NCBI RefSeq assembly: GCF_904846605.1
Contig: NZ_CAJHBI010000005.1
Span: 62,001-126,000 of the forward strand
Length of the DNA stretch: 64,000 nucleotides
Direction of reading: 5' to 3'
Source of the DNA: Psychrobacter sp. 72-O-c
GTDB lineage: Bacteria; Pseudomonadota; Gammaproteobacteria; Pseudomonadales; Moraxellaceae
The notes beneath the pieces were generated by a model, which saw only the letters and a list, made by a program, of their open reading frames with translations, searched no databases and was not told where the DNA came from. Positions 1 to 64,000 of this stretch are shown here, piece by piece; positions within the stretch are counted from its first letter, which is position 1, and each line of letters opens with the position of its first letter. Made by a program: the position numbers and the translations under genes.

Positions 1-661
1 TGTATGTCTTAATTATATTTGATGACGACAGGTTACCTTTTTCTCGATAGTAATATAATAAGTCTGGTAATACCGCTATTTTTAGATCCTTATTTGATAT
101 TGCTCTACACCATAGCTCATAATCTTCGGATCTTGTATAATTGACATCATAATTGTTCCTACTATACCAATTTTTTTTTGCTAAAATAGCAGGGTGTACG
201 ATAGGGTATGCTTTTTCTACTTTTTCAAAATCTGTATAGACTTGATCTACATTACGATAACCGTATACTTGGTTGTCGTTATCAATAGTAATAACGCCTG
301 TAGAAACTAAGTCATAATTAGGATTATTTTCTAAAAATTTAATCTGTATCTCTAGTCTCTCTGGATGAATAATGTCATCTGCATCCATACGAGCAATATA
401 TTGGTATTTAGATTCATCAATGATTTGATTTAGTCTACTGGGTAGCTTTTTATTAAATCCATCAGATATCACTCTAATCCTATTATCTATCCTCTCGAAT
501 TTCTTAGCTATTTCTAACGATTTATCATTAGAACCATCATCTATTAATATTAGTTCCCAATATTTATGTGTTTGGGTTAATACAGAATTTATCGCATCTT
601 CTAAATAATTTTCAGCATTATAGATTGGAATTCCAATTGATATATATGACTGACTTTTCAT
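1..661 (-). CDS. Glycosyltransferase family 2, partial (runs off left edge)
   Basis: The frame opens with ATG at 661 and stays open to the window edge for about 220 codons, so the C-terminus is missing. The N-terminus is a GT-A fold: SIGIPIYNAENYLEDAI at residues 8-24, LILIDDGSNDKS at 37-48 and the metal-binding MDADD at 92-96, followed by an SEDYELW segment typical of these enzymes. It should transfer a sugar from a nucleotide donor to a lipid-linked oligosaccharide at the cytoplasmic face. The start codon overlaps the stop of the upstream polymerase gene (TAATG), so it is the next gene of locus 2. Donor and acceptor cannot be told from sequence. Confidence 0.85.
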   Translation of the reverse strand, partial: MKSQSYISIGIPIYNAENYLEDAINSVLTQTHKYWELILIDDGSNDKSLEIAKKFERIDNRIRVISDGFNKKLPSRLNQIIDESKYQYIARMDADDIIHPERLEIQIKFLENNPNYDLVSTGVITIDNDNQVYGYRNVDQVYTDFEKVEKAYPIVHPAILAKKNWYSRNNYDVNYTRSEDYELWCRAISNKDLKIAVLPDLLYYYREKGNLSSSNIIKTY

Positions 662-1700
662 TACAAGGCCTCAAAAATAGGATTTATTAAGTATGGTGTT
701 AGATTACTGAATTTAGAGGTAGTCAATATAAAATAAGACAGTAATAATAATATAGATATAAAGTAAATATAAAAATTATTAATTTTTTTAAGTGCTATAG
801 GTAATAATAATACTAACGACCAGCTAAAATATCCGACTATCCTTTGTGGACCTGACGCGCTTGCACCTAACATAGCAATAGGTATGACAAAGACAGTGCC
901 AATAGCATAAAAAGTTAGTAACTTATCGAACTCTTTATTTTTATTTTATAAAGATATCTTATAGCATATAAAATAATTATAAGAATAAAATAAAAACCCA
1001 AAGTAATTAAACCTCCAGCTTCTTCGGAAGGTTCTGCATAACTAGTATATCTTGGGTTAGTAGAGGCTATTTCGGAAACTATAAAGCCGCTGCCAACAAG
1101 AGAAACTAAAAAAGACAGTAAAATTTTATAATAGCTTTTAATGTTCATGTTAGTTAGAAAATAAACTGGAATCATAAATAATGCTGTAATATGGAACATT
1201 GCAGCGATGGCAACTAAAAATAAATAGGGTATTAGTCTTTTTTCTAATAAGTAGGGAGTGGCTAAAACAAATATAGCGATAGCCAATCCTTGGCGTAATG
1301 TATTAAAGAATAACGTATAGGTACCTAAAGTGATGAATAAAAATACAGAAAGTTCATAATTTACGCTGTATTTTTTGATTATCTTTAGATAACAACCAAC
1401 TATTATTAGAGCTGTTAGGAAAAATAGCCAAAAATAATTATGAGTAATATTCAATAGAGAATATTCGAGTAATTGATAGCCAAACTCGACATCCTCACTA
1501 AATCTATAGTTATAAACAGATTTTTGTTTGACAAAATCACTAGCGTAATTTCCTGAGTCCGTACCGACAAGATAGCTACGAACGCCTGCAAATAAAGCCA
1601 AGGTTATAAAAGGCACCCAAAATGCCTTACGATTAGTAGCCTTTTGCTCTAGTATCATCCAGAACATAACAAAACTTAAGACGAGTAAATATGGAAGCAT
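661..1700 (-). pseudogene. EpsG/Wzy-like polysaccharide polymerase, frameshifted
   Basis: Two adjacent minus-strand frames together make one EpsG-family membrane protein. The first (1700-915, 261 aa, starting MLPYLLVLSFVMFW) carries most of the hydrophobic helices. The second is open from about 945 to 661 and holds the C-terminal part, including MLGASASGPQRIVGYFSW. The frames overlap at about 945-918, in an A-rich run on the coding strand (A4, T, A5, T, A3). Adding one A to the A4 run would fuse them into a protein of about 346 aa, the usual EpsG length. In this family the protein polymerises repeat units at the periplasmic face. As read, it is a one-base deletion allele; an assembly error or a slippage-switchable tract are alternatives. 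Confidence 0.75.
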
Positions 1701-1739
1701 CTTATTCCTTATAAAGGAGTTTGTATTTTTGAAAAACAG

Positions 1740-2840
1740 TTATAAGCTTTTATATAACCTAGTTAATTTTTCTGCATTAACAGCAACATCAAAACCTTGC
1801 AACTGTAGCCTATCCTTTATTACGTCATTAGAAACGCAAACTCCTTTAGACCCTAACAAACGTTTGGCCCAAGGTTTTGCAGAATCAAGGGGTAGAAACT
1901 CAACTAAATCCAAGCCTAAGTCTACTTCAGCAGATATTTGATTAGAAATTATTGATGCCAGTCCTACAGTTTGGCTTTCTACTAGTACTACAGGAAAGCC
2001 TTCATATAAGGATGGCATAATCATATAATCTGCACTGGCCATGAGTTCAGCTACATCACTGCGAACCCCTAAAAACTTAACTTCATTCTGTAGGGATTTA
2101 TCTTTTACTTGTTGTTTGAGTCCCTCTTCAAGTTGACCTTGACCTACAATATAAATTGTAAAATCTACATTACAGGCTTTTAGTTCTTGAGCAATCTCCA
2201 AAGTGAATCTATGGTTCTTGGCCTCATTTAAACGCCCGACTTGAAGGATTTTTAAGCTTAGATCACTTTCATTAAACACTTGGCTAATATAGTTTCGTGA
2301 TTTATTGGCAACCTCTATCATTTCTTCAATATCAACCGCGTTTGGTAATAAAAGAACGTCTTTAGTAGTACCAAATAGATACTCAGCAGCCAATTCACCA
2401 CAACTTATTTTATAAGTTGCTAGTTTACGATTAACGATAAATGCCCATTTTTCGTATATTTTTTTAATGCTACTTGAGTGGCCGTTACTCGCACAATGTG
2501 AGTGCGAAATACGATTTTTTACGCCTGCGCGTTTGGCTGCAAGTAGGTGAAACGCATTACTCAAAAGCATATGAGCATGCACAATCTTATATTCGGGATG
2601 CTGCTCTAAAAACTGCTGCAGCTTTAACATTCGTCCAATTGGATTGTCCGCTAAAACAGGGATAATCTTTCCACCTAGCTCTATAATTTCGGCATCGTAA
2701 TCACCAGGTTCACCAGTAAAGGTTATAAAATCAAACTGAATCTGAGTACGATCTGTATGACGATATAAATTCATTAGCATCGTTTCAGCACCTGCCCGGT
2801 TCATATGACCTATGATATGCAGTACTCTTTGAATATTCAT
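1740..2840 (-). CDS. Glycosyltransferase family 4 (EpsF-like)
   Basis: A 366-aa GT-B enzyme. The N-terminal Rossmann half begins VLHIIGHMNRAGAETMLMNL, with the glycine-rich acceptor loop near residue 16. The C-terminal donor-binding half has VGRLNEAKNH (201-210) and the E-x7-E element YEGFPVVLVE (E280, E288) that contacts the nucleotide sugar. It should add one sugar of the locus 2 repeat unit in the cytoplasm. It lies just upstream of the broken polymerase gene and follows a GT2 gene after an 83-bp gap. The overall look is that of the EpsF/CapM-like group; the sugar is not predictable. Confidence 0.88.
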   Translation of the reverse strand: MNIQRVLHIIGHMNRAGAETMLMNLYRHTDRTQIQFDFITFTGEPGDYDAEIIELGGKIIPVLADNPIGRMLKLQQFLEQHPEYKIVHAHMLLSNAFHLLAAKRAGVKNRISHSHCASNGHSSSIKKIYEKWAFIVNRKLATYKISCGELAAEYLFGTTKDVLLLPNAVDIEEMIEVANKSRNYISQVFNESDLSLKILQVGRLNEAKNHRFTLEIAQELKACNVDFTIYIVGQGQLEEGLKQQVKDKSLQNEVKFLGVRSDVAELMASADYMIMPSLYEGFPVVLVESQTVGLASIISNQISAEVDLGLDLVEFLPLDSAKPWAKRLLGSKGVCVSNDVIKDRLQLQGFDVAVNAEKLTRLYKSL

Positions 2841-2923
2841 TTAACCCCCTACTATCTGTGATGTCGCTTGAATATTTGTACCAGAACCCAACTTGAAGCA
2901 TAAAAATACTAGAAGGGTTTTTT

Positions 2924-3919
2924 TTATCTGATCTTTAATTCTCTTTTTTTTCGTAATGTACCGCGCAGTAGCTGCAAAGCAGGCCGAGCCACACTGCTAG
3001 GAGCACACACTATCGAAGAAAGAAGCCTATTTTTAACACTTAAATTGTTTCTATAGCCATTCATGTGCATTAATTTTTCTGCCTCTTTGGCTTTTTTAAT
3101 GGCAATCTTGAGGATGTCAGAATCGATAAAAGTCAGAATACTCCAATGACTCTGTCTTATTTTATTTGCTAATAGACTCTTAACTTCGGTTGCTTTATAT
3201 TCTTTCACAAGCGCAATGACCTGTGCATGAATGATAAAAAGGTCTAATAATTTTTTATCTGTCGAACCTGTAATAGAGGTAGTACGTTGCCTATATAAGT
3301 AAAAATTGACAGGTAGCTGATAAATGTTTTTTGTAATCAGGCCAAGATGCCAGTGAAAAGGCCAATCTTCATAATACAAATTAATTGGAAATTGTAGGGA
3401 TGATGAGTGCACTAAACTACTACGGATAAACTTAAGCCATGCAAAGTGAGGACTATTAAAGTATTGATTATCTATCTTAAAAGGTTGAGCTTTTAGGGTA
3501 TGAGTCGGATAAGGTAGGTCTGTATCAGATATTCCATCTTTAAAGGTTGTAAAATCATAAGTAATAACATCTGCTTTTGTTGTGAGTGCCGTTTTTACGC
3601 AAGCTTCTACTAAACCTGAATCCACAATATCGTCAGAATCAACAAACATCATATAGGTGCCTGTAACCGCTTTCATTCCCGAATTACGGGCTGCAGAGAG
3701 GCCTCTATTTCTATCATGCTGGATAAGCTTGATGCGCTCATCTTTGAGATGCGCTTGCAGCACTTGAGTTGAATTGTCAGTTGAACAATCTTCTATAACG
3801 ATAATTTCTAATTTTTTATAGGTTTGCTGTTTAATTGAGTTCAGACAGGCATCAAGGTAGCGCTCCACGTTGTATACCGGAACAATGACACTAATAAGTG
3901 GCTTCTCTCCCATATTCAT
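2924..3919 (-). CDS. Glycosyltransferase family 2
   Basis: A 331-aa GT-A enzyme: PLISVIVPVYNVERYLDACL at the N-terminus, IVIEDCSTDNS (40-50) and the metal-binding VDSDD (93-97), with an RNRGLSAARNSG loop before it. The C-terminal third is variable and basic. The start ATG overlaps the stop of the upstream pyruvyl transferase by four bases (ATGA), a sign of translational coupling in the operon. It should act on a lipid-linked oligosaccharide in the cytoplasm. Met3 is a possible alternative start; the overlap favours the first Met. Confidence 0.88.
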   Translation of the reverse strand: MNMGEKPLISVIVPVYNVERYLDACLNSIKQQTYKKLEIIVIEDCSTDNSTQVLQAHLKDERIKLIQHDRNRGLSAARNSGMKAVTGTYMMFVDSDDIVDSGLVEACVKTALTTKADVITYDFTTFKDGISDTDLPYPTHTLKAQPFKIDNQYFNSPHFAWLKFIRSSLVHSSSLQFPINLYYEDWPFHWHLGLITKNIYQLPVNFYLYRQRTTSITGSTDKKLLDLFIIHAQVIALVKEYKATEVKSLLANKIRQSHWSILTFIDSDILKIAIKKAKEAEKLMHMNGYRNNLSVKNRLLSSIVCAPSSVARPALQLLRGTLRKKRELKIR

Positions 3920-5001
3920 AGTCTGGTCAGCCCCTCTTTTAATTTGTTGTACTGGTTGATATCAACAGGAGACTCAGTAAGAGCGCCGCGCGGCTCGGAT
4001 AAAAGCTTATTAACGATATTGGTTAGGTCGCCAAACTGTTCAGGTTCTACAAAAATAAGCCTTGGATGATCTTGTAGCCAGTCACGCCATGTCTGGCTTA
4101 TCTTATGGTTGGAATTGGGCATAACTAAACAGGGTGTCCCTGAAAGTAGGCTTAAAATCATACCGTGCAAGCGGTCAGTGACCACTATTTTTGCGGCACG
4201 GAATTGGCTAAGCTTATCCGCCAGTAGTTTTGCGCAATGTGCCTCATCCAACTGAGAGCCGCCTGCATGGGTATCTGTTTTTTCAACGGTATAACCGGTA
4301 GTGGCTAGAGCGTCATCTAAGATAGCGTACTGTGCCACTGATAAAGCAGCTTCCTGGTCGTCTCGTAAGCAGCGCAGAATACCTGCAGGTTCTAAACAAT
4401 CCTTAGTATCAAGCGCCTCTGCTGTTGTACTCATAACAATATCTGGTACTAGATCCACACTGACATTATTGTGCTCACTAAAGATCTCATTGAGTTTATT
4501 ATAGGTAATAGATTCTCTAGCAAACACATGTATATCAGGGTGACGAGAATATGTTTTCACGATGCGCTGTAACGCATGGTTAGATTGAGCAGAACTATCC
4601 CAATCTAGCGTTTGTGGAAAACAAATTATACGGTTGCGTGGAAATGATTTGATAACCAGCTGGCGCAACGCTTCAATATCAGGATAGGTATCACCCATAT
4701 TGCCACCGCCTATGATAGTGACTAAGTCCTCTGGTTTTATTTGCTTTTTAATTGAGTGCAATACCAGTCTCGTTTGGCTAATAGGTATGCTCACGACATC
4801 AAAAGAATCTAACTCTTTCTCCAGAAACTTATGTTGTGCGTGAGAAATACCAATATCACCAATATTTCCATAGTCAGCTGCCAGAAAAATAAAAGCCCGT
4901 TTATTTGGACTCAGCAGCATCTCTCTTCTTTTTAATAAGGAGACAATCTGAACCTTAAACGTTAGTGGTAAAAAATTAGAAACTTTTTTTAAATTTCGCA
5001 A
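3916..5001 (-). CDS. Polysaccharide pyruvyl transferase family protein
   Basis: A 361-aa protein of the polysaccharide pyruvyl transferase family, which adds pyruvate ketals from phosphoenolpyruvate to sugars and gives the polymer extra negative charge. Visible family marks are GNIGDIG (45-51), IIGGGNMGD (96-104), the IICFPQTLDW segment and the C-terminal TDRLHGMILSLLSGTPC motif with its conserved RLH. The look is closest to EpsI/EpsO of Gram-positive EPS loci. The gene overlaps the next GT2 by 4 bp. It is one of three members of this family in the window and the only one in locus 2. Confidence 0.85.
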   Translation of the reverse strand: MRNLKKVSNFLPLTFKVQIVSLLKRREMLLSPNKRAFIFLAADYGNIGDIGISHAQHKFLEKELDSFDVVSIPISQTRLVLHSIKKQIKPEDLVTIIGGGNMGDTYPDIEALRQLVIKSFPRNRIICFPQTLDWDSSAQSNHALQRIVKTYSRHPDIHVFARESITYNKLNEIFSEHNNVSVDLVPDIVMSTTAEALDTKDCLEPAGILRCLRDDQEAALSVAQYAILDDALATTGYTVEKTDTHAGGSQLDEAHCAKLLADKLSQFRAAKIVVTDRLHGMILSLLSGTPCLVMPNSNHKISQTWRDWLQDHPRLIFVEPEQFGDLTNIVNKLLSEPRGALTESPVDINQYNKLKEGLTRL

Positions 5002-5011
5002 AACCAGCCTC

Positions 5012-5037
5012 CTATTTTTAACTGCTATTTTTAACTG
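5012..5037. repeat. Two tandem copies of a 13-bp unit
   Basis: The unit CTATTTTTAACTG occurs twice back to back, followed by a partial third copy that forms the stop-codon region of the GT2 gene ending at 5038. It sits in the 36-bp gap between that gene and the pyruvyl transferase gene. It looks like a small slippage duplication with no obvious function. Confidence 0.7.
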
Positions 5038-6072
5038 CTATTTCTGGCTACTAAATACAGTGGCCAGATATATCTGTAATAACCGCAGAAGTCTTCCCCG
5101 AAATAGGGCTTGTATTAATATAGTTTTTGGTCTTTTACTAAAATCATACTTCTGAGCATAACACTTTTCAACAAAATTTGATTTTCTTATTTTTTTTAAC
5201 TCTTTAAGCTGTTGTTTTTTATCGAGATGCATTGAATTAGAAAATAACCATGGAAGAATATGAAAAATATAATAATTATATATATCACTCCATACTTCAT
5301 TATCCAGTCCACGATTTGTTTTTTCATTAACAGCCAATCTTAATGAAAAGTGTTTTTCCATATTTTCAAGCAAGTTATGCTTGTATATATTGCTAGAAAG
5401 TGAGCCGCTAACTTCGTATTGAAAATAAAGAATAGCATCAATCCTCAAAATATTTTTCGCATTCATAACTGCATAGAGATTAAAAATAGTGTCTTCACCA
5501 AGATGTAAGCTTTCATCAAACCGAATACCAGCTATTAGGTCTGATCGAAAAATTTTCGTCCATGGAAACCAAAATAGCTCACGATCATTATTCACGTTAC
5601 AAAGTAAATTTTCTTGCTCTCCAAAATGGGTTTTTGGATCTGGAGTAAGAGTTTGTTTTTTACCATCTAGGAATATTTTTTGATATCCAAAAACAACAAT
5701 ATCAGGACTACTTACGCACGCTGATAGCAGCTTTAAAAAATAGTCCTCAGAAACACAGTCATCACAATCTACAAATCCAGTGTATTTTCCCTGTACGCAG
5801 TCAAGACCTGTATTGCGAGCAGCAGATGGTCCTTTATTTTCTTGACTAATGAGTTTAATCCAAGAGAGACTATTACAGTAACCCTGTGCAATATCTGCCG
5901 AGCTATCAGTTGAACCATCATCAACCAAAACCAGCTCAATATTGTGCCCTGCTGCAGCTAATATTAGGCTATCTATACAGCGCCCTATATATTTTTTACT
6001 ATTGTAGATTGGGACAATAATTGAAATACTAGGCTTTGCAATAGCAAACTCATCTGACTGTAACAACTCCAT
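5038..6072 (-). CDS. Glycosyltransferase family 2
   Basis: A 344-aa GT-A enzyme with SIIVPIYNSKKYIGRCIDSL near the N-terminus, LVLVDDGSTDSSAD (47-60), the NKGPSAARNTGLD loop (79-91) and the metal-binding VDCDD (101-105). The C-terminal half is more AT-rich in codon use than the dehydratase and kinase genes of the same locus, as often seen in exchangeable serotype-specific genes. It should add one sugar to the locus 2 repeat unit. Donor and linkage are unknown. Confidence 0.87.
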   Translation of the reverse strand: MELLQSDEFAIAKPSISIIVPIYNSKKYIGRCIDSLILAAAGHNIELVLVDDGSTDSSADIAQGYCNSLSWIKLISQENKGPSAARNTGLDCVQGKYTGFVDCDDCVSEDYFLKLLSACVSSPDIVVFGYQKIFLDGKKQTLTPDPKTHFGEQENLLCNVNNDRELFWFPWTKIFRSDLIAGIRFDESLHLGEDTIFNLYAVMNAKNILRIDAILYFQYEVSGSLSSNIYKHNLLENMEKHFSLRLAVNEKTNRGLDNEVWSDIYNYYIFHILPWLFSNSMHLDKKQQLKELKKIRKSNFVEKCYAQKYDFSKRPKTILIQALFRGRLLRLLQIYLATVFSSQK

Positions 6073-6234
6073 TTTCAGGCCTCATATCACTCGAAGAATG
6101 CTTACATTTATAAAAAATAAAATAATTAAACAACTTAAATTCTTCTATTTTAGATGTCTATATTGTAATAATTTTTCTAAAACATTCTAGTTTTTTAAAC
6201 ATTTCACTCGCTTTTATTATTAAATAACACTAAA

Positions 6235-7044
6235 TTATATAGCTTCTTTGTTTTCTATATACCTATAAAACCTCAATGCTAATAATCTAAGTCGCGGATT
6301 TAAAGCACTTTTAACCTTTACAGCGAAAGAATAATTTCCGTGAGTATGACCTGAGTATTTTTCTGATGCTGCAAGCTCTCTTTCTTCTTGTAAATGACTT
6401 TTAGAAAGATCTAGTGGGTGATCAACAAATTCAGACAGATATATTTTTTTGATGACATTATTTTTTACTAAATAATTCCAGTCATCAGCAAGTATGAAAT
6501 TTGTCTGAGATAACTTTATAATATTTTCAGCTAAAATTGAACTTATAAGATAACAACAAGTTCTTTTAATGAACTGCTCGCTCTTAATAGCTTTGCTGAA
6601 TTCCTGCCCACCTACATTCTTAATATTTTTGATACTTTTAATTATGTGAACCTCATCAAGACCATTCTGACCACCAAGAAGGTAAAGTGATTCTGAATTT
6701 AATTCAGTAGCTTGAAAAGTATTAATAAATATCTTGAATTTTTCATCTAAAATAGCATCATCTTCTAAAATGCATGCCCACTCTACATCATTATCCAATA
6801 TATCTTGATAAGCCATCAAGTGACTTAAAGTACATCCAATTTCGCCAGGTGTTAAGGCATATCCTCTATCAATTACTTTCCCCGTACTTATGGATCTAAT
6901 TGAACTCACTATATCCTCTGATAATTCTTTTCCATAGACAGCATCAATAAAGCTAAATTTCAGGCCAAAATTTTCTAGAGCTTTACTAATCACTCTTCTC
7001 TTTTCTATATCTTGCTTTAATGAAACTATATATATATTTAGCAT
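6235..7044 (-). CDS. Glycosyltransferase family 25 (LPS-type)
   Basis: A 269-aa member of GT25, the LPS beta-galactosyl/glucosyltransferase family. It starts IYIVSLKQDIEKRR, has the conserved PGEIGCTLSH block (66-75) and the acidic LEDDA motif (93-97) followed by a D-containing middle region (LADDWNYL). These enzymes transfer hexoses to oligosaccharide acceptors on the cytoplasmic side. It is flanked by AT-rich gaps of about 160 and 260 bp, so it may be a separately acquired piece of the locus. A second GT25 of similar size lies in locus 1 at 26163-26945. Confidence 0.85.
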   Translation of the reverse strand: MLNIYIVSLKQDIEKRRVISKALENFGLKFSFIDAVYGKELSEDIVSSIRSISTGKVIDRGYALTPGEIGCTLSHLMAYQDILDNDVEWACILEDDAILDEKFKIFINTFQATELNSESLYLLGGQNGLDEVHIIKSIKNIKNVGGQEFSKAIKSEQFIKRTCCYLISSILAENIIKLSQTNFILADDWNYLVKNNVIKKIYLSEFVDHPLDLSKSHLQEERELAASEKYSGHTHGNYSFAVKVKSALNPRLRLLALRFYRYIENKEAI

Positions 7045-7146
7045 ATTATTTACTCCAAGTAGACGTTACCTCTAAACCTTATAAAGCTCTATGGTCATTT
7101 TTGGTTAGTACATATCTGTCAAAACACCAGTTCAACTCTGTATGTA

Positions 7147-7240
7147 TAGTAAAAACTAAATAAAATGGATACATAAATAGTTTCGTATAGCTGGTAAAAT
7201 TTTTCTAGCTTGCTGTGTCTGTTTTAAAGTGGCTGAACCC
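7147..7240. repeat. MITE-like repeat, copy A (internally deleted)
   Basis: It matches the left part of the family (TAGTAAAAACTAAATAAAAT, then TTCGTATAGCTGGTAAAA, then TTTTTCTAGCTTGCTGTG). It then jumps to the right end (GTTTTAAAGTGGCTGAA), lacking the roughly 45-bp middle present in other copies. It occupies most of the 263-bp gap between the GT25 gene and the QueC-like gene. Confidence 0.75.
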
Positions 7241-7307
7241 TAGTGGTCAACTAAAATAAACTTCTTATTTTCCATGACTAACAGTATAAAAAACATTGCC
7301 TTAGAAT

Positions 7308-8504
7308 CTATTTAAGATACTTTTTCATTAAGTTTTTAACAAATACACGGCGCTGAGTCCCTGGAGGGAAAAGATAAGCCAATTGAGGTCCAGGCTTACG
7401 CTTAATGACTTTCTCAACTTGCCGAACCCATTTGGCATCTACATCTGCACTTATCATCTTTTCGCGAATATACTTCCAATCATCAGTTACATACCCTCTG
7501 TTCAACTTTAATTTCTTGAAGTGTGCTTTTTTAAGAGGGGTACTAAAGCATGTAGGATTGAGCACCCCTGCAATCAAAAAATTAAGACGAGTTCTAACAC
7601 ATTTCTCACAGCTACCGCAGTTACGATCATTCTCACTGCCTTCCCAACATACTCGTAAGCTATTTACACCTACTGGCCACTGTGAAATAGTTTTAATTTT
7701 CTCTGAACGTCTAAAGCCAGCACCATCGTGGATAACCTTAAAAATACCAGAGCTGAATAACGGATCCGTTATTGGATGGGATCCCCAGGGCGTAAACAAT
7801 TCATCATATGCATCTCCACTGGCGATTAGTCCCGCTCCTGCATACCTACTCAGTCCACACAAAACTGCAGCGAGTGCTGTCCCACTGTAGTGCTCCCAAT
7901 TAACACCCCAAAGTTCACTAGTATTTGTGCGTACAGTAATTAATCTTAACCCTAAATCATCGAGTACTTTAGACGCCAGCTTCTCTGCACCAGCAAAGCC
8001 TTTGGTATCAGAGAGCGGTATATCAAAACCATGTACCAGGACGCCTGCATGCAACGCTTGGCTACTGTATCCAGCTTGTCCAGTAGCATGACGATAGGCA
8101 GTAAACTGTGCATCTGCACCGCCAGAGAATGCACAAACAGCTCCGTCAACTCGACATTCATTTTTTCGTATATGGTCAACCTTGATGTCAATTAAAAAAT
8201 ACTGCTCTGGGCACCACTTCTGCCAGACATATTGCAGTTCAGTAAGATTAGCAAGTAACTCACTAGATGCGCTGCCATGTACGGTAATATTGGCCTTCAA
8301 TTGCATGGCGGGCAATAATACGGCAAGCAGATAAGAGTCGCTGTTATCGTCTTCTAGCATTGGTAAACCAGCTGGGTATAGAAACCACAACTCTTTTTCA
8401 ATGGTATCGCCACTAGCAGTCCTCTCTTTGATTAAACAGCAACGTCGCTGACCTTCACCGCTAACATGAAGAGGCTGGGGGAAAATCTCAAAAGAATCCT
8501 TCAT
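7308..8504 (-). CDS. QueC-like PP-loop protein in polysaccharide locus
   Basis: The product is about 398 aa. An upstream in-frame start at 8531 exists, but ATG 8504 has GGGAG six bases ahead and is preferred. The central part resembles the ATP-pyrophosphatase (PP-loop) domain of 7-cyano-7-deazaguanine synthase QueC: a nucleotide loop FSGGADAQ at about 126-133, with Ala where the usual SGGxDS motif has Ser. A C-terminal four-Cys set C-x9-C-x2-C-x2-C (about C286, C296, C299, C302, in NCGSCEKCVRTR) matches QueC zinc-site spacing. The N-terminal 120 residues have no recognised domain. Such enzymes adenylate a carboxylate. Lying between wzx and a GT25 gene, it probably modifies a sugar or polymer carboxylate rather than making queuosine, but the function is not known. 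Confidence 0.65.
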   Translation of the reverse strand: MKDSFEIFPQPLHVSGEGQRRCCLIKERTASGDTIEKELWFLYPAGLPMLEDDNSDSYLLAVLLPAMQLKANITVHGSASSELLANLTELQYVWQKWCPEQYFLIDIKVDHIRKNECRVDGAVCAFSGGADAQFTAYRHATGQAGYSSQALHAGVLVHGFDIPLSDTKGFAGAEKLASKVLDDLGLRLITVRTNTSELWGVNWEHYSGTALAAVLCGLSRYAGAGLIASGDAYDELFTPWGSHPITDPLFSSGIFKVIHDGAGFRRSEKIKTISQWPVGVNSLRVCWEGSENDRNCGSCEKCVRTRLNFLIAGVLNPTCFSTPLKKAHFKKLKLNRGYVTDDWKYIREKMISADVDAKWVRQVEKVIKRKPGPQLAYLFPPGTQRRVFVKNLMKKYLK

Positions 8505-8574
8505 AGTCAACTCCCAAAATAGTAATAACATGCCACCCGATAAATATATAAAATTGAATTATTGGATCGGAGCT

Positions 8575-9921
8575 TTAATTATCAGTCTGTCTATTTATAT
8601 TATCTAATTGCCATTCTTTACTACTAACCAGCAGGCGTCTAAAAGCAACATATACAATAGAGAGACTAAGGAGTACTCCGACAATCGAAAATAATACAAT
8701 GGCTATAATATCTGACTGAAAAATAGAAAAACCAATGTACAGAACGCCTACCCGTGACCCTACCGCTACGATTTCCCTAATAAGAAGAAACCGTTGTAAA
8801 CGTAGTGCAGGTAAAGCGGCCGTACTGGCTCCAGATACTAAAGTGCCTAAAAACCAAACTGATACCCACTGCGAATAGATACCTGCCAACTCCCACTCTG
8901 CGCCAAAAATTAAAGAGAAAATAAAATCTCCCCAAAAAAATATTATGCCGAATGGAACAACCCCTATTGCCAACAATCCTAAAGTTACTTTAGTTAATAG
9001 ACCAGCAGCATCTGGTGATTGCGCTGTGATTGCACGCGTAATTTTCGGATAAAAAACCTCACCAACTGCTTGCCCTAGCAACATACTTGGTGCTCCCAGT
9101 ACCAGAACAGAAAGTGAGTACTGGCCAGCGAAAGAAGTACCAAACAGTGATGCCAATAAGATGACAGGTAAACCAACCGATGCGGCATTAAGAATACTCT
9201 GTGGCATGCGATATATAGAAAAATCACGCTGCGATACTGCTGCAGCACGTATGCCTTCAAAGCCAAACCAGTTACTTGGTTTGAGTACGCCTGTCCTAGG
9301 AACACGCAGCATTTGCATCATAAAATTGGTTGCCTGCCCTGCTAGCGTAAGAGTAATGAGTAACAATCCACTAGGTGCTAGAACACCACCTACAAGTTTA
9401 CTGATATTTGTTACCGCTGTACTTTCAACATAAGCACGGGCTTTCGCTTTAAAAAGATTCGCCCTGATCGCTGACTCATTAGCTACAGAAAGAAAGGCCG
9501 ATATAAATAGTGATAATGGAATGAGATAAAGCATATAAGAAGCCTTCTCCATACCCGTCCAACTTGCCAGCCAAGGCTTGCCTAAATGTACTGTAATCAA
9601 AGATAGAGGTACCATACATAGCCCGCACAGTATTGATAGTCGTGCAACAGCGACCGCATCATCATCGCTATCGGGCATAACAATCGCATTGGCATAACCC
9701 ATAGTAGACAGGGGTGTAATGATATTAATGATTGCCGCAAATGCTGCCGCAACACCAAAAGCTTCAGGACCATATAAACGAGTCAGAAACGGCATAAAAG
9801 CAATAGCAATAGCTTGGGCTGCAGCAATACCACCACCAACCATAGCTACATTCCGCACGAAATGACTGGTTTTCAGTGTTCCTATGACACTCTCTACAGA
9901 TGAAGCTACTTTAGAAGCCAT
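8575..9921 (-). CDS. wzx: Oligosaccharide flippase, Wzx family
   Basis: A 448-aa, very hydrophobic protein with about 12-14 predicted membrane segments. The FVRNVAMVGGGIAAAQAIAI start, the FMPFLTRLYGPEAFGVAAAF block and the ANAIVMPDSDDDAVAVARLS loop are typical of polysaccharide-exporting MATE-like (PST) flippases. Wzx moves the undecaprenyl-linked repeat unit to the periplasmic face for polymerisation. It follows the dehydratase gene after 74 bp and belongs to locus 2. Locus 1 instead carries an ABC-type flippase, so the two loci use different export routes for their lipid-linked units. Confidence 0.85.
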   Translation of the reverse strand: MASKVASSVESVIGTLKTSHFVRNVAMVGGGIAAAQAIAIAFMPFLTRLYGPEAFGVAAAFAAIINIITPLSTMGYANAIVMPDSDDDAVAVARLSILCGLCMVPLSLITVHLGKPWLASWTGMEKASYMLYLIPLSLFISAFLSVANESAIRANLFKAKARAYVESTAVTNISKLVGGVLAPSGLLLITLTLAGQATNFMMQMLRVPRTGVLKPSNWFGFEGIRAAAVSQRDFSIYRMPQSILNAASVGLPVILLASLFGTSFAGQYSLSVLVLGAPSMLLGQAVGEVFYPKITRAITAQSPDAAGLLTKVTLGLLAIGVVPFGIIFFWGDFIFSLIFGAEWELAGIYSQWVSVWFLGTLVSGASTAALPALRLQRFLLIREIVAVGSRVGVLYIGFSIFQSDIIAIVLFSIVGVLLSLSIVYVAFRRLLVSSKEWQLDNINRQTDN

Positions 9922-9995
9922 TTTTTACTATCCACGTTCGTACTCTACAAAGCCTATAAGGCTTTACTAAAGTCATATCATTGATAAACTTGTTT

Positions 9996-11957
9996 TCATG
10001 AGGGTACCGAGCTTTCGTGGTATCCCTCTACGAAATGTGCAAACTCTTCCTTGAGCCATTCGATATCATTTGGCTGGGCTCTATGGGTAAGCTGAGACAG
10101 CATATTTTCAATATCCATCAATGGGAAGCTATGCTCTATCGCCTGCCGTATCAGAGGATGATGAGTGGTTTCAATATTGTCATCGCCGATTATCAGTTCT
10201 TCATAGAGCTTTTCCCCGGGTCTTAGTCCCGTAATGACGATTTCCATATCACCATCGGGATTGTCTTTATCTTTTAGCTCGCAGCCGGTTAGGTAAATCA
10301 TACGCTTGGCAAGATCCACAATCTTGACAGGCTCTCCCATATCCAGAACAAAGACTTCTCCACCCTTTGCCATTGCACCTGCTTGAATGACTAAGCTTGC
10401 GGCTTCTGGAATAGTCATAAAATAGCGTGTCACCTCTGGATGAGTCACCGTAATGGGGCCGCCTTTCTCAATTTGCTTAGTAAATAAGGGGATAACAGAG
10501 CCAGATGAGCCCAGGACATTGCCAAAGCGCACCATACTAAAACAGGTTTTGCTATTTACTTGGGTGAGCCCTTGACAGACCAGTTCAGCTAAGCGCTTGG
10601 AGGCGCCCATGATATTAGTGGGCCTTACTGCTTTGTCGGTAGAGATGAGCACAAAGGTCTCAACTTTGGCCTGCATGGCCGCATAAGCACAGTGATAAGT
10701 GCCTTTAGCGTTATTAATGACCCCCTCAAAAGGATTGTACTCGACGATGGGCACGTGCTTATAAGCTGCAGCATGATATACGGTCTGTATCCGATGGCTT
10801 TTGAACACTCTAAGCAGCTTATCTTCGTTGGTCACATTGCCAATCATAGCAATGATCTCAATGTCTGCATAAACAGGACTAGTTGCTTGTAGATTTTTTA
10901 GCTCTTGGTGGATACCATATAAAGCGTATTCGGACAGCTCATAAAGCACCAAACATTTAGGTTGGTTGTTCATAATTTGCCGACACAGCTCACTACCGAT
11001 AGAGCCACCAGCGCCAGTGACAAGCACATTTTTACCTGCAATATTTTTACTTATTAGCAGGATATCAGGCTCTACAGTCTGCCGATCTAATACATCTAAT
11101 ATGTCAACTGGGCGCATATCACTGACAGTAACTTCACCATCAGCAATCTCGTGCAGACTAGGCAGCTGCTTAATCTTGACAGAAAATTCTGAGATCTCAT
11201 CAATAATTTGTCTGCAGCGAACTCGACTGATAGAGGGTAGCGCTAAAAATACCTGTGCTACGTTTAGCTTATCCACGAGACCAACCAAATCCCTAGCAGC
11301 ATGGATTTTTTTCCGCATTAAGTAAGCACCTACCAGTTGCGGATTGTCATCAACAAAGGCGACCACATGATATCTATTAGAGCGTTGTAGCGCATCATGA
11401 AGCTCTTTTCCTGCTGAGCCGGCGCCATAAATAATGACATTGTCATGATCGATAGCGCTTTTATCCCGCTTTTTATGTTTGCCCTGCCAGCGCTCTAATA
11501 TCTCTCGAATGATTAACCGGCTACTCCATAACCAGATAAAAAACAAAAATAAATATATAGTAGGAACTGAACGCGGAATAATAGACAGCCATTCAATAGG
11601 GTTAATGACTTGATAAAAAACAATGAGCACTATAAATAGCTGTAATACATTACGCATCACTGCGTCACAAAATATTCTAGCCACACAGTTATAGAAACCT
11701 ATAACATATAGACCGATTACAGGAACAGCGGCATAAAAACCTAACACCAAAGGGCTTATGTGAGTAGCAACATAGCCATATCGCAATGACACTGCAAAGA
11801 ATAAACAGAGTACTGACATCACGAAATCACTGCCAAGAAAAACGGTTCGCTTTACACTGCGCGGCAAAGACAATAACTGCTCGGCACTGTAGTAGAACCC
11901 ATTGCTTGGGCTACTGCGTTTTTGGTAAGCACCGTTAATTTCTGGTTTCGTAGACAT
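9996..11957 (-). CDS. UDP-sugar 4,6-dehydratase, WbpM/PglF/CapD family
   Basis: A 653-aa protein with the three-part build of the membrane-bound 4,6-dehydratases. Four membrane segments lie at about residues 40-150. A first Rossmann domain starts VIIYGAGSAGKEL (174-186). A catalytic SDR domain carries VTGAGGSIGSEL (313-324), the STDK block (439-442) and Met450/Lys454 (MGASK) in place of the usual YxxxK, the hallmark of this group. It converts UDP-GlcNAc to UDP-4-keto-6-deoxy-GlcNAc, the entry to QuiNAc, FucNAc or bacillosamine-type sugars. It follows wzc by 24 bp, so it is the first sugar-supply gene of locus 2. Confidence 0.9.
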   Translation of the reverse strand: MSTKPEINGAYQKRSSPSNGFYYSAEQLLSLPRSVKRTVFLGSDFVMSVLCLFFAVSLRYGYVATHISPLVLGFYAAVPVIGLYVIGFYNCVARIFCDAVMRNVLQLFIVLIVFYQVINPIEWLSIIPRSVPTIYLFLFFIWLWSSRLIIREILERWQGKHKKRDKSAIDHDNVIIYGAGSAGKELHDALQRSNRYHVVAFVDDNPQLVGAYLMRKKIHAARDLVGLVDKLNVAQVFLALPSISRVRCRQIIDEISEFSVKIKQLPSLHEIADGEVTVSDMRPVDILDVLDRQTVEPDILLISKNIAGKNVLVTGAGGSIGSELCRQIMNNQPKCLVLYELSEYALYGIHQELKNLQATSPVYADIEIIAMIGNVTNEDKLLRVFKSHRIQTVYHAAAYKHVPIVEYNPFEGVINNAKGTYHCAYAAMQAKVETFVLISTDKAVRPTNIMGASKRLAELVCQGLTQVNSKTCFSMVRFGNVLGSSGSVIPLFTKQIEKGGPITVTHPEVTRYFMTIPEAASLVIQAGAMAKGGEVFVLDMGEPVKIVDLAKRMIYLTGCELKDKDNPDGDMEIVITGLRPGEKLYEELIIGDDNIETTHHPLIRQAIEHSFPLMDIENMLSQLTHRAQPNDIEWLKEEFAHFVEGYHESSVPS

Positions 11958-11981
11958 AAGATTTACCTGCCTGTGTGAATG

Positions 11982-14207
11982 CTATTGGTTTTTGCCATAA
12001 GCATAGCTGTAGTAATAGCTGTGCTTGTTCTTCTTGCTTTGCTGCATATCGTTAATCACAATGCCATCAACGTTTATATTTGCTTTATTCATCTGTTTGA
12101 TGGCATAAGCCAGCTGTCCTTCTAATGGATCGTCGTATTTGGTCACCATCAGTACGGTATCTGCATAATTCGATAGTATTACGGCGTCTGATGCGGCCAG
12201 TACCGGTGGCGAGTCGATGAAAATATAATCATAATGGCCCTTCAGATCCGCCATCAATTCACTAAACCTATCACTAGCAAGCAGCGCTGACGGATTGTGG
12301 GCATTATGGCCTCGAGGGATGAAATCGATATTATCTATAGGGGTGGTATGAGTGATACTAGATACTGAATCGGCTTCTTGAGTGAAATATTCTGCTAGAC
12401 CTATATTCTGCTCTACAGCAAAAGTACTGTGTAAATTGCCCATCCGCATGTCTGCGTCTATAATGAGAATTTTTTTGTCCAGATGAGCAAACACTTCTGC
12501 TAAATTGGCACAAATAAACGACTTACCAACATTAGGGCTTTCACCAGTGATGAGGATCACACTGCCACGGGTATGGTCCGCGCCAACGGCACGAGCCTTG
12601 CCTTGCGCAGGTAGACCGAATAGTAGATACGTTCTTAGGCTTTTGATCGCCTCATAGCTCAAGCTGTTGTGATCTATATAAGTCAGTAGCCGATCAGTCG
12701 ATTTTTTGCCTTTAGCGAGTCGCTTTAACGACTTTGAACGAGGAATGATGGCAAGCACTGGTACACCCATTCTAGCTTCCAGACCATTAGGGTCTTTAAC
12801 AGCACTGCCAAATAGAGTTCCAAACAATACTGATATAGCGCCTAGCAGTACTCCTAATAGCAGTCCAATTGCTATTATTAACGGCTTATTAGGGGCAACA
12901 AGCGCATAGGTATTAACGGGCAAGTCAACAATACGGGTATAACCAATCTGGCCTGCTTTGACGATTTTTAATTGCTCATAGTTTTTGAGCATAGTGAGAT
13001 AAATTTCTCTATTGATAGCCACATCTTCTGATAACTGTAAAAACTCTCTCTGTATTTCAGGTAAGCCTGTAACTGTGTTATCTATCACTCGCTTTCTATT
13101 ATTTAATACTTTGAGCTGATCATTGATCTGAATAACCAGCGGATGCTCTTCCGTATAATAAGTGGTCAAATCTGCTTTTTTGAGCTTAAGCTCATTAAGC
13201 TGAGTGTTGATCTGAGCGTTCTCCGTTAATAGCAGCTCAGCTTCTCGGCCCACATCAATAGTGCCGTACTTTTCACGAAAATTATTAAAAACGGCTTCTG
13301 AGGTTTCAAGCTTTTTCTTTAAGGCAGGAATTTGAGTTTCCATGAAGGCAATGGTCTTAGTGGTCTCCTCAGAGCCTCGAGATTCACTTTGGTCCACATA
13401 CGATATAACGATTTCTTTTAAGATTGAGCTTACTTGTTGCTGGTTGGAACCGGTTAAAGACAGCTGAATAATACCGGACAAATCCCCTTTTTCTATCACC
13501 GTTAACCGACTGTTTATCTCATTGGTCGTGAACTGTATTGACTGCTTAGTGATAGCAATAGGCTGTTGACTATTAGGTAGATCTGCCACTGTGATTTCAA
13601 TACTGCCGGCGGCACCTATAAATTTTTGCGGCTGGTTAAACTGACCTTTGAATTCATCCAAGTTATTACTTAATATAAAGCCGGTAGCCGATCTTACTAA
13701 CGTAAAAGACTGATCGAGATAATCTGGCGCCACATCAAACTGAGTGACTTGTGCGCGTCCATTTTCAGTCTCTAACGCGGCCCCTGCAGTAGTATTCACT
13801 TGGGTATCGATTCGATCTTTTGTTATGCGATCTACAGAGCTGATGGTAGGATCACTCAACCGAATTTGTAAGTGTAGTAAATTCACAACGGGGTCTAATA
13901 CCATGCGTGACTTTATAAGCTCGGTTTCTGCTTGAGACTTACTGTCCTCTTCTTCGATCAGTTTAGAGATATTTTCACCAAGACCTGAAATCCCTTGTGA
14001 TTTCTCATTCACTTGTATCAGTGCCTCGGACTCAAAAATAGGCGTCACATAGCGGCTATATAAGATCGCTACTGCCAATCCCAATACAACAAAGAACAGC
14101 ATAACTTTCCAGCCACGCTGCAATAATTTAAGCAAGCCGACTAAATCGAGCTGATCACTGCCTTGCTCACTGGTAGATTCTGGTAGCTTTTTTGAGTCTG
14201 TGTTCAT
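11982..14207 (-). CDS. wzc: Wzc-type polysaccharide co-polymerase and tyrosine autokinase (locus 2)
   Basis: A 741-aa protein. The N-terminal Wzz domain has TM1 at about 35-51, a long periplasmic coiled part (about 285-400) and TM2 at about 442-465. The cytoplasmic BY-kinase domain has Walker A GESPNVGKS (555-563), Walker A' LIIDADMR (581-588) and Walker B FIDSPP (663-668). The C-terminal Tyr cluster YYYSYAY (731-737) is the autophosphorylation tail. It controls chain length and, by cycling phosphorylation, the Wza/Wzy machine. It is a diverged paralogue of the locus 1 kinase at 38753-40984. The adjacent phosphatase gene is decayed, so dephosphorylation presumably depends on the Wzb of locus 1. 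Confidence 0.93.
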   Translation of the reverse strand: MNTDSKKLPESTSEQGSDQLDLVGLLKLLQRGWKVMLFFVVLGLAVAILYSRYVTPIFESEALIQVNEKSQGISGLGENISKLIEEEDSKSQAETELIKSRMVLDPVVNLLHLQIRLSDPTISSVDRITKDRIDTQVNTTAGAALETENGRAQVTQFDVAPDYLDQSFTLVRSATGFILSNNLDEFKGQFNQPQKFIGAAGSIEITVADLPNSQQPIAITKQSIQFTTNEINSRLTVIEKGDLSGIIQLSLTGSNQQQVSSILKEIVISYVDQSESRGSEETTKTIAFMETQIPALKKKLETSEAVFNNFREKYGTIDVGREAELLLTENAQINTQLNELKLKKADLTTYYTEEHPLVIQINDQLKVLNNRKRVIDNTVTGLPEIQREFLQLSEDVAINREIYLTMLKNYEQLKIVKAGQIGYTRIVDLPVNTYALVAPNKPLIIAIGLLLGVLLGAISVLFGTLFGSAVKDPNGLEARMGVPVLAIIPRSKSLKRLAKGKKSTDRLLTYIDHNSLSYEAIKSLRTYLLFGLPAQGKARAVGADHTRGSVILITGESPNVGKSFICANLAEVFAHLDKKILIIDADMRMGNLHSTFAVEQNIGLAEYFTQEADSVSSITHTTPIDNIDFIPRGHNAHNPSALLASDRFSELMADLKGHYDYIFIDSPPVLAASDAVILSNYADTVLMVTKYDDPLEGQLAYAIKQMNKANINVDGIVINDMQQSKKNKHSYYYSYAYGKNQ

Positions 14208-14217
14208 AGGTATACTC

Positions 14218-14432
14218 GCCGCTTAGCTGATTTTTTCTGCCCACTGCTCAAGATCATTAATAATGCCTTGTTTGGCAGTCTCAAATACTGACTTGTCCTG
14301 CAGATAGGGATCTGCACTGTCTTTCTTAATTCAATGATTGGCTCTGAAAATCTTACTGCGGTGATAGTGATACTAACTTTCAAGCCATTTGCTTTGATCG
14401 ACTGACCCAGTCAGTATTAAATATCATGACAA
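14218..14432 (-). pseudogene. wzb: Remnant of wzb (low-molecular-weight tyrosine phosphatase)
   Basis: Between wza and wzc of locus 2, the minus strand still encodes a recognisable C-terminal half of Wzb. Blocks such as QSKWLES, SKIFRANH and SADPYLQDKSVFETAK align in order with QTKWIED, GKTFRIGHW and IADPYQHDKSAFETAE of the intact Wzb at 41016-41447. The frame is interrupted by several stops, one of them at the Trp of the GHWI motif (TGG changed to TGA). It ends with an intact LEQWAEKIS and stop near 14224. The N-terminal half with the CX5R catalytic loop is missing. Position and order match wza-wzb-wzc of locus 1. Confidence 0.85.
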
Positions 14433-14440
14433 CAACCTCT

Positions 14441-15532
14441 TTAGAGACCAAAACTTCTAATTGCCGACGAAGAGGGTAATAACGAATTGATAATACGATT
14501 CCAACGGGTCAAGCCAGTCGGATCAACATACACTATGTCATTGGGTCGCATCTCAAAACGATTGGCTAATGGAAAGCTGGTAATCGTTTGCATGTCCACA
14601 TAATAGATGCTGGTACGCGGGTAATTAGGGTGGTCGCGAACGATGTATACTTTGGCAGCGTTGGCGGTATTGGCGTTAAGACCGGCAGATTCCCCTAATA
14701 CTTGAGCCAAATTCAGTCCTTGCTCAAGAATAGGCACAGGCGCGACTTGTCCAAACTCACCTAAGACATATACTTTATTGATGTCTAGGGTATTGACATG
14801 GATTGAGTCGCCATCTTGTACATAAATTTGATTGGCCGATGAGCCTATCTGCCGAAGTGAGGATAGGTTTATGTTGTAACTGGTCCCTCTGCGGTTCAAT
14901 ACGATATTGTCTGAATCTCCGGTAGCGGTTACGCCACCTGCCATAGAAATGGCGCTATAAAGAGAAACTGGGGCGTCGGTGATATTAAATTCGCCCATTT
15001 TACTGACTTCACCATCAACAATAAATTTATTGCCGCGATAGTCGATAACTTTTACTTGGGGATCTGAATATTTAAGATAGCGTTGCAACTGCCCGCGTAG
15101 ATTTGCGGTAAATTGCGGGACGCTCATACCACTGGCTTTAATACGACCTATTAGAGGAATTTGAACAAAGCCTTGCTGATCGACTGTTAAACTGGAAGTG
15201 GAGGCATTGATGTTTGGATACTCGACAAGGACAACATTGAGAACATCCCCTTGAGCAATGCGGTAATCCACTCGGGTAGAGGTTCTTACTAGGCGTGCTA
15301 AGTCACTACTCGGTTGAACCACTTGCTTAGGCGGTAGCGTTGCCAAACTTAATGGCTGTACGTCAAACTGTATGCCATTCTCTGCAACAAACGAGCCACT
15401 GGGAGGCAAGTCGCCAGATTGTATGCCTGAACTAATACTGGCACAGCCACTAACTGAGACCATAAAAAAGAAGCATACTGTACTCAGTAGTCTTGGGGAC
15501 TTATGCATAAGAGTAAGACGCTTATTATCCAT
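14441..15532 (-). CDS. wza: Wza outer-membrane polysaccharide export lipoprotein (locus 2)
   Basis: A 363-aa lipoprotein with a signal peptide ending in lipobox VSGC (Cys30), then a Poly_export domain (VDYRIAQGDVLNVVLVEYP) and SLBB-type repeats (KFIVDGEVSKMGEFNITDAP; KVYVLGEFGQVAPVP). Wza forms the octameric outer-membrane channel for capsule or EPS. A GGAG eight bases upstream supports the start at 15532. From about 14506 to 15417 the DNA is nearly identical, without indels, to the locus 1 wza, whereas the signal peptides differ. This gene heads locus 2 after a 784-bp gap. Confidence 0.95.
   Translation of the reverse strand: MDNKRLTLMHKSPRLLSTVCFFFMVSVSGCASISSGIQSGDLPPSGSFVAENGIQFDVQPLSLATLPPKQVVQPSSDLARLVRTSTRVDYRIAQGDVLNVVLVEYPNINASTSSLTVDQQGFVQIPLIGRIKASGMSVPQFTANLRGQLQRYLKYSDPQVKVIDYRGNKFIVDGEVSKMGEFNITDAPVSLYSAISMAGGVTATGDSDNIVLNRRGTSYNINLSSLRQIGSSANQIYVQDGDSIHVNTLDINKVYVLGEFGQVAPVPILEQGLNLAQVLGESAGLNANTANAAKVYIVRDHPNYPRTSIYYVDMQTITSFPLANRFEMRPNDIVYVDPTGLTRWNRIINSLLPSSSAIRSFGL
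14506..15417 (-). repeat. Long direct repeat, copy 2 (inside wza of locus 2)
   Basis: This 912-bp stretch aligns base for base, with few substitutions and a constant 27,035-bp offset, to 41541-42452 in the other wza. Similarity falls off sharply towards both gene ends (signal peptide and last 30 codons). The neighbouring wzc genes are far less alike. The pattern fits gene conversion or recent recombination within wza. Confidence 0.85.
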
Positions 15533-15639
15533 AGTATTGACTCCACATTAGATTCGTTTATAAGGATGCTTTGGTTGTATATATCTGTTAAAACGAATTA
15601 ATTAAAAATATATATTACAAAAACAAATCAACTAGAAAC

Positions 15640-15663
15640 ATATATTCATAAAAATGAATATAT
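15640..15663. promoter_or_regulatory. AT-rich perfect palindrome upstream of wza (locus 2)
   Basis: Arms ATATATTCAT and ATGAATATAT are separated by AAAA, perfect over 10 bp, and lie about 110 bp upstream of the wza start in a very AT-rich stretch. It could be an operator or simply a structure of AT-rich DNA; no regulator can be named. Confidence 0.35.
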
Positions 15664-15990
15664 AGTTACTGAATATACACATGTCTTAGATACAATACAA
15701 TACTGATGAACTTTTATTTTTAACAAACGGTAGATTACTTTAGTTGACTTGCTTTAAAAACCTTACCTTCATTCATGTTTTATCTATATGCACTAAGGCT
15801 TGACGGTTCAAAACCTAAGCACCCTATTAATAAAAAATAAATCACAAATAAGTTTCGTTAATTCACGAATAGAGAGAAAGTAGCCGTGTTATGAGCTTGA
15901 TGACATAGGGAAATAGTGTTTATGGTTTTATTTTCGGCTGTCATACCCAGCTGTTTAAATCAGTTGAAGAAGTAGGTTTTAATATCTTTT

Positions 15991-16136
15991 ATAGTCAAAA
16001 CTAAATAAAACGGATACACACATGGATTTGGATAACTGGAAAAAATTTTTCTAGCTTGCTGTGTGACTTCGTCACTCCAGAGGCTTCGAAAATTTCTCCC
16101 AGCCATACTGTATTCGTCTTAAAGTGGCTCATATAT
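15991..16136. repeat. MITE-like repeat, copy B
   Basis: A full-length copy of the family. It begins ATAGTCAAAACTAAATAAAA, contains TTTTTCTAGCTTGCTGTGTG and CCAGAGGCTTCGAAAATTTC, and ends near ATATATA. It lies between the wzi terminator and the locus 2 promoter region. A spurious 83-codon frame across it (16252-16001) is a by-product. Confidence 0.8.
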
Positions 16137-16257
16137 ACCTTAAGTCGTCCAGCCCTACTACATACCACATCGTAGTTTTTGGACGCTTTTAGGTTTAGCA
16201 CATTTAGAATAAGTCGCCGTCGATGGAAAATATGACGGTATGAAAATATCAAGCCAC

Positions 16258-16294
16258 AAAAAAAAGGCCTATTGAGTGTTCAATAGACCTTTTT
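16258..16294 (-). terminator. Rho-independent terminator after wzi
   Basis: The stem AAAGGCCTATTGA / TCAATAGACCTTT (one mismatch) has a four-base GTGT loop. The minus-strand transcript runs into a long U tract. It starts 22 bp past the wzi stop and closes locus 1. The flanking A and T runs make it potentially bidirectional. Confidence 0.85.
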
Positions 16295-16316
16295 CGTGCA
16301 TTTGAGAGATATGAAT

Positions 16317-17792
16317 CTAATAAGATTTTAGCTCTATTCCCACTGCTGCCCCGATATCACTTGACTGGGTATCAGAATCTACGGCCCAAAATCTAGTAGT
16401 TACTAGCGCTTGTGGTCGTAACTGATGTTCCCAAGCCACATCAATAGCCGTTAGCGTATCGGAATCTGGAAAGGCCTGATTGATGGGTTCATCCGCTTGA
16501 TTTACCTTAGCGTATTGCAGCTTAGTATTAATAAAATTACGATTATCAAGCCACAGTCTACCACCAACCGATACACTCTCAGCATCACCGCCTAACGCAT
16601 GACCTAGAGGATAGCCTTGCTGATAGTAGCCATCGGTATATAGGAAATGGTCATAAGATATCCCACGCGATTCACCACTACTACGAGTATCCGCATATTC
16701 GGCATAAAGCTGATAGGGCTTACCGTAAATATCAGCCGCATAATCTGCACCCAGCAGGTACATATTCTTAGCCGGTAGTCCTCCTGCTTCATCCTCACCC
16801 ACATACTGAGCATAGACACCTGCCGGCACGTTGATTAACGGCGCTAGACTCAGACGCGCATCAAAGCCAGCAAGTTGATTGGCAGGATCATCGTCAGTAT
16901 TACCAGCAGTAGCCTCGTTATCTCTGGTTCCTAGAACAGCGTCACCAAAGGAGCTAAAACTCTCCGGTCTACCCTCTCCGCCCCACATAAAGGTACGAGA
17001 AGCACCAACTTCTAACCAAGGCCATGGACTAGCAGTAAGACGCGCACCAAAAAGCTTGGCATCTGGTATGGCCTCATAGTCATCTAGCTGACCCGCAAAC
17101 AGCTGATACTGCCAAGGGCCTACCCAAGATAGATATTGAGAAGTTGGCGCACTTTGCTGATCACGCTGCATAGTGATGCCGGTGACTGGAATGCTGGCAT
17201 CGCCTCGAATGAGGCTACCGTCGTTTCCAGGACCCCACCATGCTGGAATCTTACCCGCTATCAGCCATTGATTGGCAGCCGTCCCAGCAATGTAAGATCC
17301 TTCGAAACTAACATCACTGTTGTCATCAATCAGCTCATCATTCTTTAGGTTGGCTTGTAAGTTAAACTCCCAATCCCTTTCGCTAAGTCCTAACTGTACG
17401 CTAGCCTGCTGTCCTGCCAGTTGATCATCTGCAAAGGTTTGTGGCAGCTGCTGGCGGTCTGTCTGAGCGTATAAGCCTACAGAAGCGCTAACCAGAGACT
17501 CACGATTTTTAGCCAGCTTAGTCTGTACAGACTGTAATACTTGCTGTTGCGCAGGCGTTGCAGCATCAGCAGAAGCCAAAGCACGCTTAATCTCATTGGC
17601 AGTCAAGGGCCAAGTGCTGGTACTAATCTGGGTCACACCTTGAGTATTGAGCCAGTCAAGGTCTGCTTTGAGTTTAAGATCATTCATATACAGGTTCTGT
17701 GCGCTGGCAAGTGTACTCACCATACCAAAGCTCAATAAAATACTGATTAGACTTAAAGGGGCTAAACGGCGGTGGGACAGTTGCTTGCTCAT
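16317..17792 (-). CDS. wzi: Capsule assembly Wzi family outer-membrane protein
   Basis: A 491-aa protein with a Sec signal peptide ending ASA near residue 32, then a Wzi-type beta-barrel. Family blocks seen are NDLKLKADLDWLNTQGV, IAGKIPAWWGPGNDGSLIRG, an aromatic-rich middle and the C-terminal VTTRFWAVDSDTQ strand. In E. coli K30, Wzi is a lectin-like barrel that anchors capsule to the cell surface. Its place as last gene before a strong terminator is common in capsule loci. The presence of Wzi favours a surface-attached capsule rather than only released EPS. Confidence 0.9.
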   Translation of the reverse strand: MSKQLSHRRLAPLSLISILLSFGMVSTLASAQNLYMNDLKLKADLDWLNTQGVTQISTSTWPLTANEIKRALASADAATPAQQQVLQSVQTKLAKNRESLVSASVGLYAQTDRQQLPQTFADDQLAGQQASVQLGLSERDWEFNLQANLKNDELIDDNSDVSFEGSYIAGTAANQWLIAGKIPAWWGPGNDGSLIRGDASIPVTGITMQRDQQSAPTSQYLSWVGPWQYQLFAGQLDDYEAIPDAKLFGARLTASPWPWLEVGASRTFMWGGEGRPESFSSFGDAVLGTRDNEATAGNTDDDPANQLAGFDARLSLAPLINVPAGVYAQYVGEDEAGGLPAKNMYLLGADYAADIYGKPYQLYAEYADTRSSGESRGISYDHFLYTDGYYQQGYPLGHALGGDAESVSVGGRLWLDNRNFINTKLQYAKVNQADEPINQAFPDSDTLTAIDVAWEHQLRPQALVTTRFWAVDSDTQSSDIGAAVGIELKSY

Positions 17793-17846
17793 AGTGGTTT
17801 ACTCATAATCTAGGGTATGAAACAGATAGGTTATTAATTCGATAGT

Positions 17847-19094
17847 TTACCGCGAACCAAATCCTGTCAGCGTGGTATGAATGGTTCTAAAGAAAATCAG
17901 TAAGTCCAAGGTAAATGAAATATGCTTGATATAATAAAAATCATATTCAATTTTTAATTGGGTTTCTTCTGCTCCGGTAGCATAACCTTGGTTGACCTGT
18001 GCCCAACCAGAGATGCCGGGCTTAACAATATGACGATAATTAAAAAAAGGCACTTGTTTTTCAAGTTTGACCGCAAAATCAATAAATTCAGCCCTAGGAC
18101 CTATTAAGCTCATTTCACCTTTAATAACGTTAATAAATTGAGGCAGCTCATCAACTCTAGTCTTACGAATAAACTTGCCCACCTTAGTGATTCGATCATC
18201 ACTATCGACCGTTAAGATTTCTTTCGCATTTTCGCGCATACTACGGAATTTATAAACTTTGATGGTTTTCCCACGATAGCCCACTCGTGATTGAACATAA
18301 AAAACCTTACCCCCATCTTCACGCTTAATCGCTATAGCAGTCAATAGACAGATTATAAGGGTAAATGGCAGTAATATCAGGATGAGTAAGCAGTCAAAGT
18401 AATGCTTGATTAACATATAATTGTCAGAAGGTAGTAGAGAGCCTAAGTCATTCTCATACATATGATTGATTCGAACTCTACCGGTTAAGGACTCACGAAT
18501 GTTACGATGATGATACACAGGAATGCCTTGTAAGGTCTTATTCGCAATAAATTCCAGCCAGTCATCAGTCAAATCATAACTATGAAGGTCTGTTACAATA
18601 CCATTAACATCTTGCTCTAGATTAATCGTATCTAATTTCAACCAATTAGCTGATGGTACTTGTTCTGGCATATCTATTGCTCTACCTACTGGAATATAGG
18701 CGAGCATTTGAACTTCATAATGACGATTGATTATATTAATGATAAAAAGGTAGCTTAATAAGAAAAATCCACTTAAGCAATAATATATTAAAGAAAAAGG
18801 CAAAGGAATTATTTCAGCTAGAGTAAAAATTACAGTAAACCAAAAAAGAAATACAGGTATTATGTATGAAGTGGAAGTAATACCTGGGAACCGACGTATT
18901 AAGTTCAGGGTGAATAAAGTCGATAAAGCGAGCATGCCACTTATAAAAATATTAAAAGTGTTGGCTTTGTTAAACCCTTGAGTCAGGTAGTTCCAATCAA
19001 AAAATAAGTAAGGAATCCAAGTACATACTAATAACCCTACGAATAGCTGAACAGGCAAGAAGCGCAAATACTGTAGCGTTTTTCTATTGAACAT
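17847..19094 (-). CDS. Initiating undecaprenyl-phosphate sugar-phosphate transferase
   Basis: A 415-aa protein. The N-terminal half has about four to five membrane segments, then a soluble linker. The C-terminal catalytic domain (about 225-415) begins with its own membrane helix and carries KVYKFRSMRENAKE, RKTRVDELPQFINVIKGEMS and LIGPRAEF, the classic signature of the WbaP/WcaJ/PglC superfamily, and ends GISGWAQVNQGYATG. It loads the first sugar-1-phosphate on undecaprenyl phosphate and so starts repeat-unit synthesis. Whether it uses Glc, Gal or an amino sugar is not decided by the sequence. No second such enzyme is seen for locus 2. Confidence 0.9.
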   Translation of the reverse strand: MFNRKTLQYLRFLPVQLFVGLLVCTWIPYLFFDWNYLTQGFNKANTFNIFISGMLALSTLFTLNLIRRFPGITSTSYIIPVFLFWFTVIFTLAEIIPLPFSLIYYCLSGFFLLSYLFIINIINRHYEVQMLAYIPVGRAIDMPEQVPSANWLKLDTINLEQDVNGIVTDLHSYDLTDDWLEFIANKTLQGIPVYHHRNIRESLTGRVRINHMYENDLGSLLPSDNYMLIKHYFDCLLILILLPFTLIICLLTAIAIKREDGGKVFYVQSRVGYRGKTIKVYKFRSMRENAKEILTVDSDDRITKVGKFIRKTRVDELPQFINVIKGEMSLIGPRAEFIDFAVKLEKQVPFFNYRHIVKPGISGWAQVNQGYATGAEETQLKIEYDFYYIKHISFTLDLLIFFRTIHTTLTGFGSR

Positions 19095-19244
19095 AATTAG
19101 AGTCTTTCATTCGTCGATACAAAGTACGTTTGTAAATTTAGCAATTATAACTTATCAAGAGTACGAAAAACTATACTATTGTAGTAGGTTAGCAATTTAG
19201 ATAAAGGAAGTGCTATATAAAAAAACTATAAAAGATGGCAATCA

Positions 19245-20357
19245 CTACTGCTGATAGATAGACAAATGCTGATCGACCACTTGTTCAATTGAGAACGCCC
19301 TTTCTGCCAGCTGACGCCCTGCCGTACCCATACGTACTCGAAGAGCAGTCTCTGTGACCAGCTTTTCGATAGCATCAGCCAACTCATTGGGGCTCTTGAC
19401 GGCTACTAACAAACCCGTTTCATTTGCTTCTATGGCATCACGGCAGCCGGGTACATCGGTTGTAACGACCGCTCGTCCGCAAGCAGCGGCTTCAATTAGG
19501 ACTTTAGGCAAACCTTCACGATAAGAAGGCAATACCACCAAATTAGAATCTCTAAAAACAGCCGCCATATCTTTTTGGTAGCCCATAACAGTTAAATTAG
19601 GAATAGACTGCCAGTACTCAGTATCTGTGTTTTTAGCACTAGTGAGGTTACCTGGGTCTAGATCCCCCACTATCTGATAACTTGCTACTATTTCCTTGTT
19701 ATTCAAAAGTTTAATAGCTTCGATATACTCAGTTAGGCCTTTATCAAACAATAAACGAGCAGCAAAAGTCACCACTGGTTTGGACGTTAAATTCTCAGGG
19801 AAAAAACTAAAAGCCGAAAGGTCTATACCGGAACCGCGAATTAAGACGGTTTGCTCTGGTTTGACCGCTTTAAGATCTATAAACATCTGCTTGTCATCAG
19901 GATTTTGAAAAATCACTGTGGTCTTTTTTGAGCGTAAAGCAAAGCGATATAACCACGTGCCAAGCTTACGCTTTAACTGTGCTTTAACGCCTTCAGCTAA
20001 GAATAAAGTCCCTAAACCTGACACAGCAGCAACGACTTTTTTCACAGGGGTAAATCGAGCAGCAATTCCACCGTATACAACGGGTTTAATAGTGACTAAA
20101 TGAAGAACATCAGGCTTAACCTGTGTTAGCAGTTTCCAAATGGCTAATACACTCATCGCCTCACTGAACAGACTACTACCACTGCGCGATAGTGGAATTT
20201 TATGATGAATAAAACCCATATCAGTAATTTCTGTGACTGCTTTACCGTCTCTAGTCGCTACCTGTACAGTATAACCTTGTTCTTTAGCAGCCAAAGCGAT
20301 AGGCAAACGATGAGATAAGAAAAACCAAGGCTCATTAACGATATATAATATTTTCAA
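19245..20357 (-). CDS. Glycosyltransferase family 4 (PglA-like)
   Basis: A 370-aa GT-B enzyme starting ILYIVNEPWFFLSHRLPIAL, the N-terminal pattern of the PglA/TuaC-like group. The donor half has TFAARLLFDKGLTEYIEA and the E-x7-E element in SYREGLPKVLIEAAACGR. It lies one base from the polymerase gene and upstream of the initiating transferase, so it may act early, on the first lipid-linked sugar, as PglA does. That role is inferred from similarity and position. Confidence 0.87.
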   Translation of the reverse strand: MKILYIVNEPWFFLSHRLPIALAAKEQGYTVQVATRDGKAVTEITDMGFIHHKIPLSRSGSSLFSEAMSVLAIWKLLTQVKPDVLHLVTIKPVVYGGIAARFTPVKKVVAAVSGLGTLFLAEGVKAQLKRKLGTWLYRFALRSKKTTVIFQNPDDKQMFIDLKAVKPEQTVLIRGSGIDLSAFSFFPENLTSKPVVTFAARLLFDKGLTEYIEAIKLLNNKEIVASYQIVGDLDPGNLTSAKNTDTEYWQSIPNLTVMGYQKDMAAVFRDSNLVVLPSYREGLPKVLIEAAACGRAVVTTDVPGCRDAIEANETGLLVAVKSPNELADAIEKLVTETALRVRMGTAGRQLAERAFSIEQVVDQHLSIYQQ

Positions 20358-20358
20358 T

Positions 20359-21555
20359 TTAGGTCCTACCCACTTTATCGTGTGTTACTGGCTGATTCGT
20401 CTGAGAAGGTCGTTTTTTTTTCGTATACAGCTTTTGAACATTACAATCAGCACAGACAAACAATACATAAATCACTACGAATGCATAACGATAACGGACA
20501 GCAGTACCATAATTGGCCACAACCAAGCCATAGACAGACATACCTAAAGCCATAAATAGCAACCAAAAAGCCAGCTTATCAGGCCGTTTTTGCCAAGCTT
20601 GTCGGGTTATTAAAAATAAAATAGCCAGTACAATTAGGTTTTCAAATGACTGCACAAACTGTAAAGCACTGCTTGCTTCCCACGGTAAAGGTTTAGATAA
20701 GAAGTACAGTGCTGATGTTAAACCTTGAAACACAAAGTCGCCCACGCCTGATATAACGCTAATATTTGCTGGATCACCACCATCCTCAACAAACATAGAC
20801 ACTCTAGCACTGTTGACTATGGGGATAGCAATAGGGGCAGAGAGAATTAAGGCAGCTAAGCCAATAGCACTAATAACCAAGGCCTTAGTTAGACCCATAC
20901 CTTTCCTAGCAACATCAAATATGAAATATAATAAAATAATCGGTCCCAAAATGAAGAAATTTTGAAATTTAATTAAATATACCGGAACGATACAAAGCAC
21001 ACTTTTAATAATTTTAGACTCACGCGCATAGACTATGGTCATAATCATAAAGAAAAATATCAAGGTTTCTCTTAAACTTAGCGCTGTATATAAAGCAGCA
21101 CTTGGAAATAATAAATAAAACCATATAGATACATTGGTAAATATTTTTTTCACATATAGAATAAGGAACAAAATTATATATAGAAAGGTGTTGTAAAACC
21201 CTAAACTTATGATAGAAACAGGCGTTGGGAATGGAATTAATGCAAGCAAAGCGCTAGCCTGCAAAACGTTTCCTGGATCAGTTAAAGCGTCAAGAAAACC
21301 TATTTCACCACTTCTAATGTAGTTAACTCCACGCCAGTATTTAAATTGGTCCGGCATATAAGAAGCACTAAATAAGACATCATTTAAAATAAACGGCAGA
21401 AAGCTATGTAGTACCAATATAACTTGATACTTACGAGGAACGTTAAATATATACCCAGCCGATAGTATCAACAATAAGCATATGAGTAGGCTCGGTAATT
21501 CAAACAATCTAATGCCTAAAAAACCATAGCTATAAATCCAACTCAAGTCTGACAT
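20359..21555 (-). CDS. Wzy-like O-unit/capsule polymerase (multi-pass membrane protein)
   Basis: A 398-aa protein, strongly hydrophobic with about 10-11 predicted membrane helices and a short basic C-terminal tail. It has no cofactor or transporter motif. A periplasmic-type loop with FSASYMPDQFKYWRG and a central TALSLRETLIFFFMIMTIVY segment resemble Wzy proteins in which an RE(T/A)L element is common. Wzy proteins are poorly conserved, so the call rests on topology, length and its place among transferase genes in locus 1. It is the only intact polymerase candidate in the window. Confidence 0.7.
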   Translation of the reverse strand: MSDLSWIYSYGFLGIRLFELPSLLICLLLILSAGYIFNVPRKYQVILVLHSFLPFILNDVLFSASYMPDQFKYWRGVNYIRSGEIGFLDALTDPGNVLQASALLALIPFPTPVSIISLGFYNTFLYIILFLILYVKKIFTNVSIWFYLLFPSAALYTALSLRETLIFFFMIMTIVYARESKIIKSVLCIVPVYLIKFQNFFILGPIILLYFIFDVARKGMGLTKALVISAIGLAALILSAPIAIPIVNSARVSMFVEDGGDPANISVISGVGDFVFQGLTSALYFLSKPLPWEASSALQFVQSFENLIVLAILFLITRQAWQKRPDKLAFWLLFMALGMSVYGLVVANYGTAVRYRYAFVVIYVLFVCADCNVQKLYTKKKRPSQTNQPVTHDKVGRT

Positions 21556-21690
21556 GCACTGTCTCTATAATTTGATACGATTTAAAAAATCTGAATTTAA
21601 GGCTTTTCTTTTTCGGTATTTCATCGATGATTTGCAAGTTAGTCTTTGGCTGCGACTCAAAGTGCTCTGCTAAAGTCGCTATACTATTAG

Positions 21691-22770
21691 CTAATTATAC
21701 AACTTAAGATAAGCTTCAACATTCGCACTTAATGAGTAATTGTCAATGATACGCTCACGTGCGGAGGCTCCAATACTAGAACGTTCGTCATCACTTAAGT
21801 CCAAAGCTTTATCAAGTGCTTGTGCCAACAGTATATTATTGTTGGGCTCAACAAGAAACCCTTCTGAGCCAACGACTTCACTGACACCGCCACAATCAGT
21901 TGCCACAACAACACGCTCACAAGCCATAGCCTCAGCTACAACAAGCCCAAACCCTTCCCAAGCTGATGACAAAACAAAAAGATCACTAGCTGACATTAAG
22001 TCTGGAATGTCTCGACGTATACCTAAAAACTCAACAAAACTAACAATTTCTAATTTTTTAGCCAACAACATGAGCTCTTCTCTGAGAGGACCATCACCAG
22101 TGATTAGAACCTGAAAGTCTTGTCGTTGTTCTTTTAAGAGAAAGATAGAGTTCAATAGGTTATGGTAGTCTTTTTGATAATTTAAACGACCTACAGCCAA
22201 AACTACTTTTTGATTAGTAATATGCAATTCAGTACGCTTTTTTTTGCGAGCTTCTCTATCAAAATAAAACTGGTTAATATCTATACCATTCACAACGCTT
22301 ATCATACGACCTGGTTTAACAGCCCCTTTTTCTACGAGAGTATCTACCGCTTCTTGACTAACATTGGTTGATATATTAGTTAATTTGTCAGTTGAACGAT
22401 AAGCTAACATTCTAAGCCGACCGCCTTCATTTGTATTGTGTGAAGAAGACACAATTTTAGGAACGTTTATAGTTAAGCGAAGTAATCTCGATATGATATT
22501 CGAGTGAAACATATGACTATGCACCACATCAGGTTTGAATTTGTTAACTACACCTCTTAACTTAATATAAGCTTTAAAAAAATCTTTAGGACTATTGATG
22601 CCAACTGATATTAATTCTATCTCAGGACTCTTTGGCGACACTATAACCTCACCAGTCAAATAAGCGATTTTCACTGTATGCTCTAAATTAACCAACTCAT
22701 CAGCTAGATTCGCCACAACATGTTCAGCACCACCCATACCTAGACCAGTAATCACTATTAATACTTTCAC
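21691..22770 (-). CDS. Glycosyltransferase family 4
   Basis: A 359-aa GT-B enzyme. The N-terminus LIVITGLGMGGAEHVVANLA has the glycine-rich GGAE loop, and VHSHMFHSNI follows. The donor domain shows VLAVGRLNYQKDYHNLL and the E-x7-E element in SAWEGFGLVVAEAMACE. It should add one sugar of the locus 1 repeat unit in the cytoplasm. A 135-bp gap separates it from the polymerase gene. Confidence 0.9.
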   Translation of the reverse strand: MKVLIVITGLGMGGAEHVVANLADELVNLEHTVKIAYLTGEVIVSPKSPEIELISVGINSPKDFFKAYIKLRGVVNKFKPDVVHSHMFHSNIISRLLRLTINVPKIVSSSHNTNEGGRLRMLAYRSTDKLTNISTNVSQEAVDTLVEKGAVKPGRMISVVNGIDINQFYFDREARKKKRTELHITNQKVVLAVGRLNYQKDYHNLLNSIFLLKEQRQDFQVLITGDGPLREELMLLAKKLEIVSFVEFLGIRRDIPDLMSASDLFVLSSAWEGFGLVVAEAMACERVVVATDCGGVSEVVGSEGFLVEPNNNILLAQALDKALDLSDDERSSIGASARERIIDNYSLSANVEAYLKLYN

Positions 22771-22791
22771 TTAGCTTACCTTTTAATTTTT

Positions 22792-23967
22792 TTAAAACTT
22801 ATCAATAGGAATATTTAAACTGGAAACAAAATTACTCCATGAATAGCGCTTGCTCAATATATTCTGATTTTTAGTGAAGTTAGAATGTGCTATTTTTTTG
22901 TTTTCGAAGGATTGTATAATCGTATTAGCTAATGCATCAGTAGACTGTTCTTCTACCAAGTAGATCCCTTCGCACTCCGAAAGCATTAGCTCTATATTTG
23001 TATTCACTCCGGATTTACGGCTAAATGAGATTATTTGCAATCCTGATACACAAGCTTCTAAGATGGTTTGACCGAATGACTCATATCGTGATGTCATTAA
23101 GAAAACATCAGCCATCTTGTAGAAATCTTCAGGACTAGTAGTTGAATTAAACAGCAAAACCCTATCTTTTAAGTTATTCTTATTAATTATATTTTGGTAT
23201 TTTTCTCGCTCAGGTCCTGAACCCACTAAAATAAGCAAATAGTCATCAGGTAACAATGTCATAGCTAATATAACTAGATCAAATTGTTTTACCTCACTAA
23301 AACGTCCAAGTGCTAATAGCACTTTTTTATTTTCAGAGACATCATAAAATTTCTTAAGTTTATTCCTTTCTTCCAAGTCAGGAATAGAAAATCGATTTAA
23401 GTTAATACCAGGATTGATTATTTCTGGTGATATGAGTCTCAAGCTTATCTGCCTGACTTGATTAAACATACTTTCAGAGAGCACATAGACATCTTTTGAA
23501 AGTATAAGTGCAAACCATTGTAGTAAGAATTTTATACTATCTCTGCTTAACTCTTTCAAAGAGGATTTTGATCTTGCTCCTTTTTTAGAGTAATAGCTTA
23601 CTTCAGGCGGAATGTATTTGATACTTTTCACACCAGTCATTGCAGCTACTATTACAAGGAAATAGTTTCTTGATATGATAAATGAATATTTATTCTCATT
23701 GGTTAATTTTTTAAGGACCTTTCTTGAGTTTAAAATATTCTTAAAGAAAGAAAACTTACCATATTCATAGTTATAGCGATATACTTCTGTTCTATCTTCT
23801 TTGTAGATAAACTCTAAGTTAGTATCATCCTCATTATTTTTATTACTGCAAAAAATATCAACTTTATAGCCATTACCAATCAGCACTTTAGATATTTCAG
23901 ATAATGAATTTTCAACACCACCTATATTAGGCTTATAAAGAACATTCATTAAGAGTATTTTTTTCAT
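22792..23967 (-). CDS. Glycosyltransferase family 4
   Basis: A 391-aa GT-B enzyme with the N-terminal LYKPNIGGVENSLSEISKVL loop and the C-terminal VLLALGRFSEVKQFDLVI and TSRYESFGQTILEACVSG blocks (E-x7-E). It is AT-rich and Lys/Asn/Ile-rich, unlike rmlA and rmlB in the same operon, suggesting separate acquisition of the transferase block. Its start overlaps the end of the upstream GT2 gene by 35 bp, so translation is probably coupled. Confidence 0.88.
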   Translation of the reverse strand: MKKILLMNVLYKPNIGGVENSLSEISKVLIGNGYKVDIFCSNKNNEDDTNLEFIYKEDRTEVYRYNYEYGKFSFFKNILNSRKVLKKLTNENKYSFIISRNYFLVIVAAMTGVKSIKYIPPEVSYYSKKGARSKSSLKELSRDSIKFLLQWFALILSKDVYVLSESMFNQVRQISLRLISPEIINPGINLNRFSIPDLEERNKLKKFYDVSENKKVLLALGRFSEVKQFDLVILAMTLLPDDYLLILVGSGPEREKYQNIINKNNLKDRVLLFNSTTSPEDFYKMADVFLMTSRYESFGQTILEACVSGLQIISFSRKSGVNTNIELMLSECEGIYLVEEQSTDALANTIIQSFENKKIAHSNFTKNQNILSKRYSWSNFVSSLNIPIDKF

Positions 23968-24850
23968 AAAAAAACCATCTTAAAACTTTTTGGTTATTTT
24001 TTTTAAGTGCTCTTTTATAAATATGTTTTGAGGAATATTTGATAAATACACTATAGCTTATGGAGGGATATCTTTTTTTTAACTTTTGAAAGTTATTTAA
24101 ATCTTTTGAGCGAGCATACTGATATAACATATTAGCAACCATCTCTTTAAAATAATTACGCTCATCAAAATCGCTAATTTTATCGAAGTTAATATGATAT
24201 ACATATGTGCTTTCTAAGTTTTTACTTAAATTAGTCCTATTTTCCGCTTCAACTCTATATATTGCAGTTATAACAGAGCTTTTTACAATACTATAATTAC
24301 GTGCTAATCTTACCCATAAATCTGTGTCTTCTCCACGATTCATAGACTCATCGAAAAATCCTACGTAATCAAAACAAACCTTATGGACTATAATTATATC
24401 AGTACATATTAAACTTTCTTTTAAAGCCTCTTTGAAATAATTTTCAATTTTAAATATACATTTTTCACGAAGATGGCTGTATACATTTCTTCCATCAGAG
24501 TATTTAAAGGAAGTTACGTATACCTTTTCATCTGGGAACGCATGCATCATTTTATTTATTTCTTCAAGATGATTTTTTTTCCATAAATCATCACCATCTA
24601 AAAAAGCAATCCATTCATTACGAGCTGTTTTTATACCGCAGTTACGTGCTGCCGACACACCTTGATTTGGCTGGCTAATCAAGCGAATCCTATCATCGCT
24701 TATACTTTCAACAATTTTGGAACTATTATCAGTAGAACCATCATTTATAACGACTATTTCAAAGTCTTGATACGTTTGATTAAGCACGGATTGTATTGTA
24801 TTTTTTATACTAAGTTCTTTGTTATATAAAGGAATGACTACAGAGAACAT
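23933..24850 (-). CDS. Glycosyltransferase family 2
   Basis: A 305-aa GT-A enzyme starting FSVVIPLYNKELSIKNTIQS, with IVVINDGSTDNSSK, the NQGVSAARNCG loop and the metal-binding LDGDD motif. The gene begins one base after the pyruvyl transferase stop and overlaps the next GT4 gene by 35 bp, the tight packing of a transferred block. Codon use is AT-rich. Sugar specificity is not visible. Confidence 0.88.
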   Translation of the reverse strand: MFSVVIPLYNKELSIKNTIQSVLNQTYQDFEIVVINDGSTDNSSKIVESISDDRIRLISQPNQGVSAARNCGIKTARNEWIAFLDGDDLWKKNHLEEINKMMHAFPDEKVYVTSFKYSDGRNVYSHLREKCIFKIENYFKEALKESLICTDIIIVHKVCFDYVGFFDESMNRGEDTDLWVRLARNYSIVKSSVITAIYRVEAENRTNLSKNLESTYVYHINFDKISDFDERNYFKEMVANMLYQYARSKDLNNFQKLKKRYPSISYSVFIKYSSKHIYKRALKKNNQKVLRWFFYEKNTLNECSL

Positions 24851-24851
24851 A

Positions 24852-25979
24852 TTAAATAATCACTCCTGTAAAATTCAACTCAGACTTCTTTTTCATTTCA
24901 CATATTTTTTTTGGATAAATGTAGTTACTCTGATCGTTTAATATATTTATAATAGTATTGGCTTTTTCTGTTGGGTTATATTCACTATCAAACAACCTCA
25001 AACTTTCATCATAATCAATATTATCCAGGAAGTCCCCACACTTTCTATGGTATTCATTTAACATAAAAGGAGTGTCTGAAAAACAAGCGAAAATAGCAGC
25101 ATGTAGACGTGTCGATATTATAAAATCGCATGATGATATTTCATTCCATGTTGCTCGCGTCTCTTTGTTGTAATTTATTATTTCATAGCTATTAGGTGAC
25201 ACTTTCCCTATCGTTTCTCGTGTCAATTGTAAATCACCTACTATTGGGTTACCATTTATAATAAAAAACTTAAAGTGTATATCTTCCTTTTTATTTAAAA
25301 TCTTCAAGAGGCTAATGATCTTAGCATTTCTCTTATACTCATTTTCAATTTTATTGTCATCAACGATACTTTCAAAAGGGCAAACACTTATGCCGACAAC
25401 TTTTTTATTATTTAATAAAAGCTCTTTTTTCTGCACTCCATAAATTTCTGGAAGTAACGCGGCTAAGTCAAAAGCATTCACTGGTTTGTAAGGTAAATCT
25501 AAACTTGTTAAAAAGTCAAAAGATGCTTGGTCTCTGACCGCTAAAAAATCTATATTTTTCAAATATTCGACCGTTGATTTTTCATCTTTTATAGTTTTAA
25601 ACGGACCTATGGAAACCCCAATACCACCAATCCTAATTTTCGAATTTTTTTTCTTACGTTCAATAGCAAGACGTTTAATATTATCAGCCTGTAGCTCTCT
25701 GCTCATTGTTGAACCACCAGCTGAAATCAAATAATCAGTTGATGAGAGTAGTAGCTTTTCTTGTAAACGATATGTTTTCGGAATACTGAGTGGGTAACCT
25801 CTTATATCTTTACACAATACAGGAAGACCCTTTTTTCTTGATAGAAATATACTATTACTTTTATGCCAGTATTTTTCGGCTCCCCAAGAAGCCACTTCCA
25901 AAAAAGCGTCATCACCTGTATTTTGTTGTCCATAATAACCTGTGAATAAAATTTCAGATTTTAAAATATTCTTATACAT
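24852..25979 (-). CDS. Polysaccharide pyruvyl transferase family protein
   Basis: A product of 375 aa if translation starts at the Met at 25979 (MYKNILKSEILFTGYYG). An upstream in-frame ATG at 26054 would add 25 hydrophobic residues that do not match the family start. Family marks are GYYGQQNTGDDAFLEVA, the central GGSTMSRELQ and IGGIGVSIGP, and the C-terminal STRLHAAIFACFSDTPF with conserved RLHA. It should add a pyruvate ketal or act as a related sugar-modifying enzyme. It is one of two such genes in locus 1. Confidence 0.82.
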   Translation of the reverse strand: MYKNILKSEILFTGYYGQQNTGDDAFLEVASWGAEKYWHKSNSIFLSRKKGLPVLCKDIRGYPLSIPKTYRLQEKLLLSSTDYLISAGGSTMSRELQADNIKRLAIERKKKNSKIRIGGIGVSIGPFKTIKDEKSTVEYLKNIDFLAVRDQASFDFLTSLDLPYKPVNAFDLAALLPEIYGVQKKELLLNNKKVVGISVCPFESIVDDNKIENEYKRNAKIISLLKILNKKEDIHFKFFIINGNPIVGDLQLTRETIGKVSPNSYEIINYNKETRATWNEISSCDFIISTRLHAAIFACFSDTPFMLNEYHRKCGDFLDNIDYDESLRLFDSEYNPTEKANTIINILNDQSNYIYPKKICEMKKKSELNFTGVII

Positions 25980-26162
25980 TATAAAACAAACCTTATTAGA
26001 AGCTGGTTGACCATATATGAGCCACACTATCCTTTCGAGCAGGAATAATAGCAATATTAATTAAAAAAATTTTGGTGCTTTTCTGAACATTTTAACAATC
26101 ATCTATTTACCCATTCGCTAAAATCTTAGTTTAGTAACTAATTTCAGACTTTGATATTTTAG

Positions 26163-26945
26163 TTACAACCTTCTTTCTTTCCAATGGCGTAAAAGATAAT
26201 GAACAGTCCTCGATTTTAGTGATAACGAGTAAGTAACTTGTTTGACCCTTGTAGCCAAAGTAACCTTTGAAGTCAAATAGCCTATATTCGATTCAAGATA
26301 ACCTGTTGTAACTATTTTAGGGTATAAAACGACTGTACTTTCATTCAGACCTTTTTCTTTAATACAAAATGTATCGGCTGTATTCTGAACTTTTTCTAGA
26401 TTGTCTTTAACGAGCTGTCTAGCACCAACAAAGTCAACGATATATGCGTAAGCGCCTGAGACATGTCCATCTACAGGATATTTGAAAAATAAAAAACCAA
26501 GACCAGAGCAATTTATATCAAGGCGCTTTTTAAGATTGCCCTTAGCTAAGTTATACCCTGGAAAAGCAACATGTAATGAATGTTTCTGCATAAGCTTAAT
26601 TGTATTTGTTATTTTCTTTTTAAAATTGCTAGTAAGTACCACATCATCTTCAAGAATCAACGTATAGCCAGTCTCAAAATTAGAGGCAATCAACTGAGCT
26701 CTTCTGTGGCTATCGGCGCACGCGAGTGCGTTTTTATTTATTGAATGGTGTAAGTTATTATAATAAACATATTTAACTCTATCTCCTATGTTATTTTCTA
26801 TCCATTCATCAGTTAATGATGGTCCTTCTGTTGCCTCTAAAAATTCATAAGGAATACCCAAACCATCTAATTGCTTTGATATTCTAGCTCTACGTTCTGA
26901 AGATGCTTTAAGATTAATAACTAATATATTTAAACTTAGGTTCAT
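26163..26945 (-). CDS. Glycosyltransferase family 25
   Basis: About 260 aa from the Met at 26945 (MNLSLNILVINLKASSERR), a typical GT25 beginning; a longer start at 26984 is possible but adds an atypical tail. Conserved blocks are NKNALACADSHRRAQ, equivalent to the G-x-C-SH block of GT25, and the acidic LILEDDVVLTSNF. It lies between the two pyruvyl transferase genes of locus 1. It should transfer a hexose to the growing oligosaccharide; the sugar is unknown. Confidence 0.83.
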   Translation of the reverse strand: MNLSLNILVINLKASSERRARISKQLDGLGIPYEFLEATEGPSLTDEWIENNIGDRVKYVYYNNLHHSINKNALACADSHRRAQLIASNFETGYTLILEDDVVLTSNFKKKITNTIKLMQKHSLHVAFPGYNLAKGNLKKRLDINCSGLGFLFFKYPVDGHVSGAYAYIVDFVGARQLVKDNLEKVQNTADTFCIKEKGLNESTVVLYPKIVTTGYLESNIGYLTSKVTLATRVKQVTYSLSLKSRTVHYLLRHWKERRL

Positions 26946-27044
26946 TTTTATGCTCAATCTAGTACAACGATAAAAAACTATCAATTTTAAAGGATTTTGA
27001 AAATTAGCATTGAACTATTGGAAAAATAGCGTTCAATATACTGT

Positions 27045-28070
27045 TCACTTATTAATACTGGAACAAACTGAGGCCGATGTTTCCCTATCTAGGTATGCTT
27101 TTAGAGACTCTAATATTAATTCTTCATTGTATAACTTATCTGGTAAGGTGGCATTTTTAGCTATAGTTTTATAGTCAAGACTTTTAACATCTTCCAATCT
27201 AGCTCTAACATGTGACACTTGTGATTCATCTAGAGTAGAGAAGAAGTCCTTAAATTTAAAGTCATCACCTGCCAAGTTATTATCGAAAATCTCTAACCAT
27301 ACCCATGGGATGTTGTAAGCCTGTGCAATTATAAGACCATGTAATGATGTAGAAATACAGACAGATGATGAGCTAATTGAACCTACGACTGTTTCCATAT
27401 CTTTTTGTACATCTATAATTTTTAAATTATTTTTATCAGTAATATTTTTTAAAAAATGTGATTTATGTGAGTAATGAGGACAAATACCAATCTCTTTTGA
27501 ACCACTTACTGAAGGTTTATAAAAGAATGGTAGTATTAGAGCAGGATCGCCATAAACACTCGGATCAGGAACATTTATACCAGCTTCTAATAAAAGGTTA
27601 GCAGTCTTCCGGCCTCTGACTGATAAAATCTCTGGGTTGTATTCTTTAAGTTCTTTCATCTTTTCATTTGTAGGCTTATACATCAGTCCACTGCCCCATA
27701 CGACCATATCTTTTCTATTGATCATTTGCATTATGCTGCCAACAGCCATAATTCCAGGATATCGTGAATCATTAATATTTAACACTGGCTTACCAGTTAT
27801 CTTGGAAACCAAATACGGGCCAACAACATCACCAAAATTAGGCGTGTCATCAAAATAATACATTGGTACCAACCCTTGTATATTTTTATTCTTATGATCA
27901 ATGCGCGCTATACCATTGTTGAAATATAGGCTTACCGATTTGTATTTTTTTGAATCGTTTATATAACTTAAAAATGCATTACGTACTTTTTTTGGAATCA
28001 GTGATTTTATTATCGGTCTGACCAGTTTGTTACGGTATAAAGTATTCACCAAAAGACTTATATCTTTCAT
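27045..28070 (-). CDS. Polysaccharide pyruvyl transferase family protein
   Basis: A 341-aa member of the pyruvyl transferase superfamily in its GumL/ExoV-like form. PMYYFDDTPNFGDVVGPYLV near residue 70 replaces the GNxGD start; then VWGSGLMYKPTNEK, LSVRGRKTANLL, DPSVYGDPALILPFFY and the C-terminal CISTSLHGLIIAQAYNIPW follow. It probably pyruvylates a different sugar or position from the enzyme at 24852-25979. It is followed downstream by the GT25 gene and preceded by a 450-bp gap that holds a transposase remnant. Confidence 0.82.
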   Translation of the reverse strand: MKDISLLVNTLYRNKLVRPIIKSLIPKKVRNAFLSYINDSKKYKSVSLYFNNGIARIDHKNKNIQGLVPMYYFDDTPNFGDVVGPYLVSKITGKPVLNINDSRYPGIMAVGSIMQMINRKDMVVWGSGLMYKPTNEKMKELKEYNPEILSVRGRKTANLLLEAGINVPDPSVYGDPALILPFFYKPSVSGSKEIGICPHYSHKSHFLKNITDKNNLKIIDVQKDMETVVGSISSSSVCISTSLHGLIIAQAYNIPWVWLEIFDNNLAGDDFKFKDFFSTLDESQVSHVRARLEDVKSLDYKTIAKNATLPDKLYNEELILESLKAYLDRETSASVCSSINK

Positions 28071-28379
28071 ATTAAGCTATCCAAAACTATTATTAATTAC
28101 TGTTTATAAACCGTATCACGCTCAAAAACGATTAGTGGCAAAATCTATATAGTATATTTCGACGAACAAACATATATAAAAATCCAGGGTTAAAATTAAC
28201 GGTTGAAGTTATGCTTTATCGGATAAAAATCGGTTGCCCTATTAGTGCTTTGCTACCCTACTTTTCTGCATCTTTCATATCATCATTAAAACAAGGTTTA
28301 GTAAAGTCAGATATAATCTTCTATCTCGCCATATCTATCAACGCAATTAAATAAAGACATAACGTTTCTTTTGATAATA
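28071..28379. other. AT-rich gap with no gene, next to a transposase remnant
   Basis: Nothing codes convincingly in these 309 bp. Together with the remnant at 28380-28520 it is probably the scar of a decayed insertion element inside locus 1. No terminal inverted repeats could be made out by eye. Confidence 0.4.
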
Positions 28380-28520
28380 ATGTATGGTTATCGCATTATA
28401 TACTTACCCTCTCACAGTTCTGACTTAAACCCTATCAAGGATAAATTAGCAGCTATATTCGGAAAATTATTTAAACAAACTATCCATGATATAGGTTGTA
28501 TTAACTTTATGTTGAACTAG
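28380..28520 (+). pseudogene. IS630-family transposase C-terminal remnant
   Basis: A 46-codon plus-strand frame reads GYRIIYLPSHSSDLNPI near its start. This is close to the IS630-family hallmark GYxxxYLPPYSPDLNPIE that carries the last acidic catalytic residue. Here the Glu after NPI is Lys, and the rest of the transposase is absent. The frame ends at 28520, directly against the stop of the minus-strand GT2 gene at 28521. It is the only plus-strand coding trace within the capsule loci. Confidence 0.7.
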
Positions 28521-29462
28521 TTATATCACCTTCAGAATTCGTTTTTTTACCATATGAATCTTTGTTTTAGAGCGAACACTTGGGGAAGGTAAGATATGTT
28601 TAATAAAATAAGTCAACTTAGAATCAGAGAGTGCAAACCCATTAAGTATTTTCCTTCTCTTTCTATTAACTTCTATCCACTGAAGCAATTTTTTTTCATC
28701 CTTTACTGAAATTAAATTGTTAGCTTTAGCTAAATTACAATCAATTATATATTGTTGTGATATACAATCAACATCCATCTTTGCAAGAGAAAGAGCTCCA
28801 GATAAATTATTATCATGCCTTCTATAACAGATACCTATATCCGAAGAAATTGCAGTTTGCCCCATGATAAGGCCACGTATAATATAGGGAGTATCCTCTG
28901 TAATACTATTTGACTCTAAATCACCAAAGGTATCGTGTACCTTTTTTCTAAAAGCTCTTGATGCCCCACTAAAAGGAATTTCTTTCCCTGATACAAAATC
29001 ATTCAAATCAAACTTTCTTATACCATCGTACTTTACTCTCTCACCACTACTTATTACATTACCAGCACCATCAATAACGTTGTCATTAAATGAGACGAAT
29101 GTGACATTCTTGTTTTTAGAAAATATATCTACTGTATTTGACACCCTACTTTTTAGGGATATATCATCACCAGCTGCGACTACTATGATCTCTCCCTTAG
29201 CCATATTCACTAGTTTATTAAAATGTCTAATTAACCCTAAGTTTTCTTCGTTTTTATTTAAGATTATATTTTTTGTAGACAAGTAGCTTTTGATGGTAGC
29301 ACATATTTTTTTATAGGTATTATCAGACGATGAATCATCAGATATAATGAATTCAATATTATTATAATCTTGCTCTAACAGTCCTTTAATAGCACTCTCA
29401 ATAAACTGTTCATGATTATAAGCTAGGAGGATACACGTTACTAAAGGTTTCATTTTCACCAC
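28521..29462 (-). CDS. Glycosyltransferase family 2
   Basis: A 313-aa GT-A enzyme: PLVTCILLAYNHEQFIESAI near the start, IEFIISDDSSSDNTYKKI, and AAGDDIS as the metal-binding acidic motif. The middle region SGASRAFRKKVHDTFGDLES and RRHDNN resembles rhamnosyl- or fucosyl-type GT2 enzymes of O-antigen loci, which is only a hint. Met4 is an alternative start. It is the first transferase after the dTDP-sugar block, so it is a candidate for using that sugar. Confidence 0.86.
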   Translation of the reverse strand: MVKMKPLVTCILLAYNHEQFIESAIKGLLEQDYNNIEFIISDDSSSDNTYKKICATIKSYLSTKNIILNKNEENLGLIRHFNKLVNMAKGEIIVVAAGDDISLKSRVSNTVDIFSKNKNVTFVSFNDNVIDGAGNVISSGERVKYDGIRKFDLNDFVSGKEIPFSGASRAFRKKVHDTFGDLESNSITEDTPYIIRGLIMGQTAISSDIGICYRRHDNNLSGALSLAKMDVDCISQQYIIDCNLAKANNLISVKDEKKLLQWIEVNRKRRKILNGFALSDSKLTYFIKHILPSPSVRSKTKIHMVKKRILKVI

Positions 29463-29573
29463 TATAATTAGTATTAATAATTAATAAGAATTATCATAAT
29501 CAATTGTTTGATTAGACCATCTTATTCCTATGTATAAAATAAAAGTCATTCAGTACTAAAAAATTAAACTATA

Positions 29574-30680
29574 TTAATTGAAAGCATTGATTGCATTAAC
29601 AACTTTTTGAATATCGTTAAAGGTTATAGTGGGCCCTATTGGCAAACTTATGATTTGCTGATGAATTATTTCCGAGACTGGATAACTCTCTGTATTCCAT
29701 TCTTTATATGCTTGCTGATGGTGGGGAGGTATAGGGTAGTGGACTAGGGTTTGAATCCCTTGTTCTATTAGGTGCTTTTGTAGGGCGTCACGCTGTTCGC
29801 AGCGTACTACAAATAAATGCCAAACATGGGATTCTTCACTTTGCCAGTTAGGTAGAATAATACTTGCATTGTTTATACCATCCATATAAGCCTTAGCAAC
29901 AGCTCGACGCGCAGCAATCTCAGTATCTAAATGACGAAGTTTAGCACGCAGTACCGCAGCTTGGATTTCATCTAAACGACTATTTACGCCTTGGTATAGG
30001 TTTTCATATTTTTTATGACTGCCATAACTTCCCAGGGCACGCAATGTTTGAGCTAACTCATCATCATTAGTAGTAACAGCTCCTGCATCGCCTAATGCCC
30101 CTAGATTTTTGCCCGGGTAGAAGCTAAAACCACTTGCATCCCCCCAATTACCCGCTTTTTTACCGTCAATGCTGGCACCATGTGCTTGAGCGGAGTCTTC
30201 AAGTACTAATAAGTTATAGCGTTTGGCTATATCCATGATCGCTGGCATATCAGCTAATTGACCATATAAATGTACAGGTAAAATAGCCCGTGTTTTGTTG
30301 GTAATTGCAGCTTCGGTATTTTTGGGACACAAATTATAGGTTGCCAAATCAGGCTCAACTAACACCGGTACCAAACGATTTTCGGTAATAGCAAGAATAC
30401 TGGCAATGTAAGTATTAGCAGGGACGATAACTTCGTCGCCTTCTTTTAATTTACCCAACTCTTTCCATGCTCGCATAGTAAGAGTCAGTGCATCAAGTCC
30501 GTTTGCAACGCCAATCGCGTGCTTGGCACCGCAGTAAGCTGCAAACTCTTGCTCAAAGGCACTCACTTCAGTGCCTTGTACATACCAACCAGAATCAATG
30601 ACACGAGTGCAAGCGTTAACAAGCTCTTCACGGTATTGAGCATTAATGGCTTTAAGATCAAGAAAAGAAATATTAGTCAT
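29574..30680 (-). CDS. fdtB: dTDP-3-keto-6-deoxyhexose aminotransferase (FdtB/QdtB type)
   Basis: A 368-aa PLP enzyme of the DegT/DnrJ/EryC1/StrS family. Visible features are the [12 protein letters not shown] block, [11 protein letters not shown] (Asp contacting the PLP nitrogen), and [19 protein letters not shown], whose Lys in the PGKNLGA motif is the Schiff-base lysine. In the FdtB/QdtB subgroup it aminates C3 of dTDP-3-keto-6-deoxyhexose with glutamate as donor, giving dTDP-Fuc3N or dTDP-Qui3N. The formyltransferase gene upstream overlaps it by one base (TAATG), and the ketoisomerase and rmlAB are adjacent, so the step fits the pathway. Confidence 0.88.
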
Positions 30681-31852
30681 TATAAATCCAAAAAACCGAC
30701 TTGCTGTTTAGTAATATAATCATAGATGGTCTTGCCAGACCAATCTTTTAGCATAGGATCTGCACCATGGTTGATAAGATACTTTATTACTTTATTGTCT
30801 TTATGCTTTAGTGAATAATCTTTTGCATACATAAGCACTGCTGTCCCACGATAGTTTCTATCATTTATCAGTGCTCCATTATCAAGTAGATAAGCTATCA
30901 GATCTACTCTTCCATAATATGCTGCAACAATGATTGGAGACCATCCCTTTCCATTCCTATCATTTACCCCTAAAATATTCACCATTTTTTTAGAAAAACT
31001 TTCCACATTCATTTTATTCATATTCTGGAGTATATTATCTAGATCATCAAAGTATAGTTTTACATCATAATCAACAGATGAAACTGAAAAATAATCAAGC
31101 TCTTTTGAAATTATAGTACCAGGTGGAAATACAGATTTATTGTTAGTTATTATTACATCCGAAATATCAAGCCCTTCAAATGTCAAAAGCTGATATGGTC
31201 GAAAACTAAACGCATAGACCTGCCTTTTGATTTGCCAAGCAGTTCTTTTAAAGTTGATTTTCAAGTTTTTATAGTCTATAGAACTGGCAGAGTAATAAGT
31301 AGATCTAATGGCTGATTGCTTTTTATAAGTTATGTTTTTATTTATAATTCTTTCAAACCATTCGGAAATTAACAGTTTAGCATTATCTATATACTTTCTA
31401 TAACAATCTTGGCTTCTGTCACTTGCGTTTAAATCGAACACTCTTTGAGAAACTATATCACCTGTATCTATCCCTTTATCTATTTTGTGTAAAGTCACAC
31501 CACTATTTTTATCACAAAACAAGATAGGCCAAACTGATGTATACATTCCTTTATATTCAGGCAACTTTGAAAAGTGTATATTATAAACACTTTCTGTAGA
31601 GAGCATAGCAGGCTTTATTAGCTGATCAAATTCTAATGATATAAAACAATCTATTTCAGTATCGTATACCTCATTGAGATTTTTAATAACTATATTATTA
31701 TCCTTCGCGGCTTTAGACAATGATCGTTGCCATCCATCGACACCTAGGTCATTTTTATTTGGAATAACTATAATTTTATCTAAGTCAAAAAACTCCATTG
31801 CTAAAAATAGCCCATGAACTGCTATATCATTTTTACCTGCTATTACGATCAT
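30680..31852 (-). CDS. dTDP-3-amino-3,6-dideoxyhexose N-formyltransferase with ankyrin repeats (QdtF-like)
   Basis: A 390-aa protein. Residues 1-200 are a formyltransferase fold with the catalytic set Asn91 and His93 ([13 protein letters not shown]) and Asp129 (KGIDTGDI), using N10-formyltetrahydrofolate. A linker of about 100 residues follows, and the C-terminus (about 300-385) has ankyrin-type repeats ([40 protein letters not shown]). The same build is known for QdtF of Providencia, which formylates dTDP-Qui3N and whose ankyrin part binds nucleotide sugar. It overlaps fdtA by 4 bp and fdtB by one base. The product is probably dTDP-Fuc3NFo or dTDP-Qui3NFo. Confidence 0.85.
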
Positions 31853-32247
31853 TTAACTACCTCTAAAAACTCATCATAATCACGAATATAATCACTTTCA
31901 TCGTAATGTTCACTAGCAAGCACTAAAAGCACGCAGTCTTCACTAAAGTCATGCATTTCTCGCCATACTAAATCGCCAATGATTAACCCTTTAGTAGGTG
32001 AATCTAACCAAGCCTCTTCACGAGTTTTCCCATCGTCAAGGATCATACGACATTTACCAGTAATACAAATAGCAATTTGCTTCAAGTTATGATGAGCATG
32101 AAATCCACGCGCAACATTTTTTTGAGTTGCAAAAATATAGTAAACACGTTTAATTGGGAAAGGCACAGTGCTTTCTGTCTCTAAAGCTACTAAAGAGCCA
32201 CGATCATCGCCTAACGGTGGAAATTCAACCCATTGTATTAAACTCAT
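31849..32247 (-). CDS. fdtA: dTDP-4-keto-6-deoxyglucose 3,4-ketoisomerase (FdtA/QdtA type)
   Basis: A 132-aa single-cupin protein of the WxcM-like family. It shows DDRGSLVALE (14-23), KRVYYIF, the metal-free cupin core RGFHAHHNLKQIAICITGKC and LVWREMHDFSEDCVLLVLAS. It isomerises the RmlB product to the 3-keto sugar used by the aminotransferase. From memory, Arg in the DxRGSL position and RGFHAH resemble FdtA (galacto product, Fuc3N) more than QdtA (KYGHL, gluco product, Qui3N). This favours Fuc3N but is not proof. It lies 2 bp after rmlA. Confidence 0.87.
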   Translation of the reverse strand: MSLIQWVEFPPLGDDRGSLVALETESTVPFPIKRVYYIFATQKNVARGFHAHHNLKQIAICITGKCRMILDDGKTREEAWLDSPTKGLIIGDLVWREMHDFSEDCVLLVLASEHYDESDYIRDYDEFLEVVK

Positions 32248-32249
32248 TA

Positions 32250-33122
32250 TTACTCTTCCACTAGAGAAATCAGATACTGACCATAAGAGTTTTTGCTCAT
32301 ATTTTGACCAGCAGCTAATACTTGCTGCTTAGTCAACCAGCCATTATTTAGAGCGATTTCTTCTAAACAAGCGACTTTATAACCTTGACGCTTCTCTATA
32401 GTCTCAACGAACTGAGCCGCTTCTAATAAGCTCTCATGAGTACCCGTATCAAGCCATGCAAATCCCCGACCTAACAACTCTACACTTAGGTCACCACGCT
32501 CCATATACCTCTGGTTAACTGTAGTGATCTCAAGCTCGCCACGATCAGATGGCTCAACTTGCTTAGCAATATTGATCACATCATTATCATAGAAATAAAG
32601 CCCAGTGACCGCATAATGTGATTTAGGATTAGTAGGCTTTTCTTCTATCGAGATAGCACGTTTTTCATTATCAAACTCAACCACGCCAAAACGCTCAGGA
32701 TCTTTGACTTGGTAGCCAAACACTGTTGCCCCTTTTTGACGATTAACGGCTTGACGCAGTAGCGGTGTGAATCCTTGACCATAAAAGATATTGTCACCCA
32801 GTACCAAGCAGACATTGCTATCGCCAATGAAGTCTTCACCTAAGATAAAGGCTTGAGCAAGACCGTCAGGACTTGGCTGTACAATGTAACTAATATCAAT
32901 ACCTAACTCACTACCATGACCTAATAGACGCTTAAAGCCATCAATATCATCAGGCGTACTGATAATAAGTACTTCACGGATACCTGCCAACATTAGCACC
33001 GATAATGGATAATATATCATCGGCTTATCGTAAATGGGTAATAGCTGCTTAGAGACGCCCTTAGTAATTGGATACAGGCGTGTGCCTGAACCACCGGCTA
33101 GGATAATACCTTTAGTATTCAT
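32250..33122 (-). CDS. rmlA: Glucose-1-phosphate thymidylyltransferase RmlA
   Basis: A 290-aa nucleotidyltransferase of standard length. It opens with the signature [20 protein letters not shown] and [31 protein letters not shown] holds the metal-binding Asp, and VIEF-type [20 protein letters not shown] follows. It makes dTDP-glucose from glucose-1-phosphate and dTTP, the first step of the dTDP-amino-sugar route. It starts directly after the rmlB stop. rmlC and rmlD are absent, so the pathway branches to an amino sugar rather than rhamnose. Confidence 0.95.
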
Positions 33123-34202
33123 CTACACATTTGCTCCTAATCTTTCGCCTTGATAACTACCATTTTGTACTCTTCTACACCAGTCAAGGTTGTCTAAATA
33201 CCATTCAACTGTTTTGCGGATACCACTCTCAAAGCTCTCTTCTGGTGTCCAGTTCAGCTCTTTATCAATCTTACTAGCGTCAATCGCATAACGCATGTCA
33301 TGACCGGGACGATCTTTCACAAAGGAAATTAAACTCTCGTAAGATTGCGAGTTAGCTTGTGGCTGTAGCTCATCTAAAATCTTGCAAATAGTTTTTACCA
33401 CTTCAATATTCTGCTTTTCGTTATGCCCACCGATATTATAAGTCTCGCCTACGCGGCCTTCAGTAGCTACTTTATACAATGCCCGAGCATGATCTTCTAC
33501 ATATAACCAATCACGGATTTGATCGCCTTTACCGTAAATAGGCAGGGGCTTGCCATCTAGAGCATTTAAAATAACCAAAGGAATAAGCTTTTCTGGAAAG
33601 TGATAAGGGCCGTAGTTGTTAGAGCAGTTAGTAATAAGCGTTGGAAAGCCATAGGTGCGTAGCCACGCTCTCACTAAATGATCTGAACTGGCCTTACTAG
33701 CTGAATAAGGGCTACTGGGTTGGTAGGCAGTATCTTCTATAAATAGATGTTTATCTGCATCTTCTTGCTCACTAGGATGTGGCAGATCTCCATAAACTTC
33801 ATCGGTACTAATATGGTGAAAGCGGAACGCTTGTTTGCGTTCAGTGTTTAACTCATTCCAGTAAGTACGAGCGGCTTCTAACAGAGTATAAGTGCCAACA
33901 ATATTGGTTTGAATAAATTCAGCTGGGCCATCTATGGATCGGTCGACATGAGATTCGGCTGCAAGGTGCATAACCGCATCGGGCTGGTGTTCCGCAAATA
34001 CGCGCTTAAGTTCTTCTGCATTGCAGATATCAATTTGCTCGAAAGCATAACGTTGACTGTCACTTACACTAATAAGCGACTCCAGATTACCGGCATAGGT
34101 TAACTTATCAAGATTAATGACGCTATCTTGAGTGTTGTTCATTATATGACGTATAACAGCAGAACCAATAAAGCCCGCACCGCCTGTAATCAATATTTTC
34201 AT
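33123..34202 (-). CDS. rmlB: dTDP-glucose 4,6-dehydratase RmlB
   Basis: A 359-aa extended SDR. It has the NAD-binding [17 protein letters not shown] at 4-20, [19 protein letters not shown], the [12 protein letters not shown] active-site block with the T-D-E triad, and the catalytic YSASKASSD. It converts dTDP-glucose to dTDP-4-keto-6-deoxyglucose. It is adjacent to rmlA with no gap, and 22 bp downstream of the ABC flippase gene. Length and motifs are fully typical. Confidence 0.95.
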
Positions 34203-34224
34203 TTAAATTCCTATAAGGCATCTA

Positions 34225-36024
34225 TTAAGCATGCTCTGCCATTTTTTTAAACTCTGTATTATGTTCAACCAGATGCTCATAAGTACCTGAGTCAACTATT
34301 TTTCCATGAGCCATTAAATAAATAACGTCACATTTCTGTACAGTCTTTAGACGATGAGCAATCATAATGATAGTCTTTTGACCACTAAACTCGTGTATAG
34401 CATCCATAACTATTTTTTCTGTAATACCATCTAGGGCACTAGTGGCTTCGTCAAATACTAAGACATCTGCTTCATGATAAAGAGCCCGAGCAATGCCAAT
34501 ACGTTGACGCTGGCCACCTGAAAGCTGGACCCCACGTTCACCTACTTTCGTACTTACCCCGTTAGGAAGTTCTTCAACCAGTTCGGTTAAATGAGCAAGT
34601 TTGAGTGTTTTGTTTACTTGCTTTATATCGATGTCTGCGGCAGGTAAACCAAAAGCAATATTTTCAGCAATAGACCCTTCACTTAAGAAAATACTTTGCG
34701 GTACGAAGCCTAAGGTATTTTGCCAAGCACGTTTGTTTTCAGCAGTAATGCAAGTGTCATCCATGTATAGATGACCGCTTTGCGGCGTTAGCAGGCCAAG
34801 TAATAAGTCAATTAGGGTAGACTTTCCAGAACCAGATGATCCTACTAGACCGACCACACTATTAACGGGAATAGTCATAGTGACCCCATTCACAGCCGGT
34901 CTTGATTTGCCAGGATAACTAAACTGTATGTCGCTTAAAGTAATTTGCTGCTTTAATTCTGTACGTATGGATAGCGTTTCTTTAGTAATAGATTTCTGGC
35001 TATCAACTGAGCTCTCTAAGTCTCCTTTAACGGCTTCAAACGCCGCTAAGCTTCCTTTAATTTGAGCGACGCTAGAATATATTTGTTGTAAGGCAGGCAG
35101 TAGTTTAAATGCTGCTAAAGCGTAAACAGCTAAAATTGGCAGTACTGCCCCTAGATTGCCGTCGTGCCACTTAATCAGTAGCAGTACCAGTCCAATCATG
35201 CTACCAAAGGCTATCAGCTCCATAAAATAGCGCGGTACTTGACTAATACCGGCATTTAATCCTAGAGCGCGAGCGTAAATCGTGCCACTTTCTTCAAAAC
35301 GCTTGACGAAGTCGTAGCTGCGATTAAGCAGCAAGACATCTTTAATACCACCAAACCCTTCGTTCATTAACCTAAAGCGATCAGTAGAAACTTGAGATAT
35401 CTTTTGGCCATTAGAGACTAGTTTCTTACGAACCAGCTTATAAAGTGAGAAATAAGCCAAAGCAAATATGAATAAACCGACTATAGCTATAACGGGGTTA
35501 TAAATTATGATACTGACAGCTATGAGAACAGCTAGCACTACTTTTGCATTCATTCGCATCAACGGCTGTATTATTCCACTCGTTATGCGCATGGCTTCTG
35601 TAGATACTTGCTTAGTCAACTGGGCGCTACTACCACTGGCATGAAACTGCCAATCTTCTCGCATATAATAAGCATAAAGACGATCCGCAATTTCAATCCC
35701 TACACTAGCGCCATAGAGTGATAACTTCCAAGTGGTATACATAGAAACTATAGTAGAGATAGTTAAGGCAACAAGAACTAATAGACCCGTATAGAATACA
35801 AAATCCATAGGATTCGTCAAGCCGGACAGTTGGTATAATTCGGCAAAAATATTACTTTTTTCCAGTATAGAAATATCACCCACTAAAGCCATAAAAGGCG
35901 CTATAGAAGCAATACCTAACAACTCAGTAAAAGCCATAACCACTACCAGCACTTGCAGGATATAAAACTGTCTTACTTGCTGAGCTGAAAGCAATGAGAA
36001 AAGCTGCCTAATCATCTTAAACAT
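34225..36024 (-). CDS. ABC-type lipid-linked oligosaccharide flippase (PglK-like)
   Basis: A 599-aa half-transporter. Six membrane segments lie in residues 1-320, and the ATPase domain has Walker A GSSGSGKS (395-402), ABC signature LSGGQ (501-505) and Walker B VFDEATSA (523-530). Homologues in sugar loci (PglK/WlaB) flip undecaprenyl-linked oligosaccharides across the inner membrane using ATP. It lies between wbpP and rmlB and would replace Wzx for locus 1, where no Wzx is seen. An MsbA-like lipid exporter is the alternative, but the context favours a flippase. Confidence 0.85.
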   Translation of the reverse strand: MFKMIRQLFSLLSAQQVRQFYILQVLVVVMAFTELLGIASIAPFMALVGDISILEKSNIFAELYQLSGLTNPMDFVFYTGLLVLVALTISTIVSMYTTWKLSLYGASVGIEIADRLYAYYMREDWQFHASGSSAQLTKQVSTEAMRITSGIIQPLMRMNAKVVLAVLIAVSIIIYNPVIAIVGLFIFALAYFSLYKLVRKKLVSNGQKISQVSTDRFRLMNEGFGGIKDVLLLNRSYDFVKRFEESGTIYARALGLNAGISQVPRYFMELIAFGSMIGLVLLLIKWHDGNLGAVLPILAVYALAAFKLLPALQQIYSSVAQIKGSLAAFEAVKGDLESSVDSQKSITKETLSIRTELKQQITLSDIQFSYPGKSRPAVNGVTMTIPVNSVVGLVGSSGSGKSTLIDLLLGLLTPQSGHLYMDDTCITAENKRAWQNTLGFVPQSIFLSEGSIAENIAFGLPAADIDIKQVNKTLKLAHLTELVEELPNGVSTKVGERGVQLSGGQRQRIGIARALYHEADVLVFDEATSALDGITEKIVMDAIHEFSGQKTIIMIAHRLKTVQKCDVIYLMAHGKIVDSGTYEHLVEHNTEFKKMAEHA

Positions 36025-36043
36025 ATAAATTCCACTATCAAAA

Positions 36044-37078
36044 TCAACCTAAAAACTGTACATACCAAGGCATGGCTTTCTCAATCCCTTGGATAATATC
36101 AAACTGAGGATCATAACCCAATCTTGTTTGAATCTTACTGATATCTGCTTGGCTATGCCGCACATCACCAGCACGAAAGTCTTGATAAACGGGATCTTGG
36201 TTATAGCTCACACCATTTTCACTTAAGCTGTCTTTTAATGCGGTAAATAAAGTATTTAGCGTCGTACGACCACCGACTGCCACGTTATAAACTTGATTCT
36301 TAGCGTCACTATTTGCAGTCGCTGCCAAAATATTGGCCTGCACCGCGTTTTCAATAAAATTGAAATCACGACTGGTGTCACCATCGCCATTAACAAAGAC
36401 TTTATCACCCTGAATCATAGCAGCCGTCCACTTAGGAATCACCGCTGCATAAGCACCATCAGGGGTTTGGCGTTTGCCAAAAATATTAAAATATCGCAAA
36501 CCAATCGTATTGAAGTCATAAGTGCGAGCAAATACATCGGCATATAACTCATTGACATACTTGGTGACTGCATATGGCGATAATGGGTTGCCAATGGCAT
36601 CTTCGACTTTAGGTAACGCAGGATGGTCACCATAGGTTGAACTACTGGCAGCATAAGTGAAGCTTGATACGTGTGCATCACGCGCTGCAACCAGCATATT
36701 CAGATAACCATTAATGTTAGTGTCATTGGTAGCAATGGGATCGGCAATAGAACGCGGTACCGAGCCTAAGGCCGCTTGATGCAGGACATAGTCCACACCA
36801 GTACACGCCACTTGGCAATCTTTAAGATTACGAATATCGCCTTCTATAAAGGTAAAATTCTGCCATTGCTGCGCACTTACTAATGCTTGTACTTCATCTA
36901 AATTATGCTGAAAGCCGGTAGCAAAGTTATCTAAACCCACGACCTTTTGGTTAAGCAGTAATAAAGTCTCGAGTAAGTTTGACCCTATGAACCCGGCTAC
37001 CCCAGTGACCAGCCAGGTTTTTGGCTCATTTGCCAGTGTTTGCTTAATTTGTTCATAGGCTGTCTGTGTCTGTATCAT
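36044..37078 (-). CDS. wbpP: UDP-GlcNAc/UDP-GlcNAcA 4-epimerase (WbpP/TviC type)
   Basis: A 344-aa extended SDR with a short N-terminal lead before the NAD site ([19 protein letters not shown], about 22-40). It also has [17 protein letters not shown], the catalytic SSSTYG and YAVTKYVNE, and [19 protein letters not shown]. The blocks match WbpP/TviC (Vi antigen) more than GalE. It interconverts UDP-GlcNAc/GlcNAcA with the galacto forms. Adjacent to tviB, it probably yields UDP-GalNAcA for locus 1. Confidence 0.9.
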
Positions 37079-37116
37079 TATTACTTTCCCAATTGCTTAT
37101 TATATGAACTCAATAT

Positions 37117-38394
37117 TTATAGTCGGATATCAGTCTCATCTTTAGCAAAGACGTACTTTAGATCATAAAGGACATGATCGCCTTTGCCAAGGGCACGAAT
37201 GTTGTCTATTCCCATTTGCACAAACTGGTGATGGGCGACGGCTAAGATGATGCCGTCATAAGCATTCGCTACTGGTTCACTCACAGGAGTGATGTTGTAT
37301 TCGCGCTGGGCCTCAGCCGTATTCACCCAAGGGTCATAAACATCGACTTCAATATTATATTCTTGTAACTCATTCACGATATCGATTACTTTAGTATTGC
37401 GTACATCTGGACAGTTTTCTTTAAAGCTAAGCCCAAGTATCAATACTTTTGCGCCTTCGACTTGTATACGCTTTTTAATCATAGTTTTGACCAGTTGGGT
37501 GACTACGTACTCACCCATGCTGTCATTCAAGCGACGTCCAGCGAGAATAATCTCTGGGTTGTAGCCAATGGCCTGTGCTTTGTGGGTTAAATAATAAGGA
37601 TCGACCCCGATACAATGACCACCGACTAGTCCTGGGCGAAATGGCAAGAAGTTCCATTTGGTACCTGCGGCTTCTAATACCGCTTCGGTATCTATATTCA
37701 TCTTATTAAAAATAACCGCTAACTCATTGATCAAAGCAATATTGACATCTCTTTGGGTATTTTCTATAACTTTTGCCGCTTCTGCTACCTTGATACTCGG
37801 TGCTTTGTGTGTACCTGCGGTGATAATAAGGTTATATACCTCATCGACAAAATCTGCGACTTCAGGAGTAGATCCAGCGGTAACCTTTAAAATATTAGTA
37901 ACGCGATGCTCTTTGTCACCGGGGTTGATACGCTCAGGGCTATAACCCGCATAAAAGTCTTGGTTGAAGACTAGCCCAGAGACTTGCTCTAATACCGGGA
38001 TACAGACTTCTTCAGTGGCACCAGGATAAACCGTTGACTCATAGACCACAATATCGTCTTTTTTCAGCAAGCCACCAATAGCCTTTGAAGCACTAATTAA
38101 TGGCGTCAAGTCGGGCTGCTTATAGTCATCGATAGGCGTCGGTACAGTCACAATAAAAAAGTTACAGTCTTTGAGCGTGGCAATATCTGAGCTATAGCTC
38201 AATTGTGTGGCTTCTGCTAGCTCCTCATTACTGACTTCTAGCGTATGATCTGTGCCTGACTTTAAATCATTGATTCGGTTAGTATTAATATCAAAACCAA
38301 TCACTGACTGCTGCTTACCAAACTCAACAGCGAGTGGTAGACCCACATAGCCAAGACCAATTACTGCTATCTTAAGATTGCTTGTATTCATCAT
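37117..38394 (-). CDS. tviB: UDP-N-acetylhexosamine 6-dehydrogenase (TviB/WbpO type)
   Basis: A 425-aa UDP-sugar dehydrogenase. It shows the NAD site [18 protein letters not shown] (9-26), [27 protein letters not shown] and the catalytic Cys in [34 protein letters not shown] follows in the C-terminal UDP-binding domain. The motifs match the TviB/WbpO subgroup that oxidises UDP-GlcNAc or UDP-GalNAc to the uronic acid. Together with wbpP it supplies an acidic amino sugar. It follows wzc after 358 bp of non-coding DNA. Confidence 0.92.
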
Positions 38395-38558
38395 AATATC
38401 CTGTTAACTGTTCTTATTCATTGTATCTGCTGCAAGCGCAGTAACGATAATTTTTCTTGACGCGCAGTGTATATGAGTCCGTAAGCTGAAAGTATCATTG
38501 ATAATGAGTGATAGCATCATATTTATACAAGTGCCTTATTGCTACAAACAGCTATTTT

Positions 38559-38596
38559 TTGTGACATCCTCTCTATGGAGGACCGCATTGTCACAA
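38559..38596. promoter_or_regulatory. Bulged inverted repeat between wzc and tviB
   Basis: The outer arms TTGTGACA / TGTCACAA and inner arms TCCTC / GAGGA form a hairpin with a six-base bulge on one side. No U tract follows on the minus strand, so it is not a plain terminator. In the 358-bp gap it may be an mRNA processing or attenuation element, or a protein site. Confidence 0.45.
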
Positions 38597-38637
38597 TAAA
38601 CATCATATTTATAAGCTGGTTAGTACTCAAACTATGA

Positions 38638-38659
38638 GGCAGCGCTAATGAGCGCTGCC
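38638..38659. promoter_or_regulatory. Perfect 9-bp hairpin downstream of wzc (locus 1)
   Basis: GGCAGCGCT and AGCGCTGCC are separated by AATG. The GC-rich stem lies about 95 bp past the wzc stop and has no following U tract. It could be a Rho-dependent stop, an RNA-stability element or a partial terminator that lowers expression of tviB and later genes relative to wza-wzb-wzc. Confidence 0.5.
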
Positions 38660-38752
38660 AACTGCGTTGTAATAATCGACTGATATTACTGTTCGATAAG
38701 AGTGAACAAACTCTTAGCTCAAAGAAACAGCGCTCATTTGATAATATGCTCG

Positions 38753-40984
38753 TTACTTATTATTGCCATAAGCATAACTATAGTGATAGCTATATTTGTC
38801 CATAACGCCTTGTTGTACATCATTAAGGATAATGCCGTCTACTTGCACGTGTGCTTTAGTCAATTGGTTGATCGCGTAAACCAACTGTCCCTCTATCGAT
38901 TTATTATATCGAGTCACCAACAATACTTTGTCTGCGTATTGTGACAGTATCACGGCATCTGAAGCCGCTAAGATAGGCGGAGAATCTATAATAATATAAT
39001 CATAATGTGCATTCAACTTCGCCATCAACCCACCAAACTTATCACCCGCTAGCAATGACGTTGGATTGTGTGGCTGCTGACCTCTGGGCATAAAGTCAAT
39101 ATGATCCATAGTAGTAGGATGAATAAAGTTTTCTATCCTGTTATCTACTTGCTCACTACCCTTGCTCTGCGATAAATAATCTGCCAGCCCATTATTTTGC
39201 TCCATGTTAAACATCTTATGCAACTCGCCTAAGCGCATGTCTGCATCTATGATTAAGACTTTTTTATCAAGCTGTGCAAACACCTCTGTTAGATTAGCAG
39301 AGATAAATGATTTGCCTACACCTGGGCTTTCACCTGAAATAAGTATCACTTTGGCACGCTGACCCGCTTTACCTTCTGTTGGCATACCGAACATCAAGTG
39401 TGTTCTTAGGCTTTTTATAGCTTCGTAGCTTAAGCTATTATGGTCAGTATAAGCCAGCAGTCGATTTGGCACTTTTTTATTCTTTGACAGCCGTGATAGC
39501 GATGGTGAGCGCGGAATCGTGGCAATCACAGGTACGCCAGTTTTTGCTTCTAAACGATCAGGGTCTTTGACCGTATTTCTAAGCAAGCTTCTAAGGAATA
39601 CTAGCAGTATGCCAAACATTAGCCCCGATAATGTCGCTAGCATTATTATCCGTTGCTTCTTAGGGGCGATAGTCCTATAAGTACTGATAGGCAGATCAAT
39701 AATACGGGCGTAACCAATCTGACCTGCTTTGACAATTTTCAGTTGTTGATAGTTTTTGAGCATGGTGAGATAAATTTCTCTATTGATGCTCGTATCTTCT
39801 GATAATTTTAGAAACTCTCTTTGTATCTCAGGTAGACCTGCGACTCTATCTTCTATTTCTTGTTGCCTATCATTTAAGACTTCAATTTGATCGTTTATTT
39901 GAATGACTAGTGGATGCTCTTCTGTATAGTAAGTGATCAAATCTGCTTTTTTGAGTTTTAGCTCATTAACTTGAGAATCAATTTCAGCGCTTTGTCCCAC
40001 TAAAATCCCTGCTTCTTGACCAATATCGATGGTGCCTGACTCTTCACGAAAATTATTAAAGACTGCTTCAGAAGCTTCAAGCTTTTGCTTTAATAAGGGT
40101 ATTTGGGTTTCCATGAACTTAATGGTTTTAGTAGTTTCTTCAGAGCCGCGAGATTGGTTTTGATCAATATAGGATAGAATGATTTGCTTTAAAACTAAGC
40201 TTACTTGCTGTTGATTGGAACCAATCAGTGACAGCTGAATAATACCCGTATCTCCACCGATCTCCGTTACTGTCAAAGCGCCGTTTATAGCATCTGTAGT
40301 GTTCTGCAGTGACTGTTTAGAAATATTGATGGGGTGGTTGCTAGCTGGCAGGTCATTCACTGTGATTTGAATGATACCGTTTGAGCCTCTAAAGCGATGT
40401 GGTTGGTTCAGTTGTCCCTTAAACTCATCAAGACCGTTGCTAAGTGTAAAGCCGCCATTAGCATCAGAGCTAGATCTCACCAAAGTAAAAGTCTGATTCA
40501 AATAGTCTTGCGAGACCTCAAATTGACTGACTTGCACTTGACCGTCTTCAGTCTCTAACATTACTCCTTTAGGGGTACTTAGTTGAGTACTAGTATGGTT
40601 GCTTTTTATTCTATCTAAGTTGTTGATGGTAGGATCACTTAACCGAATACCTAAGTGTAACAAGTCAACCACTGGCTTTAGTACCATACGTGATTTTATT
40701 AACTGTGCTTCTGTCTGAGCTGGACCGGAATTTGACGACACCAGATCACTTGAACCTAGTGCTGATGAAACGCCTTGCGACTGCTCCTCAATCTGTATCA
40801 GAGCATCTGACTTAAAAGTAGGATTCTCATAGCGGCTGTATAGTACACCTATCAGCAAACCCAACAAAGCAAAAAAGAGTATGGTTTTCCAGCCACGTAA
40901 AAATACCGATAACAAAGCTAATAAATCAATATCATTATTATTTTCTGCCGCAGGCTTCGATAGGTTATTCGCATCTGTATTCAT
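38753..40984 (-). CDS. wzc: Wzc-type polysaccharide co-polymerase and tyrosine autokinase (locus 1)
   Basis: 743 aa from the Met at 40984 (MNTDANNLSKPAAENNND). A longer frame from 41134 would overlap wzb and does not match the paralogue. The layout matches the locus 2 kinase: TM1 near 40-60, a periplasmic coiled region, TM2 near 445, Walker A GESPGVGKS, Walker A' LIIDADMR, Walker B IIDSPP and the C-terminal Tyr tail KYSYHYSYAYG. It lies 31 bp after wzb, the classic wza-wzb-wzc order. It regulates chain length and export, with Wzb as its phosphatase. Confidence 0.93.
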   Translation of the reverse strand: MNTDANNLSKPAAENNNDIDLLALLSVFLRGWKTILFFALLGLLIGVLYSRYENPTFKSDALIQIEEQSQGVSSALGSSDLVSSNSGPAQTEAQLIKSRMVLKPVVDLLHLGIRLSDPTINNLDRIKSNHTSTQLSTPKGVMLETEDGQVQVSQFEVSQDYLNQTFTLVRSSSDANGGFTLSNGLDEFKGQLNQPHRFRGSNGIIQITVNDLPASNHPINISKQSLQNTTDAINGALTVTEIGGDTGIIQLSLIGSNQQQVSLVLKQIILSYIDQNQSRGSEETTKTIKFMETQIPLLKQKLEASEAVFNNFREESGTIDIGQEAGILVGQSAEIDSQVNELKLKKADLITYYTEEHPLVIQINDQIEVLNDRQQEIEDRVAGLPEIQREFLKLSEDTSINREIYLTMLKNYQQLKIVKAGQIGYARIIDLPISTYRTIAPKKQRIIMLATLSGLMFGILLVFLRSLLRNTVKDPDRLEAKTGVPVIATIPRSPSLSRLSKNKKVPNRLLAYTDHNSLSYEAIKSLRTHLMFGMPTEGKAGQRAKVILISGESPGVGKSFISANLTEVFAQLDKKVLIIDADMRLGELHKMFNMEQNNGLADYLSQSKGSEQVDNRIENFIHPTTMDHIDFMPRGQQPHNPTSLLAGDKFGGLMAKLNAHYDYIIIDSPPILAASDAVILSQYADKVLLVTRYNKSIEGQLVYAINQLTKAHVQVDGIILNDVQQGVMDKYSYHYSYAYGNNK

Positions 40985-41015
40985 AACTATATCTTCATCA
41001 CTTAATGTTAGTCGT

Positions 41016-41447
41016 TTAGCTAATTTTATCCGTCCACCGCTCAAGACTATCAACGATATCTTTTTCGGCAGTCTCAAATGCTGATTTATCATGCTGATAA
41101 GGATCGGCAATATCTTTGTCAATCCAATGGCCAATCCTAAAGGTTTTACCGCGGCAATGCGGCCAGCGATCTTCGATCCATTTGGTTTGGCTCTCTGACA
41201 TAGTAAATATTAGGTCGGCTGTCTTAACCAATTCTTCGCTTATTTGCTTAGCGATATGGTCAGACATATCTATATTGCGGGCTGTCATTACCTCTTGCGC
41301 TTTTGAATCAGCAGCATGGCCGACGACTGCCGACAAACCAGCAGAATCAATATGCTTTTGTGGATAATGGTTTATTAAGAGTGCAGCCGCTATTGGACTA
41401 CGACAAATATTGCCCACGCAGACCACTAAGATGTTATTAAAACTCAT
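41016..41447 (-). CDS. wzb: Wzb low-molecular-weight protein tyrosine phosphatase
   Basis: A 143-aa enzyme with the N-terminal P-loop CVGNICRS (C-x5-R with the following Ser) that forms the phosphocysteine site, and the general-acid Asp in the DPYQHDKSAF block near residue 113. It removes phosphate from the Tyr tail of Wzc. It lies between wza and wzc, with 28 and 31 bp gaps. Since the second copy is decayed, it is the only Wzb visible in the window and may serve both kinases. Confidence 0.95.
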   Translation of the reverse strand: MSFNNILVVCVGNICRSPIAAALLINHYPQKHIDSAGLSAVVGHAADSKAQEVMTARNIDMSDHIAKQISEELVKTADLIFTMSESQTKWIEDRWPHCRGKTFRIGHWIDKDIADPYQHDKSAFETAEKDIVDSLERWTDKIS

Positions 41448-41475
41448 AATACGTATCTACCTAATGTGTACCTAC

Positions 41476-42567
41476 CTAGAGACCGAAACTTCTAATGGCA
41501 GATGTAGAGGGTAATAACGAACTAAGAACGCGATTCCAGCGGGTCAAGCCAGTCGGATCAACATACACTATGTCATTGGGTCGCATCTCAAAACGATTGG
41601 CTAATGGAAAGCTGGTAATGGTTTGCATGTCCACATAATAGATACTGGTACGCGGGTAACTAGGGTGGTCACGAACGATGTATACTTTGGCAGCATTGGC
41701 GGTATTGGCGTTAAGACCGGCAGACTCCCCCAATACTTGAGCCAAATTCAGTCCTTGCTCAAGAATAGGCACAGGCGCGACTTGTCCAAACTCTCCTAAG
41801 ACATATACTTTATTGATGTCTAGGGTATTGACATGGATTGAGTCGCCATCTTGTACATAAATTTGATTGGCCGATGAGCCTATTTGCCGCAGTGAGGATA
41901 GGTTTATGTTGTAACTGGTCCCTTTGCGATTCAATACGATGTTGTCTGAATCGCCAGTAGCGGTTACGCCACCTGCCATAGAAATGGCGCTATAAAGAGA
42001 GACTGGGGCGTCGGTGATATTAAATTCGCCCATTTTACTGACTTCACCATCAACAATAAATTTATTGCCGCGATAGTCGATAACTTTTACTTGGGGATCT
42101 GAATATTTAAGATAGCGTTGCAACTGTCCGCGTAGATTTGCGGTAAATTGCGGGACACTCATACCACTGGCTTTAATACGACCTATTAGGGGAATTTGAA
42201 CAAAGCCTTGCTGATCGACTGTTAAACTGGAAGTGGAGGCATTGATGTTTGGATACTCGACAAGGACAACATTGAGAACATCCCCTTGAGCAATGCGGTA
42301 ATCCACTCGAGTAGAAGTTCTTACTAGGCGTGCTAAGTCACCACTCGGTTGAATTACTTGCTTAGGCGGTAGCGTTGCCAAACTTAATGGCTGTACGTCA
42401 AACTGTATGCCATTCTCTGCAACAAACGAACCACTGGGAGGCAAGTCGCCAGCTTGTAATCCAGAGTTGATAGTGGTGGTGGCACAACCAGAAAGCAGAC
42501 TGCTAAGTATTAAACCTGCTGCACTTAATAGCTTGGTTGACTGTCGCATAGGAGAAATCCTTATCAA
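41476..42567 (-). CDS. wza: Wza outer-membrane polysaccharide export lipoprotein (locus 1)
   Basis: A 363-aa lipoprotein with a signal peptide ending in lipobox LSGC, followed by the Poly_export domain and SLBB-type repeats exactly as in the other copy. Protein differences after the signal region are only a handful of residues (for instance QVIQ for QVVQ, RKG for RRG). It is the first gene of locus 1, facing rluB across a 374-bp gap that should contain both promoters. Confidence 0.95.
   Translation of the reverse strand: MIRISPMRQSTKLLSAAGLILSSLLSGCATTTINSGLQAGDLPPSGSFVAENGIQFDVQPLSLATLPPKQVIQPSGDLARLVRTSTRVDYRIAQGDVLNVVLVEYPNINASTSSLTVDQQGFVQIPLIGRIKASGMSVPQFTANLRGQLQRYLKYSDPQVKVIDYRGNKFIVDGEVSKMGEFNITDAPVSLYSAISMAGGVTATGDSDNIVLNRKGTSYNINLSSLRQIGSSANQIYVQDGDSIHVNTLDINKVYVLGEFGQVAPVPILEQGLNLAQVLGESAGLNANTANAAKVYIVRDHPSYPRTSIYYVDMQTITSFPLANRFEMRPNDIVYVDPTGLTRWNRVLSSLLPSTSAIRSFGL
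41541..42452 (-). repeat. Long direct repeat, copy 1 (inside wza of locus 1)
   Basis: Partner of 14506-15417, same orientation, constant offset of 27,035 bp. Homologous recombination between the two would delete or duplicate about 27 kb, in effect all of locus 1 except wza. Confidence 0.85.
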
Positions 42568-42941
42568 TCACAACGATATTACAAATATCGTAAAGGGTAA
42601 GCTCATTATAATATTAACTTAGCTTTACATTAGTAGCAAAAATAATTCGCATCATAACATAAGTCGTTAATAATTAATCAAGGGTTAGTATTTATTGCTA
42701 TAAAATAGTTTAGTATTTTAGGAGTATGCTAATTGATGACCCCTCCTAATGCCTAATAGCTACTTTTTCTTCTTCCCAAAAACAAGCCTTTTTCTTAAAG
42801 AGAAGCGTTTTTCTTAAAAAAAAGAACAAGTTAGTTATAAATGCTGCCAAATAGCGTACAATAGCCGCTGTAAATTATTTCTTACTTTACTAAAATTCGT
42901 ACATTGAGAAATGTAACCCTAACCGACTCAAGGATATAATC
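42568..42941. other. Divergent intergenic region wza / rluB
   Basis: AT-rich, 374 bp. It should hold the minus-strand promoter of the capsule operon and the plus-strand promoter of rluB. A TACAAT hexamer at 42857-42862 is a possible -10 for rluB without a good -35. I found no JUMPstart-like element by eye. Confidence 0.4.
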
Positions 42942-43877
42942 ATGAAAGATGAAAAATTACAAAAAGCCCTCGCCCGTATGGGACTTGGCTCACGCCGTCA
43001 GATGGAAGAAGTCATTAAATCAGGTCGTGTAACGGTTAATAATGCGCCTGCAACTATTGGTGATCGCGTCGAGCAAGGCGACGAGATTCGCGTCGATGGC
43101 CGTCAGATTAAATATACCTCTGAGAATGAAAAGCGTCGCCGGGTATTGGCTTATTATAAGCCTGAAGGTGAGATTTGTTCGGCTAACGATCCAGAAGGTC
43201 GTCCAACCGTGTTTGAACGTTTGCCTAAATTGACCCACGACCGCTGGGTAATGGTCGGCCGCTTAGATATCAACTCTACAGGGCTACTATTATTTACCAA
43301 TGATGGCGAGATGGCCCACCGCTTGATGCATCCCTCTAATGAAGTTACCCGTGAATACGCTGTACGTGTGTTGGGTGAAGTAACATCAGATATCGCTCGT
43401 GCGCTGACCAATGGAGTCATGCTAGAAGATGGTATGGCACAGTTTGAAGAGATCAAAGAAGGTGGTGGCGAAGGGGTCAATAAGTGGTATCACGTCAAGC
43501 TAAAAGAAGGTCGTAACCGTGAAGTACGCCGTTTGTTTGAGTCTCAAGGTCTCAAGGTTAGCCGTCTATTACGGACCAGCTATGGCGGCATCGCGCTACC
43601 AAAAGAGCTACGTACGGGTCGCTTTTTAGAGCTGGATAGAAAAGACATTAATACCTTAACGGACATGGTAGACTTACGTCCTCGCTACGGTACTGGTCTA
43701 CACGGCGCGGCTAAAGACAAGCAAGAACGCATCAAAAACAAGCCGCTCAAAGCTCGACGTAGTGACAGCAACCACAATAAAAACGCAAAACCTAATACTG
43801 GTCCAAAATCTAGCGATAGCACCAAACCGGCTAATCGTGGTACGCGTAACACTAGTGATCGCAATAATCGTCGTTAG
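42942..43877 (+). CDS. rluB: 23S rRNA pseudouridine synthase RluB
   Basis: A 311-aa protein. The S4 RNA-binding domain (about 3-60) carries KALARMGLGSRRQMEEVI, then the RsuA-family catalytic domain shows YYKPEGEICS and the catalytic Asp in VGRLDINSTGLLLFTNDGE, followed by EGRNREVRRLFES. The C-terminal 50 residues are a Lys/Arg/Asn-rich disordered tail, common in RluB. RluB makes pseudouridine 2605 in 23S rRNA. AAGGAT upstream supports the start. A strong terminator follows. Confidence 0.9.
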   Translation: MKDEKLQKALARMGLGSRRQMEEVIKSGRVTVNNAPATIGDRVEQGDEIRVDGRQIKYTSENEKRRRVLAYYKPEGEICSANDPEGRPTVFERLPKLTHDRWVMVGRLDINSTGLLLFTNDGEMAHRLMHPSNEVTREYAVRVLGEVTSDIARALTNGVMLEDGMAQFEEIKEGGGEGVNKWYHVKLKEGRNREVRRLFESQGLKVSRLLRTSYGGIALPKELRTGRFLELDRKDINTLTDMVDLRPRYGTGLHGAAKDKQERIKNKPLKARRSDSNHNKNAKPNTGPKSSDSTKPANRGTRNTSDRNNRR

Positions 43878-43907
43878 AATAAACACTTACTAATGCTACA
43901 CAATAAT

Positions 43908-43946
43908 AAAAGCTGCCAACGATAATTTATCATTGGCAGCTTTTTT
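43908..43946. terminator. Bidirectional terminator after rluB
   Basis: A long inverted repeat starting AAAGCTGCCAACGATAA, with one mismatch, is flanked by A and T tracts on both sides. It serves rluB (plus) and the convergent gene ending at 43997 (minus). Confidence 0.9.
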
Positions 43947-43996
43947 ATGGCGCGTTGTGTTTTGGCTGTTAGAATGAACTAAGTGTTTATAATCCT

Positions 43997-44554
43997 TTAA
44001 TTACTATGGCTGTCTATATAATTTTTCATCACCCGCAAGTCTTGCAAATGCTGGGTCTCCATTTGCTCTAACAAGCTATCTAAGCGCCCTTCAATATTAT
44101 TTAACGCCTGTTGTAAAAGTTGCTTAGCCTCAGATTGTTTGTCATTAGTGCTAGCGTTCACGCTTGCCCCTGCACTTGCTAAATGATAATGACTGGCTAG
44201 CATCTCTGCTAACCTGGTATGCAGCAGCTTATCCAATACAAATTGCTGTTCGGTGATTGCTGGCGTTATGCTCTGCGCTTGTAGGTGTTGCTGATAAGTT
44301 TGATAAGTAGCTACTTTATGATCAATACGTTGCAAATGGCGCAGTTGGCTGTCTGGTAGTACACTTAGATGCTTATTGTTTAAGGTTAAATTTTGCCATG
44401 TCATATCAGTGAGCGTTATTGGCGCTTGTGGATCTTGATAAGTGAGCACTCCTGGGGTAATGCCAACCGCTTTATGTAGCGCCTGCCAGCCTTTTTTACC
44501 CAGATAAAAGACGGTGATCGTGGTAAACACCCCAACGCCTAATAACATACTCAT
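43997..44554 (-). CDS. Uncharacterised membrane-anchored protein, third of a paralogous trio
   Basis: A 185-aa protein of unknown function. One N-terminal membrane helix (about 2-18) precedes a soluble, Gln/His/Leu-rich helical region. The C-terminal segment FVLDKLLHTRLAEMLASHYH ... NNIEGRLDSLLEQMETQHLQ has the same layout as the two genes upstream: an (I/L)DK helix, a short gap, then an acidic LD(D/S/E)LL(D/E) helix. The probable topology is N-in or N-out with a cytoplasmic coiled domain. It lies 46 bp after the second gene of the trio, so they form an operon closed by the shared terminator. Confidence 0.7.
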   Translation of the reverse strand: MSMLLGVGVFTTITVFYLGKKGWQALHKAVGITPGVLTYQDPQAPITLTDMTWQNLTLNNKHLSVLPDSQLRHLQRIDHKVATYQTYQQHLQAQSITPAITEQQFVLDKLLHTRLAEMLASHYHLASAGASVNASTNDKQSEAKQLLQQALNNIEGRLDSLLEQMETQHLQDLRVMKNYIDSHSN

Positions 44555-44600
44555 GTTCGTCTACCCTTGTTAGCCACTTTCACTATCTATAACTTATCAT

Positions 44601-45293
44601 TTATAGTTTTATTTTATCGAGGGTGGTTTTATCAGGGGTAGGATTCTCTATGGCCTTGCCAATAACTTCCTCATTAACCTCATTAACATTGCCATTATCA
44701 ACTCTATCATTAACATTGCCACTAGCAGACCGTTGATCCAGCGGGTTAGAGGACGAACTGTCAAAACGCTGTTGCAGATAACGATTGGCCACTAGTAGTT
44801 TTTGCCCATCCTGATGATAAGAAGCGTCAAGTAAGTCATCAAACTGGGCGTTAATCGTACCGAGCAGCTCTAATAGCGCCTCTTTACCCGTGACATCAGA
44901 GTGTTTTATCTTAGTGGTATCGGCACGCGCACCGTCTAAGTCATGTAAGCGCCGATAGTCAGCAACTGCTTGCGGAATATGTTTATCCATCAAATTTTGA
45001 ATCATGATATAAGTTTCGTTGACGGTATCTTTATCATCGATTTTGCCATCGTTATTGGTATCACCATAAATCAACCGTAGCTTCTCACCTTTTTCATTAA
45101 TCTGATCCAGTGCATTTTTGACCGTCTCTGGTAAGCTTTTTTCCGGAATATAGCCCAACTGCGGCATGGCCTTATATTCTAGCATCTTGGGCGCGGTAAC
45201 CTTTTTGACACCGCGATAGCCCAGATATAACCCAGCTGCCGGCAGTACACCGTATAATACAAACATCACTAACATGGCAGTTATTTGGGTCAT
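44601..45293 (-). CDS. Uncharacterised membrane protein with an EF-hand/dockerin-like loop
   Basis: A 230-aa protein with an N-terminal membrane helix (about 5-24). It carries a calcium-type loop DTNNDGKIDDKD at 78-89, with ligands at loop positions 1, 3, 5, 7, 9 and 12 all suitable. The shared trio domain follows (MDKHIPQAVADYRRLHDLDG ... INAQFDDLLDASYHQDGQKL ... NRYLQQRF), then an Asn/Val/Glu-rich disordered tail. The shared domain is loosely reminiscent of the XpaC-type helical region, but I do not recognise the family. It is the middle gene of the trio. Confidence 0.7.
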   Translation of the reverse strand: MTQITAMLVMFVLYGVLPAAGLYLGYRGVKKVTAPKMLEYKAMPQLGYIPEKSLPETVKNALDQINEKGEKLRLIYGDTNNDGKIDDKDTVNETYIMIQNLMDKHIPQAVADYRRLHDLDGARADTTKIKHSDVTGKEALLELLGTINAQFDDLLDASYHQDGQKLLVANRYLQQRFDSSSSNPLDQRSASGNVNDRVDNGNVNEVNEEVIGKAIENPTPDKTTLDKIKL

Positions 45294-45329
45294 GATATTG
45301 TCCTTATTAAAACTCGAATGAAACCAAGC

Positions 45330-46130
45330 TTAGCTTTTGGTGCGACTTTTGACATAGCGATGGGTAGAGGCCAAGCGGTTGAGTACCGTTTGATGGAGCT
45401 CATCTAATAACTCATCTAGCTCATAATCAATCTCTAAGAACAAATCAGTCAGCATACCACCGGCCGTCATATTACCTTGTACGGTATTATTCTTAGTACG
45501 GTGCGGGCTAAAGCGTAACAGCTGCTCATAATGATGTAGCGCTTCTGGAATGCTCTCAGTCACCAGCTTATCGATTGCAAACTGCCGCTCATTATGCTGT
45601 TGCTGTTGTTGCTCATTAAGCTCTTGGCTCCAGTCACGATAGCGTTTGAGCTTGCCATTAATTCGGTCTAAGATAGCTACTGCCTCAATAGGCATAGCGT
45701 TTAGGGTGGCCTCATCAACCACATCGACAAGTTCAGTCATGATAGGACAGCGTCCATGTTTGAGATACCATAAGGTATCGGGATCAAAAGGAGGGCGATT
45801 GTTTCGTGGCATCTGCGCCCGATTGGCCAAATAGCGATCGGTAAGTGGGGTTGGTGAGCGAATATCATTCACTTGCTCTAAGGCATCGCAAATACGATCA
45901 GCACGTTGGGGCGCTCTGAGCGGTGACTCGGTGTTGTGGCTGTGGCTGTGGCTGTGGCTGTGGCTGTGATTGGACTCTTGCTCAGCATCGACCCCATTAT
46001 TACTGTCTCCGTTCCTACTACTGTTTGTGATATCAGTAGCCGCTTGCTTAGCGTTTTTGGCCGCTGTAGTCGGTAGGTCATCTTGTGGTTGCCCAAATGA
46101 CTGTAGCATTCTCGTCAAACTTATGACCAT
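45330..46130 (-). CDS. Uncharacterised soluble protein with a His-Ser repeat, first of the trio
   Basis: A 266-aa protein with no membrane helix. A polar, disordered N-terminus holds six His-Ser units (about 55-65), encoded by five perfect tandem hexamers. A middle region follows (DTLWYLKHGRCPIMTELVDV), then the trio domain in its clearest form: AIDKLVTESIPEALHHYEQL, LEIDYELDELLDELHQTV and STHRYVKSR at the C-terminus. The His stretch could bind metal, and the partner gene has a calcium-type loop. Function unknown. The gene is 36 bp upstream of the second member. Confidence 0.7.
   Translation of the reverse strand: MVISLTRMLQSFGQPQDDLPTTAAKNAKQAATDITNSSRNGDSNNGVDAEQESNHSHSHSHSHSHNTESPLRAPQRADRICDALEQVNDIRSPTPLTDRYLANRAQMPRNNRPPFDPDTLWYLKHGRCPIMTELVDVVDEATLNAMPIEAVAILDRINGKLKRYRDWSQELNEQQQQQHNERQFAIDKLVTESIPEALHHYEQLLRFSPHRTKNNTVQGNMTAGGMLTDLFLEIDYELDELLDELHQTVLNRLASTHRYVKSRTKS
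45937..45966. repeat. Five perfect tandem hexamers (TGGCTG)
   Basis: The unit encodes His-Ser on the minus strand. Because it is a multiple of three, slippage would change repeat number without frameshift. It lies within the first gene of the trio. Confidence 0.85.
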
Positions 46131-46256
46131 GACCTACTCTGCTCCTCACCTATTTATTACTATTGCACTCGATTACTAGATGGCTTATCTTAACAGTTTT
46201 TTACTGGTCTGCCAGTAAGCAAACGTCACCGTTGTATTACCAAAAAAGCAAATATT

Positions 46257-46859
46257 ATGAACCCCACTGATTATTTTTCTGGCTTCCTGCTGGGTCTAAC
46301 CCTAATTATAGCCATTGGTTCACAGAACGCCTTTGTGCTTAAACAAGGAATCAAACGCGAACACCTATTCTTCATCTGTCTGTTTTGTGCGGTCAGTGAT
46401 GCGTTACTTATCTCTGCTGGGGTCGCAGGTTTTGGCACGGTGACCGCACGCTACCCGCAAGTGGTAAACATAGCCAAATTTGCTGGCGTGGTATTTTTAG
46501 TTGGCTATGGTTTGCAGAGTTTATATGCCAGTGTGCGTCTATCGCACGCCCTTACTGCTGAAGGACAAGTGGTCACTAGCTTAAAAAAAGCGCTGCTGTT
46601 ATGTTTTGGCTTTACTTGGCTCAATCCGCATGTCTACTTAGATACTTTGGTGCTAGTTGGCATGGTTTCAACCGGAGCGAGTAGCAAACTGCTATTTGCT
46701 AGTGGGGCGGTCAGTGCGTCGTTTGTATTTTTCTTTGCACTGGGTTATGGCGCACGGTTATTAAAACCATTATTTGCACAACCAAAAGCGTGGAATATAT
46801 TAGATGCATTAGTAGGATTATTAATGCTGTACTTGGCGTGGCATTTATATCAAAGCTAA
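46257..46859 (+). CDS. LysE/ArgO-family amino acid exporter
   Basis: A 200-aa membrane protein with about six helices. The N-terminal FLLGLTLIIAIGSQNAFVLKQGIKR matches the LysE/ArgO signature (IGPGxQN region with the conserved QNAF), and FGFTWLNPHVYLDTLVLVG holds the second conserved block (LNPHVYLD). These proteins export basic amino acids such as arginine or lysine. It is a single gene on the plus strand, divergent from the trio. The exact substrate is not visible. Confidence 0.88.
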   Translation: MNPTDYFSGFLLGLTLIIAIGSQNAFVLKQGIKREHLFFICLFCAVSDALLISAGVAGFGTVTARYPQVVNIAKFAGVVFLVGYGLQSLYASVRLSHALTAEGQVVTSLKKALLLCFGFTWLNPHVYLDTLVLVGMVSTGASSKLLFASGAVSASFVFFFALGYGARLLKPLFAQPKAWNILDALVGLLMLYLAWHLYQS

Positions 46860-46907
46860 AATAGTTTCTATTATCTAGAAGGGTTACAGATAATATCTAC
46901 AGTCGGT

Positions 46908-47044
46908 GTATTTTAAAACAGACACAGTGCTACTGGGATGAATTCTTTGCAAGCTCGAAGCATGCGTTCGAACAGTAAGCTAGAAAAATTTATACCAGTT
47001 ATACGAAACCATATGTGTATCTACTTTATTTGGTACTGACTATA
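46908..47044. repeat. MITE-like repeat, copy C (opposite orientation)
   Basis: Read on the minus strand it begins TATAGTCAGTACCAAATAAA and continues CGTATAACTGGTATAAATTT and CTAGCTTACTGTTCG, ending in TCTGTTTTAAAATACACCGA. It fills most of the 271-bp gap between the LysE-type gene and the MarC-type gene (convergent ends). Confidence 0.8.
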
Positions 47045-47130
47045 TAAGTGACTCTCTATTATTTTGCATCAACTATATTAGGGCGTGTGCAAATATGAAT
47101 GCTACTTTAGATAAACGGTAGGCAAAATTA

Positions 47131-47772
47131 TTACATCAAATCAGGAAACAACGTGCGCAGTCCGCTGACGATAATCTCGATGGAAACTGCTGCCAGTAAC
47201 ATACCCATAATCCGGCTCATAATATTAAGCCCAGTATCACCCAATACCCGACTGATACGACCTGCCGCCATCAAGGCCAAATAACAAAAAATACTGATTA
47301 ATAAACCAGCGATAAGTACCGCTGATACTCGCAATATTCCTGATATCTGTGAGGAATAAATAATTACCGTCGATATACCACCTGGGCCAATCATCATTGG
47401 GATTGCAAGCGGAACCACTGCTGACGCCATAGTTGGCGGTGAATGTTGCACATGATCAACATCGAAGTTTTCTTGGTCAGGCTTGACGGGATTACCCTCG
47501 CCGTTCATCATGTTGAGAGAAATCAAAAACACCAGTATTCCGCCTGCCAATTGAAACGAACCGATAGAGATACCCAGTAGATTAAGTAGGGTCTCACCTG
47601 CTACGGTAAAAAAGCTGATAGTGATAAAAATGGTCAGACAGGCAATACGCGCAACTTTACGCCGATTATTCATCGAGTAGCCGCGGGTCAAATCCAAGAA
47701 TAGCGTTAGCGCGCTAAACGGATTGATCAGTACCATAAAGGCTAAGATAATTTTAATAATTTCAGTATTCAC
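47131..47772 (-). CDS. MarC family integral membrane protein
   Basis: About 214 aa from a GTG start at 47772, giving the family-type N-terminus NTEIIKIILAFMVLINPFSA. An upstream ATG at 47823 would add 17 polar residues unlike the family. About six membrane helices are seen, with FQLAGGILVFLISLNMMNGE and VPLAIPMMIGPGGISTVIIY, the usual MarC/YhgN blocks. The biochemical role of MarC proteins is not established; an amino-acid or metabolite export role has been proposed for relatives. It stands alone between two MITE-like repeats. Confidence 0.85.
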   Translation of the reverse strand: MNTEIIKIILAFMVLINPFSALTLFLDLTRGYSMNNRRKVARIACLTIFITISFFTVAGETLLNLLGISIGSFQLAGGILVFLISLNMMNGEGNPVKPDQENFDVDHVQHSPPTMASAVVPLAIPMMIGPGGISTVIIYSSQISGILRVSAVLIAGLLISIFCYLALMAAGRISRVLGDTGLNIMSRIMGMLLAAVSIEIIVSGLRTLFPDLM

Positions 47773-47937
47773 TGAACACTCACTTTTCCATCGGCAAAAG
47801 ATAAGGCCATCGTGCGAGTGCAACGATGACCCAGTAGGCGGTTAGCAGCGGCATTGTATCATAGGCAGATAACCCAGTTAAATCATTAACTTCAGATGAT
47901 TTCCCATTGCAACGAAATCAATAAAATCTTAACGTAA

Positions 47938-48085
47938 ATATAGTCAGTACCAAATAAAATGCATACACATATGATTTCGTATAGTGGGTAAAATTTTTCT
48001 GGCTTGCGGTGCAACTGCTTCATTTCAGAGGCTGCGAAAATTCATCCCAGTAGCACGGTATCGTTTTTAAATGAAATTAACTATA
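47938..48085. repeat. MITE-like repeat, copy D
   Basis: Starts TATAGTCAGTACCAAATAAA, contains TTTCGTATAGTGGGTAAAAT and CAGAGGCTGCGAAAATTCAT, and ends ATTAACTATA. It lies in the 392-bp gap between the MarC gene (start side) and the nadC stop. Confidence 0.8.
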
Positions 48086-48164
48086 TTGATTAAGCTATAA
48101 CTTAAAAACGATGATTAAATGACTATTAAACCGGCAAACAACAGTGCTTTTAAAGCTACTAAAG

Positions 48165-49025
48165 CTATGCACTAAAATCAAGGCCGATATCAAGCGCGGT
48201 TGTGCTATGAGTCAGATAACCCATGGCGATAAAATCAACGCCCGTTTTTGCCACAGCTTGCACTGTTCCAGGGGTAATACCGCCTGATGCTTCGGTTTTT
48301 GCTCGTCCTTGACACATAGCTACCGCCTGCTGCAAAATTTCGGGCGACATATTGTCCAATAAAACTAAGCTCACGCCCGCTTCTAATGCCAGCTCTAGTT
48401 GGGCCAAGTTATCAACTTCAACCTCAATCGGAATCAAATGCCCAGCAAAATCTTGTGCTTGTTGAATAGCAGTAGTAATGTCACCTGCTATCGCAATATG
48501 ATTGTCCTTGATTAAAATCGCATCATCCAATCCTAAACGATGATTGCGTCCACCACCGCAGCGTACGGCATACTTTTGCACAATTCGCAGTCCTGGGATA
48601 GTCTTCCGAGTACAAGTAATCTGCGCTGGATAATCTGCTACGCTATCGACAATCTGCCGGGTCGCCGTAGCGATACCGCTCAGATGAGTCATAAAATTCA
48701 GCGCAGTTCGTTCTGCTGTTAGTAGATGACGGGCATTACCGCGAACGGTAGCCAATACCGTATCAGCCGCAACCCTCTCACCATCGGCAACCTTTGCTAC
48801 AAACTCAATATGGGTATCAATTAGTGCAAAAGATAAGCGCGCCAAGTCCATACCGCAAATCACACCGGCTTGGCGAGCCTTAATCTGTAATTGCGCTTGC
48901 ATATCTGCCGGAATGGTCGCCTGCGAAGTCACATCACCGCGCCGGCCCAAATCTTCTGTCAATGCCGCCTCTACCAATGGCTTAAGTAACACTTCATCTA
49001 GCGCTGGCTCTGGTTTGGTTATCAT
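48165..49025 (-). CDS. nadC: Quinolinate phosphoribosyltransferase NadC
   Basis: A 286-aa protein, standard length. It shows the ERTALNFMTHLSGIATATRQ block, CTRKTIPGLRIVQKYAVRCG and GGRNHRLGLDDAILIKDNHI (substrate and PRPP binding), and SGGITPGTVQAVAKTGVDFI. It makes nicotinate mononucleotide from quinolinate in de novo NAD synthesis. AAGGGG six bases ahead supports the start. A near-palindrome shared with nadA lies 139 bp upstream, so both are probably controlled by the same regulator. Confidence 0.95.
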   Translation of the reverse strand: MITKPEPALDEVLLKPLVEAALTEDLGRRGDVTSQATIPADMQAQLQIKARQAGVICGMDLARLSFALIDTHIEFVAKVADGERVAADTVLATVRGNARHLLTAERTALNFMTHLSGIATATRQIVDSVADYPAQITCTRKTIPGLRIVQKYAVRCGGGRNHRLGLDDAILIKDNHIAIAGDITTAIQQAQDFAGHLIPIEVEVDNLAQLELALEAGVSLVLLDNMSPEILQQAVAMCQGRAKTEASGGITPGTVQAVAKTGVDFIAMGYLTHSTTALDIGLDFSA

Positions 49026-49163
49026 CTTTGCCCCTTATTTTGCTTTTTATTAATATCAATATAGTTAACCTAATTTAGAGACGGCACATTGCTACAAATG
49101 ATTCTCTTTTATTTTTAATCGACTATACCACTTATCAAAAATCACTTATCAAAATCTAACTAT

Positions 49164-49184
49164 TTAAGCTCAAAATGAGCATAA
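49164..49184. promoter_or_regulatory. Predicted NAD-regulator operator upstream of nadC
   Basis: TTAAGCTCA, AAA, TGAGCATAA: 9-bp arms with one mismatch. It is the same as the site upstream of nadA at 50975-50995 except for one base. It sits in the nadC upstream region. No clear -35/-10 could be fitted. Confidence 0.7.
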
Positions 49185-49284
49185 ATATAGCGTAAAGCGA
49201 ACGTACTCGCAAGATAAGACGGGGTTTTTATAATTAATACTACTTTCAAGAATTTAAGATAACAAGAAAGACAACTGCAAGCCC

Positions 49285-49432
49285 TATAGTCAGTATCAAA
49301 TAAAATGGATACATATATGATTTCGTATAACTGGTAAAAATTTTTCTAGCTTGCTGTGCGACTGCGTCACTCCAGAGGCTTCGAAAATTTCTTCCAGCCA
49401 TACTAATTCGTTTTAAAGTAGTTCAACTATAC
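49285..49432. repeat. MITE-like repeat, copy E
   Basis: A full-length copy: TATAGTCAGTATCAAATAAA at the left end, TTTCGTATAACTGGTAAAAA, CTAGCTTGCTGTGCGACTG, GGCTTCGAAAATTTCTTCC, and AGTAGTTCAACTATA at the right end. The two ends are imperfect inverted repeats. It lies between nadC's operator and the end of the regulator gene. Confidence 0.85.
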
Positions 49433-49519
49433 GATGACAAGCACTACATTATTAGACTTAGGGAGTCTGATAAAGTTAGCTTGTTTTTTGGGCTTACTTT
49501 TTAGGACTGCTATATAAAG

Positions 49520-50623
49520 CTATTTACGTTTGGGTAGTTTGCTATCCATCAATAAGCTTTGTAATTCAATATCATGACGGAAGCGGTATAGCTTCGCTGG
49601 GCGACCACGCTGGGCATTACTACTCTCTCCGGTCGACATGACTAAATCTTGCGAATCCAGTAGACGGCGAAAGTTTTGCTTGTGCAAACGCATCCCTGAT
49701 AAAGCTTCAATACTTTGTTGTAGCTGCGATAAGGTGAAGACATCAGGCATCAAGCCAAATATAAGCGGACGATACTCAATCTTTGCTCGTAGCCTTGAGA
49801 TGGCAGTGGCAATCACGCGGCGATGGTCGTAGTACATCGGCACGCCTATCATTTGTGACCAATCCGCCGGTAATTTATTAGGCTGATCATTGGATAAGTA
49901 AGTAGGCGGATAAGTGGGCGCTTCCGGAATCAGACCGGCTTCGTATAGCATCTCATAACGCAGCAACACATGTTCTGCAACCCATTCATATTCATAGTTA
50001 CTGCCTGCGGACTCACTACTTGCGTACTCGTTGCTGTCATATTCATGATTGTCGCTTAATTCGTAATGACCTTTTTTATCTTTATCTTTATCTACATCGT
50101 CTTGCAAAAACTCCGTACCCACTCCCCAACATAAGCGGATGCGCTGACGGCGACGATGCTGGGCAGTCTTATCAATAGCAGTATCTGCCCAAGTCAATAA
50201 TGCAGGCACAATGAAGCGCGTAATGATAGCAGGCGCGCCAGCCAAATGATTTTCCCATGGAAAATAATCATACCAATCGCGCCATAACGCTTGGCTTTGT
50301 AAATTGGCCGTTTGGGTCTCTTGTACTAAGCCCAAATAACTGACGTAGACCAGCGCATGGCCATCGATATTGCGGCGATTGGTATCGACAAAGGTATATA
50401 ACTGCTCTAAATAGCCCAGCGGCTGCTGCGTCTGCTCTTCAACCCACTGACGCACGCCCGCTTGTAATGAGCGATGTAAGGGCATTAAAGGGCCATTGGG
50501 TAGCAGCTTACCTTGGTCTACCGTTAGGACACGCGCTGTATGGTCAGTAATAGCGACAAGCACGGCGACCACTTCGGTGGTGCCATTACCCTGCTGGTGC
50601 GCATGCGAATAAGACAACGTCAT
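49520..50623 (-). CDS. Nudix-like, winged-helix transcriptional regulator of NAD synthesis (NrtR/NadQ type)
   Basis: A 367-aa protein. The N-terminal part (about 15-150) has Nudix-fold features (VVAVLVAITDHTARVLTVDQ, GVRQWVEEQTQQPLGYLEQL) but a degenerate Nudix box, as in ligand-sensing NrtR/NadQ repressors rather than hydrolases. The C-terminal part (about 280-360) is a winged helix: FTLSQLQQSIEALSGMRLHK, FRRLLDSQDLV and RGRPAKLYRF. An acidic, repetitive linker at about 185-215 is unusual. It lies between nadC and nadA-nadB, with matching palindromes upstream of both. Length and targets suit NadQ somewhat better than NrtR; both are possible. Confidence 0.75.
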   Translation of the reverse strand: MTLSYSHAHQQGNGTTEVVAVLVAITDHTARVLTVDQGKLLPNGPLMPLHRSLQAGVRQWVEEQTQQPLGYLEQLYTFVDTNRRNIDGHALVYVSYLGLVQETQTANLQSQALWRDWYDYFPWENHLAGAPAIITRFIVPALLTWADTAIDKTAQHRRRQRIRLCWGVGTEFLQDDVDKDKDKKGHYELSDNHEYDSNEYASSESAGSNYEYEWVAEHVLLRYEMLYEAGLIPEAPTYPPTYLSNDQPNKLPADWSQMIGVPMYYDHRRVIATAISRLRAKIEYRPLIFGLMPDVFTLSQLQQSIEALSGMRLHKQNFRRLLDSQDLVMSTGESSNAQRGRPAKLYRFRHDIELQSLLMDSKLPKRK

Positions 50624-50747
50624 AGTGTTTATTGATTACCCTTTATTTTTAATAGTGTAGTGATGCTTTAATAAAGCAAGATACTGATAGCAAAACTCAG
50701 TATAACGTGAATAGGGTCCTAAATTCTGTCTTATCATCGTAGACAGA

Positions 50748-50902
50748 TATAGTCAGTTCACAATAAAAGAGAGTCGTGTATAGCAACGTGCTACTGGTAT
50801 AAATTTTTCTGGCGTGCTGTTCGCAAGCGGGACAGAGGCTGCAAAAAATTCATTCCAGTAGCCCAGTAACATTGTATCGTTTTCAAATTGAATCGACTAT
50901 AT
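50748..50902. repeat. MITE-like repeat, copy F (second subfamily)
   Basis: Left end TATAGTCAGTTCACAATAAA, then AGAGAGTCGTGTATAGCAAC, the inner inverted repeat GCTACTGGTATAAATTTTT / AAAAATTCATTCCAGTAGC, and right end TTGAATCGACTATA. It is the longest copy and shows the fold-back structure best. It lies in the 469-bp divergent gap between the regulator gene and nadA. Confidence 0.85.
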
Positions 50903-50968
50903 CATTACCCTCCTAAATCTTTACCACACTAAATGATAGCTTTAAAAAGTAAATTCTACAAAAATAAC

Positions 50969-50996
50969 TTGCACTTATGCTCAAAATGAGCATAAT
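50969..50996 (+). promoter_or_regulatory. Candidate nadA promoter overlapped by the operator
   Basis: A TTGCAC (50969-50974) and a CATAAT (50991-50996, one mismatch to the -10 consensus) are spaced by 16 bp, and the palindrome fills the spacer. This is the arrangement expected for repression by steric block. The -35 match is weak. Confidence 0.45.
50975..50995. promoter_or_regulatory. Predicted NAD-regulator operator upstream of nadA
   Basis: TTATGCTCA, AAA, TGAGCATAA: a perfect palindrome with 9-bp arms. It is the same core as the nadC site. It lies in the divergent region between the regulator gene and nadA, so it could control nadA-nadB and the regulator itself. Confidence 0.75.
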
Positions 50997-51092
50997 TAGA
51001 ACATCGTAATTTAACCGCTAGGGTAATTTGCTTGGTTTTAATCATGTTTAGCCGTTTATTTATTATTGTTATCGCACCAGAGGCACGCACTT

Positions 51093-52232
51093 ATGAAAAC
51101 TTATCCTTATGACGCTCCCCTATTAAGTACTGATAACCGCAGTGCTATTAAGCTTAATATCGAATATGCCAAGGCCAAGATGCCAGCTGATTTGCCGCGC
51201 GCTGAGCGTTTGGTAGTTGAAGATAATATTAAGCAGCTGTTAAAAGACAATAATGCGGTATTGGTCGCGCACTATTATGTTGACCCTTTTATTCAAGATT
51301 TAGCATTGGCAACCGGTGGCTGTGTGGGTGACTCGTTAGAAATGGCTCGCTTTGGACAAGCTCATAGCGCCCAGACCTTAGTAGTCGCTGGGGTTCGCTT
51401 TATGGGTGAATCGGCTAAAATCTTGAGTATGGAAAAAACGGTCCTAATGCCAGATTTAGAAGCGGAATGTTCGCTTGACTTAGGCTGCCCTGCCGATGAA
51501 TTTTCGGCCTTTTGTGATGCCCATCCTGAACGCACCGTAGTGGTCTATGCCAATACTAGCGCAGCAGTTAAGGCGCGCGCTGATTGGGTGGTGACCTCAT
51601 CGGTGGGCATTGATATCATTCGTCATTTGCATGAGCAAGGTGAAGCGATTATTTGGGGTCCTGATAGACATCTGGGTAAGTATATTGCGCAGGAAACAGG
51701 CGCTGATATGCTGTTATGGCAAGGTTCTTGTATGGTGCATAATGAGTTTAAAGCGACTGAGCTTGAGCAGTTAAAAGCAGAACATCCAGCAGCAAAAGTG
51801 TTGGTACATCCTGAATCGCCTGATAGCGTCGTGCAATTGGCCGATGTGGTCGGCTCGACCAGTAAGCTGCTTAAATCAACCTATGAGATGGATGCTGATA
51901 CCTTTATTGTCGCCACTGACTTAGGTATCTTGCACGAAATGCAAAAGCGCTCACCGCATAAACGCTTCTTAGCGGCACCTACTGCGGGTGAAAGTGCCAG
52001 CTGTAAAAGCTGTGCTTTTTGTCCATGGATGGCAATGAATGGCTTACAAGGTATCGAGCAATGCTTAACCAATAATACGGGTGAAGTGAGCATGACGCCT
52101 GAGCTGGCAGCAGCAGCAAGAAAGCCACTACAGCGGATGCTTGATTTTGCTGCCGCAGAAAAACAACGTGTGACTGCAAGTGGCGATATGATCAAAGACC
52201 GTCCGCTGTTTGCTAATGTTGGGGCCGCTTGA
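51093..52232 (+). CDS. nadA: Quinolinate synthase NadA
   Basis: About 379 aa from ATG 51093, which has AGAGG eight bases ahead; a TTG at 51066 would add nine residues and has no better site. Family marks are [34 protein letters not shown], the cysteine-bearing [11 protein letters not shown] and [14 protein letters not shown], and [20 protein letters not shown]. NadA uses a [4Fe-4S] cluster to condense iminoaspartate with dihydroxyacetone phosphate into quinolinate. nadB begins one base after its stop, so the two are co-expressed. Confidence 0.95.
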
Positions 52233-52233
52233 T

Positions 52234-54291
52234 ATGAGCGCAATAGTAAGCACTGAGAGTAAAGGCGTTAACGAGACTGGTTTTGAAAAGCTTAACGTAA
52301 AAAAACCTAATGTTAATAAAACAATGACTACTGAACCTCAGTCTTCTATCAAAACAGATGTCCTTATCATCGGTGCCGGACTCGCAGGACTAAGTACAGC
52401 GCTGGCCTTGCCAAAGTCGCTAAGTGTTACTATTTTAAGTAAAGCAGCGCTAGAAGCATGCTCTAGTCATTATGCCCAAGGCGGTATCGCCGCAAGTTTA
52501 GATAAAGATGACTCCATTGCTGACCATGTGGCGGACACACTCATCGCTGGGGCAGGACTGTGTGCTACCGATAACACCACTACTATCCTGAGTGCGGGAC
52601 AACAGGCAGTGCAATGGCTATGTGCGCAAGGCGTGCCATTTACCCAAGTTTCTCATATTAACGATACTCAGCAAAATAACATTCAAAACAACGTTCAAAA
52701 CAATATTCTGAATGGAAAAGCAGTTAAGGCGACTACTGACGCTCTAGCTGAATTACAAACAGCCAATTTGCATTTGACCAAAGAAGGTGGCCATGGTTGC
52801 AGGCGAGTCGCTCACGCTGACGATGCCACCGGTCGACATATTATGCAGACGCTATCGGCACAAGCGCAAGCTGCTACTAACATCACTATTTTGCCTTATC
52901 ATGAAGCGCTAACGTTATTAACAGAAGCGTCAAATGAGTCATCAAACGGCACTAGTTTGACTATGCAAACAGTAGCCTCAAACCCACACCAACACTGCCA
53001 AGGTGCAACCGTCTTTGACCATAATACTCAGCGCCAATTGACTGTTTATAGTCGCGCGGTAGTGCTGGCAAGTGGCGGCTTAGGCCAACTGTTTCAACGT
53101 GCCACCGCTCCCAACGTCTGTGTGGGCGATGGGTTGATGATGGCATGGCAAGCGGGCTGTCGATTGGCAAATTTAGAGTTCATTCAGTTTCATCCGACGG
53201 GTTTGGCATTAGGGAACAGTAATTTTCTGGTTTCAGAAGCTTTGCGCGGTGAAGGTGGCCATTTATATTGTCCGCAAACAGGCAAACGCTTTATGTTGGA
53301 CCTTGATCCGCGCGCTGAGCTGGCACCACGAGATATAGTAGCCCGCGCAATTGCTGAGCAAATTAATAATAACGGCCTTGGGTTTGTCCATCTCGATGTC
53401 AGTCACTTGCCAGCGGACTTTTTGCAGCAGCATTTCCCACAGATTTATCAAACGTTATTAGATCTAGGCATCGATATCACTACCGACCCCATTCCGGTAG
53501 CCCCTACTGCCCATTATAGTTGTGGCGGTGTGGTCACTTGCGCCAATGGCTTGACCGACGTACAAGGGTTATATGCTGCTGGCGAAGTCGCTTATACTGG
53601 TTTGCATGGTGCTAACCGTTTGGCGAGTAACTCATTACTAGAATGTGTGGTGGTTGGACGCAATATTGCCGCTCATCTACCACGCTATCTAGAAACAGTG
53701 TCTGAGTTATCTAAAAAAACCAAAACCAGTACCAAGTCAGCATCTTCAACTTCTAATATTTGGACGCCACCAAAACTTTCAAACACTCAGTCTATCGCCC
53801 TGCCCTCATTTAGCTTGATATCTGAATATAAAGATGAGTTTGATATTAAAGGCAATGTGCGTGTTGATAAAAATGAAAACATTAACGACATTACCGCGAA
53901 GTTAAAATCCTTAATGAGCAGCCATATGGGTATCATGCGGAGCGCTGAACAATTAGAGCAAGCGCTGGGACAGATACAACAGTGGCAACATGAGTGTCAA
54001 GGTTTTAGCTTAGAGGGTTCTACTACATTCAAGAGCCTTTCCCATTTTCAGCTAACACGGCAATTACAACTAGCGACCCTTATTATCCAATCTGCTTATC
54101 AGCGCTGTGAAAGTCGTGGCGGGCATTCTAGAAAAGATTATCCGCTTTTAGCAAGCCAGCCTTTAATCAGTATTATTGAGCCTTTCTTAGCAAGCAAAAC
54201 AGATAGCATAGATAACGCAATGGATAGCTTTTATCAGCCTATAGTAAATAATATAAGTTCTGAGCCGTTACTGGCAGTTGCCGCTGTCTAA
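52234..54291 (+). CDS. nadB: L-aspartate oxidase NadB, enlarged
   Basis: 685 aa from ATG 52234 (MSAIVSTESKG), clearly longer than the usual roughly 530-540. The flavoprotein core is intact: DVLIIGAGLAGLSTALALP, SSHYAQGGIAASLDKDDS, GHGCRRVAHADDATGR, EFIQFHPTGLA, SEALRGEGGHL and GLHGANRLASNSLLECVVVG. Extra length comes from about 40 polar residues at the N-terminus, an Asn/Gln-rich insert (IQNNVQNNILNGK) and a Ser/Thr/Lys-rich linker before the C-terminal helical domain. It oxidises aspartate to iminoaspartate for NadA. Start at the later Met (52324) is possible but lacks a ribosome site. Confidence 0.93.
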   Translation: MSAIVSTESKGVNETGFEKLNVKKPNVNKTMTTEPQSSIKTDVLIIGAGLAGLSTALALPKSLSVTILSKAALEACSSHYAQGGIAASLDKDDSIADHVADTLIAGAGLCATDNTTTILSAGQQAVQWLCAQGVPFTQVSHINDTQQNNIQNNVQNNILNGKAVKATTDALAELQTANLHLTKEGGHGCRRVAHADDATGRHIMQTLSAQAQAATNITILPYHEALTLLTEASNESSNGTSLTMQTVASNPHQHCQGATVFDHNTQRQLTVYSRAVVLASGGLGQLFQRATAPNVCVGDGLMMAWQAGCRLANLEFIQFHPTGLALGNSNFLVSEALRGEGGHLYCPQTGKRFMLDLDPRAELAPRDIVARAIAEQINNNGLGFVHLDVSHLPADFLQQHFPQIYQTLLDLGIDITTDPIPVAPTAHYSCGGVVTCANGLTDVQGLYAAGEVAYTGLHGANRLASNSLLECVVVGRNIAAHLPRYLETVSELSKKTKTSTKSASSTSNIWTPPKLSNTQSIALPSFSLISEYKDEFDIKGNVRVDKNENINDITAKLKSLMSSHMGIMRSAEQLEQALGQIQQWQHECQGFSLEGSTTFKSLSHFQLTRQLQLATLIIQSAYQRCESRGGHSRKDYPLLASQPLISIIEPFLASKTDSIDNAMDSFYQPIVNNISSEPLLAVAAV

Positions 54292-54462
54292 TAATTTTTA
54301 AGCTAAATGTCATAGCGGTTACTATTCTTGCGTGCCATTTATTTTTGAAGGCCTAGTTTATAAAACCATACTTCAGTAATGAATTTTGCAGGCTCAAGTC
54401 AGCATCAATCGCCTAATATGCTACAATCACCGGTTTGTCAAAAATCTTACGAGCCTGCTGTC

Positions 54463-55374
54463 ATGGAAAGCCTAATTACCCTTGTTTTAGTCTTAATGCC
54501 CCTATTTATTGGCTTTGTTATTCCTACCAACCCGAAGTTGACGAGGTTTGCTGACAAGAGCTTATCTTATTTAGTATTTATTATCTTAACGCTTATCGGT
54601 ATTGAGCTGTCAAAAGTCGAAGAGCTGGGCAGCCAGTTGGGCGAAATTGCATTGTATGTAACCGTGCTATCGATACTCACCGTCGGCACCGGACTATTTG
54701 CGCTCATGTTGTTTGATCGAATGCGCCCATGGCATGCCAAAAAGCCAACCGCAAAAAGTCAGCAACATCGGGTCAGTATCCGTGGCAGCTTAGTACAGGT
54801 CATTTGCGTAGCGATTGGTTTTGTCATAGGTTACTTCTTGCCAGCTGGCTTTATGCCCCCTGAAAATTCTATGACAGTCATGCTCATGCTGCTGATATTG
54901 CTAGTTGGTATCGGTCTCAAAGGGTCAGGTATTACTTTAAAAGAGGTACTACTCAATAAACGCGGTGTTGAGATGAGTATCATCTTTACGCTTGCAGTAT
55001 TGGTTGGCGGTCTAGGTTTTGCGCTATTGTTTTCAGAGGTGTCTTGGACTAAAGGGCTGGCACTGGCGTCAGGGTTTGGCTGGTATTCACTGTCAGCAAT
55101 TGTGATGACTGATGCTTATGGAGCGATTTGGGGCAGTGTGGCATTATTTAATGACTTAATACGTGAGTTCTTTGCGCTGATATTTATACCGGTATTTATG
55201 CGCAAATATCCATCGGCATCGGTAGGACTTGGCGGAGCGACCAGCTTGGACTTTACCCTACCTATCATCCAGCAATCAGGTGGTTTAGAAGTCGTACCGC
55301 TGGCGATTAGCTTTGGTTTTATTATTAATATTGTCTCGCCAGTGTTGATGGTGGTTTTTTCGGCATGGGGATGA
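54463..55374 (+). CDS. lysO: Lysine exporter LysO (YbjE/DUF340 family)
   Basis: About 303 aa from ATG 54463 (MESLITLVLVLMPLFIGF); an earlier frame start at 54379 adds a polar stretch not seen in the family. Eight or so membrane helices are present, with the family blocks DKSLSYLVFIILTLIGIELS, GLALASGFGWYSLSAIVMTD and NDLIREFFALIFIPVFM. E. coli LysO exports lysine and thialysine. It is followed after 27 bp by the convergent OmpA-like gene. Confidence 0.88.
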   Translation: MESLITLVLVLMPLFIGFVIPTNPKLTRFADKSLSYLVFIILTLIGIELSKVEELGSQLGEIALYVTVLSILTVGTGLFALMLFDRMRPWHAKKPTAKSQQHRVSIRGSLVQVICVAIGFVIGYFLPAGFMPPENSMTVMLMLLILLVGIGLKGSGITLKEVLLNKRGVEMSIIFTLAVLVGGLGFALLFSEVSWTKGLALASGFGWYSLSAIVMTDAYGAIWGSVALFNDLIREFFALIFIPVFMRKYPSASVGLGGATSLDFTLPIIQQSGGLEVVPLAISFGFIINIVSPVLMVVFSAWG

Positions 55375-55401
55375 ATAAAAATTTTGATGGTATTTAAACC
55401 C

Positions 55402-56094
55402 CTATTCAAATATTTCGCAGCGCTTTGAGTATCTTTCGTAATTTTTTCGATCACTTGCGTATTCCAGATTTGCTAAATCATCTACTTGCGTACTTGCTTT
55501 AACAGATACCCTTCTGTCTCTAGACTCTATATTTTCAAAATCAATTTTCCTAAAGTCTGTATCTATAAACGGATATCTATCTGAGCAATCGTAAGTAGAG
55601 ATGCGATCAGAGGCAATGTAATGTTTTTCTACCAACCTGTTTTTAATAGTGAGCGCACGGCGGCGTGATAAGTTATCCTTATTTTTCAATAATTCAAGCT
55701 CATTCGATGACATATGCCCAAAGATAAAAACTTTAGCGTCTAAATGCTCGTTAAGATTTTCTTCAATTATTGCAAATTCTTTATCATATTTGTCAAATAG
55801 TTGACTGCTCATCGGTTCAAAAAATCCTCGCAATTCCATTTCTAACGATCCTGTATAAACCACTATTGGACAACCTGTATTATCTACTACAACGTTAGCT
55901 GGAGTTTGTGGGCATTCATCAATATCATCTAAGATGCCATCACCATCTGAATCAGGAATATCTGCTTGCATCGTCCTAATGTTTTCATATTGAGGGGCAT
56001 CTTTGGTCGGCGCAGTTGTAATAGTCTGGCAGCTTGCCAAACCAATAGATGCTGCTAACAAAACAGCACTGTTGAGTTTCAGGTTCGTAGTCAT
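55402..56094 (-). CDS. OmpA-like lipoprotein with a TSP3-type calcium repeat
   Basis: A 230-aa protein. The signal peptide ends in lipobox LASC (Cys22); a thrombospondin-3-type calcium motif DSDGDGILDDIDECPQTP is at about 48-65; the OmpA C-terminal domain has VFIFGHMSSNELELL and NLSRRRALTIKNRLVEKHYI. Such proteins tether the outer membrane to peptidoglycan. The peptidoglycan-contact segment is less conserved than in the neighbour (an unusual YDCSDRYPF region), so binding may be altered. It is a paralogue of the gene at 56252-56848. Confidence 0.85.
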   Translation of the reverse strand: MTTNLKLNSAVLLAASIGLASCQTITTAPTKDAPQYENIRTMQADIPDSDGDGILDDIDECPQTPANVVVDNTGCPIVVYTGSLEMELRGFFEPMSSQLFDKYDKEFAIIEENLNEHLDAKVFIFGHMSSNELELLKNKDNLSRRRALTIKNRLVEKHYIASDRISTYDCSDRYPFIDTDFRKIDFENIESRDRRVSVKASTQVDDLANLEYASDRKNYERYSKRCEIFE

Positions 56095-56251
56095 TATTTA
56101 TCTTACCTAACGTAGTGAAAAAGCCAATTATCATTGATAGTTAATGAAGAAGGAGAACTTACACCATTTGCATTTACTAATTTATGATTGCTGTATTTAA
56201 AACTCGATACACCTATCTAAGTTTGAGTGGCTTTAATAATAAAGTGATTTT

Positions 56252-56848
56252 TTATTCTTGAGGTTCAGACGCAATCGCATAAACGCGCCGGTTCAATATA
56301 TTGCCCTCTTCACTATCAGACGGCGCAATCGGTCTTCTTGCGCCATACTCAGTCGCCGTGATGCGCTCAGAGGCAATGTTATATTTAGATATTAAATAAT
56401 TCTTAACCTTATTCGATCTGTCTTGCGCTAAAGCATTCGCTTTGTCTATAGAAGCGCTATCGACTTCAGTTCTTGAGTTATGACCTTCAATCAATATGGT
56501 GGCGTTTTTATACTCTTGCAATCTCATTCCTACTTTATCCAGCTCAAGCTGGTACTCTGGCGATAGCTCACTGCTACCTTTAGCAAAAAAGGCGCGATAC
56601 TCCATTTTTAGACCTACACCAGGAGCCGTAAAAGGACAGCCTCTTTCATCTACTATCACGTTATACGGAGTGGCTGGACACTGGTCTATATCATCAGGTA
56701 CGCCATCACCATCTCTATCCAAATTAACCGAAACAGTTGGTATATTGATAGTTTGACCTGTTTGATCAGACAAATCGGGCGTTTGACAGCCTGTCAGTAC
56801 AAAAGCACTTATCATAACCGTCGCTATTGTCCATAATTTAACGTTCAT
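56252..56848 (-). CDS. OmpA-like peptidoglycan-associated lipoprotein with a TSP3-type calcium repeat
   Basis: A 198-aa protein with lipobox LTGC (Cys21), calcium-type DRDGDGVPDDIDQCPATP and a full OmpA_C domain: FFAKGSSELSPEYQLELDKV, TILIEGHNSRTEVDSAS, ALAQDRSNKVKNYLISKY and GARRPIAPSDSEEGNILNRR with the conserved NRR. It should sit in the outer membrane and bind peptidoglycan. It lies 157 bp upstream of its paralogue and 27 bp downstream of the hydroxylase gene. Confidence 0.88.
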   Translation of the reverse strand: MNVKLWTIATVMISAFVLTGCQTPDLSDQTGQTINIPTVSVNLDRDGDGVPDDIDQCPATPYNVIVDERGCPFTAPGVGLKMEYRAFFAKGSSELSPEYQLELDKVGMRLQEYKNATILIEGHNSRTEVDSASIDKANALAQDRSNKVKNYLISKYNIASERITATEYGARRPIAPSDSEEGNILNRRVYAIASEPQE

Positions 56849-56875
56849 ATTCTACTCTTCCATAAGTTTAAACAC

Positions 56876-58144
56876 CTAAACCCCACTCGCCTGCTTAGCA
56901 AACAAACGCATCAACGGTTTTATTTTACTGACCCGAGACATACCCTCATTACGCAACTGTTGGATAGGTCGCAGTTGCGCAAACTCGCCAGCAAACAACC
57001 AGTTAAGCGCAGAAAAGCTATGCATCATTAGACTATTATGCGGACGACGCAGGCGTTCATAAGTGCGCAGTGTTTGAGTGGCTCCCCATAGTGTGCCGCC
57101 ACTACGAGCAAAGTCATGCTCTAGTTGATGGCTTAATGCCTGTACATCGAGCATGCCAAGATTCAATCCTTGGCCAGCTAGCGGATGCACGCCATGCGCA
57201 GCATCACCGATTAATACTAGATTGTCAGCGACATAACTGCGTGCTTGCTGCGCCGTTAATGGAAAGCTTGCAATCGATTCAATCTGACTGATAGCGCCAA
57301 GCTCATAAGTACTAGCAGCCGCTAATTTATCGGCAATAACACGCGGCTCTTGGGTCTCAAGCTCAAGTGCCTGATTGCGTGGTAATGTCCAGACCACTGA
57401 CTGCCAATGCTGCGGATTGGCTTTATCTTCTGCGGTAATATCTGCTAATGGTAATAACGCGAGCGTACCTGTAGGCAGCATCGCTTGGCGAGCGGTCGCT
57501 TGATGAGGCTTAGCCGTTTGAATCGCGCAGCAGATCGCTGTTTGATTATAATCTAAAGTATCCAGCTCAATCCCTGCTTGCCGACGGACAAACGAGCCAC
57601 GACCGTCAGAACCGATTAACAGACCCGCATCAATCGCCGTGCCATCGTCTAATGTGACCCGGTAGCCTTGTTGCGCACCCCGCCAGTCCATTTGTATGAC
57701 CTTTTGTCCTGCAATAACAGTTAGATAGTCTTTAACATCATCTTCTTGCAAGCGCTGCCATAAGGCATATTCAACGACCGTCGGCTCTACCATACTACCG
57801 AGTAACTTAGGAGCTGAATTTTTTTTATCACAGCTGTCTTCATCACCAAACTTTAACTCGCCAATACCATTGAGCTGCCATACCTGCATTTGCGAGTAGT
57901 CCGCTTTACGACCTGAGGTGGCAATTTTCTGCCATGTACCGATATCTTTTAGCAACTCGATACTGGCAAGGCTGAGCGCATAGACCCGCGCATCTCGGTG
58001 GCTGAGTTTTTCTTGCCAATCAGCATCATTGCGTTTAGGTCGTGCATCAATCAAAGTAACCCGTCGTTTGGCTTGGGCTAATTTTAGCGCCAGACTGGCA
58101 CCGACGATACCGCCGCCAATAATAAGCGTATGGTTGTTTTTCAT
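56876..58144 (-). CDS. UbiH/UbiF/VisC-family FAD-dependent hydroxylase
   Basis: A 422-aa flavoprotein monooxygenase. It has the FAD-binding TLIIGGGIVGASLALKLAQA (5-24), LLIGSDGRGSFVRRQAGI with the DG motif, and VLIGDAAHGVHPLAGQGLNL with the GD motif. These enzymes hydroxylate the ring of ubiquinone precursors. It follows the UbiH gene by 80 bp, the usual ubiH-visC pairing, so UbiI or UbiF activity is likely. The exact ring position cannot be assigned by eye. Confidence 0.88.
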   Translation of the reverse strand: MKNNHTLIIGGGIVGASLALKLAQAKRRVTLIDARPKRNDADWQEKLSHRDARVYALSLASIELLKDIGTWQKIATSGRKADYSQMQVWQLNGIGELKFGDEDSCDKKNSAPKLLGSMVEPTVVEYALWQRLQEDDVKDYLTVIAGQKVIQMDWRGAQQGYRVTLDDGTAIDAGLLIGSDGRGSFVRRQAGIELDTLDYNQTAICCAIQTAKPHQATARQAMLPTGTLALLPLADITAEDKANPQHWQSVVWTLPRNQALELETQEPRVIADKLAAASTYELGAISQIESIASFPLTAQQARSYVADNLVLIGDAAHGVHPLAGQGLNLGMLDVQALSHQLEHDFARSGGTLWGATQTLRTYERLRRPHNSLMMHSFSALNWLFAGEFAQLRPIQQLRNEGMSRVSKIKPLMRLFAKQASGV

Positions 58145-58224
58145 AAAGTATCCTTCAGTATAAGACTAACAATATAAAACTATCGATATAAACACTCTCA
58201 GTATAAATACCCTCAATATAAAGC

Positions 58225-59586
58225 TTATGACTTCAAACCCATTGCATAATTAGCAATTAACGGTTTAATGTTAGGCAACTTATCAAAGGCAACCAATGCC
58301 ACATTACGCGCCAGCTTAATAGCAGGATTGGGATGGGTAAAGCCGTGTACTACCGCATCACAAAAGCGAATCACCCGCTTCTGATCGGTTTGCCGTGATT
58401 TCTCATAGCGTTTTAGTAATTGAGGATCGCCGATATCGGCACCCTTTAACACTTGGGTACTCATCATTTGTGCAAGTACATGCGCATCACGCATACAGAG
58501 GTTAAAACCTTGACCCGCTACTGGGTGCAAAGTGTGAGCCGCATTGCCCATGATGACGCAGCGTCCATCAACTTGCGCATCTGCCAGCACACGCGTTAAT
58601 GGATAAGCGCCGCGACGACCAGCCGTGGTAAACGTGCCAGCGCGCTGACCAAAGGCTTGCTGTAAGGTTTGTAAGAAATGATCGTCATCTTCTAAATATT
58701 GGGTTTCCTCACCTGTTGGACAGACCCAAACCACTGAACGTCGATAACCCGTCTGATAGTCATCATTGCCATCACCATCTGGATCAGTCAACGGCAATAC
58801 CGCCAGTGGCCCTGCTGGACTAAAGCGCTCAATGGCGACATGCTCATGCGGTTGATCAGTCTGTACCACGCCCACGATAGCTGTTTGTCCATAATCATAA
58901 GTCGTCGTGCCGATACCTAAGAGCTGGCGTACGGTAGAATCGCGACCATCACAAGCCACTAATACACTGCCCTGTAATTGCTGCTCGTGCTCATCACTAT
59001 CATAATAGTTAAAGCTAAGTGTAACCCCAGCTGTTGATTGTGAGCCTATTTGCTGTTCAACAGCTGTAACGTTGGCATTATCAATTAAGGTAATCAGAGG
59101 TTCCTGTTGCGCGGCTAATAATAACTTACGACCCAGCCAAGCGTTTTCCATCACTTGCCCAAATGACTCTACCTTCTCATCAGCCTTATTCAACTGCGCA
59201 CGCCCAAAGCTGCCTTGCTCGCTAATCTGTACCGCATCAATACGGCAGGCATGGCTCTGTAGCTCTGACCATAGACCAATCTCTTGATAAATCTGTACGG
59301 TCCGACGCGACAACGCGGTATTACGGCTGTCTAAATAATGGCTACGGGTACTGTCATCATTTGGGCTAATGGTTGGATAGCTGTTTTTCTCTAACAAGGT
59401 ACTGGCAATACCATGATGCGCTAATAATAACGCAAAGGACAAACCAACATGACCGCCGCCAGCAATAAGTACTTGCTGCTCGGTCAGCTTTGCTGTGCTT
59501 GCTTGTTTATGAGTTTGTATCGTTTCTTTATCATCAGTAGCATCGAGTTGCTTAGCGTTTGAATCTTTTAAACCATTATTATCCAT
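58225..59586 (-). CDS. ubiH: 2-octaprenyl-6-methoxyphenol hydroxylase UbiH
   Basis: A 453-aa flavoprotein with an N-terminal polar extension of about 35 residues before the FAD site VLIAGGGHVGLSFALLLAHH. It also has RNTALSRRTVQIYQEIGLW, VLVACDGRDSTVRQLLGI and CVIMGNAAHTLHPVAGQGFN. The GNAAHTLHPVAGQG form is that of UbiH. It acts in ubiquinone ring hydroxylation in the cytoplasmic Ubi complex. It is the first gene of a two-gene unit, with the VisC-like gene second. Confidence 0.88.
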   Translation of the reverse strand: MDNNGLKDSNAKQLDATDDKETIQTHKQASTAKLTEQQVLIAGGGHVGLSFALLLAHHGIASTLLEKNSYPTISPNDDSTRSHYLDSRNTALSRRTVQIYQEIGLWSELQSHACRIDAVQISEQGSFGRAQLNKADEKVESFGQVMENAWLGRKLLLAAQQEPLITLIDNANVTAVEQQIGSQSTAGVTLSFNYYDSDEHEQQLQGSVLVACDGRDSTVRQLLGIGTTTYDYGQTAIVGVVQTDQPHEHVAIERFSPAGPLAVLPLTDPDGDGNDDYQTGYRRSVVWVCPTGEETQYLEDDDHFLQTLQQAFGQRAGTFTTAGRRGAYPLTRVLADAQVDGRCVIMGNAAHTLHPVAGQGFNLCMRDAHVLAQMMSTQVLKGADIGDPQLLKRYEKSRQTDQKRVIRFCDAVVHGFTHPNPAIKLARNVALVAFDKLPNIKPLIANYAMGLKS

Positions 59587-59632
59587 CTTTATTATTCCTA
59601 TTAAGGTGTTACCATCATTATTGCCATCTTTA

Positions 59633-59710
59633 ATACAGTCAGTTCAAAATAAAAGAGAGTCGTTCATATCATCGTGCTACTGGTATCGTTTTTAAATTGG
59701 AGCAACTATA
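59633..59710. repeat. MITE-like repeat, copy G (short, second subfamily)
   Basis: Left end TACAGTCAGTTCAAAATAAA and AGAGAGTCGTTCATATCATC match copy F. It then skips from GTGCTACTGGTATCG directly to the right end TTTTTAAATTGGAGCAACTATA, lacking the middle. It lies just upstream of ubiH. Confidence 0.8.
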
Positions 59711-60331
59711 GTTCTATTGCTCGTAGCACTATTTTTATATGTTTTTCATATCATCATTTAACGTCATTTTTAATGTCGTTTTTTCACATAAACGTAGATT
59801 TAAGCGCTTATGACAGATAACGATTGAACCATTGTTAGATACTAATAGATTACCACAACTTACTCAAATTTCGGTGAGCTTCACTGTATCTAAGCGCTAT
59901 GGTTATTGCTTTTGAGCTTGTACTATTAGTGAGTTGACGGTTAAATGACAGCGAAATGAGAATAAGACTACATTGATAGCTGAACCGAATATTAGCGATA
60001 TGTTAGGTAGTTGCAATCGCCATACAAAAAACAGTCTCACCTAATGTCATGCTTAGCTTGAAATCTAAAAACTATCAACCATAATGACAACAGCACCTTC
60101 ACTTTTGTCCCTATTAAAATAACGTACAGCCACCCTGTTAACCGTCACTTTTAAATACAAAATTTAGAACATAGCTTTTAAAAAATAATCTGTAAAAACA
60201 TAATTTAAAAAACAGTACTTTGAATCTCATAACATTTTTTAGCACTTTATATATTAGCCTATTAATGATGTGTTTTTATGACCACGATGTTATAACAACA
60301 GCATGAGGGCAACCAATACAAGGATAATCGC
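59711..60331. other. Long non-coding gap between ubiH and phoH
   Basis: About 620 bp beyond repeat G with no convincing gene on either strand. It must hold the divergent promoters of ubiH and phoH. It is AT-rich; no clear -35/-10 pair, operator or structured RNA was recognised. Confidence 0.4.
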
Positions 60332-61432
60332 TTGACTGACTCCATGAGCCGCCGTATAAAATTCGAATCATTGACCCCAGCCCAGCTCAAAACTGTGCTT
60401 GGTGAATATAATAGTCACATGAAATATATCCAAACTCGCCTCAATATCAAAATAAGTCAGCGCCAAGGTGATTTCTGCCTAAGTGGTGATTTGATAGACG
60501 TTGAGCGCGGTGAACGTATCTTATATAAGCTAGTAGATGAAACCCAAAACAGTAAAAATATTAGTCCAGAAGAGCTCCATCTCATAATTCAATCGAGTAT
60601 TTCACGCGACCAAGATATAGAAGACGATGAGCAGACTGCAGCTAGCGAGGATAAAAACGATTTAGATTCGCCTAGCGACTTTACGCCTGTCAGCTTGCGT
60701 ACTCGTAATGGCAAAATCGTACCCCGTGGTGGCAATCAGCAGCGCTATGTTAAGGATATCCTATCTTCTGATGTGTCGTTTGGTATTGGCCCTGCAGGTA
60801 CCGGAAAAACTTATCTGGCAGTAGCCTGTGCGGTTGATATGTTAGAGCGCAATGAGATTGAACGTATCTTGTTAGTGCGTCCAGCAGTTGAGGCCGGTGA
60901 AAAGTTGGGTTTCTTACCTGGCGACTTAACTCAAAAGATCGATCCTTATTTGCGCCCATTGTATGACGCGCTATATGAGATGATAGGTTTTGAAAAAGTT
61001 GGCAAGATGCTTGAGCGTCAAGAGATTGAAGTGGCGCCATTGGCTTATATGCGTGGTCGTACGCTAAACAATTCATTTGTGATCTTAGATGAGGCACAAA
61101 ATACCACCCCTGAGCAGATGAAAATGTTTTTAACGCGCTTAGGTTTTGGTTCACGTGCGGTCATCACTGGTGACATCACACAAGTCGATTTGCCGCGCGG
61201 TAGTAAATCAGGACTGGCGCAAGCGATGGAAATCTTAAGCGACATTGAAGAGATTCATATCACCAAATTTGATTCAAAAGACGTGGTACGCCATCAGTTG
61301 GTACAAAAAATCGTCGAAGCGTATGATGTGTTTGACGAGAAGGAAGAAATGCTCAAAGAGAAGCGCAAGCAAGAGCGTATGGCTGAACAAGATCGTCGAG
61401 ACGCCATTGCTCATGCGGCGGCTAAGTTATAG
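60332..61432 (+). CDS. phoH: PhoH family ATPase (YbeZ)
   Basis: A 366-aa protein. A KH-like N-terminal part precedes the PhoH ATPase domain with Walker A GPAGTGKT (153-160), RPAVEAGEKLGFLPGDL, and Walker B ILDEAQN (251-257). A charged Lys/Arg/Glu tail follows. The start is probably TTG at 60332: AAGGA ends seven bases ahead, whereas the ATG at 60344 is too far. PhoH/YbeZ works with YbeY in ribosomal RNA handling. ybeY lies downstream but behind a terminator. Confidence 0.92.
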   Translation: MTDSMSRRIKFESLTPAQLKTVLGEYNSHMKYIQTRLNIKISQRQGDFCLSGDLIDVERGERILYKLVDETQNSKNISPEELHLIIQSSISRDQDIEDDEQTAASEDKNDLDSPSDFTPVSLRTRNGKIVPRGGNQQRYVKDILSSDVSFGIGPAGTGKTYLAVACAVDMLERNEIERILLVRPAVEAGEKLGFLPGDLTQKIDPYLRPLYDALYEMIGFEKVGKMLERQEIEVAPLAYMRGRTLNNSFVILDEAQNTTPEQMKMFLTRLGFGSRAVITGDITQVDLPRGSKSGLAQAMEILSDIEEIHITKFDSKDVVRHQLVQKIVEAYDVFDEKEEMLKEKRKQERMAEQDRRDAIAHAAAKL

Positions 61433-61506
61433 TTCATACTATTAAACTTATGGTTTATTAAAAATAATTTATTAAGTTTATAATCTCAAACCTTTATTTT
61501 TAAAAT

Positions 61507-61536
61507 AAAAAACCGGATATTTTTGTCCGGTTTTTT
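61507..61536 (+). terminator. Rho-independent terminator between phoH and ybeY
   Basis: Stem AACCGGA / TCCGGTT (extended by flanking A/T pairs) with a T-rich loop of eight bases and a run of T. It may end or attenuate phoH transcription before ybeY. Confidence 0.8.
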
Positions 61537-61583
61537 ATGGTTTAATCTCAATAAGATAAAGGCAATAGACAAAGGATATAATA

Positions 61584-62231
61584 ATGAGCCAACCTCATCA
61601 CGAAGACTTTAATGTGAATGATAACGATATGAATAATCCAGATATAGATAACAAGCATACCAATAATACAGACTATCCTGAACTAAATATTAGCGCTGCT
61701 GACAGCTTTGATATAGACGGTGTTGATGCCGAGCTGTTAGATACTTTTTATACGGAAGAAGCATTGCAACCAGTGTTGATAGCGACCTTGGACTATATTA
61801 ATGAGCGGCTTCAAAGTGGTCTTAATCTGCCTTACTTTGCCGATATTGATGATGAGTTATGGCAACAAAAGCCTAAAGCGCTGGATATCTATATTACTGA
61901 TGGCATTGAAGGACGCGAGCTGAACTTAGAGGCGCGTGGTAAAGATCATCCGACCAATATTTTATCCTATCCAAGCGAGATGCCGGCCAATATTATTGAG
62001 CTGATGCCGACGTTACCTTTAGGTGAGCTGATTATTTGTCATGAAGTGGTGGTGCGTGAAGCCGCTGAACAAGATAAAACCGTGGCGCAGCACATTAGCC
62101 ATTTATTGATACATGGCGTGCTGCATTTATTTGGCTTTGATCATATGACTGGGCAAGCTGAGCAAGACGAGATGGAAAGTTTTGAGATTGATATTTTAAA
62201 ACGTCTAGCACTGCCCAACCCTTATCTTTAA
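61584..62231 (+). CDS. ybeY: YbeY rRNA maturation factor / endoribonuclease
   Basis: A 215-aa protein, longer than the usual 155-170 because of an Asn/Asp-rich N-terminal extension of about 50 residues. The core has the zinc motif HGVLHLFGFDH with His177, His181 and His187, and TNILSYPSEMP. It processes 16S rRNA 3' ends and takes part in ribosome quality control. AAGGA seven bases ahead supports the start. It lies 151 bp after phoH and converges with the MscS gene. Confidence 0.92.
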   Translation: MSQPHHEDFNVNDNDMNNPDIDNKHTNNTDYPELNISAADSFDIDGVDAELLDTFYTEEALQPVLIATLDYINERLQSGLNLPYFADIDDELWQQKPKALDIYITDGIEGRELNLEARGKDHPTNILSYPSEMPANIIELMPTLPLGELIICHEVVVREAAEQDKTVAQHISHLLIHGVLHLFGFDHMTGQAEQDEMESFEIDILKRLALPNPYL

Positions 62232-62236
62232 CTGTT

Positions 62237-63112
62237 TTAATCTTTATTCATCGGCAGCTTTTGTGATTGATCCATATTGTTGACCAGCATGTCCAAGCCT
62301 TTAACATGCACACTGCGCTGCGGGAATGGGATATCAATTTTATTATCGTCAAGCGCGTATTTAAACTGCTCAAGTAAATCGCACTGCATTCCCCACCAGT
62401 CATCATTGGTCGTCCAGACGTTCAAAGTCAAATCGACTGAATTGTCGCCTAAGTTAGTGACACGCACCACAGGCGCAGGGTCGCTAAAAGCAATAGGATT
62501 GTTTTTGGCCAAACTCAGCATGATATCTTTGGCTGTTTTGATATCTGCATCATAGCCAATACCTATGGTGATATCCACGCGGCGATTGGGCAGCGAAGTA
62601 TAGTTGGTGGTGGCTGAGGTGGTGATTTCGCTATTTGGGACAATGATATCGTGATTGTTAATCGTCGTCAGATGAGTATTAATTAAGGTAATCTCAGTAA
62701 CCGTACCGGTAAAACCATTGATCTGTATATAGTCGCCACGCACAAACGGACGAAAGGTCACAATCATGATACCAGCGGCAAAGTTTGACAGCTGATCCTT
62801 TAGCGATAGACCAATTGCAATGGCTGCACCACCTAGTATAGCGACAACCGAAGTCGTCTGTACACCAACTTTACTAAGCGCCGCTAGGACGACTATCACC
62901 AATAAAACACCGTATAGCAAGCGGCTTAAAAAACTGGCTACCGTGTCATCTAAACGACTACGCACCATAATGCGGTTAGCAACGCCGATGGCTTTTTTGG
63001 CCAGCCAGCGTCCCACTACAAATATCAGTAGCGCCAAGAGGACTTTAAATAATAGTGTCAATGCACTATCGATCAGCGCGGCGATATCCAGCGTAAATCC
63101 TAAAAATTCCAT
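62237..63112 (-). CDS. Small-conductance mechanosensitive channel, MscS family
   Basis: A 291-aa protein of MscS length. Three N-terminal membrane helices come first, the third being the pore helix with VAILGGAAIAIGLSLKDQLS. The beta domain follows with FVRGDYIQINGFTGTVTEIT and VPNSEITTSATTNYT, and then the alpha/beta cytoplasmic domain. It releases solutes on hypo-osmotic shock through the inner membrane. It is a single gene, with 97 bp to the TonB-like gene. Confidence 0.92.
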   Translation of the reverse strand: MEFLGFTLDIAALIDSALTLLFKVLLALLIFVVGRWLAKKAIGVANRIMVRSRLDDTVASFLSRLLYGVLLVIVVLAALSKVGVQTTSVVAILGGAAIAIGLSLKDQLSNFAAGIMIVTFRPFVRGDYIQINGFTGTVTEITLINTHLTTINNHDIIVPNSEITTSATTNYTSLPNRRVDITIGIGYDADIKTAKDIMLSLAKNNPIAFSDPAPVVRVTNLGDNSVDLTLNVWTTNDDWWGMQCDLLEQFKYALDDNKIDIPFPQRSVHVKGLDMLVNNMDQSQKLPMNKD

Positions 63113-63209
63113 ATTTACTCTTCTTTATTCTATGGCTTTATTTTTATAAAACTTGAACTTAAAATTAAATTTCAACTGTAATCTTAAACTACGTTCTTAA
63201 ATTATAGTC

Positions 63210-64000
63210 TTAATAAGTCACTTCCACCGTATCGCTGTAACGATAGGTACGAATCAGGCGCAGCTCGACAATATCGCTCATGTCTGCCGTGAATTTACCA
63301 AAGGGCGCGGCTTGTCGTACTGATTGTTTAGCCGCTTCGTCCAAGATGGTTGAGTCTGAGCTTTCGAGCAGACGAATGGCTTTGATATTACCATCATCAC
63401 TGATAATGACCATCAGACGTACTTCGCCGGTGATACCTTGCGCTCGCGCTTGTACGGGGTAATGAAGGTTGCCCACACGCTCGACATGCTCACGGAAAGT
63501 ATCAATATAATCAGCTGCCGCGCCGCGTGTGGTTGAGTTACTATCCACGGTCACCACTTTCGACTTGGTCGCATACAGCTGCTGACGCTGAGACAGCTGC
63601 GCTTCTAAAGTAGCTATTTGCTTACGTAGCCGCTCTTCTTGCGCGACCAGATCATCTTGCGCTTGCTTGCTGTCGTTATCCGACTCTACACTGGCCTGAC
63701 GCCAGCTCAATGTTGTCCGTAGATAGCTTTCTTGATAGCGCTGCTGGCGAACTTGGCGCTGCAAATCGATCACATCTTGAGTCTCGTTTATCTGCTCGGC
63801 AGATAATGGACTGGTCTGTGCGCTCTCCTGCCTTAAATGCTGTTGCACCGTACCGCCGCCCTCTTGTGAGGCATTAGCTATAAAATGAGCGTCTTCGTTC
63901 GGTTGCATATTTTCGGTCATCGCTTTAGCGACATCTTGAATTAATGCGGCTGGGTCTTGCCCCATAGAAAAACTAACGCCAAAGATAAGCAGCGCATGTG
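63210..64000 (-). CDS. TonB-like energy transducer, partial (runs off right edge)
   Basis: The visible part is at least 263 residues. The frame stays open upstream of the Met at 63965 to the window edge (HALLIFGVSFS, the end of a membrane helix), so the true start is outside. A long Gln/Glu-rich coiled-coil region (about 50-125 of the visible part) precedes a C-terminal TonB_C domain with ARAQGITGEVRLMVIISDDG and SVRQAAPFGKF. TonB proteins carry proton-motive energy to outer-membrane receptors. The spacer is helical rather than the Pro-rich type of E. coli TonB. Confidence 0.85.
   Translation of the reverse strand, partial: HALLIFGVSFSMGQDPAALIQDVAKAMTENMQPNEDAHFIANASQEGGGTVQQHLRQESAQTSPLSAEQINETQDVIDLQRQVRQQRYQESYLRTTLSWRQASVESDNDSKQAQDDLVAQEERLRKQIATLEAQLSQRQQLYATKSKVVTVDSNSTTRGAAADYIDTFREHVERVGNLHYPVQARAQGITGEVRLMVIISDDGNIKAIRLLESSDSTILDEAAKQSVRQAAPFGKFTADMSDIVELRLIRTYRYSDTVEVTY

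Follow-up and report, generated by a model that had tools for sequence, protein, structure and literature searches.

A predicted NadQ regulon with unequal operators at nadC and nadAB in Psychrobacter

The window analysed here, a 64-kb (64,000-nucleotide) stretch of DNA from Psychrobacter sp. 72-O-c, carries three genes of NAD synthesis together with the gene of a putative regulator. The gene nadC for quinolinate phosphoribosyltransferase (286 aa) is located on the minus strand at 48165–49025 (Pfam QRPTase_C, E 4.1e-61; NCBIfam nadC, 332 bits at a cutoff of 198.4), and on the same strand nadQ (49520–50623) encodes a 367-aa protein with a Nudix-like and a winged-helix half. On the plus strand, nadA for quinolinate synthase (379 aa from the ATG at 51093) occupies 51093–52232 (Pfam NadA, E 1.1e-104; NCBIfam nadA, 352.5 bits, cutoff 262.9), with nadB for L-aspartate oxidase immediately 3' of it at 52234–54291 (NCBIfam nadB, 504.2 bits, cutoff 452.75). 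The palindromes that the original prediction described upstream of nadA and nadC were confirmed at 50975–50995, where TTATGCTCAAAATGAGCATAA forms a perfect 9-3-9 palindrome, and at 49164–49184, where TTAAGCTCAAAATGAGCATAA contains one broken pair. Both are predicted NadQ operators.

The weight of the evidence for these operators lies in their shared sequence, in their position flanking the regulator gene, one upstream of nadC and the other upstream of nadA, and in their uniqueness in the genome. A search of the 3.22-Mb genome with the 21-mer, allowing up to three mismatches, returned solely the nadA site (perfect) and the nadC site (one mismatch), a third row being the opposite strand of the nadA site, and the backward control returned 0. 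The claim that the motif occurs nowhere else therefore held in the genome-wide scan, with two places and no scatter. PMC5343134 gives the NadQ consensus as ttATRCTCannntGAGYATaa, with nadABC as core targets and nadQ often clustered with them. To this consensus the nadA site fits with 0 mismatches and the nadC site with 1. This looser consensus matches the same genome at 4 places when up to 2 mismatches are allowed and at 14 places when up to 3 are allowed, the backward control giving 0 and 5, respectively. Two of the places with 2 mismatches (C33 and C54) were considered as additional regulon members and rejected, being situated inside reading frames. The bare core ATRCTCNNNNNGAGYAT was found once in the genome at zero mismatches, as was its backward control, and 1–5 times per genome in 60 genomes of the genus compared with 0–3 times for the control. 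Due to these counts close to the control, the bare core is too unspecific to define the regulon.

Within the genus, nadQ is present in 97 of 100 genomes, and the order nadC-site-nadQ-site-nadA was seen in 43 of the 43 loci inspected. These loci represent 43 of the 97 genomes with nadQ and comprise the 30 best nadQ matches, 10 hand-picked loci and 3 others; the hand-picked ones were taken from the site list, hence sites were expected there. The 43-locus counts exclude L060 and L061, remote homologues belonging to a different family of the order, which have no sites and neither nadA nor nadC within the stretch examined. The nadA site is present at all 43 loci, at 39 of them with a perfect fit to the consensus. 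The nadC site is likewise present at all 43 (up to two mismatches), every one with at least one mismatch. At least two places matching the consensus with up to two mismatches were found in 98 of the 100 genomes (backward control 0–2). Such per-genome counts are unspecific on their own, because G083 lacks nadQ and still shows 3 places with 2 mismatches, as many as genomes with nadQ. Genomes without nadQ are G050 (83% complete), G076 (99%) and G083 (100%). In the two nearly complete ones, nadQ has been lost together with nadA and intact nadC: in G083 neither nadA nor nadC was found, and in G076 there is no nadA and nadC is limited to a 34-residue nadC-like match. All four 2-mismatch places in these two genomes lie inside reading frames.

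Several loci of the genus show a modified layout. The gene nadQ is separated from the nadA-side site by 1.1 kb and from the nadC-side site by 1.3 kb in L043 (genome G028), and from the nadA-side site by 2.1 kb in L044 (G043), while at both loci the nadA-side site is still within 90 bp of nadA. In L045 (G022) the nadC match is split into three pieces, one of them on the opposite strand. The genomes G022, G028 and G093 contain a second, NrtR-like protein, from a 264-aa frame, whose winged helix shares 41% identity with the NadQ winged helix.

Both operators are closely associated with promoter-like elements, for which the standard promoter hexamers served as reference. A candidate nadA promoter, TTGCAC-16-CATAAT, is located at 50969–50996 on the plus strand. 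It was missed by the consensus scan; its assignment is based on CTTGT and CATAATTA, which are kept around the site in at least 90% of the distinct flanks of the 43 site-aligned genus loci, with CTTGC in place of CTTGT in the window itself. The operator occupies the spacer of this promoter, as the original prediction had it and as the conserved flanks bear out, and it additionally overlaps the -10 element. At nadC, the candidate promoter TTGCGA-17-TATATT (49184–49212, minus strand) was found in the consensus scan and has a conserved counterpart in the genus, TTGC and TATATT being conserved across the 43 loci. In nadC orientation, the last base of its -10 element is the first base of the operator. 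In one of the 41 distinct nadC flanks the promoter-like element is displaced upstream by an insert. The consensus promoter scan is uninformative alone, because it found 2 promoter-like sites in the region compared with 5.8 in shuffled sequences. Autoregulation of nadQ is unsupported, since the distance between the nadQ start and the nadA-side site ranges from 164 to 2061 bp across the 43 loci.

The nadC operator is located ~140 bp from nadC in the window and 29–101 bp from it in 34 of 42 relatives, distances that are approximate because they were taken from the first aligned residue. The larger distance in the window is due to a repeat-like stretch (49055–49127) between operator and gene, which is also present in the close relative L006. 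It resembles part of a dispersed repeat, ~150 bp long and ending in short inverted sequences (TATAGTC...GACTATA), of which copies were found at 47939–48086, 49284–49431 and 50746–50903. With the copy at 49284–49431 as query, 40 matches were obtained in the same genome, the query copy included. L006 lacks the copy at 50746–50903 that separates nadQ from the nadA operator. The repeat looks like a MITE-type element, and among the papers listed by a literature search on such a repeat none mentions Psychrobacter.

In the model that we propose, NadQ acts as a repressor of de novo NAD synthesis by binding, probably in dimeric form, to the 21-bp palindromes of nadC and nadAB. Bound at nadA, it would lie across the promoter spacer and the -10 element; bound at nadC, it would lie immediately 3' of the -10 element, on the likely transcription start. 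Either placement would obstruct RNA polymerase. If the protein works like NadQ from Agrobacterium, ATP bound in the Nudix-like half would lower DNA binding and thus raise expression. Minazzato et al. 2022 reportedly found that ATP suppresses DNA binding of NadQ. Dimeric repression and its relief by ATP are carried over from the family.

The two operators are unequal. Read on the window strand, position 4 of the nadC site holds A in 38 of the 43 loci, G in 3 and T in 2, compared with T in 43 of 43 at the equivalent position of the nadA site. Among the 18 Psychrobacter loci of a wider set of NadQ loci, position 4 is off in 15, and L099, L100 and L101 are off elsewhere. In comparison to published NadQ regulons, the Psychrobacter nadC site is thus off-consensus, and at the identical base in 41 of 43 loci. 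The conserved flaw suggests a weaker site or one constrained by the promoter. Read more radically, a nadC site that is never without a mismatch, opposed to a nadA site that is perfect in most loci, could mean that the broken palindrome has rendered the nadC site weak or inactive, or that NadQ is an activator here. We consider this improbable, because each site overlaps or borders conserved promoter-like elements, so that protein bound there would get in the way of the polymerase, and because the nadC site is conserved and not decaying. In addition, NadQ is named among the repressors of NAD synthesis in a passage of PMC12421817.

The assignment of the regulator itself to NadQ is based on homology over both halves of the protein. 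Among solved structures, a single-sequence search returned NadQ from Agrobacterium tumefaciens as full-length match (7q91–7q94, E 2.1e-77). The alignment to 7q91 spans residues 15–159 and 214–365 on either side of the linker, and a profile of 17 sequences matched the same structures with E 1.5e-101. The C-terminus contains a winged helix of the NrtR type (PF21906 NrtR_WHD, residues 289–348, E 4.3e-20). The Nudix-like N-terminal domain, for which Pfam Nudix gave no match at E up to 1, is recognized by its homology to residues 43–186 of 7q91 and by weaker Foldseek matches to Nudix domains. Confidence in the predicted structural model is modest, with a mean pLDDT of 60.5. Its top 14 Foldseek matches are NadQ chains, including complexes with ATP, NAD and DNA; with a model of this confidence, the match to 7q92 reached E 1.3e-24 and the TM-scores to NadQ were only 0.43–0.60. 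Judged by sequence, the 367-aa protein is NadQ (COG4111), which substantiates the degenerate-Nudix and winged-helix architecture described earlier, the Nudix-like half being visible against solved NadQ and weakly against NrtR and other Nudix structures. As the Nudix box is degenerate in this protein, NadQ is probably not an enzyme here and probably performs no catalysis.

Since the winged helix matches both NrtR_WHD and the NCBIfam model TransRepNtr, the regulator could alternatively be taken as an ADP-ribose-responsive repressor of the NrtR type. NrtR from Shewanella (PDB 3gz5/3gz6/3gz8) indeed shares a related winged helix, and with the genus profile the N-terminal half weakly resembles its Nudix domain (3gz8, E 9.2e-4), a similarity that is remote and seen by profile. 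However, the TransRepNtr score of 56.8 bits covers residues 262–350 only and is far below the cutoff of 400. With a single-sequence search the N-terminal half is not significantly similar to NrtR (2.1 bits) but matches NadQ with E 4.7e-38, and the operator sequence conforms to the NadQ consensus. The sub-cutoff score and the N-terminal half led us to reject the NrtR assignment as very improbable, even though the profile still finds remote similarity there.

The symmetry of the operators is weak evidence alone, because 9-3-9 palindromes are not rare in the window: 1 perfect palindrome was observed with 0.47 expected from a first-order Markov model, and 16 palindromes with one mismatch were observed with 8.8 expected. 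The 15-mer core with up to 3 mismatches occurs 3 times in the window and is not enriched over the shuffle mean of 3.46. That the two palindromes reflect chance or have nothing to do with the regulator is nevertheless hardly conceivable, as one and the same sequence, unique in the genome within 3 mismatches, conserved in the genus and fitting the published consensus, is situated at both promoters.

Taken together, family membership, the sequence and place of the operators, their conservation and the co-loss with the pathway are established by the sequence comparisons. The proposal of a regulator that acts through a pair of operators, one at nadC and one at nadA, draws its support from the uniqueness of the sites in the genome, their conservation across the genus, the co-loss and the fit to the consensus. 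We therefore regard it as highly probable that the locus is the NadQ regulon of Psychrobacter, with predicted repression of de novo NAD synthesis by NadQ.

The acidic insert that the original prediction noted in the 367-aa regulator is located between the two domains (residues 172–213; 49985–50110, minus strand) and carries a net charge of -9 (D+E minus K+R). In the window protein 46 residues separate the conserved G167 and W214. This gap measures 17–50 aa in the 43 genus loci and 10–30 aa in the 18 Psychrobacter loci of the wider set, whereas all 61 NadQ proteins from outside Psychrobacter that were compared, taken from the best 79 of 578 loci, have 5–6 aa. The linker is acidic in 41 of the 43 genus loci, with a net charge of zero in L044 and +1 in L043 (L061 was left out of the linker statistics). 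Conservation of NadQ is lowest here, with 14% mean identity to the window protein at residues 181–200, and the confidence of the predicted model is below 50 at residues 176–210. The insert is best read as a poorly conserved, disordered linker that is long in Psychrobacter. We speculate, with considerable reservation, that Psychrobacter NadQ gained a fast-evolving, mostly acidic and probably disordered linker of 10–50 residues and that its two operators are maintained as an unequal pair. Such a combination could tune the response: nadAB would be switched off before nadC, which would remain partly active to use quinolinate, and the linker would adjust coupling or salt and cold tolerance.

A possible third target was found among distal places. 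Three of these in relatives (L036, L037 and L039) are inside reading frames and were rejected as regulon members. The recurrent element ATACTCATAGGGAGTAT, by contrast, is intergenic and located 54 bp ahead of a gene whose 120-aa product we take to be RlpA-like. Among the 30 upstream regions read, from 40 genomes searched, 16 have the half-site core without mismatch; in the genome of the window (L191) it is one base off. In L165–L194, TACTCATAGGGAGTA appears upstream of the RlpA-like gene as a conserved palindrome-like element with NadQ-like half-sites around a conserved centre. The centre of ATACTCATAGGGAGTAT (TAGGG) is conserved as strongly as the arms, and surrounding bases are conserved too. 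Due to this conserved centre, unlike the free centre of NadQ sites, we do not count ATACTCATAGGGAGTAT as a NadQ site and regard it as a lead to a possible third target.

As the system is the published NadQ regulon, the regulatory model is not new, and no new question is opened, structures of Agrobacterium NadQ with ATP, NAD and DNA being available. The analysis provides a clean NadQ annotation for a protein that Pfam and NCBIfam place through its winged helix only, and adds a promoter-level footprint of both predicted operators in one genus. What is new is small: the different placement of the operator at the two promoters, the off-consensus nadC site and the long acidic linker in Psychrobacter.

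Outside the genus, nadQ matches over both halves were found in 2 of the 194 genomes searched in the rest of the order (G135 and G271). Among the best 79 of 578 confirmed loci, which comprise 18 from Psychrobacter, the closest ones to the window, and 61 others, nadQ loci were also seen in some Acinetobacter, Ignatzschineria, Wohlfahrtiimonas, Neisseriaceae, Alcaligenaceae and alphaproteobacteria. This set may share strains with the genus genomes, and two of its loci (L113 and L114) share a contig: in Acinetobacter rathckeae, a nadQ-nadC-nadA locus occurs twice, ~28 kb apart and in opposite orientation. Sites were found in 40 of these best 79 loci at up to 1 mismatch (18 Psychrobacter, 22 others), in 66 at up to 2 and in 70 at up to 3, with 0, 0 and 3 in the backward control. 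Nine of the 79 have no site in the stretch examined. In eight of these there is also no nadA, nadB or nadC in that stretch, and in L144 nadC is present and the site absent.

NadQ is reported in alphaproteobacteria and several beta- and gammaproteobacteria by PMC5343134, whose main text does not mention Psychrobacter. In Bordetella and Achromobacter, nadQ adjoins nadC and sites are found upstream of nadC, as described in a passage of PMC11452294. Unlike in the window, no nadA match was found in the stretches examined at these loci. NadQ from Agrobacterium tumefaciens, with structures of the native protein (7q91) and of complexes with ATP (7q92), NAD (7q93) and DNA (7q94), is homologous to the Psychrobacter regulator in both the Nudix-like N-terminal and the winged-helix C-terminal half. 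The proteobacterial NadQ regulons (COG4111) described in PMC5343134 share with the Psychrobacter locus the same operator consensus, the nadABC targets and the clustering of nadQ with them.
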